Shown here: piece by piece, positions 1 to 64,000 of the stretch
Numbering within the stretch: position 1 is the stretch's first letter
How the letters are laid out: every line of letters begins with the position of its first letter
Assembly: GCA_021156365.1 (NCBI GenBank)
Contig: JAJNDK010000008.1
Location: 248,001 to 312,000 of the forward strand
DNA length: 64,000 bases
Origin: Bacteroidota bacterium
Lineage (GTDB): Bacteria; Bacteroidota; Bacteroidia; B-17B0; Aurantibacillaceae
Direction of reading: 5' to 3'
The notes under the pieces: generated by a model
What the model saw: only the letters and a program-made list of their open reading frames with translations
Databases searched by the model: none
What the model was told of the DNA's origin: nothing
Program-made: the position numbers and the translations under genes

Positions 1-74
1 TATATACTTATAACGGGACCAATAGCTATATCAAGCGATGCAACTATATCTTGTTGTTTTTCTTTTGTTACCAT
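1..74 (-). CDS. 5' end of a second SNase-like small protein, cut by the window edge
   Basis: An ATG at 72-74 opens a minus-strand frame that stays open for 24 codons to the left edge. It reads MVTKEKQQDIV followed by ASLDIAIGPVISI. The latter part aligns with the start of the complete 82-aa protein at 241-489 (LDTAIGPIIRV), so I infer a tandem paralogue with a longer N-terminus. Staphylococcal-nuclease-like barrels begin with a strand of this kind (GPxIxVxDG), but the diagnostic part lies outside the window. Function unknown. Being partial, it rests only on this short match and on position: same strand, 166 bp downstream of the first copy. Confidence 0.45.
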   Translation of the reverse strand, partial: MVTKEKQQDIVASLDIAIGPVISI

Positions 75-240
75 AATTTAAAAGACAAGTTTAGTAGAAA
101 AGCTTCCTTTCTTGTATCAAAAACCATGCTCACAAGAGATCTATAAATAAATCCAGTAAAGTTGACAGTAATTATCTAATTTGCTATTGAAGATTGTGGA
201 ATTTTATGCTAAAAGGGCATTTTTTTTCTCAAATCGAAAA

Positions 241-489
241 TCATTCAAAAAACACATCACCATATAAACGATTATATGCATCTCTATAACGCACATGACA
301 CTTTACTCGTCTGCCTATTAATGCATAGGATAAAACTGTTTGGTTAGTAAGATTTGGGTTTGGAGCTATAAACACTATTTCAAGATTGTTATATCCATAC
401 TGATTATGCGCACCAACATGAGTTACCTGCATTTGGAATGAGTTCCCATCAATGACACGTATTATTGGCCCAATTGCTGTATCTAACAT
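241..489 (-). CDS. small SNase-like (OB-barrel) protein, catalytic residues apparently missing
   Basis: 82 aa, ATG start, no signal peptide. The pattern IIRVIDGNSFQMQV, then LEIVFIAPNPN, then ALIGRRVKCHV and RDAYNRLYGDV follows the order of a staphylococcal nuclease (thermonuclease, SNase) domain: VxxVxDGDT, RLxxIDxPE, A..L.GkxV, D.YGR.xaxV. Where active SNases have the calcium-binding Asp of DGDT this protein has Asn (DGNS), and the Arg/Asp/Glu of RLxxIDxPE are not evident, so I infer a binding barrel rather than a nuclease. It starts 4 nt after the stop of the RelA/SpoT-domain gene and is surely co-transcribed with it. A related start lies at 1-74. AT-rich, unlike the neighbouring core genes. 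An antitoxin or effector role would be speculation. Confidence 0.6.
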   Translation of the reverse strand: MLDTAIGPIIRVIDGNSFQMQVTHVGAHNQYGYNNLEIVFIAPNPNLTNQTVLSYALIGRRVKCHVRYRDAYNRLYGDVFFE

Positions 490-493
490 TATT

Positions 494-1357
494 TTACTTA
501 GTTTTTTTTCGATTAAGTCCTTTTTCGTATTCTTCCTGCCTTAATTCGGTCTGTCTATTGCGAATTATAGTGCCAATCTCATCTGCACTTCCTGCTATCC
601 TATTCAAAGCTAATAAATAACTATCCAAGGGATGTTTTGTTCCCTTTTTTAACACATACCTTAATTTATGGTCAATTTCACTCCAACCATCTTCAAAAAC
701 AGTTCTTACTTGAATTTCCGCAAATCCTATTTTCTTTTGAGGATATGGATCAATTATATAATGAATAGATCTATATGCCTTTGGATGTACCTTAGCATCG
801 CATCCATGCTTTTTACATTCATCAATAAACGTTTTTTCATCGCCCTTTCGATAATATGCGGTTGGACTTTCTTTTACTTTATATTGGCAATCATTAAGAA
901 TGAAATTATGAATTCCGAACCAATCATTTTTAAAAACATGAAGAATTCTAATTCCAATCAAATCGTTAATTTCATTGGTGTAATTTTTGGCCGTAATATT
1001 TTTTACTACTCCTTTTTTCTTTGCTTCAATCGTTTTACGAATGATCTTTTCTATTAAGCTATCAGATTTTTTAAGTCTTGATCGTACTGAGTGAATACCA
1101 ACTTCCTTTGCATCATTAGTTAAAAACTTACTTACTATATCTGTGACAATTCCTTGTAATAATCCTTGATTGGAAACATAATCATCATAAATTTTCTGTA
1201 GCTCGTTCCATTTTATTTTTGTTGCATCAAAGTCTTTTTGCGAAATACTATACTTTTTAAGAAAACTCTCTTTAGGCAATAGAGCATTTTTTTCAACTGA
1301 ATTTGCAGTGAAGGAAGCAGTATTATTTGTTCTATTTATTGAAGATTTTCTGTTCAA
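494..1357 (-). CDS. RelA/SpoT synthetase-domain protein (nucleotide pyrophosphokinase)
   Basis: About 287 aa with a single RelA/SpoT nucleotidyltransferase domain and no HD hydrolase, TGS or ACT domain. Visible motifs are KKSDSLIEKIIRK (substrate loop), NDLIGIRILHVF, YRSIHYII and AEIQVRTVFEDGWSEIDHKL, which carries the E-Q-RT...W signature of pyrophosphokinase domains. It would transfer pyrophosphate from ATP to a nucleotide (ppGpp-type alarmone), or to another acceptor as in toxic small alarmone synthetases. Start: the frame extends up to a TTG at 1417 that lies in the dnaK terminator; there is no ATG. I prefer TTG 1357 because an exact TATATTTG -7 box (1365-1372) would place transcription start there, and the recognisable family sequence begins after it (LPKESFLKKY). 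Followed 4 nt later by the SNase-like gene. AT-rich; likely acquired. Confidence 0.8.
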   Translation of the reverse strand: MNRKSSINRTNNTASFTANSVEKNALLPKESFLKKYSISQKDFDATKIKWNELQKIYDDYVSNQGLLQGIVTDIVSKFLTNDAKEVGIHSVRSRLKKSDSLIEKIIRKTIEAKKKGVVKNITAKNYTNEINDLIGIRILHVFKNDWFGIHNFILNDCQYKVKESPTAYYRKGDEKTFIDECKKHGCDAKVHPKAYRSIHYIIDPYPQKKIGFAEIQVRTVFEDGWSEIDHKLRYVLKKGTKHPLDSYLLALNRIAGSADEIGTIIRNRQTELRQEEYEKGLNRKKTK

Positions 1358-1364
1358 ACTATTC

Positions 1365-1372
1365 CAAATATA
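1365..1372 (-). promoter_or_regulatory. -7 box TATATTTG for the RelA/SpoT-domain gene
   Basis: Exact match on the minus strand to the Bacteroidota housekeeping -7 element TAnnTTTG, 7 nt before TTG 1357. No TTG at the usual -33 spacing. If used, the transcript would be essentially leaderless and independent of dnaK. Confidence 0.35.
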
Positions 1373-1415
1373 GTATATTTTCCTAACAATAACATAAGCT
1401 AAATAGAAGCAAAAC

Positions 1416-1447
1416 AAAGCCCCATCCGATATCCGGATAGGGCTTTT
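1416..1447 (-). terminator. rho-independent terminator of dnaK
   Basis: Inverted repeat AAAGCCC(C)ATCCG / CGGATAGGGCTTT with a 4-nt loop, 23 nt after the dnaK stop. Read on the minus strand it is followed by a T-rich stretch (TTTGTTTT). The upstream-most start codon of the RelA/SpoT frame falls inside it. Confidence 0.75.
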
Positions 1448-1469
1448 ATAATCAAATTTACCCGATAGA

Positions 1470-3389
1470 TTATTTCACTTCTTCGAAATCCACATCGGTT
1501 ACTTCGCTGTCTTTGCCTTTTTCATTTGAAGTACCATTTGTATTATTCGCCTGTGCATTCGGATCTGCATTGTTAGCACCTTGCTGGTTCATAGCATTGT
1601 ACATATCCTGTGATGCCGCTTCCCATGCTTTGTTCAGACCTTCCAGAGAAGAATCGATCTTTGCCAGATCTTTAGCCGCATGTGCTGTTTTCAGCTCTTC
1701 CAATGCTGCTTCGATCGCTGTTTTTTTCTCAGCCGGGATCTTGTCACCGTATTCTTTCAGCTGTTTCTCGCTTTGGAAAATGGTGGTATCCGCCTGGTTC
1801 ACTTTCTCGATCTCGTCTTTCGCTTTTTTATCCGCATCTGCATTTGCTTCTGCTTCGCGTTTCATTTTCTCGATATCTTCTTTCGACAGTCCGCTGCTTG
1901 CTTCGATACGGATGTTCTGCGTTTTCCCGGTTGCCTTGTCTTTTGCCGATACATGGATGATACCATTCGCATCGATATCAAAGGTCACTTCGATCTGCGG
2001 AACTCCACGTGGTGCAGGCATGATGCCATCCAGGTTGAACTGCCCAATCGTACGGTTATCTTTCGCCATGGAACGTTCTCCCTGCAGTACATGCAGCTGA
2101 ACGCTCGGTTGGTTATCGCTGGCAGTAGAGAAGGTCTCCGATTTTTTGGTCGGGATCGTAGTATTCGCTTCGATCAGCTTGGTGAACACTCCACCGTAGG
2201 TTTCGATACCCAATGAAAGCGGCGTAACATCCAACAGCAACACATCTTTTACTTCACCTGTCAATACACCACCCTGGATAGCTGCACCGATCGCAACCAC
2301 TTCATCCGGGTTCACACCTTTGGAAGGAGTTTTGCCGAAGAATTTCTCTACTGCAGCCTGGATAGCGGGGATACGTGTAGAACCACCCACAAGGATCACT
2401 TCATCGATCTCGCTTGCACTGTAGCCGGAGTTCTTAAGAGCTGATTTTGCCGGCTCTATCGTACGCTGGATCAATGAATCTGCCAACTGCTCAAATTTTG
2501 CACGTGTCAGGGATTTCACCAAATGTTTAGGGATCCCGTTCACCGGCATGATATACGGCAGGTTGATCTCGGAGCTGGTAGTGCTCGATAATTCTATTTT
2601 CGCTTTCTCTGCAGCTTCTTTCAAACGTTGCAATGCCATCGGATCCTGGCGAAGATCGATACCTTCGTCTTTTTTGAATTCGTCGGCCAGCCAGTCGATG
2701 ATCACGTTATCAAAGTCATCACCACCTAAGTGTGTATCACCATCGGTCGATTTTACTTCAAATACACCGTCACCCAGCTCAAGTACGGAAACGTCATGTG
2801 TACCACCACCGCAGTCAAACACAACAATTTTCATGTCTTTGCCTTTTTTATCGAGGCCATACGCCAATGCTGCTGCTGTAGGCTCGTTGATGATACGACG
2901 GACTTTCAGGCCTGCGATCTCACCCGCTTCCTTGGTAGCCTGACGCTGTGCATCATTAAAATAAGCAGGAACGGTAATAACCGCTTCCGTTACTTCTGTT
3001 CCCAGGTAGTCTTCAGCTGTTTTTTTCATTTTTTGAAGAATGATCGCTGAGATCTCCTGTGGAGTATATTTTCTGTCGTCGATTTCCACACGCGGTGTGT
3101 TGTTCTCGCCTTTCACTACCGTATATGGAACACGGGTGATCTCTTTCTGGCTTTCTTCGAATGAAGAACCCACGAAACGTTTGATCGAGTAAATGGTCTT
3201 TTTAGGATTGGTGATGGCCTGGCGTTTCGCAGGATCCCCGACTTTACGCTCGCCGCCTTCTACAAAGGCTACAACAGATGGAGTTGTACGCTTGCCTTCG
3301 TTGTTTGCGATCACAACCGGCTCATTTCCTTCCATTACGGCCACACATGAGTTGGTTGTACCTAAGTCTATACCTATTATTTTGCTCAT
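1470..3389 (-). CDS. dnaK: molecular chaperone DnaK (Hsp70)
   Basis: 639 aa, the usual length. ATP-dependent cytoplasmic folding chaperone working with DnaJ and GrpE, neither of which is in the window. It opens with [17 protein letters not shown], followed by the actin-fold ATPase to about residue 385, the interdomain linker [16 protein letters not shown], the substrate-binding beta domain, the helical lid and a flexible tail ending [11 protein letters not shown]. The phosphate-2 loop reads DCGGGTHD where the widespread form is DLGGGTFD, a substitution next to the catalytic Thr. A sigma-54-like core and a TGACA/TGTCA palindrome lie upstream and a strong terminator follows. Single-gene transcript. 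Confidence 0.98.
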
Positions 3390-3437
3390 AATTTATATTG
3401 TTTTTTATTGATTACTTGATTGTTTTGCAAGCCTTTT

Positions 3438-3452
3438 TCAATGATTATGCCA
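3438..3452 (-). promoter_or_regulatory. sigma-54-like promoter core upstream of dnaK
   Basis: Minus-strand TGGCAT-N5-TTGA against the sigma-54 consensus TGGCAC-N5-TTGC: the GG is kept and the downstream GC reads GA. Initiation would fall near 3428, about 40 nt before the dnaK ATG. No TAnnTTTG box is seen between 3390 and 3533. Confidence 0.4.
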
Positions 3453-3516
3453 AGGCGGAATCAGCCACTAATTATGTCAGTATACGAAAAAAAAGAGTGA
3501 AACGGGTACATTAATA

Positions 3517-3529
3517 TGACAGCTTGTCA
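3517..3529. promoter_or_regulatory. palindrome TGACA-gct-TGTCA, possible activator site
   Basis: Perfect 5-bp-arm dyad about 90 bp upstream of the expected dnaK start, with a further half site TGTCAG at 3475-3480. Its position suits an upstream activator sequence for an enhancer-binding protein. It also lies just past the stop of the convergent-side lipoprotein gene but has no T-run, so terminator function is unlikely. Confidence 0.35.
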
Positions 3530-3533
3530 GTTT

Positions 3534-4649
3534 TTAGCAACCTGGACCTACCGGCCAATTCGGCCCTCTGAAATGCAGGTGACAGGTCATGGTGCTATTC
3601 ATAAGATTCTGTACAGTAGGTTGGGTGATCACATTGACCTGCGACCCACCTCCTGTATAGTTGAACATCTTCTTTATGACTGTAATTTTGGTCCTGCTTG
3701 AGAATACTCCCACTCCGCCGTTGGAAATGTTGGTATAGATCGGCTTTTCCTGTCCGAAAGAGCCGGAAATATTATTGATCGTTCTATAGAGGTTGTATTC
3801 GTTCCCACCGAAATTAAAGATGAATCCCATACTGTCGGCCTGATGTTCTTTAAAATTGGGTTCATTCTGAATGCCGGATCCCACGGCGGTATACCATTGC
3901 AATCCTTTGAAAGAAAAGTCCATCACCTCGTCTCCGCCAGTGGAGGAAGTAACCTGGTTGCCCTGCACAAAATCGAAATATTTATTCTCCCTGGTGCCAT
4001 TCAGGTATTCCGTCGTATAATAAAGCCTCATTTTGAACCCGCAAATAGCGGCATTAACAGGAGATAAGAACTTCATGTTGGAAGAAGCGTTTGATACGGT
4101 GGTAATACCATAAGATCCCTGCGTAAAAAAACAGTTTTGAATCCCCGCATTACACAATGCAGAGCCCGAATTGGCAGGTGTAACACCTTCGATCAGCTTT
4201 GTAGTGGCAGTGAACTCTTTACCTGTTTCACTTACTTTTACGATCAGCTTGTATTCAAAATATTTCCCGGAAGAATCGGACTTGAATTTTTGGGTGGATT
4301 TGTAGATCAGCTGGTTGGTATTGAATGTTCCGGGCTGAAGCGGAACTTCGTAGGTTTCGGAGAACACGTAGGTCTGCTTTTTAATGTTGTTCCAGTATTT
4401 CTCCACTATCACACTTGCTTCATTGGGCTTAAAATAAACCGAATCCTGGATCTGTGCTATCTCGTTGGCGTTGCCCTGGCCCAGGAATACGCGGTTCACG
4501 CGGATATAATTGACCGAATCGTTCGGATCAATAAGCCCGTAAACAGCTACACTTTCCACATAGGGCGCAAGGGAATCAAGGTCATTTTTACAGGAGTTGG
4601 ACACCAGCAAAACAAAAGACAGGACACCAAAAACAAAGATCTTTCTCAT
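3534..4649 (-). CDS. secreted lipoprotein, DUF4249-like
   Basis: 371 aa with a lipoprotein signal: hydrophobic stretch 4-16, then SNSC with the lipidated Cys at 20. The next region (PYVESVAVYGLIDPNDS, VRVFLG, NEASVIV, GTFNT) resembles the N-terminal beta domain of Bacteroidota DUF4249 lipoproteins; this is recognition by eye and not certain. Several further Cys pairs (CNAGIQNC, a C-terminal PGC) suggest a disulfide-containing domain after the barrel-like region. Probably anchored in the outer membrane and facing the periplasm or surface. It transcribes away from panB, with about 90 bp between the two starts. No partner TonB receptor is adjacent. Confidence 0.7.
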   Translation of the reverse strand: MRKIFVFGVLSFVLLVSNSCKNDLDSLAPYVESVAVYGLIDPNDSVNYIRVNRVFLGQGNANEIAQIQDSVYFKPNEASVIVEKYWNNIKKQTYVFSETYEVPLQPGTFNTNQLIYKSTQKFKSDSSGKYFEYKLIVKVSETGKEFTATTKLIEGVTPANSGSALCNAGIQNCFFTQGSYGITTVSNASSNMKFLSPVNAAICGFKMRLYYTTEYLNGTRENKYFDFVQGNQVTSSTGGDEVMDFSFKGLQWYTAVGSGIQNEPNFKEHQADSMGFIFNFGGNEYNLYRTINNISGSFGQEKPIYTNISNGGVGVFSSRTKITVIKKMFNYTGGGSQVNVITQPTVQNLMNSTMTCHLHFRGPNWPVGPGC

Positions 4650-4689
4650 TATGCAAAAATAAAGAATTAAGGCGAATAAAATTTATATT

Positions 4690-4697
4690 TACCTTTG
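4690..4697 (+). promoter_or_regulatory. -7 box TACCTTTG for panB
   Basis: Exact TAnnTTTG match, giving a leader of roughly 35 nt before ATG 4739. No clear -33 TTG. Confidence 0.4.
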
Positions 4698-4738
4698 TTT
4701 TTTACAACTGGTAAGTTTTGCCCAATAACTGGAAAATT

Positions 4739-5557
4739 ATGTCCGTAGCCAAAAAAGAAATTAAGAAAGTAACCACCAATGTGCTCCAGGCAATGAAGCG
4801 CGCGGGAGAAAAAATATCCATGCTCACTGCCTACGATTATACGATGGCGAGAATCGTGGATGACGGTGGTATTGATGTGATACTGGTAGGCGACAGCTCC
4901 AGCAATGTAATGCACGGACATGAGACCACACTTCCGATCACGCTCAACCAGATGATCGATCATGCAGCTGCTGTAGTAAGGGCTGTGAACAGGGCACTTG
5001 TGGTTGTCGATCTTCCTTTCGGTACCTACCAGGGGAATTCGAAGGAAGCGTTGAACTCTTCTATCAAGATCATGAAGGAATCGGGAGCGCATGGCGTAAA
5101 ATTAGAAGGTGGCAGGGAAGTGAAAGAATCGGTAGAGCGCATATTATCCGCCGGAATCCCCGTAATGGGACATTTAGGCCTCACTCCACAATCGATATAT
5201 AAATTCGGTACCTATACTGTAAGGGCTAAAGAAGAAGAAGAAGCTTCAAGATTATTAGAAGATGCCCAGATCCTTGAAAAATCAGGCTGTTTTGCTATCG
5301 TGCTTGAAAAAATACCGGCTGCCCTGGCTGAAAAAGTAGCGAAAACCGTTCAGATCCCCGTGATCGGGATCGGGGCAGGTGGCGGAGTGGACGGGCAGGT
5401 ACTGGTTACACATGACATGATGGGGATGACAAATGAATTCAGCCCGCGCTTTCTGAGAAGATACCTGAACCTGTATACCGAAATGACCGAAGCTGTGAAA
5501 AGCTATGTGAAGGATGTAAAATCAAAAGACTTCCCAAACAGCAACGAGCAGTATTAG
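4739..5557 (+). CDS. panB: 3-methyl-2-oxobutanoate hydroxymethyltransferase
   Basis: 272 aa from ATG 4739 ([10 protein letters not shown]). An in-frame TTG at 4718 would only add seven unconserved residues. PanB adds a hydroxymethyl group from methylene-tetrahydrofolate to alpha-ketoisovalerate, giving ketopantoate, the first committed step of pantothenate/CoA synthesis, in the cytoplasm. Family landmarks are [37 protein letters not shown] (metal-binding Asp), [26 protein letters not shown], the general-base Glu in VLEKIP, and [17 protein letters not shown]. The decameric family is usually 260-275 aa, so it is full length. It stands alone; panC and panD are not nearby. A weak AACC/GGTT hairpin follows the stop. 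Confidence 0.97.
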
Positions 5558-5642
5558 GAAAGTTTTTTAAACCCTTCAAAAGGTTCTGAATCGTTAAAAA
5601 TAATAAAGGGGTATAAACCGGATATTTGTGTTAATTAAATAG

Positions 5643-5650
5643 TAATTTTG
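5643..5650 (+). promoter_or_regulatory. -7 box TAATTTTG for mqnE
   Basis: Exact TAnnTTTG match 19 nt before ATG 5670. A TTTG lies at 5625-5628, but its 14-nt spacing is shorter than the usual 17-23. Confidence 0.4.
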
Positions 5651-5669
5651 TGTGCAAATAACCTGCATT

Positions 5670-6797
5670 ATGGCGCATTCACTTACTCAACTTATATCAT
5701 CTTCTGCCTTAGATCCATCCTTAAAAAAAATAGCCGAAAAAGTGTTAGCCGGAGAGCGGATCACCTTTGATGACGGCCTGCTGCTGTATGAAAAAGGAGA
5801 GCTTGGTTTCCTGGGCACACTGGCAGAATTTGTAAAAGAAAAAAAATCAGGGAACAAAGTTTTTTTCAACCGCAATTTTCATGTGGAGCCAACCAACATC
5901 TGCGTGTATACCTGCTCTTTCTGCGCTTATTCGAGACTGATCAAAAACCGCGAGGAAGGCTGGGAAATGAGCATCGACCAGATGATGGACATCATCAAAA
6001 AATACGACGGACAACCGGTAACGGAGGTTCATATTACAGGTGGCGTTATTCCCAAACAGGATTTTAAATTCTATACGGATCTGTTCCGGAAAATAAAAGA
6101 ACACCGGCCCGAGCTGCACATTAAGGCACTTACCCCGGTTGAGTATCATTACATTTTCAAGAAGGCAAAGCTGAGCTATGCAGACGGAATGAAAGCCATG
6201 AAGGAAGCGGGACTGGACAGCATGCCCGGTGGTGGCGCTGAGATCTTTGATCCGGAGATCCGCGATCAGATAGCAGGTGGAAAATGTTCGGCCGATGAGT
6301 GGCTGGCGATCCATGAAGAATGGCATAAGCTCGGAATGCATTCCAATGCGACGATGCTGTATGGCCACATCGAAAAATTCCGGCACCGGGTAGACCATAT
6401 GGAACGCCTGCGCCAGCTACAGGACAAAACGCAGGGATTCAACTGTTTTATCCCGCTTAAATTCAGGAACGGGAACAATGAGATGTCTCATGTACCCGAG
6501 GTGAGTGTGATAGAAGACCTCCGGAACTATGCGATCAGCAGGATCTACCTGGATAATTTTGAGCACGTAAAAGCCTATTGGGCCATGATCGGGCGGAGCA
6601 CGGCTCAGCTATCGCTCAATTTCGGGGTAGACGATATCGACGGCACTATCGACGATACCACAAAGATCTATTCTATGGCAGGCGCCGAGGAGCAAAGTCC
6701 GAAGCTGAGCACGCAGGAACTGGTGGACCTGATCAAACAAACCGGCAAAAAACCGATCGAACGAAGCACCCTGTATGAAACGGTGATGGAGTTTTGA
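5670..6797 (+). CDS. mqnE: aminodeoxyfutalosine synthase (radical SAM, menaquinone synthesis)
   Basis: 375 aa from ATG 5670 (MAHSLTQLIS); a GTG at 5652 is in frame but overlaps the promoter spacing. MqnE joins the 3-enolpyruvylbenzoate ether to adenosylmethionine-derived radical chemistry to make aminofutalosine in the futalosine route to menaquinone. The radical-SAM CxxxCxxC motif is at Cys78, 82 and 85 (TNICVYTCSFCAYSR). Other family landmarks are EVHITGGV, GLDSMPGGGAEIF, MHSNATMLYGH and GVDDIDGTIDDTTKI; the last is typical of MqnE rather than MqnC. Full length, single gene. It shows that this organism makes menaquinone by the alternative pathway; mqnA, mqnB, mqnC and mqnD are elsewhere. 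Confidence 0.95.
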   Translation: MAHSLTQLISSSALDPSLKKIAEKVLAGERITFDDGLLLYEKGELGFLGTLAEFVKEKKSGNKVFFNRNFHVEPTNICVYTCSFCAYSRLIKNREEGWEMSIDQMMDIIKKYDGQPVTEVHITGGVIPKQDFKFYTDLFRKIKEHRPELHIKALTPVEYHYIFKKAKLSYADGMKAMKEAGLDSMPGGGAEIFDPEIRDQIAGGKCSADEWLAIHEEWHKLGMHSNATMLYGHIEKFRHRVDHMERLRQLQDKTQGFNCFIPLKFRNGNNEMSHVPEVSVIEDLRNYAISRIYLDNFEHVKAYWAMIGRSTAQLSLNFGVDDIDGTIDDTTKIYSMAGAEEQSPKLSTQELVDLIKQTGKKPIERSTLYETVMEF

Positions 6798-6827
6798 TGA
6801 AATATTTTTTTTTTCCGGATAATTGTC

Positions 6828-6835
6828 TACATTTG
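6828..6835 (+). promoter_or_regulatory. -7 box TACATTTG upstream of the cold-shock gene
   Basis: Exact TAnnTTTG match preceded by a T-rich tract. It would start transcription near 6842, leaving a leader of about 210 nt before ATG 7051, long for this genome but typical of cold-shock mRNAs. Confidence 0.4.
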
Positions 6836-6841
6836 AACACT

Positions 6842-7050
6842 TCTTTAGAAGATTGTATCTCAATCAGTTTGTGTACAACACCAGGCGATTACTACTACAT
6901 TCCTTAATAAAGAAGGAAGACGCCCTTATCCAAAAACATCGATTAAACTCATTAGGTGATCTGGCATGTACCGTGCCGGCTACCTGATACTAAAGAATAC
7001 AACAAATAATAACCAGTCCGCCATAGGCGGACACAAAAGAACAACACACA
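6842..7050 (+). promoter_or_regulatory. long structured 5' leader of the cold-shock gene
   Basis: About 210 nt without a convincing ORF. It ends in a perfect hairpin GTCCGCC-ATA-GGCGGAC (7016-7032), 18 nt before the start codon. By analogy with cspA leaders it could be a temperature-responsive element; the secondary structure of the rest was not computed. Confidence 0.35.
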
Positions 7051-7239
7051 ATGAAAAACGGAGTAGTAAAATTTTTTAATGAAGCAAAAGGCTTTGGATT
7101 TATCAAGGACAACGACGGACAAGAGATCTTTGTTCACGTTTCCGGTTTAGTGGATAAAATCCGCGAGAATGACAACGTAGTATACGAGGTTCAGAATGGT
7201 AAAAAAGGCCTGAATGCCGTGAATGTGAAATTAGCTTAA
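7051..7239 (+). CDS. cold-shock protein (CspA family)
   Basis: 62 aa, a single OB-fold cold-shock domain. It begins MKNGVVKFFNEAKGFGFIKD, which contains the RNP1-type GFGFI, followed by IFVHVSGL (RNP2). These aromatic residues bind single-stranded RNA and DNA, and the protein acts as an RNA chaperone. It is slightly shorter than E. coli CspA (70 aa) and similar to compact Bacteroidota homologues. It has its own long leader and a strong terminator 20 nt downstream, so it is a monocistronic unit whose regulation is probably post-transcriptional through the leader. Confidence 0.95.
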   Translation: MKNGVVKFFNEAKGFGFIKDNDGQEIFVHVSGLVDKIRENDNVVYEVQNGKKGLNAVNVKLA

Positions 7240-7257
7240 GAGTGCTATACCTCCTCA

Positions 7258-7308
7258 AAAGCCCCCTGACTCCCGATAGCTATCGGGACTGTCAGGGGGC
7301 TTTTTTTA
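7258..7308 (+). terminator. strong rho-independent terminator with nested palindrome
   Basis: Outer stem AAAGCCCCCTGAC / GTCAGGGGGCTTT encloses an inner palindrome CCCGATAGCTATCGGG, with seven T residues after it. It ends the cold-shock transcript. Confidence 0.9.
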
Positions 7309-7403
7309 TGTCCCTTCCCAACTATGGTGGTAATTCATTAAATCTTAACTATTTATTAATCAAACATATTAAGCAAAGCATAGATTCTTCGGCCTTTTTT
7401 TGC

Positions 7404-7411
7404 TAATTTTG
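7404..7411 (+). promoter_or_regulatory. -7 box TAATTTTG for the DUF3078 gene
   Basis: Exact TAnnTTTG match 24 nt before ATG 7436. The -33 region is not conserved. Confidence 0.4.
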
Positions 7412-7435
7412 CCGACTGATTTTTAAAGCAACCCG

Positions 7436-8416
7436 ATGAAAAAATTGCTAACCCTTTTGGCTTTAGGTTTTTATACCTTTTCATACTCACAAAACGAAGC
7501 TACGACCAGTCTTTTGACTGAATCGGACAAACTGAAGAAAGAACAGGCAGACAGCCTCAAAAACTGGAAAAAAGGTGGTGTTATGACCATTTCAGGACAA
7601 CAGGTATCGCTTACCAACTGGGCTGCCGGTGGGCAGAGCGCTATCTCTGCCAATGGGATCGTAAGCTTATTTGCCACTTATGTAAAAGGAAAAAATACCT
7701 GGTCAAACAACCTGGATATGGGTTATGGTCTGATCCGCCAGGGAGAAAGCAAAAACTGGTGGAAAAATGATGATCGTATCCAGATCACATCCAAATACGG
7801 AAGAAAGGCCTTTGATCATGTCTTCTACACCGGGCTCGTGGATTTTAAAACACAATTTGCTCCGGGTTACAATTATCCGAACGATTCGGTTGTTATCTCC
7901 AATTTCCTTGCTCCGGGTTATGGCCTGGTAGCGCTTGGTTTGGATTATAAGCCGAACGAAAATTTCTCCTTATTAGTAGCGCCTTTAACGGGAAAATTCA
8001 CCATTGTAAATGATCAGACATTAGCAGATGCCGGTGCTTTCGGAGTTGATAAAGCTGAACTATACATCAGCGCAGCAGGCGATACAACTGTTACGAGAAG
8101 AGGTTTAAAACACCGGGAGGAATTCGGGGGATACATTAAAATGCAATACAAAGAGCAGATCATGGAGAATGTAACTTTTCAGACCATGCTCGAGCTATTT
8201 ACCAACTACCTTGAAGAACCAGGCAACATTGACGTTAACTGGACAACACTCACTTCGATGAAAGTGAACAAATACATTTCCGCTACACTCAGCACGCAGC
8301 TTATCTACGACGATGACATTAAGATCGTTCGCAGCAGCGGCAGCAAAAAAGGCTCCATTGGTCCTGACGTACAGTTCAAACAGGTATTGGGGATAGGCTT
8401 CTCCTACAAGTTCTGA
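7436..8416 (+). CDS. DUF3078 family outer-membrane protein
   Basis: 326 aa with a Sec signal peptide (hydrophobic 3-16, cleavage after FSYSQ). The signature stretch W-KKGGVMTISGQQVSLTNWAAGG, then NLDMGYGLIRQG, KNDDRIQITSKYGRKA and a C-terminal beta strand ending in Phe (IGFSYKF) are what I know of DUF3078 proteins, which are predicted outer-membrane beta-barrels of unknown function common in Bacteroidota. Alternating hydrophobic strands run through the whole length and fit a barrel. It is followed 40 nt later by a lipoprotein gene on the same strand, so the two may be co-transcribed. No biochemical role can be assigned. Confidence 0.85.
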   Translation: MKKLLTLLALGFYTFSYSQNEATTSLLTESDKLKKEQADSLKNWKKGGVMTISGQQVSLTNWAAGGQSAISANGIVSLFATYVKGKNTWSNNLDMGYGLIRQGESKNWWKNDDRIQITSKYGRKAFDHVFYTGLVDFKTQFAPGYNYPNDSVVISNFLAPGYGLVALGLDYKPNENFSLLVAPLTGKFTIVNDQTLADAGAFGVDKAELYISAAGDTTVTRRGLKHREEFGGYIKMQYKEQIMENVTFQTMLELFTNYLEEPGNIDVNWTTLTSMKVNKYISATLSTQLIYDDDIKIVRSSGSKKGSIGPDVQFKQVLGIGFSYKF

Positions 8417-8456
8417 TCGCTTGTACGTGCCGTTTTTTCTGCGTAAATTGCCTATT

Positions 8457-9764
8457 ATGAAAAGAGCTTTTTCGGGCATATACCTCCTTTCCCTGCTGGT
8501 CTTTTTGCTTTCCGCCTGTAAAAAAGAAAAGAAAGACACCATACCTCCAACTATAGATGTGATCCTTCCTGCTTCGGGAGCGGCCTATGATATGTTTGAT
8601 ACCATTGTTATTTCCGGCAACCTGAAGGATGAAACAGGTGTTCAACGACTGGAGATCACACTCCGCGATCAAAACGGCGACCTGGCCCAGCCCGGTGTTA
8701 TCCTCAACGTGTCAGGTACAGATTATCCGCTCAATGCTTTAATAGAGCTGTATGAATATCGTATGCCTACCGGCAATTACACTCTGGAGTTTTCGCTCAG
8801 CGACGGGAACAATGTAACGATCAAATCGGTTCCGATATATATTACCGAATCGCCTTTCCTAAAAAAAGGATATTACTTCGTTGCCCGGAATGCCACCGAA
8901 CATTTTTATTACCGCACGGATACCAATTATACACAAAGCAATGTTATCCATCATACGGGATCGTTCGAAGGCGCTGCGATCACCAACTATTATCAGCAGC
9001 TTTATACTGCCAGCGGCATCGGGCAGAATTTCAGAACCTATAACATGCATACCAATATCGTTAAATGGACCTTGAGCAATGCGGTTACCGGAGCCAATAC
9101 AACCTGCTGCATAAGCGATGGAAAAAATGTATACCTGGGCAAGAACGATGGAAATGTATATAAATACAACTCGGATGGCGCTATCATACGGTCTTATTTA
9201 ACAAGCGAGGTCAATTATTTCGTTAAATATATTTATTACTGCGATGCCTACCTGGTCGTTTGCCTGCAGGATATGTCGTCGACGAATGTAAAGAAAACAT
9301 TGGTATTCGATAGCTCTACGGGTATCGTCCGGAAAGTGATCCAGAACACGGATATAAGAGCGGCTTGCCTGAAATCGGCTTATGAGATCTACCTGTTCTC
9401 CAACAATCCTTCCGGACACGCAGTTATTGAGATCCTGACACTACCGGGAGGAAGCATTCAGCAGCGTTTCGATTTCGGTGCGTATGAAGCCTATGGTGCA
9501 TGCATGGTCGATAACAATACGCTTTTGCTTTCCACTTCGGAAGGAAAGATCTGGCAGTATCAAAACAGTACTACCAATGTGATCCCGGTGTTGAATACAG
9601 TACAGGCCAAACAAATGAAATACTCCGGACGGGCGCGGGAGCTGTATGTAGCCTCCGACAGGAATTTTTACGTGTACGGTGTCGCTCCTTTTTTACTGAC
9701 TCCCAAAAGCAATACGGTGCGCAACGATACGATCGCGGATTTCCAGGTGATCTTTAATAAATAG
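8457..9764 (+). CDS. lipoprotein with Ig-like domain and beta-propeller
   Basis: 435 aa from ATG 8457; upstream in-frame codons to 8421 lack a signal. The lipoprotein signal has hydrophobic 8-18 and the lipobox LSAC with Cys21. Residues about 28-130 (PPTIDVILPASGAAYD, GNLKDETGVQRLEITLRD) look like the Ig-like domain of DUF4625-type lipoproteins. Residues about 140-435 consist of repeated four-strand units with short YxG/DGKNVYLGKNDG-like motifs, consistent with a PQQ/WD40-like beta-propeller. Probably anchored at the outer membrane. Next to the DUF3078 gene. Substrate or role unknown. A similar propeller lipoprotein lies at 59508-60608. Confidence 0.7.
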   Translation: MKRAFSGIYLLSLLVFLLSACKKEKKDTIPPTIDVILPASGAAYDMFDTIVISGNLKDETGVQRLEITLRDQNGDLAQPGVILNVSGTDYPLNALIELYEYRMPTGNYTLEFSLSDGNNVTIKSVPIYITESPFLKKGYYFVARNATEHFYYRTDTNYTQSNVIHHTGSFEGAAITNYYQQLYTASGIGQNFRTYNMHTNIVKWTLSNAVTGANTTCCISDGKNVYLGKNDGNVYKYNSDGAIIRSYLTSEVNYFVKYIYYCDAYLVVCLQDMSSTNVKKTLVFDSSTGIVRKVIQNTDIRAACLKSAYEIYLFSNNPSGHAVIEILTLPGGSIQQRFDFGAYEAYGACMVDNNTLLLSTSEGKIWQYQNSTTNVIPVLNTVQAKQMKYSGRARELYVASDRNFYVYGVAPFLLTPKSNTVRNDTIADFQVIFNK

Positions 9765-9774
9765 CGTGGGGGAT

Positions 9775-10009
9775 TTAACCGCTCGCGTAGCGAAGCCTCG
9801 CGAGAACGCAAAGTTGTATTGTCTTAAGGTTCGCGCAAAGACGCAGAGAGCGCAAAGCTTTTTATGGAAGAGACGTGAAGATCTTCTATTCTGCTTTTTT
9901 TAAAATCCAATACCTTTCCCTTCAATATAATTCAACAATTTTTTCCGGAATTTCTCTGCGCTCTCTGCGTCTCTGCGTGCCAAAATCCTTCGCGAGAATT
10001 TTTGGTTAA
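9775..10009. repeat. TTAACC-bounded inverted-repeat element between convergent genes
   Basis: A 235-bp element starts TTAACC and ends GGTTAA. The left arm holds CTCGCG-tagcgaagc-CTCGCGAG and CGCAAAGACGCAGAGAGCGC (9834-9853). The right arm (9951-10004) is its inverted counterpart with CGCTCTCTGCGTCTCTGCG. The motif is an 8-9 bp periodic (A/G)CGCA(A/G)AG. It fills the gap between two convergent genes, from 11 nt after one stop to 1 nt from the other. Related copies lie at 13941-14009 and 53620-53830. Transcripts from either side would form a long hairpin, so a bidirectional terminator or a REP-like mobile repeat are both possible. Confidence 0.75.
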
Positions 10010-10010
10010 G

Positions 10011-10688
10011 CTATTCCCCCTTCACTATAATAAAATTCAGGTTAAAGCTAAAGCCATAACCGCTTCCTTTCCATTTGGAGATCACAAATATATTAGCGAG
10101 CTCATCATTGCTCTTCATTTTGGAATAATTCACAAAAGGTGTGTAGAACGACATTCCTACTCCTACCCGCTTCGCAATAACGAACTGCGGGCTTAGCTGG
10201 AACTGGAAATACGGACCGTTCCCTCTGATGATGTTGCCTTCATTATTGTTCGATGCGAGTTTGATATTATCATTATAGTACAGATGCGAGCCTCCTACAC
10301 CCAATCCGGCAGAAAGATTGAATATTTTTTTATCCACCAGGTGATAATTCGCAGTGAGCATATAATCCTGCGATTTGGCTGTAGCAGCTGCCGTACCATT
10401 GCTGCTGTCGCCGGAAGTATAATATGTATTGAGCTTTACCCGCAGGCCCAGTGCCAGTTTTTTGATCACTGCATAATCGCCGCCGAATGAGAAATTCCGG
10501 TTGGCGGCTTTATCTGTTGTTTGCCTGTTTTCGGACACACCATTAATATTGATATGCTGCGTGTATTTCACATCATAGATCTCAATACCGAAATTGGTAT
10601 GGGCGGAGATCGTTTCTTTATTAAAATTTTGTGCAAAAGCAGTTGCTCCAAGTGTAAGGCATAACGCCATCAGTTTAAAAACTTTCAT
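10011..10688 (-). CDS. outer-membrane beta-barrel protein
   Basis: 225 aa from ATG 10688 (MKVFKLMALCLTLG); the frame continues upstream to 10799 but that part lacks a signal and overlaps non-coding DNA. Signal peptide cleaved after ATAFA. The mature part is a run of amphipathic strands (NFSFGGDYAVIKKLALGLRVKLN, YMLTANYHLVDKKIF, SAGLGVGGSHLYY, YFQFQLSPQFVIAKRVGVGMSFY) ending SFNLNFIIVKGE, the usual look of an 8-stranded outer-membrane barrel. No family recognised. It is convergent with the lipoprotein at 8457-9764, separated by the repeat element, and its upstream region carries the 21-bp array. Confidence 0.65.
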   Translation of the reverse strand: MKVFKLMALCLTLGATAFAQNFNKETISAHTNFGIEIYDVKYTQHININGVSENRQTTDKAANRNFSFGGDYAVIKKLALGLRVKLNTYYTSGDSSNGTAAATAKSQDYMLTANYHLVDKKIFNLSAGLGVGGSHLYYNDNIKLASNNNEGNIIRGNGPYFQFQLSPQFVIAKRVGVGMSFYTPFVNYSKMKSNDELANIFVISKWKGSGYGFSFNLNFIIVKGE

Positions 10689-10815
10689 AAACAGGTGTAT
10701 GATCAAATATACAAATTTCCTGCTTTTTATTTGCAGGTAATAAACAGATCTTCCGGGATGCAATCTGCTTTTTCGAATGTATAAACCGAAAATACGCATG
10801 CTGTCATAGAAATAT

Positions 10816-11194
10816 CAACAGTGTATACAGCATTTGCACCTGCGGGAATTGAAAATACACCGGTGTAAACCGATTTTACACCAGTGAGCAAGTGATCATC
10901 ACCGGTGTAAACCAATTTTATAGCAGTGAGCAAGGGATCATCACCGGTGTAAACCGATTTTGCACCAGTGAGCAACCGATCATTACCGGTGTAAACCGAT
11001 TTTACACCAGTGAGCAACCGATCATCACCGGTGCAAAATGAATTTAAACCTGCGAAAAATTGATCCACACCGGTGCAAAATGAATCTATACCTGCGAAAA
11101 TTGGAACTATACCCGTTAAAAGGAGATACAGCAGAGGTATAAACCGGATCTGCACCTGCGAAAATTTGAACTATACCAGTAAAAAAGGGATGAT
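10816..11194. repeat. 18-unit tandem array, 21-bp period, with CACCGGTG palindromes
   Basis: Units begin at 10816 and every 21 bp after it, with a 1-nt insertion between 11110 and 11153. Central units alternate between a type starting with the self-complementary CACCGGTG (10858, 10900, 10942, 10984 with one change, 11026, 11068) and a type starting CACCAGTG or AACCTGCG (10879, 10921 with changes, 10963, 11005, 11047). The palindrome therefore recurs every 42 bp, four helical turns. Edge units are decayed. It lies in the 532-bp gap between the barrel gene and the reductase gene. A minus-strand frame stays open through it only because 21 is a multiple of 3. Possible DNA-binding array; protein coding not supported. 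Confidence 0.85.
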
Positions 11195-11220
11195 GACAGC
11201 GCTTTCTGCGGGCTAAACTA

Positions 11221-12303
11221 TCAAATAGCGTCGTAATCCACCACTAACTTCTCTGTGAGCGGGTGGGCCTGGCAGGTGAGGATAAAGCCTTCTTCCACTT
11301 CACTGTCGGTAAGTGCAAAGTTGGCATCCATTTTTGCTTTTCCTTCGATCACTTTTGCACGGCAGGTACAGCAAACAGCACCTTTGCAGCTGTATGGAAC
11401 ATCCACACCTGCATCGAGGGCAGCGTCCAGCACATTGATACCGTTCGTGTTGAGCTTGAACGAAGTTTCCATACCGTACTGGATCACCGTTACATTGCTG
11501 TTAACAGCTTCGCCTGATGGGGCTGCTTTTCCTTCGGCTGCTGCTACCGCTTCTATTACGGCGGTGAAATATTCGATGTGAACGCGTTTGCTCTCTACTT
11601 TCAGCTTTTCCAGACCTTGTTTTACATTCTCCATCATGGGTCCGGGACCACAGATAAAATATTCATTATCGAGATGGAGCCCGATATGTCCTTCGGAAAA
11701 GGCAATTACTTTTTCCGGTGTTATGAAGCCTTTGTAAAGCTCGTTGATCTCCGCTTCCGGTTTGTCGAATACATTGATCACTTTCAGCCTGTCGGCATAT
11801 TCGGATGCTAATTTTTTGATCTCGGCATCAAAGATCACCGATTTCTCATCGCGGTTGGCATAGAACAGCACAACCGTGCTTTGTTTTTCGATATACAATA
11901 CGCTTTTCAGGATACTCATCATCGGGGTGATCCCGCTGCCACCTGCAAAAAGCACGTAATTCTTTTTATTGGAGCCGGAAAGCACACTGTGAAAATTTCC
12001 CATCGGTGTCATTACCTCCATCACATCCCCCACTTTGAGATGGCGGTTGATATTGGTAGAGGCTCTTCCCCCTTCCACTTCCTTTACGGCAATGCGAAGG
12101 TCCTTTTCGCTGAACGGGGAGGTACAGATCGAATAAGAACGGCGGATCTCCTCACCGTTTACCGTCAGCTTCAGGGTAAGATACTGCCCCTGTTTGAACT
12201 GGTAGTCGGCCATCAATTGAGGTGGCACCTCAAACGAAACGGATACGGCATCTGCAGTCTCTCTTCTTACATCCTTAACCTTAAGCGAATGGAATTTTGC
12301 CAT
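11221..12303 (-). CDS. PaaE-like flavin/[2Fe-2S] NAD(P)H oxidoreductase
   Basis: 360 aa from ATG 12303 (MAKFHSLKVKDV); the frame runs further upstream into the promoter. Domain order: FAD-binding barrel (about 1-105, with RSYSICTSP), NAD(P)-binding domain (about 110-235, GGSGITPMMSIL and CGPGPMM), and C-terminal plant-type ferredoxin with Cys306, 311, 314 and 344. This is the arrangement of the phenylacetyl-CoA epoxidase reductase PaaE and related electron-transfer subunits, which pass electrons from NADPH to a diiron oxygenase. No paaA-D genes are nearby, so the physiological partner is unknown; it may serve the hydroxylase-family enzyme at 14500-15303, but that is only a guess from proximity. 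Divergent from rbfA. Confidence 0.85.
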   Translation of the reverse strand: MAKFHSLKVKDVRRETADAVSVSFEVPPQLMADYQFKQGQYLTLKLTVNGEEIRRSYSICTSPFSEKDLRIAVKEVEGGRASTNINRHLKVGDVMEVMTPMGNFHSVLSGSNKKNYVLFAGGSGITPMMSILKSVLYIEKQSTVVLFYANRDEKSVIFDAEIKKLASEYADRLKVINVFDKPEAEINELYKGFITPEKVIAFSEGHIGLHLDNEYFICGPGPMMENVKQGLEKLKVESKRVHIEYFTAVIEAVAAAEGKAAPSGEAVNSNVTVIQYGMETSFKLNTNGINVLDAALDAGVDVPYSCKGAVCCTCRAKVIEGKAKMDANFALTDSEVEEGFILTCQAHPLTEKLVVDYDAI

Positions 12304-12323
12304 TTTGGAATAATTTTGGACTG

Positions 12324-12353
12324 CAAAAATAGTAAAATAGCCCCAACAAGCAA
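12324..12353 (-). promoter_or_regulatory. promoter of the PaaE-like gene: TTG-N19-TATTTTTG
   Basis: The -33 TTG (12351-12353) and -7 TATTTTTG (12324-12331) are separated by 19 nt on the minus strand. This is the only promoter in the window where I see both Bacteroidota elements at canonical spacing. Start near 12317, leader about 14 nt. Confidence 0.6.
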
Positions 12354-12360
12354 TTTTTAG

Positions 12361-12368
12361 TACTTTTG
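12361..12368 (+). promoter_or_regulatory. -7 box TACTTTTG for rbfA
   Basis: Exact TAnnTTTG match ending 4 nt before ATG 12373, so initiation would coincide with the start codon and the rbfA mRNA would be leaderless. Confidence 0.4.
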
Positions 12369-12372
12369 TTGC

Positions 12373-12708
12373 ATGGAAAGTGTAAGACAAAGCAAGGTAA
12401 ACCGTTTACTTCAAAAGGAGCTCGCCGAAATATTCAGAAGCGAATCGAAAACCCTGCTGGAAGGGGCCTTTATCTCGGTTACCCAGGTGCGCGTTACTCC
12501 CGATCTGGGGCTGGCGAAAGTGTACCTGAGCATTATGCTGCCAAAAGACAAGGAAAAAGCCCTGGAATTGGTAAATTCACAGAAATTTGCGATCCGGAAG
12601 CTCCTGATCGCGAAGATCCGCAACCAGTTCAAAGCCATGCCCGAACTGATCTTTTATATCGACGATTCACTGGATTATGCCGAAAGGATCGATCAATTGC
12701 TGAAGTAA
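12373..12708 (+). CDS. rbfA: ribosome-binding factor A
   Basis: 111 aa, single KH-like domain. It binds the 30S subunit and helps late maturation of 16S rRNA (5' helix 1). Recognised from RQSKVNRLLQKELAEIF, VTQVRVTPDLGLAKVYLSI and the C-terminal PELIFYIDDSLDYAERIDQLL, the usual end of the family. Start is the ATG 4 nt after a -7 box. Its stop is 3 nt before the start of the LolC/E-like permease, a pairing I know to be frequent in Bacteroidota, implying one transcript and perhaps translational coupling. Confidence 0.93.
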   Translation: MESVRQSKVNRLLQKELAEIFRSESKTLLEGAFISVTQVRVTPDLGLAKVYLSIMLPKDKEKALELVNSQKFAIRKLLIAKIRNQFKAMPELIFYIDDSLDYAERIDQLLK

Positions 12709-12711
12709 GGA

Positions 12712-13938
12712 TTGAACTTAGCTTTTTACATAGCCAAACGCTACATTGTTTCCAAAAAGTCGAACAATGCCATCAATATTATTTCCTGGATCTCCGTATC
12801 GGCTATTGCTGTAGGCACCGCCGCGCTTATTATTGTGCTTAGCGGGATGAACGGGCTCACCGGACTGGTGGAAAGCCTCTACAATTCCTTCGACAGTGAT
12901 ATCGAGATCCGGGCGGCAAAAGGAAAAAGCTTTGAGGTGAACGAGGAGCTGAATAAAAAGATCCGATCCATCGAGGGAATTACCGATGTGGGCTATTCCA
13001 TCGAAGACAATGCGCTGCTGAAATTAGAAGATAAACAAACAGTGGTAACTGTAAAGGGTGTAAGCAAACAATTCAAATCCATTACTTCTTTCGACACACT
13101 TGTGTTTGAAGGCGATTACCTGCTGCGCAAAGGAAATACCTGGTACGGTGTATTTGGTAAAGGGGTGGCTTACCGGATCGGGGCCAGCGTTAATGACCTG
13201 TATACTCCCATAAGCATCTACAGCCCGAAAAGAGGAAAATCCAATTCGCTGAACCCCGAAGACGCCTTCAATGAATTTAAGCTTTATCCTTCGGGGCTAT
13301 TCAGTATCAACGACGAGTTCGATTATAAATACATCCTTGTGGACATCGACCTGGCAAGAGAGCTGTTCGATTACACCAATGAAGTAACTTCTATAGAGCT
13401 AAGCTGCGACCGCAATGCAGACATCGGAGAGATCCAGGATAAACTACAGGCTGTTATCGGCACGGGCTTCGTTACTAAGAATCGTTTCCAGCAGAACGAA
13501 ACGCTGTTCAAAACCCTGCAGACAGAGAAACTGCTTACTTTCCTCATCCTCACTTTTATACTGATCGTTGCCACCTTCAATATCATAGGAGCGCTTACGA
13601 TGCTGATCATCGAAAAGAAAAAGGATATTGTGATCCTGAATAATATGGGTGCTGATGCACGCCTGATCCGGAGGATCTTTCTGACAGAAGGTTTCCTGAT
13701 CACGATCATAGGCGCCAGTGTCGGGCTTTTCATAGGACTGGGGCTATGCTGGCTGCAGATCAAAACCGGTTTTATCACGTTCGATGAAGGTTATGTGGTA
13801 AGTGCGTATCCGGTACGGATCATGTGGACGGATTTCTTCTCTATATTAGGTGTGGTATTGGTGATCGGATTTTTTGCTGCCTGGTACCCGGTGCGGATCT
13901 TCACTAATAAAAGTATCAATAAGGATTTTGCGGAGTAG
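12712..13938 (+). CDS. FtsX/LolC-E-like ABC transporter permease
   Basis: 408 aa starting at TTG 12712 (reads MNLAFYIAKRYIVSKKSNNAIN), 3 nt after the rbfA stop with an AGG just upstream; there is no ATG that would keep the conserved N-terminus. Architecture: TM1 about 24-46, a large periplasmic MacB_PCD-like domain about 50-265, then three helices about 270-300, 318-345 and 370-392 forming the FtsX domain. This matches permeases of the lipoprotein-releasing LolCDE group, which extract lipoproteins from the inner membrane, but no ATPase gene is adjacent. Function by family is probable, substrate not proven. Confidence 0.85.
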   Translation: MNLAFYIAKRYIVSKKSNNAINIISWISVSAIAVGTAALIIVLSGMNGLTGLVESLYNSFDSDIEIRAAKGKSFEVNEELNKKIRSIEGITDVGYSIEDNALLKLEDKQTVVTVKGVSKQFKSITSFDTLVFEGDYLLRKGNTWYGVFGKGVAYRIGASVNDLYTPISIYSPKRGKSNSLNPEDAFNEFKLYPSGLFSINDEFDYKYILVDIDLARELFDYTNEVTSIELSCDRNADIGEIQDKLQAVIGTGFVTKNRFQQNETLFKTLQTEKLLTFLILTFILIVATFNIIGALTMLIIEKKKDIVILNNMGADARLIRRIFLTEGFLITIIGASVGLFIGLGLCWLQIKTGFITFDEGYVVSAYPVRIMWTDFFSILGVVLVIGFFAAWYPVRIFTNKSINKDFAE

Positions 13939-13940
13939 GC

Positions 13941-14009
13941 TTAAACCGCAAAGCACGCTCGCGAAGCCTCGCGAGAAAATGTACGCAAAGAGCGCAGAGA
14001 AGTCTGCCG
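13941..14009. repeat. single arm of the TTAACC/CGCAAAG repeat
   Basis: Begins TTAAACCGCAAAG, contains the hairpin CTCGCG-aagcCT-CGCGAG and then ACGCAAAGAGCGCAGAG. It is the same building block as the left arm at 9775-9860, without an inverted partner, and lies between two genes of the same orientation. Confidence 0.65.
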
Positions 14010-14067
14010 TTTTTATATTCGTCTGAAAAACTGTAACTTTCTTCGTTAATTTCGTTATTCCTTCAGC

Positions 14068-14484
14068 ATGAAAAATCCTAAACCTATCGTTAAGATCCTT
14101 ACCATTCTTGGTTTTGTCACGCTTATTACCGGCTTCGTTGCATACCGCGCAGGTAGCTTTGAGAACAAACCGGCGGAGATAGATGCAGGAGAGCGGGATG
14201 CTTCCGACACACCGGATGTGAAACAGGCAAATGCCAATGATTCTTCTGCAACCAGCCCTTTTTACCTGGATGAAACGATGTCAAGCTCCAAATCGGGATA
14301 TGTTTTTGATGAAGAACTGGTATCGAAAGAAGACAGCGTAAAGAAAACAGAGAAGAAAAAGAAAAACACTGCTAACAATAACACTAGCCCTCAAAAACCA
14401 AAAACGCAGACGTTGATCATGGGCAGCTCCAAATCCGACAAAATGTTCACACCGCAAGACGACACTATCCGCAAGAAAAAATAA
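14068..14484 (+). CDS. small membrane-anchored protein of unknown function
   Basis: 138 aa. One N-terminal transmembrane helix (about 8-26, IVKILTILGFVTLITGFVAY), then a long polar region rich in Ser, Asp, Lys and Asn with no obvious fold: SSSKSGYVFDEELVSKEDSVKKTEKKKK and a basic end DDTIRKKK. It resembles Bacteroidota inner-membrane proteins with a disordered periplasmic tail. I do not recognise a family. Followed 15 nt later by the hydroxylase-family gene, so likely co-transcribed. Confidence 0.6.
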   Translation: MKNPKPIVKILTILGFVTLITGFVAYRAGSFENKPAEIDAGERDASDTPDVKQANANDSSATSPFYLDETMSSSKSGYVFDEELVSKEDSVKKTEKKKKNTANNNTSPQKPKTQTLIMGSSKSDKMFTPQDDTIRKKK

Positions 14485-14499
14485 GCTCTTTTTCTACCC

Positions 14500-15303
14500 A
14501 TGAATTTAGTAAGTCTCATAGAAGCGACCGGGCTCAGCATCGTTTTCCTGCTGCTGGTGTTTGTACCGATGGAGAAGATCTTTCCCGCCAAACAGGGACA
14601 GAAGATCTTGCGGCCTCACTGGTTTGTGGATCTGTGTTTTTTCCTCGGACAGTATTTTATATTCGGGGCTGCGGTACTCTGGGCACTCAGCTATTTCAGT
14701 TTTTTTTTGGACGATATTGTTCCGGCAGGTTTCCGGAATGCAGTAGCCTCCCAATCCTGGTGGCTGCAGGCTATCGAAGTGATCGTTTTCAGTGATCTTA
14801 TTATTTACTGGGGGCATCGCCTTCAGCACAAGGTTGGTTTTCTCTGGCGGTTCCATAAGGTGCATCACAGTGCGGAGCATCTCGATTGGCTGGCAGCACA
14901 CCGGGAACACCCACTGGATACTATTTACACGGTTGGCCTCATCAATCTGCCGGCTTTTGTGTTAGGATTCCCTTTGGAAACGATCGCAGGTTTGATCGCG
15001 TTCAGAGGCATCTGGGCGATCTACATTCATTCCAATGTACGTTTGCCTATCGGTCCGCTGCGTATGCTGATCGGAGCGCCGGAGCTGCATCACTGGCACC
15101 ATGATCTGAACAGGGACGCCGGTAATTACGCCAATATTTCCCCACTTATGGATCTGATCTTCGGCACCTATGTATGCCCCGATAAAGAACCGGAAAAATT
15201 CGGGATCAAAGAAGAATTTCCGAAAAGCTATTTTGGGCAACTGCTGCATCCTTTGCTGCCGGCTGCCTGGACGAAGAAGAAAACAAATGATCCTTCGGGC
15301 TGA
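14500..15303 (+). CDS. sterol desaturase / fatty acid hydroxylase family enzyme
   Basis: 267 aa integral-membrane diiron enzyme. Helices about 7-25, 43-65, 85-105 and 140-165. The family's histidine clusters are all present: HRLQH, HKVHHS, HREHP and ELHHWHHD, which bind two irons for O2-dependent hydroxylation or desaturation of a lipid. Known members hydroxylate fatty acids, carotenoids or sterols; the substrate cannot be read from sequence. Bacterial hydroxylases of this family may make hydroxylated lipids of the envelope. Stop is 2 nt from the stop of the convergent membrane protein. Confidence 0.85.
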   Translation: MNLVSLIEATGLSIVFLLLVFVPMEKIFPAKQGQKILRPHWFVDLCFFLGQYFIFGAAVLWALSYFSFFLDDIVPAGFRNAVASQSWWLQAIEVIVFSDLIIYWGHRLQHKVGFLWRFHKVHHSAEHLDWLAAHREHPLDTIYTVGLINLPAFVLGFPLETIAGLIAFRGIWAIYIHSNVRLPIGPLRMLIGAPELHHWHHDLNRDAGNYANISPLMDLIFGTYVCPDKEPEKFGIKEEFPKSYFGQLLHPLLPAAWTKKKTNDPSG

Positions 15304-15305
15304 AA

Positions 15306-15707
15306 CTATTTTATTCGCCTACTGAGAAAGTTGTATACAAACACCCCGGGGATAATGCCAATACCGATCGGGATGAGCAGTTCGTAACTGATCATACTTT
15401 CCCGCCAGCCCATATACAAAAAGCTAAGACCGGTCATTGCTGCAGAAGTGATGAGACCGGAGATCCCGGAAATAATATATCGTTTGTAATTGACAAGCAC
15501 GCCGCCCAGCAAACCGGAGCAGATATTGATGAGCCACACTTCTCCTTTTTCGAGGCTGTATTTAGGGGATTGATGGTCTATATATTCTCTTCGAAAACCA
15601 AGGTGAACCATCACCAAAGCCACAGTGCTGATAAAGCACAGGCAACCAATGATAAACAGGATCCCTTCCAGGCGGTTCTTTTGTTTGAATGTTTCTTCCA
15701 CTGTCAT
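15306..15707 (-). CDS. four-helix membrane protein of unknown function
   Basis: 133 aa with four predicted helices (about 17-38, 56-72, 77-98, 105-126) and short polar loops, ending in RRIK. No catalytic motif and no family recognised. It is the last gene of a minus-strand set reaching back to 19638 and is separated by 21 nt from the next gene upstream, so co-transcription is likely. Confidence 0.6.
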   Translation of the reverse strand: MTVEETFKQKNRLEGILFIIGCLCFISTVALVMVHLGFRREYIDHQSPKYSLEKGEVWLINICSGLLGGVLVNYKRYIISGISGLITSAAMTGLSFLYMGWRESMISYELLIPIGIGIIPGVFVYNFLSRRIK

Positions 15708-15728
15708 AGCGCTATAGATAAACTGAAA

Positions 15729-16061
15729 TCAGCTTTGCTTCAGCAGACTTTCCCATTCCGTGTAATCCTTCACAAGGATACGCCAGCTGATCCCATTCGC
15801 ATCTGTTACTTCAAGGACATTCTTGTTGAACCCGTGCTTTCCCCTGCTTGTTTTGATCGTATGGAGATCGAAGGCAAAACCTTCGGTGTCCATATCGTTC
15901 TTTTTCTTAAAGAGCGCCCGGAACAGGCCGCCATCTTCCACACTACGCTGGTACGCTTCCAGTACAAGCTGTGTTTTCGTAAGGGAGAGTATCCCGTTCA
16001 TCAGGTTGAGCTTTGATTTCAGGTAACCTACGTGCTCCTGTTTTAGTACATCCGTCAGCAT
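15729..16061 (-). CDS. small cytoplasmic protein, possibly GRAM/PH-like
   Basis: 110 aa from ATG 16061 (MLTDVLKQEHVG). A TTG at 16079 is in frame but forms the end of a -7 box, so it cannot be the start if that promoter is used. No signal or membrane helix. The pattern GYLKSKLNLMNGILSLTKTQLVLEAY, FDLHTIKTS and NVLEVTDANGISWRILVKDYTEW looks like the successive strands and final helix of a small GRAM/PH-type barrel as in bacterial PH-domain proteins. This is a fold impression only. Confidence 0.55.
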   Translation of the reverse strand: MLTDVLKQEHVGYLKSKLNLMNGILSLTKTQLVLEAYQRSVEDGGLFRALFKKKNDMDTEGFAFDLHTIKTSRGKHGFNKNVLEVTDANGISWRILVKDYTEWESLLKQS

Positions 16062-16076
16062 GTTGTTTATTTTATT

Positions 16077-16084
16077 CAAATATA
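16077..16084 (-). promoter_or_regulatory. -7 box TATATTTG upstream of the GRAM-like gene
   Basis: Exact TAnnTTTG match 15 nt before ATG 16061 on the minus strand; it decides against the TTG start at 16079. Confidence 0.4.
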
Positions 16085-16127
16085 TGCTTTTTACAAATCC
16101 GGAACGGCAACATGACGGATACTGTTA

Positions 16128-16952
16128 CTATTTGGGCATATCCGGTCTGACAATCACTTTCCATTTCCCGGAATCACTGGTCCGGAATTTTGCTTTGCGA
16201 ACAAATTTAAGCGTCGATTCAGGTATTGCCGGTTCTACATCCGACCAAATTGTATTTGGCACATGCCAAGACATCCAGAAGATCTTACCGAAATGAGGGG
16301 TCTCCGACTGGTGTATATCGATCTCACACACCCCGGATGTTATGATGAAAAACATAAATTCATTAAACACAAGCGACCTGTTAGCTACTTCGAACTCTGT
16401 TTTATTGAACAGCAGCTTATCCACACACAGCCAATACAAATGCTCGCACAATCGCGCATACCAGCCTTCGGGGTTTACCCTGATCTCATCACTTAGTTTG
16501 TACCTTATGTTCCTGAACCGATCGGATGGAAAATCCTTTATCATTTTTTCCTTTTCGATCGCTTCCACTTCTTTCATGTAAGTGTTTATATCGAAATAAT
16601 TAGCAACAACTGCGCCGATAGTATCAATGATCAGCCTGGAATAATGATCATCGCAATAAGAAAAGGAAATAATTTTCTGTGTAACATGGCGCTCGTCGAA
16701 GAGCATCTTTATCTCCGTGGAATTCAGCATCCCCTCAGGCAATCGTTCCAGACCTGCCTCCCGGTCCTTAAGTCTTGCACGTACGATGTTCAGGTAGCGT
16801 TTTTCCACTTGTCCGGTGGCTTCCGGGTTATCTTTGATCGCATCCAGTGCCGCAATCATTTTTTCCTTCTCACCGGATTCGATGAGTGCAAAAACCGTTT
16901 CTATGTTATTGGCATCCACTTTATAATTCAATACCTCTCCGTGTTTTCCCAT
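16128..16952 (-). CDS. cytoplasmic protein of unknown function
   Basis: 274 aa, no signal peptide or membrane helix. The first 60 residues look helical and repeat-like (NNIETVFALIESGEKEKMIAAL), followed by a mixed alpha/beta region with many Trp, Phe and Tyr (GWYARLCEHLYWLCVDKLLF, FFIITSGVCEIDIHQ, GKIFWMSWHVPN). No recognised motif. Lies 12 nt downstream of the membrane protein at 16965-17936 in the same orientation, so the two form a pair. Function unknown; not invented here. Confidence 0.6.
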   Translation of the reverse strand: MGKHGEVLNYKVDANNIETVFALIESGEKEKMIAALDAIKDNPEATGQVEKRYLNIVRARLKDREAGLERLPEGMLNSTEIKMLFDERHVTQKIISFSYCDDHYSRLIIDTIGAVVANYFDINTYMKEVEAIEKEKMIKDFPSDRFRNIRYKLSDEIRVNPEGWYARLCEHLYWLCVDKLLFNKTEFEVANRSLVFNEFMFFIITSGVCEIDIHQSETPHFGKIFWMSWHVPNTIWSDVEPAIPESTLKFVRKAKFRTSDSGKWKVIVRPDMPK

Positions 16953-16964
16953 TAAAAAAAAAGA

Positions 16965-17936
16965 TTATAAAACCAATCTTGAAATCTCCCCGGAGATAAA
17001 TTCATTTGTCAGCTCCTGGTTAAATGGATAAGTAATCAGGATGTATACCGCTTCTTTTTCCCTGCAACTTACCGGTAAAAGCGTATTCGGGTTGATAACA
17101 TTCACTGTTTCACCCGCTGCAGGTTTTACAAAAGGCTCTATCAGCTCATCACCCGGGTGTTTGCTATGGATCTTCTCTATCCATTTTATTCCTGCTATTT
17201 TTTCTTTCTTCAGTAACTTACCTTCGTAAAGGTCGCTGATGTTTATCACCACCATGTCAAATCCACTGCTCAGCAATACCCATGCATCGTCATAATCGTT
17301 TGCTTCTTTCGTCGGCCTGGTGATCGTGCGCTGGTAAATAAAAGTATCCCCTTCCTTTACCTTTTCGTATTTCGTGGTATCGAAATCTTTCTTACCCGGC
17401 AGGGCCAGCGTTGATTCGCCGTTCTTCCTCATTCCGGCGAGTAAATAACTTGATTTTGGCGCATACCGTTCGATGGAAGAATAAGGCTTCAGTTTTTCTT
17501 TTTCAAAGTATCCGTATTTATCGGAAAGTACATACATCAGTGTATCCGGTGTCGGGTTGTAGAAACGAAGCATTCGGATCGTGTCTGCTACAGGATCTTT
17601 TGTTATACCAGCAAGGCTATCTTTCTTTTCCCCACCACTCAATAATAACCATGCACTCAAAGCACCGAATATACCAGCCCAGAAAATGACCGGGACAAAA
17701 AAGAAATCATGTTTCTTCTTTGGAGCAGAGGTTCCGTTTTCATTCGTTTCGCTTTTGCCCATCCCAAGGGCAGCCGCTCCCAGCAATAAACAAACGATAG
17801 CCGAATACAAACAAACCCAGCCAATGTAGGTTCCGTTGCCCAAGGTTGTATCCTTGAACCAATAGGATACGATCCAGCCAATGAGAAAAAAAACGATAGG
17901 TACAGCAATTCCAATTCCTCTCCAGACAAACAGCAT
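16965..17936 (-). CDS. membrane protein with C-terminal soluble domain, unknown
   Basis: 323 aa. Three N-terminal helices (about 8-28, 38-62, 78-102), then a soluble domain of about 210 residues with beta-strand character (DTLMYVLSDKYGYFEKEKL, DDAWVLLSSGFDMVVINISDLY, KIAGIKWIEKIHSKHPGDELIEPF, EAVYILITYPFNQELTNEFISGEIS). No recognised family. Paired with the cytoplasmic gene 12 nt downstream; 100 bp separate it from the Ser-rich secreted protein upstream. Confidence 0.6.
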   Translation of the reverse strand: MLFVWRGIGIAVPIVFFLIGWIVSYWFKDTTLGNGTYIGWVCLYSAIVCLLLGAAALGMGKSETNENGTSAPKKKHDFFFVPVIFWAGIFGALSAWLLLSGGEKKDSLAGITKDPVADTIRMLRFYNPTPDTLMYVLSDKYGYFEKEKLKPYSSIERYAPKSSYLLAGMRKNGESTLALPGKKDFDTTKYEKVKEGDTFIYQRTITRPTKEANDYDDAWVLLSSGFDMVVINISDLYEGKLLKKEKIAGIKWIEKIHSKHPGDELIEPFVKPAAGETVNVINPNTLLPVSCREKEAVYILITYPFNQELTNEFISGEISRLVL

Positions 17937-18036
17937 ATAAGTAGTTTTTCAGTTTAGTAAAATTCAAAAACCAGGCAGTTTATCACTGCCCGGTTCCTGG
18001 CCTTTGTTTTATTTCGGGTATTCTATTCTTCAATAT

Positions 18037-19113
18037 CTATTTTATAACGTTCATACAGCTGCATGGCATACTCTGCCCACGCTCCAGGCTTTTCACGTAG
18101 TTCGGGTCCTCGCCTTTTGCAGGATACAGGGTTTTAGCATAAATGACATACTGGTAATAACATTTTTTTCCGTTTTCTTCGGTACCAATATTCACCGCTT
18201 CTATTTCCTTACGCATTACAGCTCCTGTTGCCTGCCCTCTTATTTCTCTCCAGTCGTCTTCCAGTAAAAGTACCTTTGTCACTTTCACTCCATTGCTTTT
18301 ATTTCCCTTGTTCGCTGTCTTTAGTAGCTCTGTAGATACCGCCGGATTACTCATTGTTTTTTTGTTGAAGCAGTAACCGCTATTGAGCAGATCCGCCGGG
18401 CCTTCCACTGATATTTCACCAACAGCTACCGGGGGCAGAAAAGTCTTTGTCATATAATTGTTTGGCACCAATTCTAATTTCAGGGTATGCTTGCCCGTGA
18501 GCAGCTTATCGAGGTTTCTTTCAAGGAAGCCATCAAACGCCCTGGCAGAAACGTACCTGTTGGACTCGGAATTATCAGAAGTAGCAATAACATCGCGGAA
18601 CGTAGTCCAGTTGTATTTCTGATTGTTCTCCGACATGGATTCCGTGTTAATGGTATCCAGCAGCACTCCGTCCAGGTAAATGAAATACTGGAACCATAGC
18701 GATTTCTCGAGATCCATACCCGTTGGCTGCAGATAATTGGCAATACTGTTATCAAAATAATTCCTTACATACAAACGCTCTCCTACTTTATAGGATGTTA
18801 TAAACTCCGCTTCTTTTTCCTGGCCTTTTTCAACTGCTGCCATTGTATGTGCAAATACGATTTTGTTCATGTATTTTTTATGCAGCTCGCTGGAAGGTGG
18901 ATCCGGTAATTTTGAGTTTTTGTTTGTACTTCCTGAGGAAGAAGAAGTTGATGATGAACTGCTTGTAGAAGAAGATGTTGTTGTGGACGAAGATGAGCTG
19001 CTTTTATCATCTTTTTTCGTCAACTTATCTTTTATTTTACCTAATCCAAACTGTGCGTTAGCAGTTGCTACAGATGTTACGAGCGCAATTGCAAAAATGA
19101 TCCTTTTGTACAT
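18037..19113 (-). CDS. secreted protein with Ser/Thr-rich linker
   Basis: 358 aa. Signal peptide 1-20 (cleavage after ATANA), a short Lys-rich segment, a low-complexity Ser/Thr linker at 38-67, then about 290 residues of unrecognised, probably beta-rich sequence (FQYFIYLDGVLLDTIN, KHTLKLELVPNNYM, VGEISVEGPADLL, KKCYYQYVIYAKTLYP) ending PCSCMNVIK. The phrase KHTLKLEL plus a described displacement from a start value suggests a jelly-roll-like domain, but this is weak. The Ser run is encoded by mixed TCN/AGY codons, so replication slippage is not strongly favoured. Role unknown. Confidence 0.6.
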   Translation of the reverse strand: MYKRIIFAIALVTSVATANAQFGLGKIKDKLTKKDDKSSSSSSTTTSSSTSSSSSTSSSSGSTNKNSKLPDPPSSELHKKYMNKIVFAHTMAAVEKGQEKEAEFITSYKVGERLYVRNYFDNSIANYLQPTGMDLEKSLWFQYFIYLDGVLLDTINTESMSENNQKYNWTTFRDVIATSDNSESNRYVSARAFDGFLERNLDKLLTGKHTLKLELVPNNYMTKTFLPPVAVGEISVEGPADLLNSGYCFNKKTMSNPAVSTELLKTANKGNKSNGVKVTKVLLLEDDWREIRGQATGAVMRKEIEAVNIGTEENGKKCYYQYVIYAKTLYPAKGEDPNYVKSLERGQSMPCSCMNVIK

Positions 19114-19158
19114 AGTATTTTATTGATTTTATATTATTCCTGACTTTTAATACCTGAG

Positions 19159-19638
19159 TTATTTCAGGCTGCCGATAGATTCGAAATTCTCCTCAAAATA
19201 ATCGCCGTCATTATTGAAAACAGGTGTTATTTTATAAGCACGGTTCCCTTTTTTGAAATAGAATAAGTAGTCTTTAAACGTTTCTGTTTTACCGTTACCT
19301 TCATAGATAACACCAAAAGCTCCGTTCGCCAGGGTTTTCTTATCCAGTATTGCTTTGAATTTTTTATCTTCTTTTACTACGGCTTCCACCATTGCCAGAT
19401 CAGTCGGGTAAGCAGACATCTCAATTTCCTTCACTTCGATCCTTTTGCCACCTATCTTGTATTCGCAGCGTGCTTTGGTGTATTCGGTGCTATCATAAGG
19501 TGTAAGCTTGGTCTCACCGGGTATTGTTACAGTCAGATCCAGGTGTGTTAATTGGTGGTCCTTTTTATCTCCAAGGCTTTTGCTGCCACATGCCACTAAA
19601 AGGACACAAAGTCCTATACTCATAAAAATGCTTCTCAT
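19159..19638 (-). CDS. small lipoprotein, unknown
   Basis: 159 aa with a lipoprotein signal (hydrophobic 5-15, lipobox LVAC, Cys17). The mature part alternates strands and turns (LDLTVTIPGETKLTPYDS, KRIEVKEIEMSAYPTDLAMVEAVVKED, GAFGVIYEGNGKTETFKDYLFYFKKGNRAYKITPVF) and looks like a small alpha/beta fold of the kind seen in lipoproteins with a DUF-type single domain. First gene of the minus-strand set down to 15306; 45 bp from the Ser-rich secreted protein. No function recognised. Confidence 0.6.
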   Translation of the reverse strand: MRSIFMSIGLCVLLVACGSKSLGDKKDHQLTHLDLTVTIPGETKLTPYDSTEYTKARCEYKIGGKRIEVKEIEMSAYPTDLAMVEAVVKEDKKFKAILDKKTLANGAFGVIYEGNGKTETFKDYLFYFKKGNRAYKITPVFNNDGDYFEENFESIGSLK

Positions 19639-19664
19639 TTTCGTTCTGTTTAAATTTCAGAAAA

Positions 19665-19672
19665 CAAAAATA
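19665..19672 (-). promoter_or_regulatory. -7 box TATTTTTG upstream of the small lipoprotein
   Basis: Exact TAnnTTTG match on the minus strand, 26 nt before ATG 19638. Possible promoter of the set 19638 to 15306. Confidence 0.4.
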
Positions 19673-19763
19673 GAAGCAATTAGCCGGGTAAAAAGGGCCA
19701 ATGTATATTCGTAGGGAACGAACAGATAAACAGAATGAGAAGATTGATATTCGTGAAATAGTT

Positions 19764-20507
19764 TCAGATAGAATTCAGCAAACCAAGCACCAGTTCCTTT
19801 TTACGGGCTGAAACAGGGACCCTGGATTCATCTTTCATTACGAGGATATTCTCTGCTTTTTCGAAAAAGAACATGAATCCGGTGTTGATGAGATGTGACT
19901 GGTGTATGCGGGCAAAACCATCATTGGTCAGCAGCTCGTCAAATTCCTTCAGCAGGCGCGATACCATGATCTTTTTGCCGTCCGCCAGAAAGATCTTTGT
20001 GTAATTGCCTTCCGACTCAAAGCGGATTATTTCGTTGATCCCGACCGAATAGATACGGTCCAGTGTTTTCAGTACAATTTTCCTGCGGTTTTTAGCAGGT
20101 TCGGAAACATTGCCCAACAAAGCCTGCAGTTTTACCTGCAGCTCTTCATTCTCCAGCGACTGCTCCGCCTTTTTTACAGCCGTGATCACATGAGCAGGCG
20201 AGAGAGGTTTCAATAAATAATCGAGCGCGCTGATCTTAAACGCTTCAATAGCAAATTCCTGGTGGGCTGTAACAAATATCACTTTGAAATCAATGGTTTC
20301 GAAGCATTTTAAAAGATCGAAACCCGTACCGTCCTGCATCTGAACATCGAGGAAAATAAGATCGGGCTTGTGCTCGAGAATGGCTTTATAGCCGGATTGC
20401 ACCGAATCGGCTATACCAGCTACTTGTACATTTTCGCAATACAGCTTCAGCAGATTGTTTATCAATTCCGAATTGTTGCTTTCGTCATCTATTATTACTG
20501 CTTTCAT
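19764..20507 (-). CDS. LytTR-family response regulator
   Basis: 247 aa. N-terminal receiver (1-120) with acidic pair DDE at 8-10, phospho-acceptor Asp in IFLDVQMQDG (about 55), VTAHQ and the Lys of DYLLKPLSP. C-terminal LytTR DNA-binding domain (about 145-245) with KTLDRIYSVGINEIIRFESEGNYTKIFLADGKKIMVSRLLKE and RIHQSHLIN. It binds direct repeats in target promoters. Its start lies 9 nt downstream of the TPR-LytS kinase at 20517-22733, which is the obvious partner; the second kinase (22866-24842) may share it because no other regulator is adjacent. Confidence 0.92.
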   Translation of the reverse strand: MKAVIIDDESNNSELINNLLKLYCENVQVAGIADSVQSGYKAILEHKPDLIFLDVQMQDGTGFDLLKCFETIDFKVIFVTAHQEFAIEAFKISALDYLLKPLSPAHVITAVKKAEQSLENEELQVKLQALLGNVSEPAKNRRKIVLKTLDRIYSVGINEIIRFESEGNYTKIFLADGKKIMVSRLLKEFDELLTNDGFARIHQSHLINTGFMFFFEKAENILVMKDESRVPVSARKKELVLGLLNSI

Positions 20508-20516
20508 ATTGCCGGT

Positions 20517-22733
20517 TTAAATTTCTTTAAAAGGAATTGTAAAGGTAACTTTAACTCCCGAACCTCCCGGCGAATTTTTTCCAAGATCGGTCACTTCTAT
20601 TGCATTTTCAAGACCCCGGGAGGATTTTATAGATTCCATGCGTTCTTTCGTAATAATGGTTGCCAGGGATTTATGCATTGCTTTCGCCGTTTTGTTCAAT
20701 TCCAGGGATCTTTCCAGCCCCACCCCATCGTCTTCGATCTCGTACAACAGCTTTTCATCTTTCCTGGAGATCTTCACTTTTACCGTTCCTCTTCCCTCTT
20801 TATAAAAGATCCCATGTTCAATCGCATTCTCGATAAAAGGCTGAGCCAGCATCGGCGGGATCTGAACACTTGCTGTATCTATCTCTTCACTTACCGTAAG
20901 TGTATAATCGAATTTATTCTCAAAACGCAACTGTTGAAGCTCGAAATAATTCGTCAGCAATTTTATTTCCTCATCGAGTGAAATAAGATCCCTTCTTGAA
21001 TAATCCAGGATCATACGAATGAGCTCTGCAAACTGGGAAAGGTAGATCCCCGCTTTCAGGCTGTCCTGCTTAAAAATATAATTCTGGATCGCATTGAGCG
21101 AATTGAAGATAAAATGCGGGTTCATCTGGGACACCAGCAGTTTTTGTTTTAAAATATTGGCTTTCTGATCGGCAATGATACTTTTTTGACGAAAGTAATT
21201 GAAAAGAAAAAAGGCCCCTGCAAGCAATAATACCGATACCAGTATCAACGCAACGATCCATACATTTTTCCGGGCATGATCTTTTTCTGAATCCAGCTTC
21301 ACCGCAGCTATTTTCTTTTCGTTTTCATTTTTGGCAAGGAGTTCCTTTTTCTCATATTCATACTGTAGCTGGTTTTTAAGAACGGCTTTCTTTGTTTCCT
21401 CATTGCTGAGGCTGTCCCTGATCTGTACATACAACTCATAGTTTTCCAGCGATTTTTGGTAGTTCCCCGTGCTTTTGTAGATCAGGTGTAGCTGTTCTGC
21501 CGCATCCTTTATTTTCTGCGGCCGCATCGATTGTTTTCCCATTTCCAACGCCCGTAAAGCGTACTGAAGACTTTTCTCTTTCTGTCCTTTTTCGAAATAG
21601 ATCTCTCCTATCCTGGTCAACGAAGAAGAAGCGCCGGCTTTATCATCAAACTTTTCGCTTATCGCCAGGCTTTTTTCATACAGCTCAAGTGCATCGTCCG
21701 GTTTTCCCTGGCTAAAATAAACGGCAGCTATACTTCTATAACTGTTTGAGATCCCCATTTGGTCCTTCACTGCTTCCAGTACCTTAAGGCTTTTCATATA
21801 CAGATCAAGGGCTTTTTCATTCTGGCCCCCGATAAAATAAATGTATCCCAGGCTCGTCAGCCCTTTTGCATATCCAAGCGAGTCCCCGTCCATTTTCTTT
21901 AAATTGAGGCTTTCCTGATTGTACTCAATTGCTTTTAAGGTATCACCCTGTGCAAGATAAATCTTAGCAAGATTGGCCAGCGCATAGGAAGTTCCCTTTT
22001 TATTATTAAGCTCTCTGAATAGTTTTTCGCTTTTGCTGAAATAATCCAACGCTGTCAAAACATCCCCTTTTTCAGAATAGATCTGCCCGATATTGTTATA
22101 AGTTCCTGCAAGCCCTTTTTTCTCCCCTGATTCTTTCCATAGCCTAATACTTTCGAGGTTACATTCGAGTGCCTTTACCGGGTTCCCATGCTCTTTATAT
22201 ACTACTGCAAGGTTATTCAAAGCATTGGCTGCACCTCCTTTATTTCCCTGCTCCTTCATTATCTCCAGGCTGGCGCGAATATATTTAAACGTATTGGTGG
22301 TATCTCCGAGCTTAATATAAAAGGTACCCATATTGTTTAAAGCGTGGGCTATAAATTCCCGGTCTTTACTTAACTCTGCCATTTTCAGCGACTTTTTCTG
22401 ATATTCCAGTGATTTGTCCATTTCTCCGTGATACCTTGCTATCATAGCGATCGCATTGTATGCCGTGCAAAGATTCATCGTATACTCTCTGTATAACCTG
22501 CTTGAAACCGGGGCCGTTTTTATTTTTTCTTCCGCCAGCTCTTTCAGCTCATTCGCATACCGTTCATACTCTTCCCCATCCGTAACCTCCAATATATGAT
22601 TCAGTATGCTGCAACGGATAGTATCGGGCGGGGAAACAGCCAGTAAGTTTTTGAGTGAATCAAGAGATTTCTGCTGTGCAACTGCAGCCGTACAAAAAAA
22701 CACTAACAACAGTACAACACTACTCTTTTTCAA
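20517..22733 (-). CDS. TPR-domain LytS-type sensor histidine kinase
   Basis: 738 aa from TTG 22733 (MKKSSVVLLLVFF), which gives a clean signal peptide cleaved near AVAQ. An upstream in-frame TTG at 22757 lies inside a TAnnTTTG -7 box. After the signal come about eight TPR repeats (about 60-440, such as ALNNMGTFYIKLGD and ALANLAKIYLAQGD), a coiled coil, a transmembrane helix (about 490-512), and a His_kinase domain with NPHFIFNSLNAIQNY (phospho-His). The C-terminal ATPase has FIENAIEHGIF (N box), EIEDDGVGLERS and GGSGVKVTFTIPF. Bacteroidota use such periplasmic TPR kinases with LytTR regulators. Its kinase half is nearly the same as that of the next gene. Confidence 0.92.
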   Translation of the reverse strand: MKKSSVVLLLVFFCTAAVAQQKSLDSLKNLLAVSPPDTIRCSILNHILEVTDGEEYERYANELKELAEEKIKTAPVSSRLYREYTMNLCTAYNAIAMIARYHGEMDKSLEYQKKSLKMAELSKDREFIAHALNNMGTFYIKLGDTTNTFKYIRASLEIMKEQGNKGGAANALNNLAVVYKEHGNPVKALECNLESIRLWKESGEKKGLAGTYNNIGQIYSEKGDVLTALDYFSKSEKLFRELNNKKGTSYALANLAKIYLAQGDTLKAIEYNQESLNLKKMDGDSLGYAKGLTSLGYIYFIGGQNEKALDLYMKSLKVLEAVKDQMGISNSYRSIAAVYFSQGKPDDALELYEKSLAISEKFDDKAGASSSLTRIGEIYFEKGQKEKSLQYALRALEMGKQSMRPQKIKDAAEQLHLIYKSTGNYQKSLENYELYVQIRDSLSNEETKKAVLKNQLQYEYEKKELLAKNENEKKIAAVKLDSEKDHARKNVWIVALILVSVLLLAGAFFLFNYFRQKSIIADQKANILKQKLLVSQMNPHFIFNSLNAIQNYIFKQDSLKAGIYLSQFAELIRMILDYSRRDLISLDEEIKLLTNYFELQQLRFENKFDYTLTVSEEIDTASVQIPPMLAQPFIENAIEHGIFYKEGRGTVKVKISRKDEKLLYEIEDDGVGLERSLELNKTAKAMHKSLATIITKERMESIKSSRGLENAIEVTDLGKNSPGGSGVKVTFTIPFKEI

Positions 22734-22754
22734 ATCAGATCGTTTAAGTATGAA

Positions 22755-22762
22755 CAAATTTA
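22755..22762 (-). promoter_or_regulatory. -7 box TAAATTTG for the first TPR kinase
   Basis: Exact TAnnTTTG match on the minus strand, 21 nt before TTG 22733. It indicates that the kinase and regulator have their own promoter downstream of the second kinase gene. Confidence 0.4.
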
Positions 22763-22865
22763 CAAAAAATCAGGTACTACCATCCCTTTGACCCGGGTCT
22801 GAAAGATCAAACAGCTTCGCGGAGCACAATAGAGTTTCAATACGCCGGCTGAATTATTATTTTCA

Positions 22866-24842
22866 TCATACCATCTCCGTAAAAGGAATTGCAAAGGTAA
22901 CCTTAACTCCCGAACCACCCGGTGAATTTTTTCCAAGATCGATCACTTCTATAGCATTTTCCGGAGCACCGGGAAATTTTATAGATTCTATACGTTCTTT
23001 GGTAATAATGGTTGCAAGGGATTTGTGCAATGACTTCGTTGCCCTGTTCAATTCCAACGATCTTTCAAGCCCAACCCCATCGTCTTCAATCTCGTACACC
23101 AGCTTATCCTTATTTTTAGAGATCATTACTTTTACCATTCCTTTTCCTTCTTTATAAAAGATCCCGTGCTCGATGGCATTCTCGATAAAAGGCTGGGCCA
23201 GCATGGGAGGTATTTGCACGCTTTCTGTGTCAATCTCTTCACTCACAGTGATCGAATAATCGAATTTATGCTCGAAACGCAATTGTTGCAGCCCGAAATA
23301 ATTTGTCAGTAATTTTATTTCCTCATCGAGTGATATGAGGTCCCTTCTTGAATAATCGAGGATCATCCGGATAAGCTCCGCAAACTGGGAAAGGTAGATC
23401 CCCGCTTTCAGACTGTCCTGCTTAAAAATATAATTCTGGATCGCATTGAGTGAATTGAAAATAAAATGCGGGTTCATCTGGGAGACCAGCAGTTTTTGCT
23501 TTAGGATATTGGCTTTCTGATTGGCAATAACATTTTTTTGGCGAAAGAAATTATAAAGAAAAACAGAGATCAACAGAAACAATAAACTTAGTGATATCAG
23601 CCCGAGCATCCAGGCATTTTTCCGGGTTTGTTTTTTTTCGTTAACAAGCCTGAGGGTAGATATTTTCCGATCATTTTCGTTTTTGGTTATTAATTCCTTC
23701 TTTGAATAATCATATCTTAGTTGCTGCTCCAGCATCTTCTTTTGCGTTTTTTGGAAATCTATTGAATCCCTATACCTGTTCGATAATTCAAACATCTCCA
23801 ATGCTTTTGTATAGTTTCCCGATTCCTTGTAAGCAATATATAAATATTCCGCCCCCTTGTATGCTACCTGCATACTTTGCGCTTCCCTGTTCAAACTCAT
23901 GGCTTTTTCGCCATACATAATGGCTTTTGGGTACTCCTTCTTTTGTGTGTATGCATTGCATAACAAAAAGTAGTCTGTCACTATCCAACCTTTGATTGAT
24001 CCTGCCTGAGCCGCAGCCAGACTTTTATGAAAATTCCGGATCGCCTCATCGTACTTTTTCTGTCCTAAATAAGCCAGCCCTTTATTTTTAAAGATCTCAT
24101 ACTTTATGTCCCCCGGCATGGAATCAATTAACAAACTACCCTTATCAAAACATGCAACAGACTGCTGGTATTTTTTTTCAGATAAATAGACAAGTCCCAA
24201 TCGGGTGAGGGCTTCATACATTCCATATTCATTTCCTGCTTTTTCCTGAATATCAAAAGATTTTTGAGCATACTCAAGCGCTTTCTCACTGTTCTGCAGC
24301 TCCAGGTAGATATTAGCCATTTCTGTATATATGTCACCTGTTCCTTCCTGGTCCTTCAGTTCTTCCAGTATTTTCAGCGCTTCAAACAAAACTTCTATCG
24401 CTTTGGAATTGTCACTCATTCCATGATAGGCCTTTGCTAACTCCACCATTGTATAGGCCGCTCCGCTTTTATCACCAATCTGCTTGCTAATGTATATACT
24501 ACGATTATACGCTATAGATGCACGGTTCCATTCTGTTTTTTTTGTCAGATCTACCCCTTGGTTATGAGTGGCTTCCGCCAGAAAATACAAGTATGTTTTT
24601 ATTATCTTTCTATCAGCTGTGTTTTCGGCAAGCTTTTTTTCGGCAAGCTTTTTCATTTGCAAATTGTATACCTGCCATTCTCCGTCAGGTGCTGCATTCG
24701 TGAGGTCTGCCAATAACTTCAGCCGGGTAGTATCATGCATGTTTCTTTCCAGGAGCGACTTTAATGAAGCAGTCCTCAGGTCCTGCGCAAATACAGAGGC
24801 AAAAGAAATAAAACACAGTAGAATGTTTTTTATTCTGGACAA
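22866..24842 (-). CDS. second TPR-domain LytS-type sensor histidine kinase
   Basis: 658 aa starting at TTG 24842 (MSRIKNILLCFISFASVFAQ), the only start giving a signal peptide. About six TPR repeats (about 80-360), a transmembrane helix (about 405-428, WMLGLISLSLLFLLISVFLY), then the His_kinase/ATPase half with NPHFIFNSLNAIQNY, FIENAIEHGIFYKEG and EIEDDGVGLERS. Over this half the protein is almost identical to the first kinase and the DNA is also closely matched, whereas the TPR sensor halves differ in length and sequence. Tandem duplication followed by sensor divergence or gene conversion is the simplest reading. A TAAATTTT box at 24847-24854 lies 4 nt before the start. Confidence 0.92.
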   Translation of the reverse strand: MSRIKNILLCFISFASVFAQDLRTASLKSLLERNMHDTTRLKLLADLTNAAPDGEWQVYNLQMKKLAEKKLAENTADRKIIKTYLYFLAEATHNQGVDLTKKTEWNRASIAYNRSIYISKQIGDKSGAAYTMVELAKAYHGMSDNSKAIEVLFEALKILEELKDQEGTGDIYTEMANIYLELQNSEKALEYAQKSFDIQEKAGNEYGMYEALTRLGLVYLSEKKYQQSVACFDKGSLLIDSMPGDIKYEIFKNKGLAYLGQKKYDEAIRNFHKSLAAAQAGSIKGWIVTDYFLLCNAYTQKKEYPKAIMYGEKAMSLNREAQSMQVAYKGAEYLYIAYKESGNYTKALEMFELSNRYRDSIDFQKTQKKMLEQQLRYDYSKKELITKNENDRKISTLRLVNEKKQTRKNAWMLGLISLSLLFLLISVFLYNFFRQKNVIANQKANILKQKLLVSQMNPHFIFNSLNAIQNYIFKQDSLKAGIYLSQFAELIRMILDYSRRDLISLDEEIKLLTNYFGLQQLRFEHKFDYSITVSEEIDTESVQIPPMLAQPFIENAIEHGIFYKEGKGMVKVMISKNKDKLVYEIEDDGVGLERSLELNRATKSLHKSLATIITKERIESIKFPGAPENAIEVIDLGKNSPGGSGVKVTFAIPFTEMV

Positions 24843-24886
24843 TGGAAAAATTTAGATGGTGCCAATTTACAAAATTCCGGGTTGGT

Positions 24887-25564
24887 TTACCACTCCACCG
24901 GGCCCAGCCATTTTTTAGCGAGCTTGTTCTTCGGGAAAAGAGCGAGTGCCAGCTGATCCCAGTAGATGATCACACCGCCTGCATACAAAGGAGAGTTTAA
25001 TTTTTTACCGAGGTATTTGTTGTTTTTGAATACGAGTCGATAACCTACAGAACCACCTAAGCCAAGCCAGGTAAATATTTTATATTTCACGTTCACACCC
25101 GGCTCATACAAAAAAACAAGGTATTTTGATTTGTGTACTTCCGGTGTGCGGAATGAATACTCGAACTGGGTGAAACCGGTGCCAAACTGTGTAGGAATAC
25201 TATATTGCCAGCGTTTGGATTTATAAAAAATATAATCCACGTAATAACAAATGTAGTTCAGCTTTACCCTGCGTTTCAGCGATACATCCGATTTAATCTC
25301 ACTGTCGTAGAATTTATAATCGTCGTATAACTTTGTTTTCAGCCAGGAATAGCCTCCGCCCACACTCAGCTTCCGCCCGAAGGTGACTCCGAATTTAAGA
25401 CTCTGTACCTCTACCCGTCCCTGGTCGACAAAGGAATTGCGTGATTCGAAACGGAAATCGAACGTTTTGCTCCCGGTAAGTGCCACATGCAGCGAATCCA
25501 TGAACTGCCCCTTTGCATGGAACGCAAACAGGAAAAACAGTAGAATATGACAGGCTGGACGCAT
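24887..25564 (-). CDS. outer-membrane beta-barrel protein
   Basis: 225 aa from ATG 25564 (MRPACHILLFFLFAFHAKG), with a signal peptide cleaved near KGQ. The rest is a series of amphipathic strands (KTFDFRFESRNSFVDQGRVEVQSLKFGVTFG, LSVGGGYSWLKTKLY, RVKLNYICYYVDYIFY, YSIPTQFGTGFTQFEYSF, WLGLGGSVGYRLVFK) ending in ALALFPKNKLAKKWLGPVEW. The final segment is polar, not a typical Phe-ended strand. No family recognised. Divergent from recG by 100 bp and follows no obvious operon partner. Confidence 0.65.
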   Translation of the reverse strand: MRPACHILLFFLFAFHAKGQFMDSLHVALTGSKTFDFRFESRNSFVDQGRVEVQSLKFGVTFGRKLSVGGGYSWLKTKLYDDYKFYDSEIKSDVSLKRRVKLNYICYYVDYIFYKSKRWQYSIPTQFGTGFTQFEYSFRTPEVHKSKYLVFLYEPGVNVKYKIFTWLGLGGSVGYRLVFKNNKYLGKKLNSPLYAGGVIIYWDQLALALFPKNKLAKKWLGPVEW

Positions 25565-25664
25565 CTTAACGAATGAATAAATGTACAATATGAATAAACG
25601 CATGTTTATATATTTTTATTCTTTTATCAATACAGTTTTGTTGATTACCTAATTTTACAGGCGA

Positions 25665-27770
25665 ATGAAGCCGGATTTCCTTCAAACCCCCATAGAATAT
25701 GTGAAAGGCGTTGGTCCCCAGCGTGGCGAAATGCTGCGCAAGGAACTGGGCATTCACACTTTTTTGCATTTGCTTACGTATTACCCCTACCGTTACGTAG
25801 ACCGTACGAAGTTTTTTAACATAAATGAGATCAGTGCCGATCTCCCGTTCATCCAGCTGCGCGGAACGATCATTAAAACGGAAGTGCTCGGTGAAAAAAG
25901 AGCAAAACGTTTTGTAGCTTATCTGAAGGATGCTACAGGAATCATAGAGCTGGTATGGTTCCAGGGGATCAAATGGCTGGAAGGGAAATTCACCGGCGCT
26001 ACCGAATACATTGTGTTCGGAAGACCTAACGAATTCCATGGTAAATTTTCCATCCCTCACCCGGAAGTAGATGTGGCCAGCGAGGAAAACATCCGCCTGC
26101 AGTCAGCTTTGCAGGCTATGTACAACAGCTCCGAAAGCATGAAGAACAGGGGGCTGGACAGCAAAGGCATTTTTAAGCTGCAGCAAAACCTGAACGTGCT
26201 CATTCATACTAATATCCCGGAGATCCTGAGTGAGAAGGTCATCCGGGATCATCGCCTCATCAGCCGGGAAGAAGCGCTGAAGCAGATCCATTTTCCGCAA
26301 TCGCCGGCACTTTTGAAACAGGCAGAGACGCGTTTAAAATTCGACGAGCTTTTTTTCCTGCAACTGAAGATCCTGCGTCAGAAGTCTTACCACAAGGCTG
26401 TTACAAGTGGTTTCGTGTTTTCAAAAGTGGGAAATTTTTTCAATGATTTTTACAAGCAGTATCTGCCTTTCGAATTGACGAACGCACAGAAACGGGTGAT
26501 CAAGGAGATCCGGGTAGATGTGGCAACAGGCAAACAAATGAACCGCCTCGTGCAGGGTGATGTGGGAAGCGGAAAAACGATCGTAGCACTGATGAGCATG
26601 CTGATCGCTATCGACAATGGTTTTCAGGCTTGCCTGATGGCACCGACGGAGATCCTTGCTTCCCAGCATTTCGAAGGTCTTTCACAATTGGTAAAGCCCC
26701 TTGGAATTAAAATGGAATTTTTAACCGGTTCGGTAAAAGGGAAAACAAGAGCCCGTTTGCTGCAGGAACTGGCCGATGGAGACATACAGATATTGGTGGG
26801 GACCCATGCCCTGATAGAAAACCCGGTGATCTTCAAAAACCTTGGCTTTGTAGTGATCGATGAACAGCATCGTTTTGGTGTGGAGCAACGGAGTAAGCTG
26901 CACCGCAAAAATTCGATACCGCCGCATGTGCTGGTGATGACTGCGACTCCTATCCCGCGTACCCTGGCAATGACCCTGTACGGCGATCTCGATACATCCG
27001 TCATCGATGAATTGCCGCCAGGCCGTAAACCGATCCAGACAAGGCATATGACCGACAACCAGCGTTTGCGGATGCTCGGTTTCATTCGTGAGCAGATCGC
27101 TTTGGGCAGACAGGTGTATGTAGTGTATCCACTGATCAAGGAATCGGAAAAGATCGATCTGAAAAATCTTGAAGAAGGTTTCGAATCGCTGGAGCGGGAG
27201 TTCCCACTGCCGGAATACCGCATCAGCATTGTGCACGGCAAACAGAAAAACGACCGTAAGGATTTCGAGATGCAGCGGTTTGTGAAAGGTGAAACACAGA
27301 TCATGGTAGCTACTACGGTGATAGAAGTGGGTGTGAATGTGCCGAATGCGAGCATTATGGTGATAGAAAATGCCGAGCGTTTCGGTCTCTCGCAGCTGCA
27401 TCAGCTGAGAGGAAGGGTAGGACGGGGCGCCGAACAGTCGTACTGCGTGCTGATGACTTCCTTTAAGCTCAGCAGGGAAAGTAAGATCCGGATGGAAACC
27501 ATGTGCAGAACGAACGATGGTTTTGAGATAAGCGAAGTGGACCTGAAGCTGCGTGGACCGGGCGATATTGAAGGAACACAGCAGAGCGGGATCCTTGACC
27601 TCCGGATCGCGGACCTGGCAAAAGACCAGCAATTGCTGCAGATAGCCCGGAATGCAGCACAGGAGATCGTGGACACAGATGCCAATCTCGAACGCCCGGA
27701 AAACCTGCCTATGAAGAACTTTATCTCCATGAAGGCCTTCTCCAAGACAGATTGGAGCAAGGTTGCTTAA
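25665..27770 (+). CDS. recG: ATP-dependent DNA helicase RecG
   Basis: 701 aa, full length for RecG. It reverses stalled forks and migrates Holliday junctions. Wedge/OB domain about 60-155 (PFIQLRGTIIKTEVLG, ATGIIELVWF), then superfamily-2 helicase motifs: GDVGSGKTIVA (Walker A), APTEILA, VIDEQHRFGVEQR (DEQH box), MTATPIPRTLAMT, VVYPLIKESEK, ATTVIEVGVNVPNA and HQLRGRVGRG (motif VI), ending with the RecG-specific region EVDLKLRGPGDIEGTQQSG. Start at ATG 25665. Stands alone between an OMP gene (divergent) and the transglutaminase-like gene (56 bp downstream). Confidence 0.97.
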   Translation: MKPDFLQTPIEYVKGVGPQRGEMLRKELGIHTFLHLLTYYPYRYVDRTKFFNINEISADLPFIQLRGTIIKTEVLGEKRAKRFVAYLKDATGIIELVWFQGIKWLEGKFTGATEYIVFGRPNEFHGKFSIPHPEVDVASEENIRLQSALQAMYNSSESMKNRGLDSKGIFKLQQNLNVLIHTNIPEILSEKVIRDHRLISREEALKQIHFPQSPALLKQAETRLKFDELFFLQLKILRQKSYHKAVTSGFVFSKVGNFFNDFYKQYLPFELTNAQKRVIKEIRVDVATGKQMNRLVQGDVGSGKTIVALMSMLIAIDNGFQACLMAPTEILASQHFEGLSQLVKPLGIKMEFLTGSVKGKTRARLLQELADGDIQILVGTHALIENPVIFKNLGFVVIDEQHRFGVEQRSKLHRKNSIPPHVLVMTATPIPRTLAMTLYGDLDTSVIDELPPGRKPIQTRHMTDNQRLRMLGFIREQIALGRQVYVVYPLIKESEKIDLKNLEEGFESLEREFPLPEYRISIVHGKQKNDRKDFEMQRFVKGETQIMVATTVIEVGVNVPNASIMVIENAERFGLSQLHQLRGRVGRGAEQSYCVLMTSFKLSRESKIRMETMCRTNDGFEISEVDLKLRGPGDIEGTQQSGILDLRIADLAKDQQLLQIARNAAQEIVDTDANLERPENLPMKNFISMKAFSKTDWSKVA

Positions 27771-27826
27771 CACTATTTAAACCCGGTAAAACGTAAAAAA
27801 TCAGTAAATTAGTTCCATTTTCAGCT

Positions 27827-28756
27827 TTGTTCATAAGGAAATTCACATACCTGTTCATTCTGCTGCTCGTTGCAAAAGCAAGCTGTCTTTCCCAGACCGA
27901 CGATCTGAAAACGATGGACTATTCCCTTGCCGATAAAACAGCTATCGAATTCCCGAAGAAAAAATACAAGACCGTTTCTGAAATTGCAAGGCCGCTTACG
28001 GAAAACCTGGAAACGGAGCACGAAAAATTCCGGGCGATCTTTCGCTGGATCACCGAGAACATCGAATACAACAAAAGCGCAGCCAACGCGGCTGATGCCG
28101 ACAAGGTAGTACGCAAGAACAAAGCGGTGTGCCAGGGTTTTTCCAATCTGCTGAAAGAAATGTGTGAAGCGGTGAATATTCCCTGCGATGTTGTGGTAGG
28201 CTACACGAAAACAGATGTGAAAGACATCAATCGTAAATTAAAAAAAACGGATCACGCCTGGAATATTGTAACGCTGTATGGAAAGAAGTATTTAGTAGAT
28301 GTGACTTGGGCTACCAGTAAATTCAACGTGGTGACGCGGAAATTCCAGAAGGAATTTGACGAACATTATTTTCTCACTCCTCCTGAAAAATTCATTCTCG
28401 ATCACCTTCCTGAAGAAAAGAAAGACCAGCTGCTGGAAAAACCGGTTTCAAAAAAATACTTCTCCTCTACTCCCCTGCTCTATGCCGATTATTTTCACCT
28501 GAACATTGCCTCCATCAGTCCGAACAAGGGTAAACTAAAGCAAAAATTATCGAAGCCTTTTATATTTGAGTTCAGTACCGAAAAAGGCGCTACGATCAGC
28601 TCTGCAGCCGTGTTAGCTGACGTTGACAGATACCTCACTCCTGTTACGCTTAAAGACAACAAGCTGGAATATACCTTCGAAAAAGAAGGCGACCATGACC
28701 TTACAATCTACCTGGATGGTAAAGCAGTGGCGGAATACCTCATTAAGGTGAAGTGA
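27827..28756 (+). CDS. secreted transglutaminase-like protein
   Basis: 309 aa, starting at TTG 27827 (reads MFIRKFTYLFILLLVAKASCLSQ) because no ATG precedes the signal peptide. Transglutaminase-like core about 60-190 with the catalytic triad visible: Cys in KAVCQGFSNLLKEM, His in DHAWNIV and Asp in LVDVTWA. This form is related to kyphoscoliosis-peptidase-like proteins of bacteria, which are probably proteases or crosslinkers in the periplasm. The C-terminal 90 residues (IFEFSTEKGATISSAAVLADVDRY, DLTIYLDGKAVAEYLIKVK) form a small beta domain. Convergent with the PAS kinase. Substrate unknown. Confidence 0.8.
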   Translation: MFIRKFTYLFILLLVAKASCLSQTDDLKTMDYSLADKTAIEFPKKKYKTVSEIARPLTENLETEHEKFRAIFRWITENIEYNKSAANAADADKVVRKNKAVCQGFSNLLKEMCEAVNIPCDVVVGYTKTDVKDINRKLKKTDHAWNIVTLYGKKYLVDVTWATSKFNVVTRKFQKEFDEHYFLTPPEKFILDHLPEEKKDQLLEKPVSKKYFSSTPLLYADYFHLNIASISPNKGKLKQKLSKPFIFEFSTEKGATISSAAVLADVDRYLTPVTLKDNKLEYTFEKEGDHDLTIYLDGKAVAEYLIKVK

Positions 28757-28821
28757 AACGTATTATTATCACTCTTGGCAAACGCCGCTTTTTTTAGCCA
28801 GCTTATTGGTGCGGTTATGCC

Positions 28822-31818
28822 CTACAGTGGCAATTCAACTATAAATTCTGCACCCTCTTCAGGCTTACTTCTAACCCTTATTTCACCTCCCAGCGTTTCT
28901 ATTTGAGTTTTTATCATAAACAGTCCCATCCCTTTTCCTTCTATATCCAGATGGAAACGCTTATAGAGCCCGAATATTTTATCTCCGTGTTTGTCAAGAT
29001 CTATTCCGATACCATTGTCTCTGAATGAAAGAACAACTTTTTCATTCTTTACTTCGCTTATAATTGTGATCATGAGTGGCTTATCCGCCTGCCTGTATTT
29101 TATACTGTTTAAGATCAGGTTATAAAAAACACTATGAATATAACTTTTAAAAGAGCTGATCTTTTCCACTGCGCTAAAATTGGTTACAATCTGTATGGCT
29201 TCTTTATCTATAATCGTATGGATGCTCGATTTTACGGTATCAACCAATTCACGGAAACACACTGGTTCCTTAAATTCATTTATTTCCGATCGTACCTGTA
29301 AGATCTTATTCAGATCTTTGAATACCTTATCCAATTGCTCGGTGGCATGAAACAGAAACTGCTGACTCCGGGCCCGGTCCGTCTCCGAGATATCCGTCTT
29401 CAAAACATTCGCAAGGCCCAGGATATTGGCTACCGGTGCGCGCAGATTATGAGAAACAATGGATGCAAATTGTTCGAGGTTCTTGCTGTGTTGAATAATA
29501 TTGGTGATCATTTTTTCCCGTTCTTCTTCCGCCTGTTTTCGGTCCGTTACATCCAGGACTATTCCATACAAGCCCGATGGCTTACCATTTTCGTCCAGTT
29601 TAAATTTACTTTTTGCATATATATGTTTTATACTCCCATCTTCTAAAACGATACGATGGTTCAAAATAATATCGCTCAATGTTTTTTGCGCCTGGTCCGT
29701 TATACTCATTACGTAGTCCAGATCTTCCGGATGAATAAAAGACACCCAGTCGGAATACATAAGTTTCTTTTCAGTCAGGGTAAGTCCATAAATTTTGCAG
29801 GCTTCTTCTGACCATATTGATTCCTGGGTTTTAAAATCGACTTCCCAGTTTCCCATACGCGCTATTGCCTGGGCGTCGGTTAACCTGGCCTCACTTTTTA
29901 TAAGCTTCTGCTCGGATATTTTTCTTTCTGTAATGTTGCGCGAATAACAAGCCGTACCTATAATTTCTTCTCCTTTTCGGATAGGGCAAAAAGAAGTTTC
30001 CAGCCAATGCTCCTCAGGTACTGTCCCATACTCATATTCCGTAAATGTTTCACCGGCAAACGCACGCTCATAACAGGCTTTAAAGCGGGCTGACTGCTCT
30101 TCTGAAAGTGCAGCCGCAAGAATATTGGCCCCCTGTACTACACCTATAATTTTATTAAATGTCTGGTTGGATGTTATAAGGTTAAAGTCCCTGTCTACAC
30201 TCCACATCAAATCAGTCGTATTATTAATTAAAGCATCCAGGTTATTGCTGTTAAAATCCTGCCGTTCATTCAAGCGCACCTTTTCAGTCACATCCCGGAA
30301 ATTATCAACAATACCATTAATAGAAGGCTCGTGCAGCATATTGGTAATAACAGCTTCCAGCCATCTCCAGCTGCCGTCCTTATGACGCATCCGGCCTGTA
30401 TAGCCGGGAATAGGTACGCCCGGGTTTGCCATCACGAGCTCCCATACCTTTGCTACATGCTCTGCATCATCCGGATGGATAAGTGAGAACAGGTCCAGCT
30501 TCATTGCTTCTCTCTCTGTATATCCCAGCATTCTCTGAATGGAAGATGAAATATATAATACACCACCTAGCGGCGATAATATAGCCACGGCATCTGTCCC
30601 ATTTTCAACCAGTGCGCGAAACCGCCTTTCGTTGTTCTCTATCAATTGCTCTGCCTTTTTATGCCTTCCTTCTTTCTCAAAAACATCAAGAGCAAAAGAA
30701 ATATCTCCGGTTGCTTCTTCCAATAACCGGATCTCCTCTCCATCGAAAAAACCCACCTCTGCGGCGCACAAATTAAATGTCCCTATTACAAGCCCTGCAC
30801 TTTTTACAGGAAGCGTGATGTAAGACTGAATACCGGGAACAACTGCTAAGTCTTCCCGGCTTCTCAATCGCGGATCATTTTTTATATCGTTGCAGACATA
30901 ATAAGATCCTGTGCGCAATACATAATCCTGTGGCCCGCCACTTTCAATGGAAGTAGTAAAGAGATGAACATCCATTTCGGGGATCCCGTTATGATCAATG
31001 AGAATTACCCGGTTGCCGGTCCCGTCAAACCTGGTTATCCATGCCATTTTGAAATTGCCAATATCAAATGCGATCTGGCAGCTTTTGCGAAAAAGAGCCT
31101 GTTCATCACGGGTATGAACAATGCTTTGATTGATCTGGCTGATAAACTGATACAGCCGGTTCGTCTTATTTAATTTTTCTTCCGACATTTTATTGTCCTG
31201 CAATGACTTTGTCAATCCCTTCAATAAAAAATTCACGCTCTTGGAACAGGCAAAGCTCAACAATACAAGATTGGAGGTAACGGCAATCCAGGTACCTAAG
31301 GAATAATCATTAACAACCGGAATATCTGCACCAAAAAAATTCAACATCCCGAAGGCAAAACAAATAAATGTATTGGCCCAGGCCGAATAGTAGCCGGCAG
31401 AATATGAATAAATAATAGAAGAAAACAAGGTAATGGCCAGTAAGAATAATAGTCCTGGTCCTGCCTTACCTATATAATAAATAAGCACGATGGATAACAT
31501 ATAAAAAACAGAAATAAAAACAAGCTTCCGTGTATTGATCGACATACGGCGGTTTACCAATATGACGATCAACGAGAAAAACGCCAGCAGATCTACTATT
31601 CCTACTACAGTAGCGTTATTGGCAAAAGACATATAAACACCGGGAATGAGTGCAATGATACTCAAAGGAGTAAAGTAGATAAGCGCCCGGAAGAACATTT
31701 CATTACGCCAATACGAAATACTTTTTTCACTGCTTTCATTAGGAGGTAAAAGGTTTCCGCGCACGTATTTTTGATAGATATTCCACCAGGAAATAAGAAA
31801 AAATTCTGCTTGTCTCAT
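28822..31818 (-). CDS. membrane PAS/GAF sensor histidine kinase
   Basis: 998 aa. About six membrane helices (about 43-215) form an N-terminal sensor, followed by a GAF domain (about 240-385, NFKMAWITRFDGTGNRVILIDH), three PAS domains (about 395-515, 530-640 and 650-775; GYTEREAMKLDLFSLIHPDDAEHV, WLEAVITNM and HPEDLDYVMS are typical PAS/PAC pieces), the dimerisation/phosphoacceptor helix IVSHNLRAPVANILG, and a HATPase ending with DNGIGIDLDKHGDKIFGLYKRFH and GKGMGLFMIKTQIETLGG. No receiver domain and no adjacent regulator, so an orphan kinase, possibly using the NarL-type or LytTR regulators in this window. Signal unknown. Confidence 0.93.
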   Translation of the reverse strand: MRQAEFFLISWWNIYQKYVRGNLLPPNESSEKSISYWRNEMFFRALIYFTPLSIIALIPGVYMSFANNATVVGIVDLLAFFSLIVILVNRRMSINTRKLVFISVFYMLSIVLIYYIGKAGPGLLFLLAITLFSSIIYSYSAGYYSAWANTFICFAFGMLNFFGADIPVVNDYSLGTWIAVTSNLVLLSFACSKSVNFLLKGLTKSLQDNKMSEEKLNKTNRLYQFISQINQSIVHTRDEQALFRKSCQIAFDIGNFKMAWITRFDGTGNRVILIDHNGIPEMDVHLFTTSIESGGPQDYVLRTGSYYVCNDIKNDPRLRSREDLAVVPGIQSYITLPVKSAGLVIGTFNLCAAEVGFFDGEEIRLLEEATGDISFALDVFEKEGRHKKAEQLIENNERRFRALVENGTDAVAILSPLGGVLYISSSIQRMLGYTEREAMKLDLFSLIHPDDAEHVAKVWELVMANPGVPIPGYTGRMRHKDGSWRWLEAVITNMLHEPSINGIVDNFRDVTEKVRLNERQDFNSNNLDALINNTTDLMWSVDRDFNLITSNQTFNKIIGVVQGANILAAALSEEQSARFKACYERAFAGETFTEYEYGTVPEEHWLETSFCPIRKGEEIIGTACYSRNITERKISEQKLIKSEARLTDAQAIARMGNWEVDFKTQESIWSEEACKIYGLTLTEKKLMYSDWVSFIHPEDLDYVMSITDQAQKTLSDIILNHRIVLEDGSIKHIYAKSKFKLDENGKPSGLYGIVLDVTDRKQAEEEREKMITNIIQHSKNLEQFASIVSHNLRAPVANILGLANVLKTDISETDRARSQQFLFHATEQLDKVFKDLNKILQVRSEINEFKEPVCFRELVDTVKSSIHTIIDKEAIQIVTNFSAVEKISSFKSYIHSVFYNLILNSIKYRQADKPLMITIISEVKNEKVVLSFRDNGIGIDLDKHGDKIFGLYKRFHLDIEGKGMGLFMIKTQIETLGGEIRVRSKPEEGAEFIVELPL

Positions 31819-32090
31819 TTATATTTATCGGTTAATAGAATTGTTTCGATAACATTTAAACCAACACAAAATTAGCTCCCTTTTTATTCTCAAAAACTGC
31901 AGTTTTGATGTATTCCTTACATTCCTGCAATTAAAGCAATCAGATGATTACCAAAAAAGCGGATGCAGAACATGAAAAAACAAGAAAACAACACGATAGA
32001 TCAACAACGACGGTTGAAGAAGCATGACAGGCATATGTAACGATCCGTGGTTTGATCAATACTGACAGGATGGAGAAAAGCAGATTCAAC
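31819..32090. other. non-coding gap between PAS kinase and guaB
   Basis: AT-rich stretch upstream of the PAS kinase. I see no exact TAnnTTTG box. A 27-codon plus-strand frame at 31944-32027 is too short and too Lys/Thr-rich in a simple way to call. Confidence 0.4.
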
Positions 32091-32122
32091 AAAAAACCCG
32101 GTCTTAAGAAAACCGGGTTCTA
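32090..32122 (-). terminator. rho-independent terminator of guaB
   Basis: Stem AACCCGGT (32095-32102) / ACCGGGTT (32112-32119), followed on the minus strand by a run of T. About 20 nt after the guaB stop. Confidence 0.85.
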
Positions 32123-32140
32123 CTATTAAAGATGTTATTA

Positions 32141-33628
32141 TTATTTCCTGCTATAATTTGGTGCTTCGCGTGTGATCACTACATCATGCGGATGACTCTC
32201 TGCCATACCTGCACTGGTGATCCTGATAAACTTAGCGGTCTGCAATGCTTTCACATTCTTCGCTCCACAGTATCCCATACCTGCACGTAAACCGCCCATG
32301 ATCTGGTAGATGACTTCCGACATATTGCCTTTGAACGGAACGCGCCCGCTGATACCTTCCGGAACCAGCTTTTTGATATCATCTTCCGCATCCTGGAAAT
32401 ACCGGTCTTTGGATCCTTTCTGCATCGCTTCGATGGAGCCCATGCCACGATAGGATTTGAATTTTCTTCCTTCGAAAATAATGGTCTCGCCCGGAGATTC
32501 TTCCGTACCTGCGAACATAGATCCCATCATCACCGTACTTGCGCCGGCTGCTATCGCCTTTACAATATCACCGGTGAAACGGATACCGCCATCTGCGATC
32601 AGTGGTATATTTTTCCCTTTCAGGGCGTGCGCCACTTCCATAATCGCTGTTAACTGCGGTACGCCCACTCCGGCAATTACACGGGTGGTACAGATGGAAC
32701 CAGGACCGATCCCTACTTTCACTGCATCTGCACCTGCTTTTACAAGTGCAAGAGCTGCCTCTCCCGTAGCGATGTTACCTACTACTATCTGTAATTTCGG
32801 AAATTTCTTTTTTACAGCTTTCAGCATTTCGATCACTCCTTTGGAATGACCGTGTGCCGTATCGATGATCACTGCATCCACACTTGCATTCACAAGGGCC
32901 GTTACGCGCTCCATCGTATCGGCTGTTACACCAACTGCAGCAGCAACACGGAGCCGCCCCATTGCATCCTTGCAGGCATAGGGCTGAACTTTGCTTTTGA
33001 TAATATCTTTATAGGTGATCAATCCGATCAGTTTATTTGACGAATCCACTACCGGAAGTTTTTCGATCTTATAATTCTGGAGGATCTCTTCGGCTTTTTT
33101 CAGGTTGGTGCCCTGTTTGGCAGTGATGATATTCTCTTTGGTCATTACCTCAGCTACCGGGCGCTTCATATCTTTTTCGAAACGAAGGTCGCGGTTGGTA
33201 ACAATTCCGACCAGCTTTTTGTCTTTTGTGATCACAGGGATGCCACCGATCTTATTGTCGGCCATCAGCTTCAGTGCATCGGCAACAGTAGCCCCGTCCT
33301 GCATGGTAACCGGATCCACGATCATACCGCTTTCCGAACGTTTTACCTTACGTACTTCATCGGCCTGGGCGGCAATACTCATGTTCTTATGCAATACCCC
33401 GATGCCGCCTTCCTGTGCAATGGCAATGGCCATGCGGTGTTCGGTTACGGTATCCATTGCTGCTGTTACAATGGGCGTATTGATATCAATACCTTTGGTG
33501 AATTTCGAACGGATGTCGACTTCCCTCGGAAGTACTTCCGAATACGCGGGAACCATTAAAACATCGTCGTACGTTAAACCTTCAGCGGTAAATTTGGATT
33601 GCAGAAATGCCTGAAAAGAAGAAGCCAT
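32141..33628 (-). CDS. guaB: inosine-5'-monophosphate dehydrogenase
   Basis: 495 aa, typical. NAD-dependent oxidation of IMP to XMP, the rate-limiting step of GMP synthesis. (beta/alpha)8 barrel interrupted by a CBS pair (about 95-215, [22 protein letters not shown] and [19 protein letters not shown]). Catalytic loop [18 protein letters not shown] with the reactive Cys; IMP-binding [19 protein letters not shown] and GTEESPGE; flap with YRGMGS. Start ATG 33628; terminator follows. Monocistronic. No other purine gene nearby. Confidence 0.98.
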
Positions 33629-33723
33629 AGTGAATTTTATATTCTAAAATTCCGGCAAATATAAGATTAATAAACGAAACGACAATACAACCGGCTTTGC
33701 GGAATTGTTAGCCTTGTGTAAAA

Positions 33724-34668
33724 TCAGAACTTCGCGCGGGTTTTTTTACGCTTTTTGGTCTTCAGCATATAGCCTATTTTCACTTCGAGCGAAAGGTAGG
33801 AATCCATTTGTTTATCTCCGCGTTGGGCACCACTGCCATCACCGTTAGGTGCGGTGGCATTGGGAATAAGTCCAAGGCTCGGGTCGGCAAGCGCAACGGC
33901 TACCGCACCTTTTTGCTGGTATAAGGTGGCGGGATCGTAATAACTTCCATGCACATCATCAATATAATCGGTAAAGGTCTTCCGGAAATTGTATTCAATA
34001 CCAATAGTCCACTCCCTGCTGATCGAATAGCGATATCCGGCCCCAAATGGCAGGCTTATTGAGAAACGGTAGTACTTGCCCGGCCCGTTGGGCAATCCCT
34101 GTCCTTCGGTAGACAATGGCTGAAGCGCATACCAGTTGTTTCCGAACTGAGCTTTCGGGTTGAAATAAAATGCGCCGATGCCCCCAAAAAGATAAATATA
34201 ATGGTTTGACGATTTGAACCTGCGTTTGCGGGTGTTTTTGATGTGATACATATTCCCGCCTTTGGAAATATTCAAGACAAACTCCAGATTGGTAGAGATC
34301 TCATAAATATTGGTACGGAAGCTCAGGTTGCGGTTGTGCCGGAAACGTTCCTGGGTAAGCGCATCCTTTCCCCACAAACGCATATAATTAAAATCTGTTC
34401 TCCATCCGAAATTTTTCGCAAGACGATACCTGTAACCAAAAGTAGCCGAAGGGCGGGTCAGGGATAATTCAAGATCGGCATAACTGTAGTCTTTCCCCAC
34501 TTTATCCCGGCCGCCAAGATCGCCAAGGAAATTGCCGACTCCACCTCCGAAATAGATTTCGTTCCTGTATTTTTTCCAGGCGGTAGGCGAATTAAAATAC
34601 TGCGCCGATACCCTGTCATGAGCAAGCAGGATACACAATACGATAACAAGAGTTAAGGGGCGCAACAT
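33724..34668 (-). CDS. DUF6089 family outer-membrane protein (PorG-like)
   Basis: 314 aa from ATG 34668 (MLRPLTLVIVLCILLA), with a signal peptide cleaved near VSAQYF. The pattern NEIYFGGGVGNFLGDLGG, then SYADLELSLTRPSATFGYRYRLAKNFGWRTDFNY, YLFGGIGAFYFNPKAQ and FGAGYRYSISREWTIGIEYNFRKTFTDYIDDV is the DUF6089 signature as I know it. PorG of the type IX secretion system belongs to this group, but so do unrelated barrels, so a T9SS role is only suggested; the adjacent cargo operon makes it attractive. Basic tail TKKRKKTRAKF. 95 bp upstream of guaB on the same strand. Confidence 0.75.
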   Translation of the reverse strand: MLRPLTLVIVLCILLAHDRVSAQYFNSPTAWKKYRNEIYFGGGVGNFLGDLGGRDKVGKDYSYADLELSLTRPSATFGYRYRLAKNFGWRTDFNYMRLWGKDALTQERFRHNRNLSFRTNIYEISTNLEFVLNISKGGNMYHIKNTRKRRFKSSNHYIYLFGGIGAFYFNPKAQFGNNWYALQPLSTEGQGLPNGPGKYYRFSISLPFGAGYRYSISREWTIGIEYNFRKTFTDYIDDVHGSYYDPATLYQQKGAVAVALADPSLGLIPNATAPNGDGSGAQRGDKQMDSYLSLEVKIGYMLKTKKRKKTRAKF

Positions 34669-34900
34669 CTGTCTTTTATAATGAAGTAAGGATAAAGTAC
34701 ACACAGCAAAAGCTTAAGAATAATACGGAACTGATCCAGAACGTAAGTTTTTGAAGTTGGTGTATCTCTGTAATTCTATAATTTTTAAGTTTATTTATTA
34801 TTCGCGTCATTGGGTAGTTGAGTATAGTAAATTTAGATAATCTTCTCTAAGTCACAATCTTTTTTAGACAAAACTTATTTAAAGGCGGATTAATTTTCTG
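34669..34900. other. intergenic region downstream of the T9SS cargo genes
   Basis: AT-rich, no RNA gene or strong terminator seen, no exact TAnnTTTG box for the DUF6089 gene. It directly follows the candidate 29-codon ORF. Confidence 0.4.
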
Positions 34901-34990
34901 CTACGTCCACATCACTGGGTTGTAAAGGTAAGCAGGAGACAGGGAGCCCACAGTAGTGATTACCACTCCGTTCGATGGTCCCCCTGCCAT
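34901..34990 (-). CDS. candidate 29-codon small ORF behind the T9SS operon
   Basis: ATG at 34988-34990, stop TAG at 34901-34903, on the same strand 36 nt after the stop of the 1236-aa cargo gene. The purine-rich AGAAGGATAAAAG lies just upstream. It reads MAGGPSNGVVITTVG followed by SLSPAYLYNPVMWT, a composition of a real small hydrophobic peptide rather than random AT-rich DNA, and GC is raised relative to its surroundings. No homologue known to me. Could also be a decayed remnant of a larger gene. Confidence 0.3.
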   Translation of the reverse strand: MAGGPSNGVVITTVGSLSPAYLYNPVMWT

Positions 34991-35025
34991 TTCTTTTATC
35001 CTTCTTATCTTATCATTTATTCTTC

Positions 35026-38000
35026 TTATCTCACCAGTAATATTGTTCCTTTACTCTCAAACTCCTGTTTATCAAGGCCAGTCGCCGTCATTATATAGAA
35101 ATAGGTTCCTTCACTGACATCGGAGCCAGGGGTCCATTTATCGGTAACGTTTTGTAATTCAGTCACTAAAAGCCCCCAACGATCATAGATCTGGCAATTG
35201 AATGTATCGATCCCATAACTTTTTACTGCAAAATAGTCGTTTATAAAGTCATCGTTAGGTGAGAATATATTTGGCATTGTTATGAAAACCTGCTCTTTCA
35301 ATACAATAATGGTAACCGTATAATAGTCGTAGCAATAAGCGGCATTGGAACCGGAAAGAAAAACAGTATAGGTACCTTCCTCCGGGTAAACCGTTTCAGG
35401 ATTCGGCGCAAGGGTGGTAATACCGTTTCCGAAATCCCAGAAGAAACCAGTTGCATTAACAGAAGTATTCGTAAATCCAATACTAAGCGGAGCTAAACCG
35501 ATTATCGTATCCGGCACAAACGACACATCAATAGTAGACTGACCGATCGTGAAAGGCACCGGTGTTGACCCACAGGCATTTGTCACTGTCATTGTATAAT
35601 TTCCAACCCCACTGATCACCACAGAGTCTACATCGGATAAATGCGTGCCTATTGCATTTGTCCATACATATGTCTGTCCGGTAAGCGTGTCGTCCACATG
35701 CAGGTAAGCCGGCAGACCATTACAGATGGTAGGCGTTCCAAAGATCTGGAGCGGAGCGGGTCCCAGTATTACATTGACCCCTACATGCGTACTGTCTGTG
35801 CAGCCATTTACATCTGTTCCGATAACTGTGAACGGTTGGGATATGATTGCCGAATAGTGAAGTGTATCATTCACCAGCCCGGTACTCCATAAATAGGTAG
35901 CTGCTCCTCCTGCGATAAAATTTGTATCAGTGTTTATACACATAAAAAGGCTGTCGTCCTGTATGCCATTGATCGTTATTACAGGATTGGGATGTACGGT
36001 GAGTGTTGCCACTACGGTATCCGAACAGCTATTTCCGTCTGCACCGATCACCGTATAAGTGTAGGTTCCTGCTGCTGGTGCCGAAACGCTCACCGTGTCG
36101 CCGGTAGACGGAGTAGTTCCGCCAGTCCAGGTGTAGGTATCCGCCCCCGTTGCAATGAAAGTTGCCGGAGTATTGATACAGGCGGAAGCATTGGTAACCT
36201 GCAGATCAGGCCCGGCGCTAACAGTTACAAAAGAATTGGTATAGGCAAAACATCCGTTCGTATCGGTTCCCATTACGTTAATAGCATACAATCCGGGTGT
36301 ATTACCGGCAACATAAAATACCGTATCACCTGAAGACGGTGTAACGCCGAAAGCCCATGCATAGGTATCAGCTCCTGAAATAATGATCGTAGCCGTATCC
36401 AGCAAACACACCGTAGGATTGGTTACAGTTAGGATAGGCTGCGCATACACCACTACCGTTGCGGTATCAGTATTCACACAACCGTTGGTATCCGTACCTG
36501 TAACTGTATACGTAAAAGTTCCGGGTGCAAGTGAAGATACCAACACACTGTCTCCAACAGCGGGCACAGCCCCTGCAGACCAGGAATACGTAAGAGCGCC
36601 CGTAACAACGAGCAGGGTGCTGTCTAATGTACAAGCGGTATCACTTAATACCTGAACGACAGGCAATGCAAATACAGTGATCTGTACTCCTGCTGAAAGT
36701 GAATCACAACCATTGTTGGATACAAGTACCTGGTAATTTCCGGCAGTTGTTGCCGTATAAGTTGCAGCAGTAGCTCCTGAGATCGGAGTACCACCCTGGT
36801 ACCAGACATACGTATTACCTGTTGCCGGAAGTGAAGAGGATGCATCCAGTACCGTATTGGCACCGGAACAGAAAGCCGTATCACCGGTGATAACAGGAGT
36901 AGGAACAATAGCAAGCGTTACAACCACCGTGGAGAATCCCGGGCATACTCCGTTATTTACTTCAACGGTGTATGTTCCCGTATTGGAACTATCTGCATCA
37001 GATACGTTAATAGTAGTAAGATCCGTACCACTTTGCAGTGTATCTCCGGATACCACCCAGGTATATACAGCGCCTGCCAGTGGATTGGTAACCGTAAGTG
37101 TAAAATTGCTTCCTGCACACACAGTAGGAGAAGCTGCAAAAATTGGTGCAGCAGGCCCGCCTGTATTGCTTAAGGCAAATACCTGTGTTGCCGTACAGGT
37201 CGTTGTTACATCCGTAACAGTAACTGTATACGAACCTGCTGCAAGGTTAGATGCGGAAGAGCTTGTGCTTACAACGGTAGAAGACGCGTTTGTCCAGCTA
37301 TATGTATAAGTTCCGCTTCCGGTAATGGACAATCCCGAGATATCTCCATCCGTGTTTCCACAGGTAGGTTGTGTCAGGGTAGCAGAAGAAGAAACGGTTA
37401 ATACATGCACCGCTATTTCAATAGAAGCGGTATCCGAACAGGAGTTCAAATCAGTTCCTGTTACTGTATATGTTGCCGTAGCTGCTGGTGACACGGTAAC
37501 TACCGTGTCTGTCGGAGCACTTGTTCCGGAAGACCAGGAATAATTAATAGCACCTGAGGCAGTAAGTGTTGCGATAGAGCCTGCGCATAAAGTATCTTCA
37601 TCTGTTGTTACTCCTACTGTTGGCAATGGATTCACTGTTAAAGAAAAAGTACTGCTGTTAGTTCCGCAAGTGCTGGCAGACGTTACAGTATAAGTGCCCT
37701 GAGCCTGCACATAAATGCTGGCTCCGGGAATAGCGCCCGGAGCCCAGGTAAAAGAGCTTCCTCCCGTTGCAGTAAGTTGAACACTGTCTCCCTGACAAAC
37801 AGAAGATCCGTTGGAGCTGGTGATCACAGGTTGTGGGGCAGCCGTCAAAGTAAGTGTAACGTTATCCGTAACCACCGTTCCGCATACACTGTTTACCGTC
37901 ACAGTAAGTGTTACTGGGCCGCTTTCTCCTGCACCCGGAGTATAGGTTGTAGCTAAAGCATTCGGAGAACCGAAAACACCGGTGCCTCCGCTCCAGGTAA

Positions 38001-38736
38001 CAGTTGAATATTGCCCGCTGACAGTTGCCGCTAAATTGTACATAACATTCGCGCAACCTGATTGGGCAGCACCAGCATCTACTGCAAGAGGAACAAAAGC
38101 TCCCTGGCAGCCACGGTTTACATAGGTCGGATTACCTGCAACATCGTAATCAACAGCGCCGCCATTTCCGCCAGTAATCAATCCTGGCTGGTAAACAACC
38201 GTATCTCTGCAACCGGTAGCGTTATCGATCAAACAAAGGGATCGGGTGCCGGTTCCCGAGTTACCAAAATGCCCGTTATTGGCACCTGCTCCCTGGAAGA
38301 TCAGGTAAATGGTATCATTCAGGGTGGCAAAGGAATTTGTTGTTACGCTCATCGCAGGCGAAGTGACAAGGATCACGATCGAGTTGGCAGGAATAATTCC
38401 GAGTGGTGGTTCTTTGATAAAACCACAACCGGAGATCGTTGCATTCAGGGCAGAAACTGTTCCTGCCGTTCCTGCATTTTGCACAATTCCATGCCAGGTC
38501 TGGCTGGTAGTGGGCCATACATTAGCTACAAAAACACCGGTTGCCGGTGCCGACGAGATCCCTAACTGGGTCACATTCACAGCTGTGCTTCCTGTTTTGA
38601 AGCGTACCATTTCATTATCATACTCATTCACTCCTGTGTTACAGGCATCTACAAGGATGCTTTCTACCTGGAGGCATTGCGCCAATCCATTTCCTACAAA
38701 ACAAATGCACGCTGCAAGCGTAATTATTCTTTTCAT
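35026..38736 (-). CDS. type IX-secreted surface protein, Ig-like repeats, type B sorting signal
   Basis: 1236 aa. Signal peptide 1-19 (VGNGLAQ). Residues about 20-215 form a domain shared with the upstream gene (ESILVDACNTGVNEYDNE, then IPANSIVILV and a closing GC). Then about nine Ig-like repeats with the core TYTVTGTD-(L/T)NxCxDT, a PKD domain about 1085-1155 (FFWDFGNGITT), and the C-terminal type B T9SS signal MPNIFSPNDDFINDYF...YDRWG...EGTYFYIMT (about 1155-1236), recognised by the secretion machinery. Exported to the surface; probably an adhesin or filament-like protein, role unproven. Start 7 nt after the stop of the upstream cargo gene, so one operon. Confidence 0.88.
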   Translation of the reverse strand: MKRIITLAACICFVGNGLAQCLQVESILVDACNTGVNEYDNEMVRFKTGSTAVNVTQLGISSAPATGVFVANVWPTTSQTWHGIVQNAGTAGTVSALNATISGCGFIKEPPLGIIPANSIVILVTSPAMSVTTNSFATLNDTIYLIFQGAGANNGHFGNSGTGTRSLCLIDNATGCRDTVVYQPGLITGGNGGAVDYDVAGNPTYVNRGCQGAFVPLAVDAGAAQSGCANVMYNLAATVSGQYSTVTWSGGTGVFGSPNALATTYTPGAGESGPVTLTVTVNSVCGTVVTDNVTLTLTAAPQPVITSSNGSSVCQGDSVQLTATGGSSFTWAPGAIPGASIYVQAQGTYTVTSASTCGTNSSTFSLTVNPLPTVGVTTDEDTLCAGSIATLTASGAINYSWSSGTSAPTDTVVTVSPAATATYTVTGTDLNSCSDTASIEIAVHVLTVSSSATLTQPTCGNTDGDISGLSITGSGTYTYSWTNASSTVVSTSSSASNLAAGSYTVTVTDVTTTCTATQVFALSNTGGPAAPIFAASPTVCAGSNFTLTVTNPLAGAVYTWVVSGDTLQSGTDLTTINVSDADSSNTGTYTVEVNNGVCPGFSTVVVTLAIVPTPVITGDTAFCSGANTVLDASSSLPATGNTYVWYQGGTPISGATAATYTATTAGNYQVLVSNNGCDSLSAGVQITVFALPVVQVLSDTACTLDSTLLVVTGALTYSWSAGAVPAVGDSVLVSSLAPGTFTYTVTGTDTNGCVNTDTATVVVYAQPILTVTNPTVCLLDTATIIISGADTYAWAFGVTPSSGDTVFYVAGNTPGLYAINVMGTDTNGCFAYTNSFVTVSAGPDLQVTNASACINTPATFIATGADTYTWTGGTTPSTGDTVSVSAPAAGTYTYTVIGADGNSCSDTVVATLTVHPNPVITINGIQDDSLFMCINTDTNFIAGGAATYLWSTGLVNDTLHYSAIISQPFTVIGTDVNGCTDSTHVGVNVILGPAPLQIFGTPTICNGLPAYLHVDDTLTGQTYVWTNAIGTHLSDVDSVVISGVGNYTMTVTNACGSTPVPFTIGQSTIDVSFVPDTIIGLAPLSIGFTNTSVNATGFFWDFGNGITTLAPNPETVYPEEGTYTVFLSGSNAAYCYDYYTVTIIVLKEQVFITMPNIFSPNDDFINDYFAVKSYGIDTFNCQIYDRWGLLVTELQNVTDKWTPGSDVSEGTYFYIMTATGLDKQEFESKGTILLVR

Positions 38737-38743
38737 AATCTAT

Positions 38744-40927
38744 CTACTGTATTATTATTTTATCATTATATACTCTCGTTCCATTCTGTATCCTGGCAAT
38801 ATACATTCCTTTTTCAAAACTTTCTTTACCGATCTTCAGAATTCCATTGTCGGCCGGATCAAACATATACGTTTTGATCACCTGTCCTGACAGATTATAC
38901 AGAGACAAGCCTGCATCTGTCGATACTTCTTTTATCCTGAATAAAATACTTCCTTCGGAATACGTTATGGTGTATGCTTCTGCAAGCGGATCACTCTGAT
39001 CATAACTGATCGTTTGATGGTATTGTTTTTTTCCATCCTTGCTTACCGTGAACAGCCTGTAATAATTAATACCTGTACCCGGCGCTTCATCGTTCAGCAT
39101 ATATATATTGTTCCGCACATCCGGATTGGAATTTAGAAGACCAAGAACAGTATAGGAGACACCCTCCCCGCTTTTTTCAACTCCGAAATGGTCTACATTC
39201 GTTTCTCCCGTCGTGATCCAGTTGAGCCGAACACTGTTGTTTATTTTTTGTGCGCTGAAATGAAGAATGTGTACCGGCAGCACGATCACCGACAATGCAC
39301 AGCCATCATTAAAATATCCTGCCGGCGCTCCGCCTGAAGTTCCGTATACGATATACGCGCCATTACCGGCGGGAAGCACGTCGGAGTCATAGGAATAATC
39401 GGTAACACATCCCGAATAGGTAGTGCGAAAATACCGCATGCCACCACTGCCGTTCACAAAATTTCCTCCTACAGCCCAGGACGCATCCGTAGAAAAAAGT
39501 ACATATATCGGTCCGCTTCCGCAAAGGTTGGTCCAGTCATATCCGTTCTGGCACAAGCTGCTTCTTACAAGGAGCACCGTGCTATTTGCAGGTATGGTGG
39601 AGCCGGAGCTGGCATCAACAAAAAGACCTCCGCAACCAGCCGAAGTGTTCATGGCAGAGATCGTAGCAGCATTGGTCGCAAAAGATTCGGAATAATTGGT
39701 AGCCGGTGCAGCAGAGCTTCCGTAATACGTTTGAACATTGGCAGGAACAGCGTTCAGCGGCGATGAGCCTGTATTAAGAAAAAGGATCTCATTATCTCCT
39801 TCGTTACAACCACTTCCATCACAGGAGTTCACCAGCACAGAGGTGATATAGGCACACTGGCTGGATGCACAGGCGGAAGTGGTAAAGGTGACCGTGGCGG
39901 GTGAAGACAGGTAACAGGTTCCTGTAGTTGCATATTCGTACACGGCAAAAGTATATTGTGTATTTCCGGCGAGTCCCGTAATCGTAACGGTAGTGCCGGT
40001 TCCATTGTATACTGCATATCCTCCGCCGACAGAAGAGCCTGCCGTGAAAACGGAATTCCCTGTATATCCGGTGCCACTTGTAGGATTGGTAGTAGACGAA
40101 GCGCCTCCGATCCCCGTTACCAACACCGCATTCCCGTTCCCGCGAACCCAATCGAGCGTAACCGATGTACAGCTAAGCGGTGTGGAGCTGAGAGAAGATG
40201 CCTGGGTGGAGGGTGGACTGCAGGCAGCAGCAAAGGCCGCAGTTACATTTACATTGTCAATTCCGATGCCCTGTGAATTGGAACCCGTAGTATTCAGATT
40301 CCATCGCAGGTATATGTCGCCGTTCGTTGCAACAGTAAGACCGGTGATAGTGAAAGAAGCTACACTAAAGGTTGCCTGCGGAGCAAAGCTATAGGCACTG
40401 GCACCCGTCCCGATAGTAGCTGCAGCAATATCTCCTGCGGCTACGGAAGTCCAGGTGGAGCCATCCGTAGAATAAAAGAATTGTACGGAAGCAGCAGCTG
40501 AATTGATCCTGTAGCGTTCAAGATCATAACTTACCGTGAGCTGGCTCAGGTTAGAAGCATTGGTGTTCCTGAACCATCCGATCACGCTGTTGGGACTGGA
40601 AAAACTCCCGGAGGTCATAACCCCTAATGCCCGATCGGTTCCGGCTGTAGTCCCCCAATTGTAATGATCACCTGTGGCCGGTGTTCCCGAATTAGCCGCT
40701 GTCAAACCGGTGGTGGTTGCTCCCGCCCAGGCAGGCACTGCACTTTGATGGATCCTCCAGTTAGCCGCTGTAGTCGTACCGGCATTCATCGTATTAAAAT
40801 TTTCTACAACGGGGGTGGTATTGGGTATATTGATCTGGGCATGGGCGCGTCTGCACACACCCACGATTACAATAATTGTAAGAATGACAATTCGTATGAC
40901 AGAACCTATTCGATAAACCAATGTCAT
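38744..40927 (-). CDS. type IX-secreted protein with type A sorting signal
   Basis: 727 aa. Signal peptide 1-31 (VGVCRRAHAQ). A jelly-roll-like domain about 35-230 (GDHYNWGTTAGTDRALGVM, GDIYLRWNLNTTGSNSQGIGIDNVNVTA), a fibronectin-type-III-like domain about 235-350 (TLDWVRGNGNAVLVTG, TQYTFAVYEYATTGTC), a domain about 355-560 homologous to the N-terminus of the downstream gene (TSVLVNSCDGSGCNEGDNE, IPANSTVLLV), and the C-terminal type A T9SS signal LSLYNLSGQVIKTYMFD...GKESFEKGMYIARIQNG. First gene of the two-gene cargo operon. Probably processes or binds extracellular material; no catalytic motif recognised. Confidence 0.85.
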   Translation of the reverse strand: MTLVYRIGSVIRIVILTIIVIVGVCRRAHAQINIPNTTPVVENFNTMNAGTTTAANWRIHQSAVPAWAGATTTGLTAANSGTPATGDHYNWGTTAGTDRALGVMTSGSFSSPNSVIGWFRNTNASNLSQLTVSYDLERYRINSAAASVQFFYSTDGSTWTSVAAGDIAAATIGTGASAYSFAPQATFSVASFTITGLTVATNGDIYLRWNLNTTGSNSQGIGIDNVNVTAAFAAACSPPSTQASSLSSTPLSCTSVTLDWVRGNGNAVLVTGIGGASSTTNPTSGTGYTGNSVFTAGSSVGGGYAVYNGTGTTVTITGLAGNTQYTFAVYEYATTGTCYLSSPATVTFTTSACASSQCAYITSVLVNSCDGSGCNEGDNEILFLNTGSSPLNAVPANVQTYYGSSAAPATNYSESFATNAATISAMNTSAGCGGLFVDASSGSTIPANSTVLLVRSSLCQNGYDWTNLCGSGPIYVLFSTDASWAVGGNFVNGSGGMRYFRTTYSGCVTDYSYDSDVLPAGNGAYIVYGTSGGAPAGYFNDGCALSVIVLPVHILHFSAQKINNSVRLNWITTGETNVDHFGVEKSGEGVSYTVLGLLNSNPDVRNNIYMLNDEAPGTGINYYRLFTVSKDGKKQYHQTISYDQSDPLAEAYTITYSEGSILFRIKEVSTDAGLSLYNLSGQVIKTYMFDPADNGILKIGKESFEKGMYIARIQNGTRVYNDKIIIQ

Positions 40928-41144
40928 TTTAACATCTTAATTATTTATGCGAAGTTGGTTTCGGATAGCCGGTGTGTTATTAACAACAGCATCCTGTAGG
41001 AAGTTCAACCTCAAAAATTTTACACTCTGTTTACGAGTTAGTAACCAAATATTATCAAGCGATCTCTATTGTGGTTTCGGTTTTTGCCGGTGGGGTTTTC
41101 TGCAAAAGACCTGTAGGATATTCACCCAGCGAAATCTAAGGGTA
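40928..41144. other. leader and upstream region of the T9SS operon
   Basis: About 215 nt between the -7 box and the first cargo gene. It contains two copies of CTGTAGGA-nn-TTCA-n-CC at 40994-41010 and 41111-41126. No ORF or strong hairpin recognised. Confidence 0.4.
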
Positions 41145-41152
41145 CAAAAATA
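41145..41152 (-). promoter_or_regulatory. -7 box TATTTTTG for the T9SS cargo operon
   Basis: Exact TAnnTTTG match on the minus strand. The nearest TTG upstream is about 26 nt away, longer than usual. Implies a leader of about 210 nt. Confidence 0.35.
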
Positions 41153-41210
41153 TAACATTTACCCGGAAATACAGTTAACAATTTATTAAGAAAAATTGAT
41201 TGTTGTTCAC

Positions 41211-41218
41211 TATATTTG
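41211..41218 (+). promoter_or_regulatory. -7 box TATATTTG for the redoxin gene
   Basis: Exact TAnnTTTG match, 19 nt before ATG 41238. Confidence 0.4.
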
Positions 41219-41237
41219 TATTCTAAATCTACTAAAA

Positions 41238-41864
41238 ATGAGAAAGTTAACAGGCATCACCACGATCATTGTTTTATCATTGGTTATTTTTGGATTATCG
41301 TTTACTTCTTCCGCCGATCCGGAGCTTGCTATTGGTGCAAAGCTGCCGAAAAGCGACAAAAACATGATAGATGTTTCCGGCAAGGAAACCAACCTGAATA
41401 CACTGAAAACAGCCAAAGGGCTCCTCGTTATATTTTCCTGCAATACCTGCCCATATGTGAGATTAAGCGAATCGCGCATAAAAGAATACAGTGACTTCGC
41501 TTCTCAAAACGGTATCGGTGTGGCACTGGTGAACAGCAACGAAGCACAACGTGCCGACGGAGAAGATGACAGCATGGATGCTATGAAAAAATATTATGCA
41601 GATCAGAAATTAAGCTGTTCCTACCTCGTAGATACCAAATCGGAAGTAGCGGATGCCTTTGGCGCCACCCGCACACCTCAGTGCTTTTTATTTGATAAAG
41701 ACGGTGTTCTTGTATACAAAGGCGCGATCGATGACAACGTAAAAGATCCGAAAGCCGTGAAGGAATTCTACCTGAAAGATGCCCTGACAGCTGTAAGCGG
41801 AGGAAAAAAGCCTGTCGTAAATTCCAGCAAATCCATTGGCTGTACCATCAAGCGCCTGGAGTAA
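41238..41864 (+). CDS. redoxin / thioredoxin-fold protein (AhpC-TSA group)
   Basis: 208 aa from ATG 41238 (MRKLTGITTIIVLSLVIFG); a signal peptide or anchor at 7-23, cleavage possible near TSSADP. Thioredoxin fold with KETNLNTLKTAKGLLVIFS and the redox pair in CNTC (CxxC), then VALVNSNEA, CSYLVDTKSEVADAFGATRTPQCFLFDKDGVLVYKGAIDDN, which carries the cis-Pro (RTPQ). Similar proteins are annotated as thioredoxin-family or redoxin proteins in Bacteroidota. Likely a periplasmic disulfide reductase or peroxiredoxin-like enzyme. Its stop is 7 nt from that of the convergent NarL regulator. Confidence 0.85.
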   Translation: MRKLTGITTIIVLSLVIFGLSFTSSADPELAIGAKLPKSDKNMIDVSGKETNLNTLKTAKGLLVIFSCNTCPYVRLSESRIKEYSDFASQNGIGVALVNSNEAQRADGEDDSMDAMKKYYADQKLSCSYLVDTKSEVADAFGATRTPQCFLFDKDGVLVYKGAIDDNVKDPKAVKEFYLKDALTAVSGGKKPVVNSSKSIGCTIKRLE

Positions 41865-41871
41865 CCGATCG

Positions 41872-42531
41872 TTAAATACTTATATCCAGCAGATTATTTT
41901 TAACGGCATACATAACGATTCCTGCAGTATTCTTTGCGCCCGTTTTGGAAAGGATCCGTTCCCGGTAGCGGTCCACTGTCCGGATGTTGAGATTCAGCCG
42001 GTCTGCAATTTCCTTATTGGTATATTCCGCACAGATGAGCGAAATAATCTCTACATCTGTTTCTGATAGCATCGTACTTTTGAAATGCGGATGGATCTGC
42101 TGAGCCTTTATTAAACCACTCAGAATGGCTTTGGATATATCGTCGTTAAAATAAAAACCGGTTTCGATAACTGAATGGATCGCTTGCACCACTGTTTCGA
42201 TCTCCTGGTTCTTTAGCAGGAATCCGTTTGCTCCTTTACCGATCAATTGAAGGATCATGGACTCATCGTTGTACATTGTCAGCGCCACTATCTTCACATC
42301 CGGATAACGTGCCTTCACAAGCTCAGTAGCTTCGATACCATTCATAACGGGCATTTTCAGGTCCATCAGGATAACATCCGGAATTTTACTGCCCAGTTGA
42401 TCCATCAGGTCCGCCCCGTGTTCAGCTTCTATGATCACTTTGAATTCAGGATAATGGCTTAGCAAAAGTATAATTCCCTTACGGAATAACTGATGGTCAT
42501 CGACAATAGCCAGCTTAGTTCTTTTTTTCAT
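41872..42531 (-). CDS. NarL/LuxR-family response regulator
   Basis: 219 aa. Receiver 1-125: DDHQLF (acidic pocket), phospho-acceptor Asp in ILMDLKMPVMNG, conserved Thr in ALTMYND, and Lys in FLLKNQ. LuxR-type helix-turn-helix about 150-215 (LSETDVEIISLICAEYTNKEIADRLNLNIRTVDRYRERILSKTGAKNTAGIV). Transcription factor, cytoplasmic. No kinase is adjacent; the orphan PAS kinase at 28822-31818 or an unlinked one may control it. Confidence 0.92.
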   Translation of the reverse strand: MKKRTKLAIVDDHQLFRKGIILLLSHYPEFKVIIEAEHGADLMDQLGSKIPDVILMDLKMPVMNGIEATELVKARYPDVKIVALTMYNDESMILQLIGKGANGFLLKNQEIETVVQAIHSVIETGFYFNDDISKAILSGLIKAQQIHPHFKSTMLSETDVEIISLICAEYTNKEIADRLNLNIRTVDRYRERILSKTGAKNTAGIVMYAVKNNLLDISI

Positions 42532-42646
42532 CTCAGGTAGCGTTTATTTACGGGTCTCCCGTTAAAACAATGGCAAGGTAAAATATTCTGTGAACCTGCA
42601 CAAGAACCGTTGAAAATTAAGGAAAGCATAACATTGGGAAATTTGC

Positions 42647-42931
42647 TCAACTGAACAATACATCGTTGTATTCGGGTGTTTTGCCGAATACTGCCTTTGC
42701 AAAAGGGCAAAGCGGAAGTATTTTTAGCTGCCTGGCTCTCGCAAAATCCACTGCCGCTTTTACCAGCAATTTCCCAATCCCTCTCCCCTCATTCCCTTCA
42801 TTCACCCGCGTGTGGTCAATAATGAATTTTGTTTCGCCGGCAAATACGTAAGTCATCGCAGCGATCTGGACACCGTTCTCCTCTATATAGAAAACACCGT
42901 TCTTTTCATTTCCATTCTGTTTTACTTCCAT
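42647..42931 (-). CDS. small GNAT acetyltransferase (GCN5-related, YjdJ-like)
   Basis: 94 aa, the short COG2388-type N-acetyltransferase. It contains the acetyl-CoA loop EGRGIGKLLVKAAVDFARA with the R/QxxGxG/A motif, preceded by the beta strands AAMTYVFAGETKFIIDHTRV and followed by ILPLCPFAKAVFGKTPEYNDVL, a conserved end of this group. Substrate unknown. It stands alone on the minus strand, 115 bp downstream of the regulator's start, and its upstream region is the 389-bp gap. Confidence 0.88.
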   Translation of the reverse strand: MEVKQNGNEKNGVFYIEENGVQIAAMTYVFAGETKFIIDHTRVNEGNEGRGIGKLLVKAAVDFARARQLKILPLCPFAKAVFGKTPEYNDVLFS

Positions 42932-43320
42932 ATTCCGGTCTTTGTTTGGAGTAAATATAGTTTTTTCTGAAACAAAATAAAGCAGATACCCGTATATTCA
43001 GGCAGGCTATTATACCGTTTCAAAAAAACGGAATGTTTTTGTTTTGTCTAATTATCATATTGAGAAAATATTCCCGGTTTGATAATATTTGTCTACACCT
43101 TTACTTTTTAATATTTTGATTTTCAACTGAGTAAAATCGGGAATGAAATTCGATTATCAAAATGTGGACAAGCAAAAATTATATATATGAAAACCCCACA
43201 AAATACGGACTCATTTGTTGTAGGAACATTAAGCGTTCTGCCTAATACGTCAAAATAGAAAGACAGGCTGTGTTTTTATTTGTGGCGTTAGTACCAACGC
43301 CTCATAAAAACTTAAGCCCC
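42932..43320. other. 389-bp regulatory region upstream of the phosphorelay
   Basis: Contains ATTATCA-type sites in three places: 43051-43057, TTTGATAAT 43078-43086 and ATTATCAAA 43153-43161. ATTCCCG (43070) is paired with CGGGAAT (43138). A small hairpin CCGTTT/AAACGG lies near 43014-43031, and a larger one at 43273-43309. No clear TAnnTTTG box for the downstream genes and no sigma-54 consensus. Confidence 0.4.
43273..43309 (+). promoter_or_regulatory. imperfect hairpin before the receiver gene
   Basis: GGCGTT-agtacc-AACGCC (43284-43301) extended outward by TTTTTAT / ATAAAAA arms. It ends 11 nt before ATG 43321, so it could block the ribosome or act as a terminator/antiterminator. Confidence 0.35.
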
Positions 43321-43758
43321 ATGAAAATTTCCAAACCCGGTATTCCAAAATTCAAGATCGCAATTTTAGAAGACAATCTTTATTATAATAAGCTGATGAA
43401 AAATCAGATCTCCTGTTATTTTGAAGATTTCGGCATGTACAATCATTGCTCTTTTTCTGTCAAATCATTTATCAATACCTCTGACTTCGTTTCCAATCTT
43501 TCCATTAATCCGGATGTAGTATTATTGGACTTTTATCTGCAGGACGGCGAGAACGCATTAGAGGTGATGGATAAGATCCAAAAGGCAAATGATAAATGTA
43601 AAATATTAATTATTTCAGGCAGCCAGAACCTGGATACATATTATAAAACCTTCTGGAAAGGAGCGGCCGATTTTATCATGAAAGACAAGTTTGCTGCATT
43701 AAATGTATGCAGGATAATTGAAGCCATCTGCACGGAAAAAATGACGAAAAAGTCATAG
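43321..43758 (+). CDS. single-domain response regulator
   Basis: 145 aa from ATG 43321 (MKISKPGIPKFK); an in-frame start at 43270 runs through the hairpin and is not credible. Receiver domain only: LEDNLYYNKLMKNQ (acidic pocket), VVLLDFYLQDG (phospho-Asp), ISGSQ and MKDK (conserved Lys). The start of the domain (EDNxYYNKLMK) resembles the receiver of the sigma-54 activator at 46283 ([11 protein letters not shown]), suggesting common ancestry. Immediately upstream of the hybrid kinase, it is a probable phosphorelay intermediate or a competing sink. Cytoplasmic. Confidence 0.85.
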   Translation: MKISKPGIPKFKIAILEDNLYYNKLMKNQISCYFEDFGMYNHCSFSVKSFINTSDFVSNLSINPDVVLLDFYLQDGENALEVMDKIQKANDKCKILIISGSQNLDTYYKTFWKGAADFIMKDKFAALNVCRIIEAICTEKMTKKS

Positions 43759-43763
43759 TGAAA

Positions 43764-43778
43764 GTCATAGATTATGAC
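43764..43778 (+). promoter_or_regulatory. hairpin GTCATA-gat-TATGAC between receiver and kinase genes
   Basis: Follows the receiver stop and is followed by TATTTTTAG, a weak attenuator-like structure. AAGTCATAG is also repeated at 43750-43758 and 43762-43770. Confidence 0.3.
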
Positions 43779-43793
43779 TATTTTTAGATACTT

Positions 43794-45875
43794 ATGAACC
43801 AACGAAAGATTGAGTGGATAATCGTTTTTTTTACAGTCGTTCTTGTTTGTGCTGTGGTCACAGTGGGTTACATCACGTTTGGCAATCTCAAAAAGATAGA
43901 GCACCAGACCGAACGTATTTCCGAGCCCAACCGCACCATTCTCAATTTGAAACTGGTCATATCAGAGCTTCGCAATTCGGAAAGCAATGTATACTCTTAT
44001 AATCTCTATAAAAATGAAGAATATCTGTTGTCCTATCACCATTCGCTGGAGCTGATAGATGAATATTTCGACAGCCTCTATTTTTATCAAAAAGATGAGA
44101 AGAACAGCCAGGCGATCATAGACAGCATCCGGTTTTTGACAGAACAAAAATTCCTGCTGCTGAATGAGCATCTGAACCTGCGGAACGATGAAAAACTTTT
44201 AGGAGAGCTGAACAGGATCAACGTAAAGTTGGACTCAATCAAACTGATCGATACGCTGAACTTACGCAAAACGAACGAAGCCATACCAAAAAAGAAAAAA
44301 GGTTTTTTTTCACGCTTGTTCAAAGCAAAACAAAAACCGGATACTACTAATTACAACAAACTACTCACCGACTCCATCAACGCCATCACAAAAAGATCGG
44401 TGAACGATGTGAAAACGGAAGTAAAACAAGTGAAAGTAACCCAGGCCCGGCAGCTGGACGAAATGAAATCGAAAGAGCTGGACCTGATCGCAAGAGACAA
44501 CAGTGTAATGAGCCACCTGCTCTCCCTGATCAATGAGCTGGAAAAAAAACAAAATGAAAAATTGAAAACGATCGCCCGTGAAAATATAGATCAAACGGTG
44601 AAGACCAATAATTTCATCCGGATCTTCGGCAGCCTTATCCTGCTGCTGATGTTATCACTGATCGCTTTTTCGCTCTTTTATCTATACCGCAGCAAACAAT
44701 ACCGCAATAAGCTGAAAGAAGCCGCTAAAGTAGCAAGAGAGCTTGCAAAGAGCAAAGAATACTTCCTCGCTACGATGAGCCATGAGATCCGTACGCCACT
44801 GAATGCTATCGTAGGCTTCAGCGAGCAGCTGTTACAATCACCCCTCAACGAAGAACAACAGAACCAGAGCAAGATCATCCATTCTTCTTCTAACCACCTG
44901 CTGGAGATTGTGAACGATGTGCTTGATTTCAGTAAGATAGAAGCGGAAAAGATCAGCCTCGAGGAAATACCTTTCAATCCAAGGAAACAAGTTTGGAAAG
45001 CGATACAGTTATTGAATCAAAAAGCCCTCGAAAAAAATCTTGAGGTCCGGTTTACGGAAAGTAAAGATATTCCGCATTATGTGATCGGCGATCCGCTCCG
45101 GCTGAGACAGATCATGCTTAACCTGCTGAGCAACGCAATCAAATTCACACCCAAAGGACATATTTCGGTTACACTCGCTACCAAAAGCACCGGCGAAAAA
45201 AACAAGATCCTGTTAACTGCTTCGGTAGTGGATACCGGGATCGGGATCGCGCCTTCCCGCATCGAAACCATTTTTGAGAGCTTTACACAGGCCGATAACA
45301 GCATCACCCGCAAATACGGAGGAACAGGCCTTGGACTAAGCATTACCAAACGCCTGGTCGATCTTCAGAAAGGGACCATTTTTGTGAACAGTGAGCTCAA
45401 CAAAGGTACTTCCATTGCGTTTGAGATCCCTTACCTCGTAGACACCAAAGGTACCATTCATTCACACAAGGGCAAGCTCCCGGTGGAAAACAAGCTGGCC
45501 GGAACCAAACTGCTGATCGCCGACGATGAGGTGTTCAACCGTGTACTCATCAGTACCATTGCAAAAAAATACGGGATGGCCTATGATGAGGTGGAAAACG
45601 GAGCAGAAGCGCTGGAAATGATCCGGAAGAATCAGTACGATGTGGTGCTCATGGATGTGCGAATGCCGGAAATAAGCGGAATGGATGCTGCCGTGCTCAT
45701 CCGCCAGATGGCCGACAAAACAAAAGCAGGAGTGCCGATCATTGCGCTGACAGCAACTTCATCCCCGGAAAAAAAAGAAAAATATATACGGGCGGGCATG
45801 AACGAAGTACTTACCAAACCATTCAAAGAACAGGACCTGCTTTCTACTATCGAAAACCTATTATTCAATGTATAA
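43794..45875 (+). CDS. hybrid sensor histidine kinase with receiver
   Basis: 693 aa. TM1 about 9-30; periplasmic helical sensor about 32-268 (CHASE3-like coiled coil; ISELRNSESNVYSYNLYKNEEYL); TM2 about 270-300. HisKA about 318-385 with phospho-His in FLATMSHEIRTPLNAIVGFSE; HATPase about 430-550 with NLLSNAIKFTPKG, DTGIGIAPSRIETIFESFTQ and GGTGLGLSITKRLV. C-terminal receiver about 570-690 with IADDE, VLMDVRMPEISG, LTAT and TKPF. Hybrid kinases pass phosphate His to Asp internally and then to an HPt, which is the next gene and overlaps it by 8 bp. Signal unknown. Confidence 0.94.
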   Translation: MNQRKIEWIIVFFTVVLVCAVVTVGYITFGNLKKIEHQTERISEPNRTILNLKLVISELRNSESNVYSYNLYKNEEYLLSYHHSLELIDEYFDSLYFYQKDEKNSQAIIDSIRFLTEQKFLLLNEHLNLRNDEKLLGELNRINVKLDSIKLIDTLNLRKTNEAIPKKKKGFFSRLFKAKQKPDTTNYNKLLTDSINAITKRSVNDVKTEVKQVKVTQARQLDEMKSKELDLIARDNSVMSHLLSLINELEKKQNEKLKTIARENIDQTVKTNNFIRIFGSLILLLMLSLIAFSLFYLYRSKQYRNKLKEAAKVARELAKSKEYFLATMSHEIRTPLNAIVGFSEQLLQSPLNEEQQNQSKIIHSSSNHLLEIVNDVLDFSKIEAEKISLEEIPFNPRKQVWKAIQLLNQKALEKNLEVRFTESKDIPHYVIGDPLRLRQIMLNLLSNAIKFTPKGHISVTLATKSTGEKNKILLTASVVDTGIGIAPSRIETIFESFTQADNSITRKYGGTGLGLSITKRLVDLQKGTIFVNSELNKGTSIAFEIPYLVDTKGTIHSHKGKLPVENKLAGTKLLIADDEVFNRVLISTIAKKYGMAYDEVENGAEALEMIRKNQYDVVLMDVRMPEISGMDAAVLIRQMADKTKAGVPIIALTATSSPEKKEKYIRAGMNEVLTKPFKEQDLLSTIENLLFNV

Positions 45876-46245
45876 CTCAATGAAACCGAATATGCCAGGC
45901 ATGAAAATTTCATATAACCTTTCAGGACTCGACGGACTCGAAGACAAACACGATCAGTTTATAAAAGAGATGATCCGCCTGTTCATCAAAGGCACTTCAT
46001 CCGGAATGAAGGGAATGCAGGTAGCTGCAAAAGAAAAGGATTGGAATACAGTGGCTGAGCATGCACATAAGATCCTGGGGCCCTGTAAGCATCTCGAAGT
46101 AATGCCCTTAGCAAAAACACTCCGGTCGATCGAGAATACTATTTTCGATCTCAAAAAAACGGATGGTATCCCCGAGCTGGTGGAGCAGGCTGAAGAAGAA
46201 GCGAAAGAAACAATCAAAGTATTTGAAAAACTAATTTCGGAGTAA
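45868..46245 (+). CDS. histidine phosphotransfer (HPt) protein
   Basis: 125 aa from ATG 45868, which overlaps the end of the kinase gene by 8 bp; ATG 45880 or 45892 are also in frame. A helical bundle with the phospho-His in VAEHAHKILGPCKHLEV, matching the HPt pattern xxHxxKGxxxxLG loosely: His present, Lys present, the Gly followed by Pro. Shuttles phosphate between the hybrid kinase's receiver and the sigma-54 activator's receiver. Coupled to both neighbours (38 bp to the next gene). Confidence 0.85.
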   Translation: MYNSMKPNMPGMKISYNLSGLDGLEDKHDQFIKEMIRLFIKGTSSGMKGMQVAAKEKDWNTVAEHAHKILGPCKHLEVMPLAKTLRSIENTIFDLKKTDGIPELVEQAEEEAKETIKVFEKLISE

Positions 46246-46282
46246 TTCCGTATATTAAGTACCGTGCGGAGCGGACAAGCCT

Positions 46283-47647
46283 ATGAAGGACAAAAAAACA
46301 GTAGCTGTGTGGATAGTAGAAGACAATGAGTGGTATAATAAGCTGCTCAAACATACTATTTCACTCAACCCCGAATACAGTGTACGTACTTTTTTCAATG
46401 CACACGACTTCCTGAAAGAGCTCGAAGCCAAACCGGATATAGTGACCATCGATTACAGGCTCCCCGACATGGACGGCATCGAGCTATTGGCAAAGATCAA
46501 AAGCTTTGATGAGAATATTAAGGTGATCGTGATCTCCGAGCAGGACAAGATAGATACTGCTATTGAACTGCTGCGACTCGGCGCTTACGATTACATTGTG
46601 AAAGAAAAAGATGTGCGCAACAGGCTTCTCAACACGATCAACAACGCGATAAAGGAACAAAACCTCGTGACCAGGATCATGGCCCTGGAGCAGGAAGTGA
46701 TCAATAAATATGATCTGAATAAAACCATCATCGGTGCGAGTCCTGCTATACAAACCTCGCTCAAACTGATCGAAAAAACATTAGAGAATAATATTACAGT
46801 GATCGTTACGGGGGAAACCGGAACGGGTAAGGAAGTGGTAGCGAAAGCTATTCATTACAACTCCTCCCGCAAGCATAAGAATTTTGTAGCAGTGAATGTG
46901 GCTGCTATCCCGGGCGAGCTGATAGAAGCGGAATTGTTCGGGCATGAGAAAGGCGCCTTCACAGGAGCCAATAACCGCCGGATCGGGAAGTTTGAAGAAG
47001 CCAATGGTGGCACGCTTTTTCTCGATGAGATAGGCGAACTCGATCATTCCCTGCAGGCAAAGCTATTGCGGGCCCTCCAGGAAAAAGAGATCGTACGCAT
47101 AGGAAGCAATGCCCCGATAAAATTCGACACCCGCATCATTGCGGCCACACACAGAAACCTGAAAGAAGAGGTGAAGAAAGGGAAATTCAGAGAAGATCTT
47201 TACTATCGCCTGATGGGATTCCCGATCGAGCTGCCACCGCTCCGTTCAAGAGGAAAGGATGTACTGATACTCGCCAAACATTTTATAGATGTGTTCTGCA
47301 AGGAAAACAAAGTCCCGTTGAAAACACTGAGTGAAGAAGCAAAAGCCAAATTACTGGGTTATCACTACCCGGGCAATATCCGTGAATTGCGCTCTACCAT
47401 AGAGCTCGCCATTGTGATCGGTGATAAGAATGAGATCATGGCCAACGACATTACTTTCCTTTCGGATGAACTGAACCCTGAGAATGTAAGTGACGATCTT
47501 ACCATGCGCGAATACGAACTAAAGATCGTGGAAACGTATCTGAAAAAATACAACAACGATATCAAGCTGATCGCCTCGAAGCTGGATATCGGGCAGGCTA
47601 CGATCTACAGGATGATCAAGGAAATGAAGGAGAAAGGAACCGCTTAA
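46283..47647 (+). CDS. NtrC-family sigma-54 dependent response regulator
   Basis: 454 aa. Receiver 1-120 with [26 protein letters not shown] (phospho-Asp) and VKEKD. AAA+ domain about 145-385 with [15 protein letters not shown] (Walker A), GAFTGA ([15 protein letters not shown], intact sigma-54 contact), [11 protein letters not shown] (Walker B) and ATHRNL. Fis-type helix-turn-helix about 410-450 ([30 protein letters not shown]). Oligomerises when phosphorylated and drives open-complex formation by sigma-54. Last gene of the relay; its TAA overlaps by 4 bp the stop of the convergent HNH gene (TTAA). Confidence 0.95.
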
Positions 47648-48312
47648 TCAAAGTATTTTTCAAATTCTGCTTTCAAGTCAGGATTTTCCATAATTATTTC
47701 TCTTTTAAAAGCAGTAAAATTTGAAGATCGGTTCAATTGTCCTTTTATTCTAATCAAAAAATATTTTTTATCTTTTTTAGTATAAGTGTCATTAAAATAA
47801 TCTAAGAGATTTTGTTGAAAACTCAGAATTTCCTCTAAAAGTTTATTCCGCAAGTTGGAAGATTCTATAGTTTTCAATTTCGTAGTTCCATTATAAATAT
47901 CCATGAGCAATGATTTTGTCATCAATGTCTCTGCAGAGGTGTCGAGCTCTTCAATTTTCACCTTTTCAAGAGGGAAAGGCTTAAAGCCATATTTTAATCT
48001 ATTTCCTATATTTTGTGTCTTATCGGTACAATTAAGAATATTCTTATAATTTGCCAATTTAGTATTATTACAATGGCTACAAGCCCAAAACAAATTATTC
48101 CAATCAAATTTCAAATCAATATTTCCCTCATGAGGAGTGAAATGCTCTACATTTATAGACGTAGGCTCTTTATATTCACATATATAGCATTTATTCTTAA
48201 AGTCATCTTTTATTCTATTTAAGACATTTAAGCATTTATAATCTCCACTTGTTTTAAGCTTTTCTTTTTCTAAACAATCCGGTGCCGGCTGTGATTTTTC
48301 GAAATAAACCAT
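47644..48312 (-). CDS. HNH endonuclease (PtuB-like, TIGR02646 type)
   Basis: 222 aa, AT-rich. The centre carries an HNH/zinc cluster: CYICEYKE (first Cys pair), INVEHFTPH (catalytic His region), WNNLFWACSHCNNTK (Asn and second Cys pair), a form I know from TIGR02646-type HNH proteins next to retrons or to ATPases. It follows the AAA ATPase by 6 nt on the same strand. In Septu (PtuA/PtuB) the nuclease is the effector that degrades DNA or tRNA-like targets after phage sensing. Homology to Septu is by gene architecture and motifs, so the effector's target is uncertain. Its stop overlaps that of the sigma-54 activator. Confidence 0.75.
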   Translation of the reverse strand: MVYFEKSQPAPDCLEKEKLKTSGDYKCLNVLNRIKDDFKNKCYICEYKEPTSINVEHFTPHEGNIDLKFDWNNLFWACSHCNNTKLANYKNILNCTDKTQNIGNRLKYGFKPFPLEKVKIEELDTSAETLMTKSLLMDIYNGTTKLKTIESSNLRNKLLEEILSFQQNLLDYFNDTYTKKDKKYFLIRIKGQLNRSSNFTAFKREIIMENPDLKAEFEKYFD

Positions 48313-48318
48313 TTGCCT

Positions 48319-49548
48319 TTATTTTTTGTTATTTAACTCTATTAATTCTATTTGCTGTAATTTAACCAATAATTCTTTGGATAAATATTTCGGAGTATGA
48401 GCAAAATAATCACGTAAATATCTTAATCGCGCTGAATTTGGTTCTGATAAATCATTAGTATTTATTAGCATTTCAAACTCTCCGATTAGTGCTTTTACTT
48501 CTTCAGAGTATTTATCTGTATTAAAATAACTTTCTAATAAAGCATCATAGGAGTATGCAGATAAATCTGTAATGACAGTCTTAGATTCCAAATCACAAAT
48601 GACAGTATTAGAAAGAGAGGAAAGTACAAATGGCGAATGAGTAGTTACAATAAATTGAATCCTTGGAAAAAAATCAGTCAGAAATGGTAAAATTTTTTTT
48701 TGTAAATCAACATGTAAATGCGTCTCAATTTCATCAATAATAACTATTCCTTCTAAATCATAAGATTTCACTTCGTGAGCTTCCATCCGTAACAACAACT
48801 CAGTTACAATACTAATTATAGCAGAATATCCATCAGACAAGTTATTAAAATTAAAAGGTTGCTTCCCTGGAGCTATGATATCGAAATTATATGTTTTTCT
48901 ATCAAAAAGAAGCATAAGATCTTCCACATCAAATATTTCCTTAAGCCTATCTTCAAATTTACTAAACCAACTATCAATTTTATCAACTACACCCTGCTCG
49001 TTGTCGTCCCTTGCAAACGATCTATCTGCTTTAAGGTTTACAATATATTGAATGAAACCAATACTTGCCCTTTCCTTATAACCATACTTTTTCTTCAAAT
49101 CAATTTTTTTTACGCCTGTTGGAATCGTTAAATTTGTATGCCTCTTAGAGTCAAAATAAGCCAAAATAAATTCTCCTTTTTGGCATTTGTCATAAATTCT
49201 ATCTTCTGACAAGGAAAATGATATCTTGGTACCTCCAAAATTTTTGAACCATTCTAAAATGCCTTTATACTGATTATTAGAGTTTTGCCTTATTGTTTCT
49301 GGAAGATTGGTATTTGATATTTGATCTTCTAAATGCATTAAATTCCTTTTTTGGCTCTCATAATGCACAAAACTACCACCATCAATTTGAGTTAAATACT
49401 TATTTATTTCAATTAATAAACTGGTCTTTCCACTTCCGTTTTTTCCCGTTAGAATCAAATGCTTTCTTTTATCCTCCGAAAAAGGTATTTCCAAGTCTTT
49501 AACATTTCGAGACTCTTTAACCGTTATACTTGTTATAAAATTTTCCAT
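48319..49548 (-). CDS. AAA ATPase (PtuA-like, SMC/ABC-type)
   Basis: 409 aa. Walker A in LTGKNGSGKTSLLIEINKY (about 34-50); a long coiled or helical insertion; an ABC-signature-like NLSDGYSAII; Walker B with catalytic Glu in IVIIDEIETHLHVDLQKKILP; and the H-loop THSPFVLSSL. This is the layout of an AAA_15/21 SMC-like ATPase as in PtuA of Septu and in retron or OLD-type defence. In Septu it forms a complex that controls the HNH nuclease. Start ATG 49548. AT-rich and on the opposite strand to flanking core genes, so probably a horizontally gained cassette. Confidence 0.75.
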   Translation of the reverse strand: MENFITSITVKESRNVKDLEIPFSEDKRKHLILTGKNGSGKTSLLIEINKYLTQIDGGSFVHYESQKRNLMHLEDQISNTNLPETIRQNSNNQYKGILEWFKNFGGTKISFSLSEDRIYDKCQKGEFILAYFDSKRHTNLTIPTGVKKIDLKKKYGYKERASIGFIQYIVNLKADRSFARDDNEQGVVDKIDSWFSKFEDRLKEIFDVEDLMLLFDRKTYNFDIIAPGKQPFNFNNLSDGYSAIISIVTELLLRMEAHEVKSYDLEGIVIIDEIETHLHVDLQKKILPFLTDFFPRIQFIVTTHSPFVLSSLSNTVICDLESKTVITDLSAYSYDALLESYFNTDKYSEEVKALIGEFEMLINTNDLSEPNSARLRYLRDYFAHTPKYLSKELLVKLQQIELIELNNKK

Positions 49549-49575
49549 TATTTTATAGGTTTTTCTAATTATAAG

Positions 49576-49589
49576 AAGCTAAATAGCTT
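49576..49589. promoter_or_regulatory. palindrome AAGCT-aaat-AGCTT at the ATPase transcription start
   Basis: 5-bp-arm dyad just downstream of the -7 box 49593-49600 and around the expected +1. Could be an operator controlling the cassette. Confidence 0.35.
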
Positions 49590-49592
49590 ATT

Positions 49593-49600
49593 CAAATTTA
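49593..49600 (-). promoter_or_regulatory. -7 box TAAATTTG for the AAA/HNH operon
   Basis: Exact TAnnTTTG match on the minus strand, 44 nt before ATG 49548. The nearest TTG is only 12 nt upstream. Confidence 0.4.
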
Positions 49601-49651
49601 GTCCATTTATTTCAATCCCTTATCTCTTTCCCATAATTAGCCTACTTTTCC

Positions 49652-49659
49652 TATCTTTG
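49652..49659 (+). promoter_or_regulatory. -7 box TATCTTTG for the DEAD-box gene
   Basis: Exact TAnnTTTG match ending 7 nt before ATG 49667, predicting a leader of 0-2 nt. Confidence 0.4.
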
Positions 49660-49666
49660 CAGTCTA

Positions 49667-51001
49667 ATGGCGAACTTCGAAGAACTTAACTTAAATAAAC
49701 CACTGCAAAAGGCACTGGCTGATATGGGCTTCGACAGCCCCACTCCTATCCAGGCAAAAGCATTCCCTACCATCATGTCGGGCAAAGACGTAGTAGCCAT
49801 CGCACAAACCGGTACCGGGAAAACATTCGCTTACCTGATGCCGATCCTGCGTCAGTTGGAATTTTCAGAAATCCGTCAACCCCGTGTGTTGATCGTGGTT
49901 CCTACACGTGAGCTGGTAGTGCAGGTAACCGGCGAGATCGAAAAGCTTACCAAATTCATGAATGTGCGCATCGGAGGTATTTACGGAGGTACTAACATCA
50001 ATACACAAAAAACACTGGTTTACAACGGACTTGATATATTGGTCGGAACACCGGGACGCATCAACGACCTGATACTGAGCCGCACCCTTCAATTGCACGC
50101 TGTAAAAAAATTCGTGATCGATGAGATGGATGAATTACTGGCACTGGGATTCCGTCCGCAATTGCTCACACTGATGCAAACGCTGCCGGAACGCAGGCAA
50201 AACCTTCTGTTCTCCGCTACACTGGATGAAGACGTAGAAAAGATCATAAAAGATTATTTTACAAAACCTGAGTACATAGAGCTGATCAGCCGCGGTACTC
50301 CTATCGAAAAGATCATTCAGAAAGGCTATACCGTTCCGAATTTTTATACCAAGATCAATTTGCTGGAGCATTTATTGCTGAAGAACGAGGACATGAGCAA
50401 GGTGCTGGTATTTACAAAGAACAAAAAACTGGCCGACCTGCTGTTTGCAGCAATAGAGCCTGCTTTCCCTGGAACGATCGGCATCATTCATTCCAACAAA
50501 TCACAGCCGCAGCGTTTTGCTGCATTGAATAGTTTCCAGGAGGGCAGCTATCGTGTGCTGGTGGCAACAGATATCATTTCACGCGGTCTGGACATTCCGG
50601 ATGTAACACATGTGATCAATTTCGATACCCCGGCCGAACCCGAATCCTATATTCACCGGATCGGACGTACTGGCCGTGCAGATAAGATCGGACATGCCCT
50701 GGTATTCATCAGCCCGATGGAAAAAGAATTCCGGGTGCAGATCGAAGAGCTGATGAGAAAACCCATCCCGATGGAGAAAATGCCGAAAGAGGTGGAGGTG
50801 GTAGACAAGCTCATTCCCGACGAAAAGCCGGAGAAAAGAGACAAGAACATCGCCAAATTCAATAAGAAGCTTGAAGTAAAAGGCGGAGGTGCTTTCCACG
50901 AGAAAAGTGAAAAGAATAAACAGACTCCCAACATCGGTAAACGCAGGCAGGAAAGTCAGCGCCGGCAAAAACTGAAATTCATGCAAAAGAAAAAGAAATA
51001 A
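49667..51001 (+). CDS. DEAD-box RNA helicase (DEMD variant)
   Basis: 444 aa. RNA-dependent ATPase for ribosome assembly or mRNA decay. Motifs: TPIQAKAFP (Q motif), AQTGTGKTFAYL (Walker A), PTRELVVQ, TPGRI, VIDEMDELLALGF (motif II reads DEMD instead of DEAD), FSATL (motif III, SAT), VFTKNKKLADLLF, VATDIISRGLDIP and HRIGRTGRA (motif VI). A basic C-terminal tail (about 395-444, with GKRRQESQRRQKLKFMQKKKK) would bind RNA. Start ATG 49667. Next gene on the same strand is 99 bp away. Confidence 0.94.
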   Translation: MANFEELNLNKPLQKALADMGFDSPTPIQAKAFPTIMSGKDVVAIAQTGTGKTFAYLMPILRQLEFSEIRQPRVLIVVPTRELVVQVTGEIEKLTKFMNVRIGGIYGGTNINTQKTLVYNGLDILVGTPGRINDLILSRTLQLHAVKKFVIDEMDELLALGFRPQLLTLMQTLPERRQNLLFSATLDEDVEKIIKDYFTKPEYIELISRGTPIEKIIQKGYTVPNFYTKINLLEHLLLKNEDMSKVLVFTKNKKLADLLFAAIEPAFPGTIGIIHSNKSQPQRFAALNSFQEGSYRVLVATDIISRGLDIPDVTHVINFDTPAEPESYIHRIGRTGRADKIGHALVFISPMEKEFRVQIEELMRKPIPMEKMPKEVEVVDKLIPDEKPEKRDKNIAKFNKKLEVKGGGAFHEKSEKNKQTPNIGKRRQESQRRQKLKFMQKKKK

Positions 51002-51100
51002 GGGAATTTAAAGAAAACAAAGCAATTTCGGTTCCTTAATATTATTTGCCATTGCTGCATTATTTCGCAATATTTGTGTTTTTGTAGCGTTATTGACCCC

Positions 51101-53617
51101 GTGAAGACCGTTCAATCCCATTTCATTGCCTGCTGCCTGTCTGCGTTATTCGCTTTTGCGGTATTTTTTTCGCAGGCGCAAACGGGTACTGTGCGTGGGA
51201 AGATAGCCGAGCTGGATGGGAATACTCCTATACCCGGTGTTCAGGTATTTGTGGAAGGCACTTCCATTTCACCACAATTTACAGACAAAGATGGCTTGTA
51301 TTCTATCGAAGTGCCGGCCGACAGAGACCTCGTTATCGTCTTTGCCAACCTCAGTTATAAAACAATCAAAAAAAAGGTAAACCTGGATCCGGGAGAAGTA
51401 CGGGTGATCAATCCCTTTCTGGACATGAAAGCCGATCTGATAGAGATCGTTGTTACCGATAAGAATGAGAATGTAGACATTATAAAATTAAGCCATAAAG
51501 AGATCGTTCAGCTCCCCGGAGGTATGGATATCAACCGGTTGCTGCCATCGCAGGGCCTCGGTGTCAGCGTGAGCAATGAGTTAAGCTCGGGCTATTCCGT
51601 TCGGGGAGGTAATTTTGATGAGAATCTCGTGTATGTAAATGGCATTGAAGTATACCGTCCTTTCCTGGTGAGAAGCGGGCAGCAGGAAGGCTTGAGTTTT
51701 CCGAACCCTGATATGGTAGCTAATATGGAATTTTCTGCAGGTGGATTTGAAGCCAGGTTCGGAGATAAATTATCGAGCGTGCTGGACATCAGCTATCGCA
51801 GACCCCGTAAATTCTCCGCTACTACCTTCGTCAGCTTATTAGGTAGCAGTGCACACATAGAAGGGATATCGAAAAACAAGCTCGTAGCCTGGCAGGTAGG
51901 AGCCCGTTACAAAACCAATCAATACATATTGAAAAGCATAGACACGAAAGGTGATTATAAATCTCATTTCTACGATGTACAATCACTGGTTAACTTTGCC
52001 ATCAATCCGAAATTCAACATCGAACTTTTAGGTACTTTCTCCAGCAATAAATACCAGGTCGTTCCTTCCACACGTGAAACTACTTTCGGAACCTTCAACC
52101 AGGCTTTACAGTTCAAGGTATACTTCGACGGGCAGGAAGTAAGTCAGTATGAAACGTATTTCGGGGCGATCTCTGCCACCTACAATCCGAATAAGAAAAC
52201 CGAGCTCAAATTCATTACTTCCGCTTTTCATACCAAAGAAAGTGAAACCTTCACCGTACAGGGGCAATACTATATCAATGAGCTGGAAACCGACCTGGGA
52301 AGCTCCAATTTCGGGAACGTGGCCTTTAACAGGGGCATCGGTACTTTCCTGAACAATGGTCGGAATTATCTCGAAGCATGGGTAATGAACGCCGAGCACA
52401 AAGGGTCCTGGACGCCAAAAAAAGGTCAGCAGCTGCAATGGGGCGCACGCATTCAGCACGAGATCATTCATGACAAGCTGGGCGAATGGAATTACATCGA
52501 CTCTGCAAGCTATTCGATTCCGCTGGGTAACCCAACCACCATCGATCTCAATGATGTTATAAAAACAAAAATAAACCTGGAATCGAACCGGGTGATGGGA
52601 TATGCCCAGTACGTGATCCGCAAACAATTAAAAGATACATCAACACTTACTCTTACTGCAGGCATACGCAGCAATTACTGGACACTGAACCAGGATAATG
52701 TGATCAGTCCGCGTGCAACACTTGCCTTCAAACCCAACTGGAATTCGAACTGGGTATTCAAAGCATCGGCGGGGATGTATTATCAGCCTCCTTTCTACCG
52801 TGAAATGCGCGGGTTCGACGGAACGGTGAATACCAACCTGAAAGCGCAGCAATCTATTCATTACATTCTTTCCGGCGACCTCGAATATATCATGTGGGGA
52901 AGGACGTTCCGTTTTATAACGGCCGCGTATTACAAACAGCTGAACAATCTCGTACCGTATGAGATCGACAATGTGCGGCTACGGTATTACGCCAACAACG
53001 ACAGCAAGGGATTTGCTACAGGGATCGATCTTCGCCTGAACGGAGAATTTGTAAAAGGTGTGGAATCCTGGGTGAGCATGAGCGTCATGACGATCCAGGA
53101 AGATATCAAGAACGATTCTTACACCACTTATCGCGATTCGTTGGGAGATCCATGGTACAAAGGCTACAGCAACCTGCCCGTTCATGACAGTGCTGTACAT
53201 TATCCGGGCTTCATCCCGCGACCTACCGATCAGCGTGTTACCTTCAATTTATTTTTCCAGGATTACCTGCCAAAAATACCTTCCTGCAAAATGCATTTGA
53301 ACATGATCTTTGGATCGGGCTTAACTTTCGGCCCGCCTTCACATGAAAAGTACCGCGACACACTGCGTATGCCTTCCTACAGACGCGTCGATATTGGTTT
53401 CTCTTACCAGTTATTGAAAGAAGATCGGGAAGTAAAAGCTAAAAGTATATTCAGGGTTCTCAAATCTGCCTGGCTCAGTCTCGAAGTGCTGAACCTGCTT
53501 GCTGTGAACAATACGGTTTCCTATACCTGGATAAAAGATGTGACCAACCGGCAATATGCCATCCCGAATTACCTCACCAACCGGCAGCTGAATCTGAAGC
53601 TGCAATTGAAATTTTAG
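51101..53617 (+). CDS. TonB-dependent receptor with CarboxypepD_reg-like domain
   Basis: 838 aa from GTG 51101 (MKTVQSHFIACCLSALFAFAVFF, signal peptide cleaved near SQAQ). The frame extends to TTG 51074, which overlaps a T-rich promoter-like segment. Domains: a CarboxypepD_reg-like beta domain about 28-115 (GTVRGKIAELDGNTPIPGVQVFVEG), plug about 125-225 (GYSVRGGNFDENLVYVNGIEVYRPF, DMVANMEFSAGGFEARFGDKLSSVLDISYR), then the 22-strand barrel ending LQLKF with a terminal Phe. It takes up a ligand (siderophore, cobalamin or glycan) with TonB energy. No SusD-like or lipoprotein partner is adjacent, so substrate is unknown. Confidence 0.92.
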   Translation: MKTVQSHFIACCLSALFAFAVFFSQAQTGTVRGKIAELDGNTPIPGVQVFVEGTSISPQFTDKDGLYSIEVPADRDLVIVFANLSYKTIKKKVNLDPGEVRVINPFLDMKADLIEIVVTDKNENVDIIKLSHKEIVQLPGGMDINRLLPSQGLGVSVSNELSSGYSVRGGNFDENLVYVNGIEVYRPFLVRSGQQEGLSFPNPDMVANMEFSAGGFEARFGDKLSSVLDISYRRPRKFSATTFVSLLGSSAHIEGISKNKLVAWQVGARYKTNQYILKSIDTKGDYKSHFYDVQSLVNFAINPKFNIELLGTFSSNKYQVVPSTRETTFGTFNQALQFKVYFDGQEVSQYETYFGAISATYNPNKKTELKFITSAFHTKESETFTVQGQYYINELETDLGSSNFGNVAFNRGIGTFLNNGRNYLEAWVMNAEHKGSWTPKKGQQLQWGARIQHEIIHDKLGEWNYIDSASYSIPLGNPTTIDLNDVIKTKINLESNRVMGYAQYVIRKQLKDTSTLTLTAGIRSNYWTLNQDNVISPRATLAFKPNWNSNWVFKASAGMYYQPPFYREMRGFDGTVNTNLKAQQSIHYILSGDLEYIMWGRTFRFITAAYYKQLNNLVPYEIDNVRLRYYANNDSKGFATGIDLRLNGEFVKGVESWVSMSVMTIQEDIKNDSYTTYRDSLGDPWYKGYSNLPVHDSAVHYPGFIPRPTDQRVTFNLFFQDYLPKIPSCKMHLNMIFGSGLTFGPPSHEKYRDTLRMPSYRRVDIGFSYQLLKEDREVKAKSIFRVLKSAWLSLEVLNLLAVNNTVSYTWIKDVTNRQYAIPNYLTNRQLNLKLQLKF

Positions 53618-53619
53618 AC

Positions 53620-53830
53620 TTAGGTAACCGCAGGGTTTCGCGCAAAGACGCAAAGGCCGCAGAGTTTGTATCTTAATGATTGTTCAAATTTATCTGTCCT
53701 TTACTATTCAAAATTAATTTCATGCTATGTCTTTTGCGCTCTCCGTAGTTAAAAGCTGATCCCAAAGAAAACCTCTTTGCGCTCTCTGCGTCTCTGCGTG
53801 ACACTTTACACATTCTTTGCGGTTGAAACT
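53620..53830. repeat. second TTAACC/CGCAAAG inverted-repeat element between convergent genes
   Basis: Left arm about 53620-53667 with AACCGCAGGGTTTCGCGC (53626-53643) and CGCAAAGACGCAAAGGCCGC. Right arm about 53774-53830 with GCGCTCTCTGCGTCTCTGCG and a closing CTTTGCGGTT. A third partial piece, TTTTGCGCTCTCCG, lies at 53732-53745. Same construction and same setting (between the ends of two convergent genes) as 9775-10009. Confidence 0.7.
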
Positions 53831-55788
53831 CAGTTCCCGAGCAGATTAAAACAATGAAAGATAATGCTCATATCATTCTCCAGCTTATAATCTTTCGAAT
53901 AAACGATATTGAGCTTTTTAAGCGTCTCTTTGCTTAATTCCTTGTCCTGCAACTTATCGGCCGGAGACAGCACCGAGGGCTTGATCTTCGGCAATTCCTT
54001 TTCCATCGCTTTCCCATAGCCTACCCAGGTTTTAATACCAATTAAAGTACTGAAGATATTGCTCAGGAAATGCAGCTTTCTTTTTTGGAACAAAATGATA
54101 ATCGGGAAGAAAAGGAAAAGCAAAACAGAAACACAGATATCGAAGATCCTTTTCTTGCGTTTGTTGTGTGGCTTGTTCACCGAATTGGTATCGATCACAT
54201 ACAGGTCACCGGCCGTGTCGATACTGTTACTTCCAATGATCGATATACTCTCCGGCGGGGCTATCTTAAAATCGATATTGAGACTCACCAGCTTCAGCAT
54301 GAAATCGATGATCGTTTGAGAAGGCAGGTCCTTGGCGCAAAAGATCACTTCATCAATGGAATAAACAAGAATGATCTCTTCCAGGTCTGCTATACTACCA
54401 GAATACGCGTGATGTTGTGTATTGTTCCCCGTTATATCCACATACCCGATAAAATCAGGATGTACATTCGACATTTTTACCAGCTTGCTCACCCGTTCGA
54501 ATTCCTCCTCACTGCCGACAATAAGGATATTCTTTGTTTTTTCCGTACGCAGATTATATCCGCGTGCCTTACCAATATGCAGGACCAGACGCAAAAGCAG
54601 GTAACTGACCGTTGTCCATAAGGCGCCAAACAGGATCAGGGCCCTCGAAAAACGATAGGCTTCAGGTAATAGGGAATAGATGATCAGGATCAATCCGGTT
54701 CCGACTACAATCCCACGAATGATACGATACAAGCGTACGGGTTTATCATAGCCGCCGCTCAGGTAGATCATCAGTTGCCAGATCAATACATACGCAGGAA
54801 AGGCTATAGAAATAAGCGCTTCGGAGTAGTTCCCGCCTTCTTTAAAAACAACGTTCTTCTCATAGAAGAATTTCATTACGAATAACCCTGCCAGCACCAG
54901 CGCAAAATCAAGTGCCGGGACAAATATGGCTTTCACAAACCGGAAAAAGACCGCTATAAAAGCACGCAGATAGATCGCCATATTGATAAGCAGCGAGAAT
55001 GTTTTGGCATTGCGTTGCGAAAAATGTTTGCGTGCAAAGATCACCATGGCCTTGTAAAAAACGAACACATAGTTGACGCTGCTTTTTTTTGTGCTCTCCC
55101 CTTTGTAGTGAATGATACGGGTTTCGGGGAAATAATAATTTTTGTAACCGCCTTTCACGATCCGGTAAGAAAGATCGATATCCTCTCCGTACATAAAAAA
55201 CTCTTCATCCAGCAAACCCACTTTGTCCAGCGTTTCTTTACGCATCAGCATAAATGCGCCACTCAGCACATCCACCTCGTGCGTTTTTTCTTTATCAAGG
55301 AATCCAAGATGATATTTTCCAAAAGCCCGGGATTTCGGGAACAAGGCCGAGAGCCCGAATATCTTGTAGAAAGCCACAGACGGTGTAGGTAAACCGCGTT
55401 TCGACTCCGGCAGAAAAACACCTTTTCCATCCAGCATCATCACTCCCAGTCCGCCGGCATCTGCATGGGCATCCATAAATCCGATCACCTTTGTAAAAGT
55501 GTCTTCCTGCACCACCGTATCCGGATTCAGGAGCAGCACATATTTCCCTTTGCTTTCGCGGATCGCCTGGTTATTGGCCTTCGAGAACCCGACGTTCTGC
55601 TTATTGGCGATCAGGTGTACCTGCGGGAATTTCTCCCGGATCAGCTCCACAGAACCATCCACCGAATTGTTATCTACCACAAATACTTCGCAGGAACAGT
55701 TTTTGGCTGCATTGAATACGGAATGCAAACATTGCTCTACGAAATGCTTGACATTATAATTCACTATGACGATTGACAGTTGCAGCAC
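53830..55788 (-). CDS. fusion: family 2 glycosyltransferase + sugar-transferase-like membrane half
   Basis: 652 aa, GTG start at 55788. N-terminal GT2 (about 1-250): SIVIVNYNVKHF, VDNNSVDGS, LLLNPDTVV, and FMYGEDIDLSYRI (acid/base region). Then four or five membrane helices (about 270-400) and a CoA-binding/Rossmann-like part (about 410-520, NILIVGSEEEFERV, IDEVIFCAKDL). The end (RKKRIFDICVSVLLFLFFP...WVGYGK) resembles the polyprenol-phosphate sugar transferase (PglC/WcaJ) entry helix, but the catalytic Asp-Glu and RTM motifs are not seen. So a transferase N-half fused to a GT2, lacking the second activity. Likely makes a surface or O-antigen-type glycan. Confidence 0.8.
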   Translation of the reverse strand: MLQLSIVIVNYNVKHFVEQCLHSVFNAAKNCSCEVFVVDNNSVDGSVELIREKFPQVHLIANKQNVGFSKANNQAIRESKGKYVLLLNPDTVVQEDTFTKVIGFMDAHADAGGLGVMMLDGKGVFLPESKRGLPTPSVAFYKIFGLSALFPKSRAFGKYHLGFLDKEKTHEVDVLSGAFMLMRKETLDKVGLLDEEFFMYGEDIDLSYRIVKGGYKNYYFPETRIIHYKGESTKKSSVNYVFVFYKAMVIFARKHFSQRNAKTFSLLINMAIYLRAFIAVFFRFVKAIFVPALDFALVLAGLFVMKFFYEKNVVFKEGGNYSEALISIAFPAYVLIWQLMIYLSGGYDKPVRLYRIIRGIVVGTGLILIIYSLLPEAYRFSRALILFGALWTTVSYLLLRLVLHIGKARGYNLRTEKTKNILIVGSEEEFERVSKLVKMSNVHPDFIGYVDITGNNTQHHAYSGSIADLEEIILVYSIDEVIFCAKDLPSQTIIDFMLKLVSLNIDFKIAPPESISIIGSNSIDTAGDLYVIDTNSVNKPHNKRKKRIFDICVSVLLFLFFPIIILFQKRKLHFLSNIFSTLIGIKTWVGYGKAMEKELPKIKPSVLSPADKLQDKELSKETLKKLNIVYSKDYKLENDMSIIFHCFNLLGN

Positions 55789-55947
55789 AAAAAAATACGG
55801 GTAAAGATACCATTTTTGCGTTATTCTCCGTATGTTGTAATAAACGTGGAAATCAGGGTAATATTATCCGGATTTTCCTCAATTGTCCTTTATAATCAGT
55901 GGTACGGTGCTGTCCTGAATAAGCCAAAATTTGTATCTTTATCGCCA

Positions 55948-57831
55948 ATGTACAAATTGCTTTCTTTTTTCTGGCAGAACAATATTCCCCGCTGGACGAT
56001 CCTGCTGATCGACATCCTGATCTGTGCATTCTCCCTCACCCTTGCTTTTTTTCTGCGTTTCAATTTTGCCAACATCCCGGAAGCCGATCTCAAAACATTT
56101 CCCGTGGCCTATACAGCTACACTATTGATCCGTGTAGCTACCTTTTTTGTTTCCAAAACCTACAAAGGTGTAGTGCGATACACCGGTTCGCGGGATGCTA
56201 TCCGGATCCTGCTGGTGATCATGATCGGCAGCGCTTTCCTGTTTTTGTTCGATATTATAACGCGTTTCACAGTTGGGATGTATTACATACCTCTTTCCGT
56301 GATCGTGATCGATGCACTCGTGACCATGTTCATCATGATCTGCTCACGCCTTGCCATCAAAGCAGTCTATTTTGAAAGCAAAAATCCGGAACGGCAAAAG
56401 ACCAATATCATTATCTACGGTGCCGGCGAATCGGGCCTCATCACCAAACGGACACTCGACAGGGATGCCGCTGTAAAATACAAGGTCGTAGGTTTTATTG
56501 ATGACGATGAAAAGAAAAAGGGACGGAGCCTCGAAGGTATATTTATCTACCCGCCTTCTAAATTAGAAGAGCTGATCAAAGAAAAAGAAGTGGAATCTGT
56601 GATCATCAGTATCCTCAATATCTCCGGCCAGCGCAAGAACGAGATCGTGGAAACCTGTATCAATTACAATACAAAAGTATTGACGGTGCCTCCCGTTACC
56701 AAATGGATCAACGGAGAGCTCAGTTTCAACCAGCTCCGCAGCATCAATATCGAAAGCCTGTTGGAGCGTGATGCCATTAAACTGGATGTGGAACGGATCC
56801 AATACCAGGTCGAAAAAAAGGTTGTGCTCATTACAGGAGCTGCAGGTTCCATCGGAAGTGAAATGGCAAGGCAGATCATGCTTTATGCCCCCGAAAAGTT
56901 GATCCTGCTGGATTCTGCCGAAAGTCCTTTATACGAGCTGGAGATGGAGCTCGCCGAAAAACTGCCTCACTCCCGTTTTGAAGTGGTGATCGGCGATATC
57001 CGCAATAAGGAACGACTGGCCAATGTATTCAAAACATTCAGGCCTCAGCTGGTTTATCATGCCGCCGCATATAAACACGTGCCGATGATGGAGAACAATC
57101 CTTCCGAATCCATACTCACCAATATATTCGGGACAAAGAATGTAGCAGATCTGGCAGTTGAGTACAAAGTGGAAAAATTCGTGATGGTCTCTACCGACAA
57201 AGCCGTGAACCCTACCAATGTAATGGGTGCCTCGAAACGCATCGCAGAGATCTATATCCAGTCGCTCGGAAAAACAGTGGACACCAAATTCATCACCACC
57301 CGTTTCGGAAATGTGCTGGGCTCAAATGGCTCGGTGATACCGCGTTTCAAGAAGCAGATCGGGAACGGCGGACCTGTTACGATCACGCATCCCGATATCA
57401 CCCGCTTTTTCATGACCATTCCCGAAGCCTGCCAGCTGGTGCTGGAAGCGGGCTGCATGGGCAATGGCGGTGAGATCTATGTATTCGATATGGGCAAATC
57501 GGTAAAGATCGTAGACCTTGCAAGGAAAATGATCCGTCTCTCCGGTTTGCAGGAAGGAAAAGACATCCAGATCGTATACACCGGATTGCGCCCGGGAGAA
57601 AAATTGTACGAAGAATTGCTGGCCGATAGCGAGAATACACTACCGACGCATCATTCGCAGATCCTTGTAGGCAAAGTGAAGGAATATGACTTTACAGAGA
57701 TCAAACAAAAAATTAACGCTTTGATAGAATTATTCGATACACAAAATAACGTGGAGATCGTTACTTTGATGAAATCCATTGTTCCCGAATACATCAGCAA
57801 TAACAGTGAATTCGAAAAACTCGACAAATGA
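55948..57831 (+). CDS. nucleoside-diphosphate sugar 4,6-dehydratase (CapD/WbpM/FlaA1 type)
   Basis: 627 aa from ATG 55948 (MYKLLSFFWQNNIPRW); the frame reaches 55780 but that region is the divergent promoter. Membrane part with four helices (about 20-135), then a CoA-binding-like domain (about 150-255), and the SDR epimerase/dehydratase domain (about 290-560) with VLITGAAGSIGSEMARQI (NAD binding), YHAAAYKHVPMMENNP, MVSTDKAVNPTNVMGASKR and GNGGPVTITHPDITRFFM. Membrane-bound type dehydrates UDP-GlcNAc to a 4-keto-6-deoxy sugar for capsule or O-antigen. Overlaps the next gene by 4 bp (ATGA). A TATCTTTA near-box lies 6 nt before the ATG. Confidence 0.9.
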   Translation: MYKLLSFFWQNNIPRWTILLIDILICAFSLTLAFFLRFNFANIPEADLKTFPVAYTATLLIRVATFFVSKTYKGVVRYTGSRDAIRILLVIMIGSAFLFLFDIITRFTVGMYYIPLSVIVIDALVTMFIMICSRLAIKAVYFESKNPERQKTNIIIYGAGESGLITKRTLDRDAAVKYKVVGFIDDDEKKKGRSLEGIFIYPPSKLEELIKEKEVESVIISILNISGQRKNEIVETCINYNTKVLTVPPVTKWINGELSFNQLRSINIESLLERDAIKLDVERIQYQVEKKVVLITGAAGSIGSEMARQIMLYAPEKLILLDSAESPLYELEMELAEKLPHSRFEVVIGDIRNKERLANVFKTFRPQLVYHAAAYKHVPMMENNPSESILTNIFGTKNVADLAVEYKVEKFVMVSTDKAVNPTNVMGASKRIAEIYIQSLGKTVDTKFITTRFGNVLGSNGSVIPRFKKQIGNGGPVTITHPDITRFFMTIPEACQLVLEAGCMGNGGEIYVFDMGKSVKIVDLARKMIRLSGLQEGKDIQIVYTGLRPGEKLYEELLADSENTLPTHHSQILVGKVKEYDFTEIKQKINALIELFDTQNNVEIVTLMKSIVPEYISNNSEFEKLDK

Positions 57832-59498
57832 CAAAAAAGACCTTACTCCTGCTTCTGCTCATTCCCATTCTTATTCTCCTGATCATCAAATTCTCCGTCA
57901 GTCCGAAAGCGGAGAAAGTTATTTCCGTTAGCCTGCCAAAACCAAAGTTAGTAGTAGGCATCGTAGTAGATCAGATGCGGTACGATTATATTTTCAGGTA
58001 CTGGGATAAGCTGAGCGAAGGCGGTTTTAAACGTTTGGTGAACAAAGGCTTTTTCTGCAAGAATACAAATTACAACTACGTACCCACCTACACAGGCCCT
58101 GGGCATACTTCCATCTACACAGGCACATTTCCTGCAGTCCACGGAATTATTTCGAATGACTGGTATGATAAAAAAAGTGGTAAGACCATTTATTGCACCG
58201 ATGACAGCACTGTGACCGGAGTTGGCAGCTCTTCAAAAGCAGGGATCATGTCGCCGAAGAACATGCTCGTTACAACGATCGGTGATGAATTGCGTTTACA
58301 TACGATCCAACAGTCGAAAGTGATCGGCATCGCATTGAAAGACAGGGCTTCCATCCTACCCGCCGGCCATAGCGCCAATGCAGCCTATTGGTTCGATGGC
58401 AGCACCGGTAGTTTCATTTCCTCCAGCCACTATATGAAAGCGCTGCCGGCCTGGCTGAATGAGTTCAATGCAAAGAGATCAGCTGTTTCCTACCTGCAGA
58501 AAGGCTGGAACACGATGTTACCGATAGAGGCGTATACGGAAAGTACAGCAGACAATATGCCTTACGAATCTGTGCCTAATAAAAAAGAGCAGCCGGTATT
58601 TCCGTATAGTTATGAGAAACAATTAAAAGAGAACAATTACGAAATTATAAAAGCAACACCCTACGGTAATAGCATCACAAAAGACCTTGCCATTGCAGCC
58701 CTGAAAGGTGAACAAATGGGAAAAGGCAAATTCACCGACATGCTCTGCATTAGTTTTTCTTCTACCGATTATGTAGGACATAGTTATGGTCCGAAATCAG
58801 TAGAGATCGAAGACACTTACCTGCGCCTCGACCTTGACCTGCAGGAGCTTTTTAATACACTGGACGCAGAAGCAGGAGAAGGCAATTACCTGCTTTTCCT
58901 TACGGCAGATCATGGAGCAGCCGAAGTGCCTGCTTATTTGCAACAGCAAAAGATCCCAGCCGGCCTGGTGAGTGAATCTAAAATAGAGAAAGAGCTGAAA
59001 ACCTATTTATACAAAGAGTTCGGCGATTCACTCGTTTTGAGTATTAGCAACCAACAGGTCTTTATCAACCACAAAGTGATAGAAAAAAAGGACCTGGCAT
59101 TACACCTTGTGGAAAAAAAGATCGCTTATTTTCTCCTCGACATAGACGGAATTGCAGAAACATATTGCGCAGAAGACATTAAGATCCAATCCTATACCGG
59201 CAACAGCTTTAAGGCGCTGCTGCAAAACGGCTACAATTTTAAACGCAGTGGTGATGTCCTCTTCCGCTACAATGTGGCTTACTTTGAAGACTACATGAAA
59301 AAGGGAACTACACACGGAGCAGAATTCAGCTACGATACCCACGTTCCTTTATTGTTCTACGGATGGAATATTAATGCCGGATCTACTGTGGATCCGGTAA
59401 ACATCACCGATATTGCACCAACTATCTGCAGTTTGCTAAACATCCCGTTCACCAATGGCTGCAGCGGAAAACCCATAAAAGCTGTCTTGGATAAATAG
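57828..59498 (+). CDS. PafA-like alkaline phosphatase family protein
   Basis: 556 aa. An N-terminal membrane anchor (about 5-24) then the phosphatase domain. The nucleophile Thr is in TYTGPGHTSIYTG, the following Asn in SNDWYD and the Lys/Arg pair in LKDRASILPAGHS agree with PafA (phosphate-irrepressible, monoesterase) rather than PhoA. The metal-binding sites are in VVGIVVDQMRYDY, DYVGHSYGP and TADHGAAEVP, and a final His in GTTHGAEFSYDTHVPLLFYG. Likely periplasmic phosphomonoesterase. Translationally coupled to the sugar dehydratase (overlapping ATGA), an unexpected pairing. Confidence 0.88.
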   Translation: MTKKTLLLLLLIPILILLIIKFSVSPKAEKVISVSLPKPKLVVGIVVDQMRYDYIFRYWDKLSEGGFKRLVNKGFFCKNTNYNYVPTYTGPGHTSIYTGTFPAVHGIISNDWYDKKSGKTIYCTDDSTVTGVGSSSKAGIMSPKNMLVTTIGDELRLHTIQQSKVIGIALKDRASILPAGHSANAAYWFDGSTGSFISSSHYMKALPAWLNEFNAKRSAVSYLQKGWNTMLPIEAYTESTADNMPYESVPNKKEQPVFPYSYEKQLKENNYEIIKATPYGNSITKDLAIAALKGEQMGKGKFTDMLCISFSSTDYVGHSYGPKSVEIEDTYLRLDLDLQELFNTLDAEAGEGNYLLFLTADHGAAEVPAYLQQQKIPAGLVSESKIEKELKTYLYKEFGDSLVLSISNQQVFINHKVIEKKDLALHLVEKKIAYFLLDIDGIAETYCAEDIKIQSYTGNSFKALLQNGYNFKRSGDVLFRYNVAYFEDYMKKGTTHGAEFSYDTHVPLLFYGWNINAGSTVDPVNITDIAPTICSLLNIPFTNGCSGKPIKAVLDK

Positions 59499-59507
59499 AT
59501 CGCCGGA

Positions 59508-60608
59508 TCAGTTAAAGCGAACGAAATTAGACATGCCGGTGGAGGTGTTCCGTTCAATACCGTATAGCATTCCCCCGAAGCTAAGAATCCTATCCAGTCG
59601 GTACACGCTCACTCCTGTGCTTAAGCAATTCACCCAAAGATCTTCCGCAGGATCATAGCAGGACAAATACCCGTCATTACCATTGTTACATGCCGCGATA
59701 AGTACACCGTTATGCGCTTTCAGACTTCTGCAAATAGCAGGCGGGTTATTCGATCCCACTTTCTGCCAGGTAGCGTTGTATCCCGATAATGAGTTCACAC
59801 GGTTGAGTGGTGAGCCTGCTGCACTGGTCGACATATTGCCGCCGGCGTATAATTTCCCATTGAATACTTCCATGTCATACACGATGCTATTGAAGCCACC
59901 GCCAGCCATCGTCCAGTTGGATCCGTTATAGAATACACTGTTTTTTTCACCCGAATTGCCCAAATTACCGCCAAGGAAAAGCCGTCCGTCAAACGACTGT
60001 ATAGCATTTACTGCGGGGGATACGCTGTATAAAGGAGCATGCGAATACAGCGTATACGATGAACTATAATACCCGCAACTTGTAGCATTGGAATTTACAG
60101 AATTTACAGATCCGCCGAAGTAACAATCTCCCTGGTGATCCTCCAGTTGGCTAACAGTACCCGTCACGCCGGTGATACCGGTCACGGTGCTTCCTGATAA
60201 ATATCCTAAATAGCGGGTAGTTCCGCTGACAAGAGTCGTAAAAACACCCCCGATCATCAGACGGTTATTGAAATACCCGGCAGAATAAATATTAGAGCCG
60301 CTGCTCAGGTTATTACTTAAATTAGTAATGGTATTTCCGTCATACCTCACAATGCAGCGGGAAGAACCCGATCCCAAACTGCTGAAATTACCAACCAGGT
60401 AGATCTGGTTGTTGATCACATACATATTATTGATGGTAGACGTAGTACTGGCTAAAATAGTTTTGCTGGTCACCGAAAAGGGAATGGAAGGCGATTTAGT
60501 TCCGGATACTACTTCAAGCTGCTTAAGCGGATCAGCTTTTTTGCAGGAAAATACTCCGGCAAGGATAAAAACAAATAGAAAGGAAAGAGGTAATAGTTTG
60601 GTTTTCAT
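59508..60608 (-). CDS. beta-propeller lipoprotein
   Basis: 366 aa from ATG 60608 (MKTKLLPLSFLFVFILAGVF), lipobox FSC with the lipid Cys at about 22. The mature part repeats short blocks of about 45 residues: MYVINNQIYLVGNFSSLG, NRLMIGGVFTTLVSG, QGDCYFGGSVNSVNS, GRLFLGGNLGNSG, NGKLYAGGNMSTSAAG, i.e. a (Y/F)xGGx motif repeated five or more times, like delta-60 or kelch-type propellers. Outer-membrane facing; function unknown. Its stop is 9 nt from that of the convergent phosphatase and 40 bp separate it from the deacetylase upstream. Confidence 0.7.
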   Translation of the reverse strand: MKTKLLPLSFLFVFILAGVFSCKKADPLKQLEVVSGTKSPSIPFSVTSKTILASTTSTINNMYVINNQIYLVGNFSSLGSGSSRCIVRYDGNTITNLSNNLSSGSNIYSAGYFNNRLMIGGVFTTLVSGTTRYLGYLSGSTVTGITGVTGTVSQLEDHQGDCYFGGSVNSVNSNATSCGYYSSSYTLYSHAPLYSVSPAVNAIQSFDGRLFLGGNLGNSGEKNSVFYNGSNWTMAGGGFNSIVYDMEVFNGKLYAGGNMSTSAAGSPLNRVNSLSGYNATWQKVGSNNPPAICRSLKAHNGVLIAACNNGNDGYLSCYDPAEDLWVNCLSTGVSVYRLDRILSFGGMLYGIERNTSTGMSNFVRFN

Positions 60609-60648
60609 AATCAAATATAAGAAATATCTATGAAATGAATTGCCCTGT

Positions 60649-61260
60649 TCAGGCCTTTATACGGTCAAACTCAAACCCTTTGTCAAGCAGCTGGTCAATA
60701 GCACGCGGCAAAGCATAGGTCACGTTTTTTTCGGCCTTTATATTATCATGGAACACAATGATAGAGCCGGGGCGTGTATACTTCACTGCATTCTGCAAAC
60801 ATTTTTCGGGTGTGATACTATGCGAATAATCGTAGCTAAGAATATCCCACATGATGATCTTGTATTTTTTAGCAAGAATACGCTGTTGCGAAAACTTAAG
60901 CTGGCCGTATGGAGGACGGAACAGTTTTGTCTGCATCACGGCATTGCAGGCTTCCACATTCTCAAAATAGGCTTCGTTGCCGGTGTAGAATCCCTTGATG
61001 TGATTGTGTGTATGATTTCCCAGGCTGTGGCCCGCATCCTGAAGGCGCTTGTATATGGCCGGGTTCTTCACCACGTTGTCACCTACACAAAAAAAGGTTG
61101 CCTTGATATTGTAGGTAGCCAACTGACCGGCGATCCAATCCGTTAATTCGGGAATAGGTCCGTCATCGAATGTAAGATAGATCTTCTTTCCGGAAGAAGG
61201 CATCCGCCAAACGCATTGTTTGTACATGTTCCGTAATACGTTTGGCGGGCTGACTATCAT
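60649..61260 (-). CDS. polysaccharide deacetylase (NodB homology domain)
   Basis: 203 aa, carbohydrate esterase family 4. The five motifs are visible: YLTFDDGP (metal and base), LGNHTHNH (metal His pair), RPPYGQLKFS, MWDILSYDY and IIVFHD. It removes N-acetyl groups from peptidoglycan or a polysaccharide with a metal ion. No signal peptide: starts MIVSPPNVLRNMYKQCVW, so cytoplasmic or exported by another route; the N-terminus is short relative to secreted members. 10 nt downstream of the DUF2723 gene, so co-transcribed. Confidence 0.92.
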   Translation of the reverse strand: MIVSPPNVLRNMYKQCVWRMPSSGKKIYLTFDDGPIPELTDWIAGQLATYNIKATFFCVGDNVVKNPAIYKRLQDAGHSLGNHTHNHIKGFYTGNEAYFENVEACNAVMQTKLFRPPYGQLKFSQQRILAKKYKIIMWDILSYDYSHSITPEKCLQNAVKYTRPGSIIVFHDNIKAEKNVTYALPRAIDQLLDKGFEFDRIKA

Positions 61261-61270
61261 TCAATACTTA

Positions 61271-64000
61271 TTATGGGTTCACCGGCATACCCGGAGCCTG
61301 GATCTCTTCCTCAGGCACCACATTCTTCAATCGTGTCGTAAGCTGGGCCGATAGCTCCTTGGAACCGAAAGCACCGGTAATAGTGGCAAGACGGCTTAAT
61401 ATATCAGATGCCTGGCGGATCTCACGTCCATATGCATTCCTGTTATCAGGTTTCATTTTATTGTAGACCATCAGGTCACGCTCAAAAATATCGAACAGGC
61501 GTTTTGCGATCTCCGACGCTTTCTGCACATTACCTGCCTGGTAATAGGCAAGACAGATAGAATACATGGTAGCATCATACGGCACATTCTTCTCCGGCAT
61601 ATCTGCCATTGCTTTGTCCAGTACTTTCAGTGCCTGTGCTTTTTTGCCCTTATCGGATAAAGTAGAAGCTAACTGGCCGATCTGGATACGCATATTGGAA
61701 GCCATACGCAGACAGTTCTCATCCAGGTAAACACCATCCTGGTTCATACCACCGTTTGCAAATCCCATCACATTTTTGTACATGATATCTTCCGCAATAC
61801 GCGGGCCGCCGCTTGCCATCTCCTGAGGAGTGGATTCGATCGGTACCAGTCGGAACGCGAGACCTTCCAGCTGAAGGAACTTATCCAGGTTCAGGTACGA
61901 ATCAGCACCTGTGGTTACTGCAAAATAAACCGGACGTTTCCAGTCATTGGCAGCCAACAGATCCAGGATCATCAGGTCATTCTTCAACACATAATTTTTA
62001 CGTACTTCCCAGTTCAGGCTTTTCAGCATACGGCCGGCCATTTCCTTCGGCACCGTTCCGTTGTTTACCACTAATGCTGAATCCACGCTTATTTTCATTT
62101 TCTTGCTCGGCAGGATATCAATTGGTTTTTCTCTGCCCGGAGCCAGCCACTTATCTTTCGGATCATCGCTGGCAACGAATTTCATCAGCTCTTTGATATC
62201 CACATATCCAAGGTTCTGATCATTGAAATACACTACATCGCGTGTTCCCTGAATATATTTTTCAGGAGCCAGGGTAAACGGAACAGGATCCGAATCATAG
62301 GCCTTGCGACGCATCTGGTTGATATACCAGTCCGTCTGCAATAAGCTCAGGTTCACTACACGGATGTCCGTACGGATACCTTCTACTTCCTGTGCATACC
62401 ACAATGGGAACGTATCGTTATCACCGTTCGTAAACAGGATCGCATTTTTTGCACAGCTGTTCAGGTAATTCACTGCAAAGTCACGCGACATCGTTCTTTT
62501 TGCACGGGTATGATCATCCCAGCCTTCGGAAGCCATGAGACAAGGTATCGACAGTGTTACGATCGTTGCAATGATCCCTGCAGATCTTGCATTTCCTTTT
62601 TTTGCGATCATTTCAAAAATAGCGAGCACACCGAAGCCTATCCAGATGGCCCAGGCATAGAACGAGGCTGCGTAGGCATAATCCCGCTCACGTGGCTGGA
62701 ATGGATACTGGTTCAGGTAGATCACAATGGCAAATCCCGTAAGGAGGAACAGGGCCGACACCACGAATGCCGAAGACCGGTGCTTCCGTATATGGTACAC
62801 CATTCCTATCAAACCAAGGATCAGTGGCAGTCCGTAGAATTTATTGGTTGCCTTATTATTCATCACATTGCTTGGAACATTTTCCGTATCGATGCTGTAA
62901 AGCTTATCATCAAGGCCTTTGAAACCCGTAATTACGTTACCTTCCGTAGGGTTGCCCGTAAGTCCCTGCACGTCATTCTGCCGGCCGATAAAATTCCAGC
63001 CGAAGTAACGCAGGTACATATAGCCGATCTGGTATTTCCGGAAGTAACGAAGGTTCTCGGCGAAAGTCGGAACATATACCGTTTCATCTTCTCCGTTACC
63101 GCTTGATTTTCGCATCGCCCTGCCTTTCACATCACCCCAGTATCTGTAAGCCGCCTCGTGGTTGCTTTGCGTGCTCCACATACGCGGGAACACCGTACAA
63201 AATTCAGGATCATAATTCGGGATCGACTCTTTACGGTCATCCGTGATCACATATTTTCCTGTTTTTTCATTGCGTGCATACACCGGATTACCGTCTTTAT
63301 ATGGCTTTTGTGCATCGAGCGGTGCATTGTAATAATTTCCGTATCCGATCGGCCAGTCGCCATACTGCTCACGATTGAGGTACGACAGGAGCGTGATCGC
63401 ATTTTCCGGATCGTTCTCATCCATTGGTGTGTTGGCTTGTGAACGGATAACGAGTACGAAGAACGAAGAGTAACCGATCAGGATCATGGCAAAGCTTAGC
63501 GCTACCGTATTCAGGATCTCACGTTTGTTTTTCAGATAATAAAGTGCTGCTACCATACCTCCCATAATGATCAAACGTACAACGATAGCACCGAATCCCT
63601 GTCCGGTAGCTGCACTGATCACTGCAAAAAGAATAGATGAATAAAAAGCGATCTTGAATTGGCTTTCCTTACCACTGAGTGAGTACATAATGGTAGATAC
63701 CAGGAAGCTTAACAGGAGAATGAAATAAAGGATGGTACCGGTGTTGAAGCCCATACCCAATTTATTAGTGAAATACAGCTCATAATCCGCGGAAAGCTTC
63801 ACAATGCCGGGAATAACGCCCGCCTGGATACCACCTAAGATAATAAGCGAAAGGATCCCCGTGATGATCCAGCCTCCCCAGCTGAATTTGTATTTTTTGT
63901 AGTAGAAAATAAAACAGATAGCAGGGATCACCAGTAAGTTCAGTAAATGGACCCCAATGGAAAGCCCCATCAGGTAAGCGATCAGGATCAGCCAGCGGGT
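61271..64000 (-). CDS. DUF2723 membrane protein, 5' end outside the window
   Basis: At least 909 residues; the frame is open to the right edge and starts beyond it (the internal Met at 63970 is preceded by coding RWLILIAYL). About nine membrane helices in the first 550 residues (IGVHLLNLLVIPAICFIFYY, GTILYFILLLSFLVSTIMYSL, LIGMVYHIRKH and so on), a central luminal part (NGDNDTFPLWYAQEVEGIRTDIRVVNLSLLQTDWYINQM), then a soluble C-terminal region with TPR-like helices (about 760-899). DUF2723 proteins are GT-C-type, related to protein O-mannosyltransferases; in Bacteroidota they are suspected of protein O-glycosylation. Paired with the deacetylase. Confidence 0.9.
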   Translation of the reverse strand, partial: TRWLILIAYLMGLSIGVHLLNLLVIPAICFIFYYKKYKFSWGGWIITGILSLIILGGIQAGVIPGIVKLSADYELYFTNKLGMGFNTGTILYFILLLSFLVSTIMYSLSGKESQFKIAFYSSILFAVISAATGQGFGAIVVRLIIMGGMVAALYYLKNKREILNTVALSFAMILIGYSSFFVLVIRSQANTPMDENDPENAITLLSYLNREQYGDWPIGYGNYYNAPLDAQKPYKDGNPVYARNEKTGKYVITDDRKESIPNYDPEFCTVFPRMWSTQSNHEAAYRYWGDVKGRAMRKSSGNGEDETVYVPTFAENLRYFRKYQIGYMYLRYFGWNFIGRQNDVQGLTGNPTEGNVITGFKGLDDKLYSIDTENVPSNVMNNKATNKFYGLPLILGLIGMVYHIRKHRSSAFVVSALFLLTGFAIVIYLNQYPFQPRERDYAYAASFYAWAIWIGFGVLAIFEMIAKKGNARSAGIIATIVTLSIPCLMASEGWDDHTRAKRTMSRDFAVNYLNSCAKNAILFTNGDNDTFPLWYAQEVEGIRTDIRVVNLSLLQTDWYINQMRRKAYDSDPVPFTLAPEKYIQGTRDVVYFNDQNLGYVDIKELMKFVASDDPKDKWLAPGREKPIDILPSKKMKISVDSALVVNNGTVPKEMAGRMLKSLNWEVRKNYVLKNDLMILDLLAANDWKRPVYFAVTTGADSYLNLDKFLQLEGLAFRLVPIESTPQEMASGGPRIAEDIMYKNVMGFANGGMNQDGVYLDENCLRMASNMRIQIGQLASTLSDKGKKAQALKVLDKAMADMPEKNVPYDATMYSICLAYYQAGNVQKASEIAKRLFDIFERDLMVYNKMKPDNRNAYGREIRQASDILSRLATITGAFGSKELSAQLTTRLKNVVPEEEIQAPGMPVNP

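What the first reader, a model, noticed from the sequence alone, without database searches (positions are those of the whole stretch)
1..1417. AT-rich patch: RelA/SpoT synthetase plus SNase-like small protein
Seen: a single-domain RelA/SpoT nucleotidyltransferase directly followed (4 nt) by an 82-aa SNase-like protein with degraded catalytic positions, inserted behind dnaK, with raised AT content. Known: single-domain RelA/SpoT synthetases occur as toxins (toxSAS) paired with small antitoxins and in phage defence. Inferred: this may be a toxin/antitoxin or defence pair with an SNase-like barrel as partner, a pairing I do not know from the literature.
Basis: partly seen in the sequence, partly recalled or inferred. 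Interest (0 to 1): 0.7.

Follow-up and report, generated by a model that had tools for sequence, protein, structure and literature searches.

The report
Alarmone synthetase with dead-nuclease-like partner
Four unrelated places in Bacteroidota carry the same small movable pair of genes, an intact stress-nucleotide synthetase followed at once by a tiny protein shaped like a nuclease that has lost its cutting residues, so the tiny protein probably controls the synthetase, although whether the pair is a toxin-antitoxin or phage-defence unit remains to be tested.

Summary
An AT-rich island (31% GC; flanks 44-46%) behind dnaK carries, on the minus strand, an intact single-domain RelA/SpoT synthetase (about 1357-494) and, 4 nt later, an 82-aa OB-barrel protein (489-241). 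The pairing is real: three other Bacteroidota loci with unrelated surroundings carry the same two genes 1-4 nt apart; the four synthetases form one clade (support 98), and none of the about 127 other family members fetched has the small gene. The partner has lost SNase residues D21, R35, D40 and E43 in all four loci yet evolves under purifying selection: a conserved non-enzyme, not a decaying nuclease. Nine of ten catalytic positions examined in the synthetase are conserved. It is nearer RelP/RelQ and the Fusobacterium SAS than known toxSAS toxins; the F. nucleatum SAS makes (p)ppApp in vitro (literature). Best reading: a mobile synthetase plus protein regulator, most likely a toxin-antitoxin or abortive-infection unit with an OB-barrel inhibitor/sensor. 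Toxicity, product and binding are untested. New variant of a known kind.

The parts
494..1357 (-). RelA/SpoT-type single-domain synthetase, about 287 aa (TTG start at 1357 preferred; longest ORF to 1417)
   Evidence: PF04607 E 1.3e-18; AF2 pLDDT 88.7, closest RelQ/RelP folds; catalytic positions R93, K95, K103, R106, D131, R136, Y194, E213, H229 conserved in 134-135 of 135 relatives
241..489 (-). 82-aa OB-barrel (SNase-like, catalytic residues lost) partner protein, copy 1, 4 nt after the synthetase
   Evidence: conserved immediately downstream in L028, L029, L030; AF2 pLDDT 86.2, five-strand barrel; VIA Z 6.8 to SNase 1syc, tied with other OB folds; pN 0.24 against pS 0.63
1..74 (-). N-terminal codons of a second copy of the partner (99 aa, 43% identical), which continues outside the window to G000:C10:247775
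1416..1446 (-). intrinsic terminator of dnaK, upstream border of the module
   Evidence: 14-pair stem plus T-rich tail (L003 15447-15417); a second terminator (L003 13659-13638) closes the module beyond the window
1470..3389 (-). dnaK, the upstream neighbour; not part of the module
   Evidence: genes downstream of dnaK differ in the relatives examined

Best explanation
A horizontally acquired, self-standing two-gene module. Gene 1 is a catalytically intact small alarmone synthetase of the Fusobacterium/fpRel-like family, which moves pyrophosphate from ATP to the 3' position of a nucleotide acceptor (giving (p)ppGpp or (p)ppApp). Gene 2 is a dead mini-SNase OB barrel that binds the synthetase and keeps it in check, taking the place of the variable C-terminal tail that mobile relatives carry in the same chain; a trigger such as phage infection would relieve the block and arrest growth. 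Shown: conserved tight pairing, monophyly, intact synthetase site, loss of nuclease residues with purifying selection, patchy distribution, absence of the long tail in paired forms. Inferred: physical binding, inhibition rather than activation, the trigger, and the defence role.
For: Pairing in four loci with unrelated flanks. Paired synthetases are one clade (98) and the small gene is absent from the other family members fetched. Paired forms have 52-54 aa after the HxxRY motif; the other 94 loci measured have a median of 167; only the solo Fusobacteria clade is similarly short. Catalytic residues intact; dead barrel under purifying selection. Absent from the 86 other genomes of the order. 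Family relatives in 45 viral contigs, on plasmids, and in phage family phrog_2211, E 3.9e-48. The L028 copy lies beside AbiEi/AbiEii; the window's genome carries a Septu PtuAB pair 46 kb away. Recombinant F. nucleatum FN0926 SAS was used to make ppApp and pppApp (PMC10434055); F. vincentii holds just one long Rel and one SAS, so its L008 gene is probably the ortholog.
Against: No toxicity, product or binding data. Nearest solved folds are the non-toxic RelQ/RelP. Solo, apparently vertical relatives exist in Fusobacteria and Clostridia, so the catalytic family as a whole is not obligately toxic. Gene order is synthetase first. Only four paired loci are known. The window has two partner copies, which a simple one-to-one inhibitor does not need. 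The orthology of L008 and FN0926 is inferred, and in vitro (p)ppApp synthesis does not show which product is made in cells.
Confidence: 0.5

Rival explanations
1. The barrel is an activator or substrate-presenting subunit: like other OB folds it binds RNA, ssDNA or a nucleotide (for example a phage nucleic acid or a tRNA end) and switches the synthetase on, so the pair is a sensor-effector rather than toxin-antitoxin.
For: The OB fold ties structurally with PriB, SSB, ribosomal S17 and IF1-type nucleic-acid binders; RelQ is known to bind single-stranded RNA (reference cited in PMC11782079); the paired barrels keep conserved basic positions R69 and R74.
Against: A tight toxin-first pair with a tail-less enzyme also fits a cognate inhibitor; no nucleic-acid-binding motif could be shown; DALI-scale Z of about 7 is unspecific.
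Confidence: 0.22
2. An ordinary accessory (p)ppGpp synthetase of the RelP/RelQ kind, moved around by horizontal transfer, whose small partner tunes its activity in stress; no toxin or defence role.
For: Nearest folds RelQ/RelP Z 16-17.6; solo relatives in Fusobacteria and Clostridia appear vertical; RelP ATP-site residues conserved (PMC5794853).
Against: Absent from the rest of the order; relatives are rich in phages, plasmids and variable tails; the host already has a long Rel.
Confidence: 0.2
3. Remnants: a decaying nuclease gene that happens to lie behind a mobile synthetase.
For: Four of five SNase catalytic residues are missing; AT-rich insert.
Against: The same loss in four loci, purifying selection, conserved 1-4 nt gap, and a duplicated open copy.
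Confidence: 0.03

Closest known systems
toxSAS toxin-antitoxin pairs (FaRel2/ATfaRel2, PhRel, CapRel, FaRel; Tas1/Tis1 effector-immunity)
   Same: Single RelA/SpoT synthetase domain, intact ATP and Mg sites, small protein encoded next to it, mobile and patchy distribution.
   Different: Nearer to RelP/RelQ than to CapRel, Tas1 or FaRel2; the partner is an OB barrel, not the YXXY pseudo-zinc-finger, Tis1 or Panacea type of known antitoxins (PMC11782079, PMC8832971); toxicity unknown.
fpRel / Fusobacterium SAS (FN0926 type)
   Same: 40-43% identity to Fusobacterium and Ilyobacter homologs, same extra segment ExP..YxRxGD (approximate), same short C-terminus.
   Different: Fusobacterial genes are solo and look vertical; the window's has a partner gene and is horizontally acquired. 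The fpRel name rests on Atkinson 2011 listing fpRel as the Fusobacteria SAS (PMC3153485).
RelP and RelQ (small alarmone synthetases of Firmicutes)
   Same: Best fold match, same catalytic residues.
   Different: N-terminal helical extension, insert before the G-loop, Ser84 position variable, partner gene.
SNase (thermonuclease) OB domain, PF00565
   Same: OB barrel; a profile of the small proteins reaches a true SNase at E 6.4e-4 (target confirmed PF00565 E 7.8e-22); R87 equivalent kept in the four paired proteins.
   Different: Barrel only (about 82 aa), D21, R35, D40 and E43 lost, no Pfam match.
Tde-SAS (DsRel, SAS-TPR)
   Same: A SAS held down by an added protein domain (PMC10434055).
   Different: The brake there is a fused TPR domain; here it would be a separate OB barrel.

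Membership tests
toxSAS toxin-antitoxin | single RelA/SpoT SYNTH domain with intact catalytic residues | tested here: met
toxSAS toxin-antitoxin | conserved adjacent small gene | tested here: met
   4 of 4 clade members, gaps 1-4 nt
toxSAS toxin-antitoxin | synthetase nearest to the known toxSAS subfamilies | tested here: not met
   phmmer reaches RelP/RelQ at 3e-8 and no CapRel or FaRel2 at E up to 1; Z 17.6 RelQ, 11.6 CapRel, 9.5 Tas1, 7.3 FaRel2. The known members do not exhaust the family
toxSAS toxin-antitoxin | growth arrest by the toxin, neutralised by the partner | not testable with these tools
   needs expression assays
toxSAS toxin-antitoxin | partner of a known antitoxin type (YXXY pZFD, Tis1, Panacea, SAH hydrolase) | tested here: inconclusive
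   fold is an OB barrel, no Pfam match; toxin families are known to swap antitoxins
fpRel small alarmone synthetases | sequence grouping with the Fusobacteria SAS | tested here: inconclusive
   same family as the Fusobacteria clade, apart from the RelQ outgroup, but no fpRel model or reference set was at hand; the name comes from PMC3153485 Table 2
fpRel small alarmone synthetases | reaction product ((p)ppGpp or (p)ppApp) | not testable with these tools
   FN0926 makes (p)ppApp in vitro (PMC10434055)
SNase (PF00565) | Pfam match over cut-off | tested here: not met
   no SNase match at E up to 1 for the four partners and copy 2
SNase (PF00565) | catalytic D21, R35, D40, E43, R87 | tested here: not met
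   only the R87 equivalent remains in the four paired proteins, only the R35 equivalent in copy 2; orphan relatives in G234 keep the set
SNase (PF00565) | OB-barrel fold | tested here: met
   (Z 6.8, tied with other OB folds)
known anti-phage systems (PADLOC-DB 2.0.0) | match of either protein | tested here: not met
   no match at E up to 1; some family relatives weakly match candidate PDC-S33

The most novel reading that the evidence does not exclude
SNase-derived OB barrels are a new class of antitoxin or phage sensor for alarmone synthetases, and the fpRel-like family is a large phage-linked effector family in which a variable fused tail or, in this clade, a separate OB barrel is the sensor.
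Probability: 0.35. Interest if true: 0.78.

Novelty: new variant of a known kind. Interest (0 to 1): 0.58.

Why it matters
If the barrel is an inhibitor or sensor, it adds a new fold to the few known ways of holding a RelA/SpoT synthetase in check. It would also link a widespread, little-studied synthetase family, found in 45 viral contigs, in plasmids and in many phyla, often with hypervariable tails, to phage-bacterium conflict. It gives a compact two-protein system in which substrate, trigger and control can be tested directly.

Tried and rejected
Decayed nuclease: rejected by conservation in four loci and pN below pS; synonymous sites are near saturation, so no dN/dS value could be given. 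Pairing on phages or plasmids: the small protein was not found there with several queries; absence at that sensitivity only. Fused synthetase-barrel: none found among the loci. RNA antitoxin: no Rfam match in the module. Empty-site comparison: the region behind dnaK is not syntenic in the relatives examined, so the borders of the insertion could not be set. Known toxSAS reference from phage SJ46: record not held under the accession tried. Main paper on toxSAS classification not held. Only the best 80 of 278 genome relatives were kept, so further paired loci may exist. The small proteins in G497, G234 and G412 are orphans with no synthetase in the stretches read.

Full report
What is there. The window is G000:C10:248001-312000 of a 5.3-Mb genome. 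On the minus strand, behind dnaK and its terminator, lie a single-domain RelA/SpoT synthetase (PF04607 E 1.3e-18) and, 4 nt after its stop, an 82-aa ORF. Fetching the contig beyond the window edge showed a second small ORF, 99 aa and 43% identical to the first, starting at window position 74. The whole module, bounded by two intrinsic terminators, is 31% GC against 44-46% in the flanks. The longest synthetase ORF starts inside dnaK's terminator; the TTG at 1357 matches the N-terminal length of the other paired genes better.

Distribution. Neither gene has a match at the thresholds used in the 86 other genomes of the order, apart from one 30%-identity synthetase of another subfamily. Across a phylum sample, small-protein relatives appear in 3-4 of 395 genomes, own genome included. 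A scan of one genome per species with seven synthetases found 278 relatives, of which the best 80 were kept; 45 loci came from viral contigs, others from plasmids and a Vibrio phage. The phage family phrog_2211 matches at E 3.9e-48.

The pairing. A profile search over all ORFs of these loci found the small gene in exactly three of them, the three nearest relatives: L028 (72-75% identity), L029 and L030 (45-51%), 1-4 nt behind the synthetase and on the same strand. The flanks are unrelated; L028 has AbiEi/AbiEii next door. On a tree of 137 synthetases the window, L028, L029 and L030 form one clade with support 98 (FastTree, so deeper branches are not relied on). All four have a short C-terminus (52-54 aa after the HxxRY motif). 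The other loci measured have a median of 167, with coiled-coil and often repetitive, hypervariable tails; the solo Fusobacteria genes are short too. Each of the four host genomes has one long Rel plus this one SAS.

The small protein. AlphaFold2 gives a confident five-strand barrel (pLDDT 86.2). PDB matches are SNase/SND1 and other OB folds with tied Z near 7, so fold alone does not prove SNase descent. The sequence link is that a profile of the small proteins reaches a true SNase at E 6.4e-4, and that orphan relatives in G234 still carry VIDGDT, IRI, IDLSE and GR, the SNase catalytic pattern. In the four paired proteins the D21, R35, D40 and E43 equivalents are gone and the R87 equivalent is kept; copy 2 has lost D21, D40, E43 and R87 and keeps only the R35 equivalent (read from the alignment). 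pN of 0.16-0.31 against pS of 0.63-0.68 for copy 1 and its orthologs shows purifying selection, with synonymous sites near saturation. It is a maintained non-enzyme.

The synthetase. AlphaFold2 pLDDT is 88.7. Positions that in S. aureus RelP bind ATP and Mg (R78, K80, K88, R91, D107, R112, E174, H190) and the G-loop Tyr151 (PMC5794853) are conserved in 134-135 of 135 family sequences; Ser84 is not. Fold ranking: RelQ Z 17.6, RelP 16.8, CapRel 11.6, Tas1 9.5, FaRel2 7.3. The family has an insert with conserved E162, R169, G171 and D172 that RelQ lacks. Atkinson et al. list fpRel as the Fusobacteria SAS (PMC3153485). The Treponema paper reports that recombinant F. nucleatum FN0926 was used to make ppApp and pppApp (PMC10434055); a close Fusobacterium has only one SAS, so the family's closest characterised member can probably make adenosine alarmones. 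That hints at, but does not show, toxicity.

How it most likely works. Intact enzyme, dead co-encoded barrel, no long tail, horizontal spread: the simplest model is a synthetase kept in check by a separate protein, comparable in logic to toxSAS pairs, where antitoxins block the ATP or acceptor site (PMC11782079). Inhibition, binding and trigger are inference. An activating or nucleic-acid-sensing barrel is the main rival, since OB folds often bind nucleic acids; a tuned ordinary SAS is the next.

Comparison and novelty. It works like a toxSAS pair in layout but is not filed as one: the synthetase is nearer RelP/RelQ and the Fusobacterium SAS, the partner is of another fold, and toxicity is untested. 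Searches for papers joining toxSAS with an OB-fold partner, or small alarmone synthetases with a nuclease homolog, found none, in a library that lacks most subscription papers. Verdict: confirmed observation, partly supported interpretation, new variant of a known kind.

Noticed in passing
window 47644-49548 (-): A second AT-rich patch (29% GC) holds a Septu-type defence pair: PtuA (PDLC00268 E 2.4e-121) and PtuB (PDLC00331 E 2e-59).
   Followed up: partly
L022:3050-5383 (+) and L025:4303-6636 (-): A conserved three-gene operon in two distant Bacteroidota-like genomes: a protein of about 193 aa without a Pfam match, a ParA-like ATPase, and a divergent RelA/SpoT synthetase.
   Followed up: partly
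L043, L057, L080, L111, L138, L050 (synthetase C-termini): Phage and proteobacterial family members carry long, repetitive, hypervariable C-terminal tails (for example repeats of SASALASLDKTSLLG or RYQNQVPSSIASMMS), which look like variable sensor regions.
   Followed up: no
L168 and L027 (G234:C91:40421-50992): An array of orphan mini-SNases with catalytic residues kept, repeated together with DUF3892-like (named from memory) and deacetylase-like genes.
   Followed up: partly
L020:4997-6013 and L021:4749-5831: One genome (G158) has a synthetase gene broken by two stops on one contig and an intact relative on another.
   Followed up: no
L012:2299-3796: In a Vibrio phage record the synthetase lies in two overlapping frames; either a frameshift error or a programmed shift.
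   Followed up: no
G000:C10:132245-132613: A short HD_4 open frame (194 aa), a possible small alarmone hydrolase, lies about 116 kb from the module.
   Followed up: no
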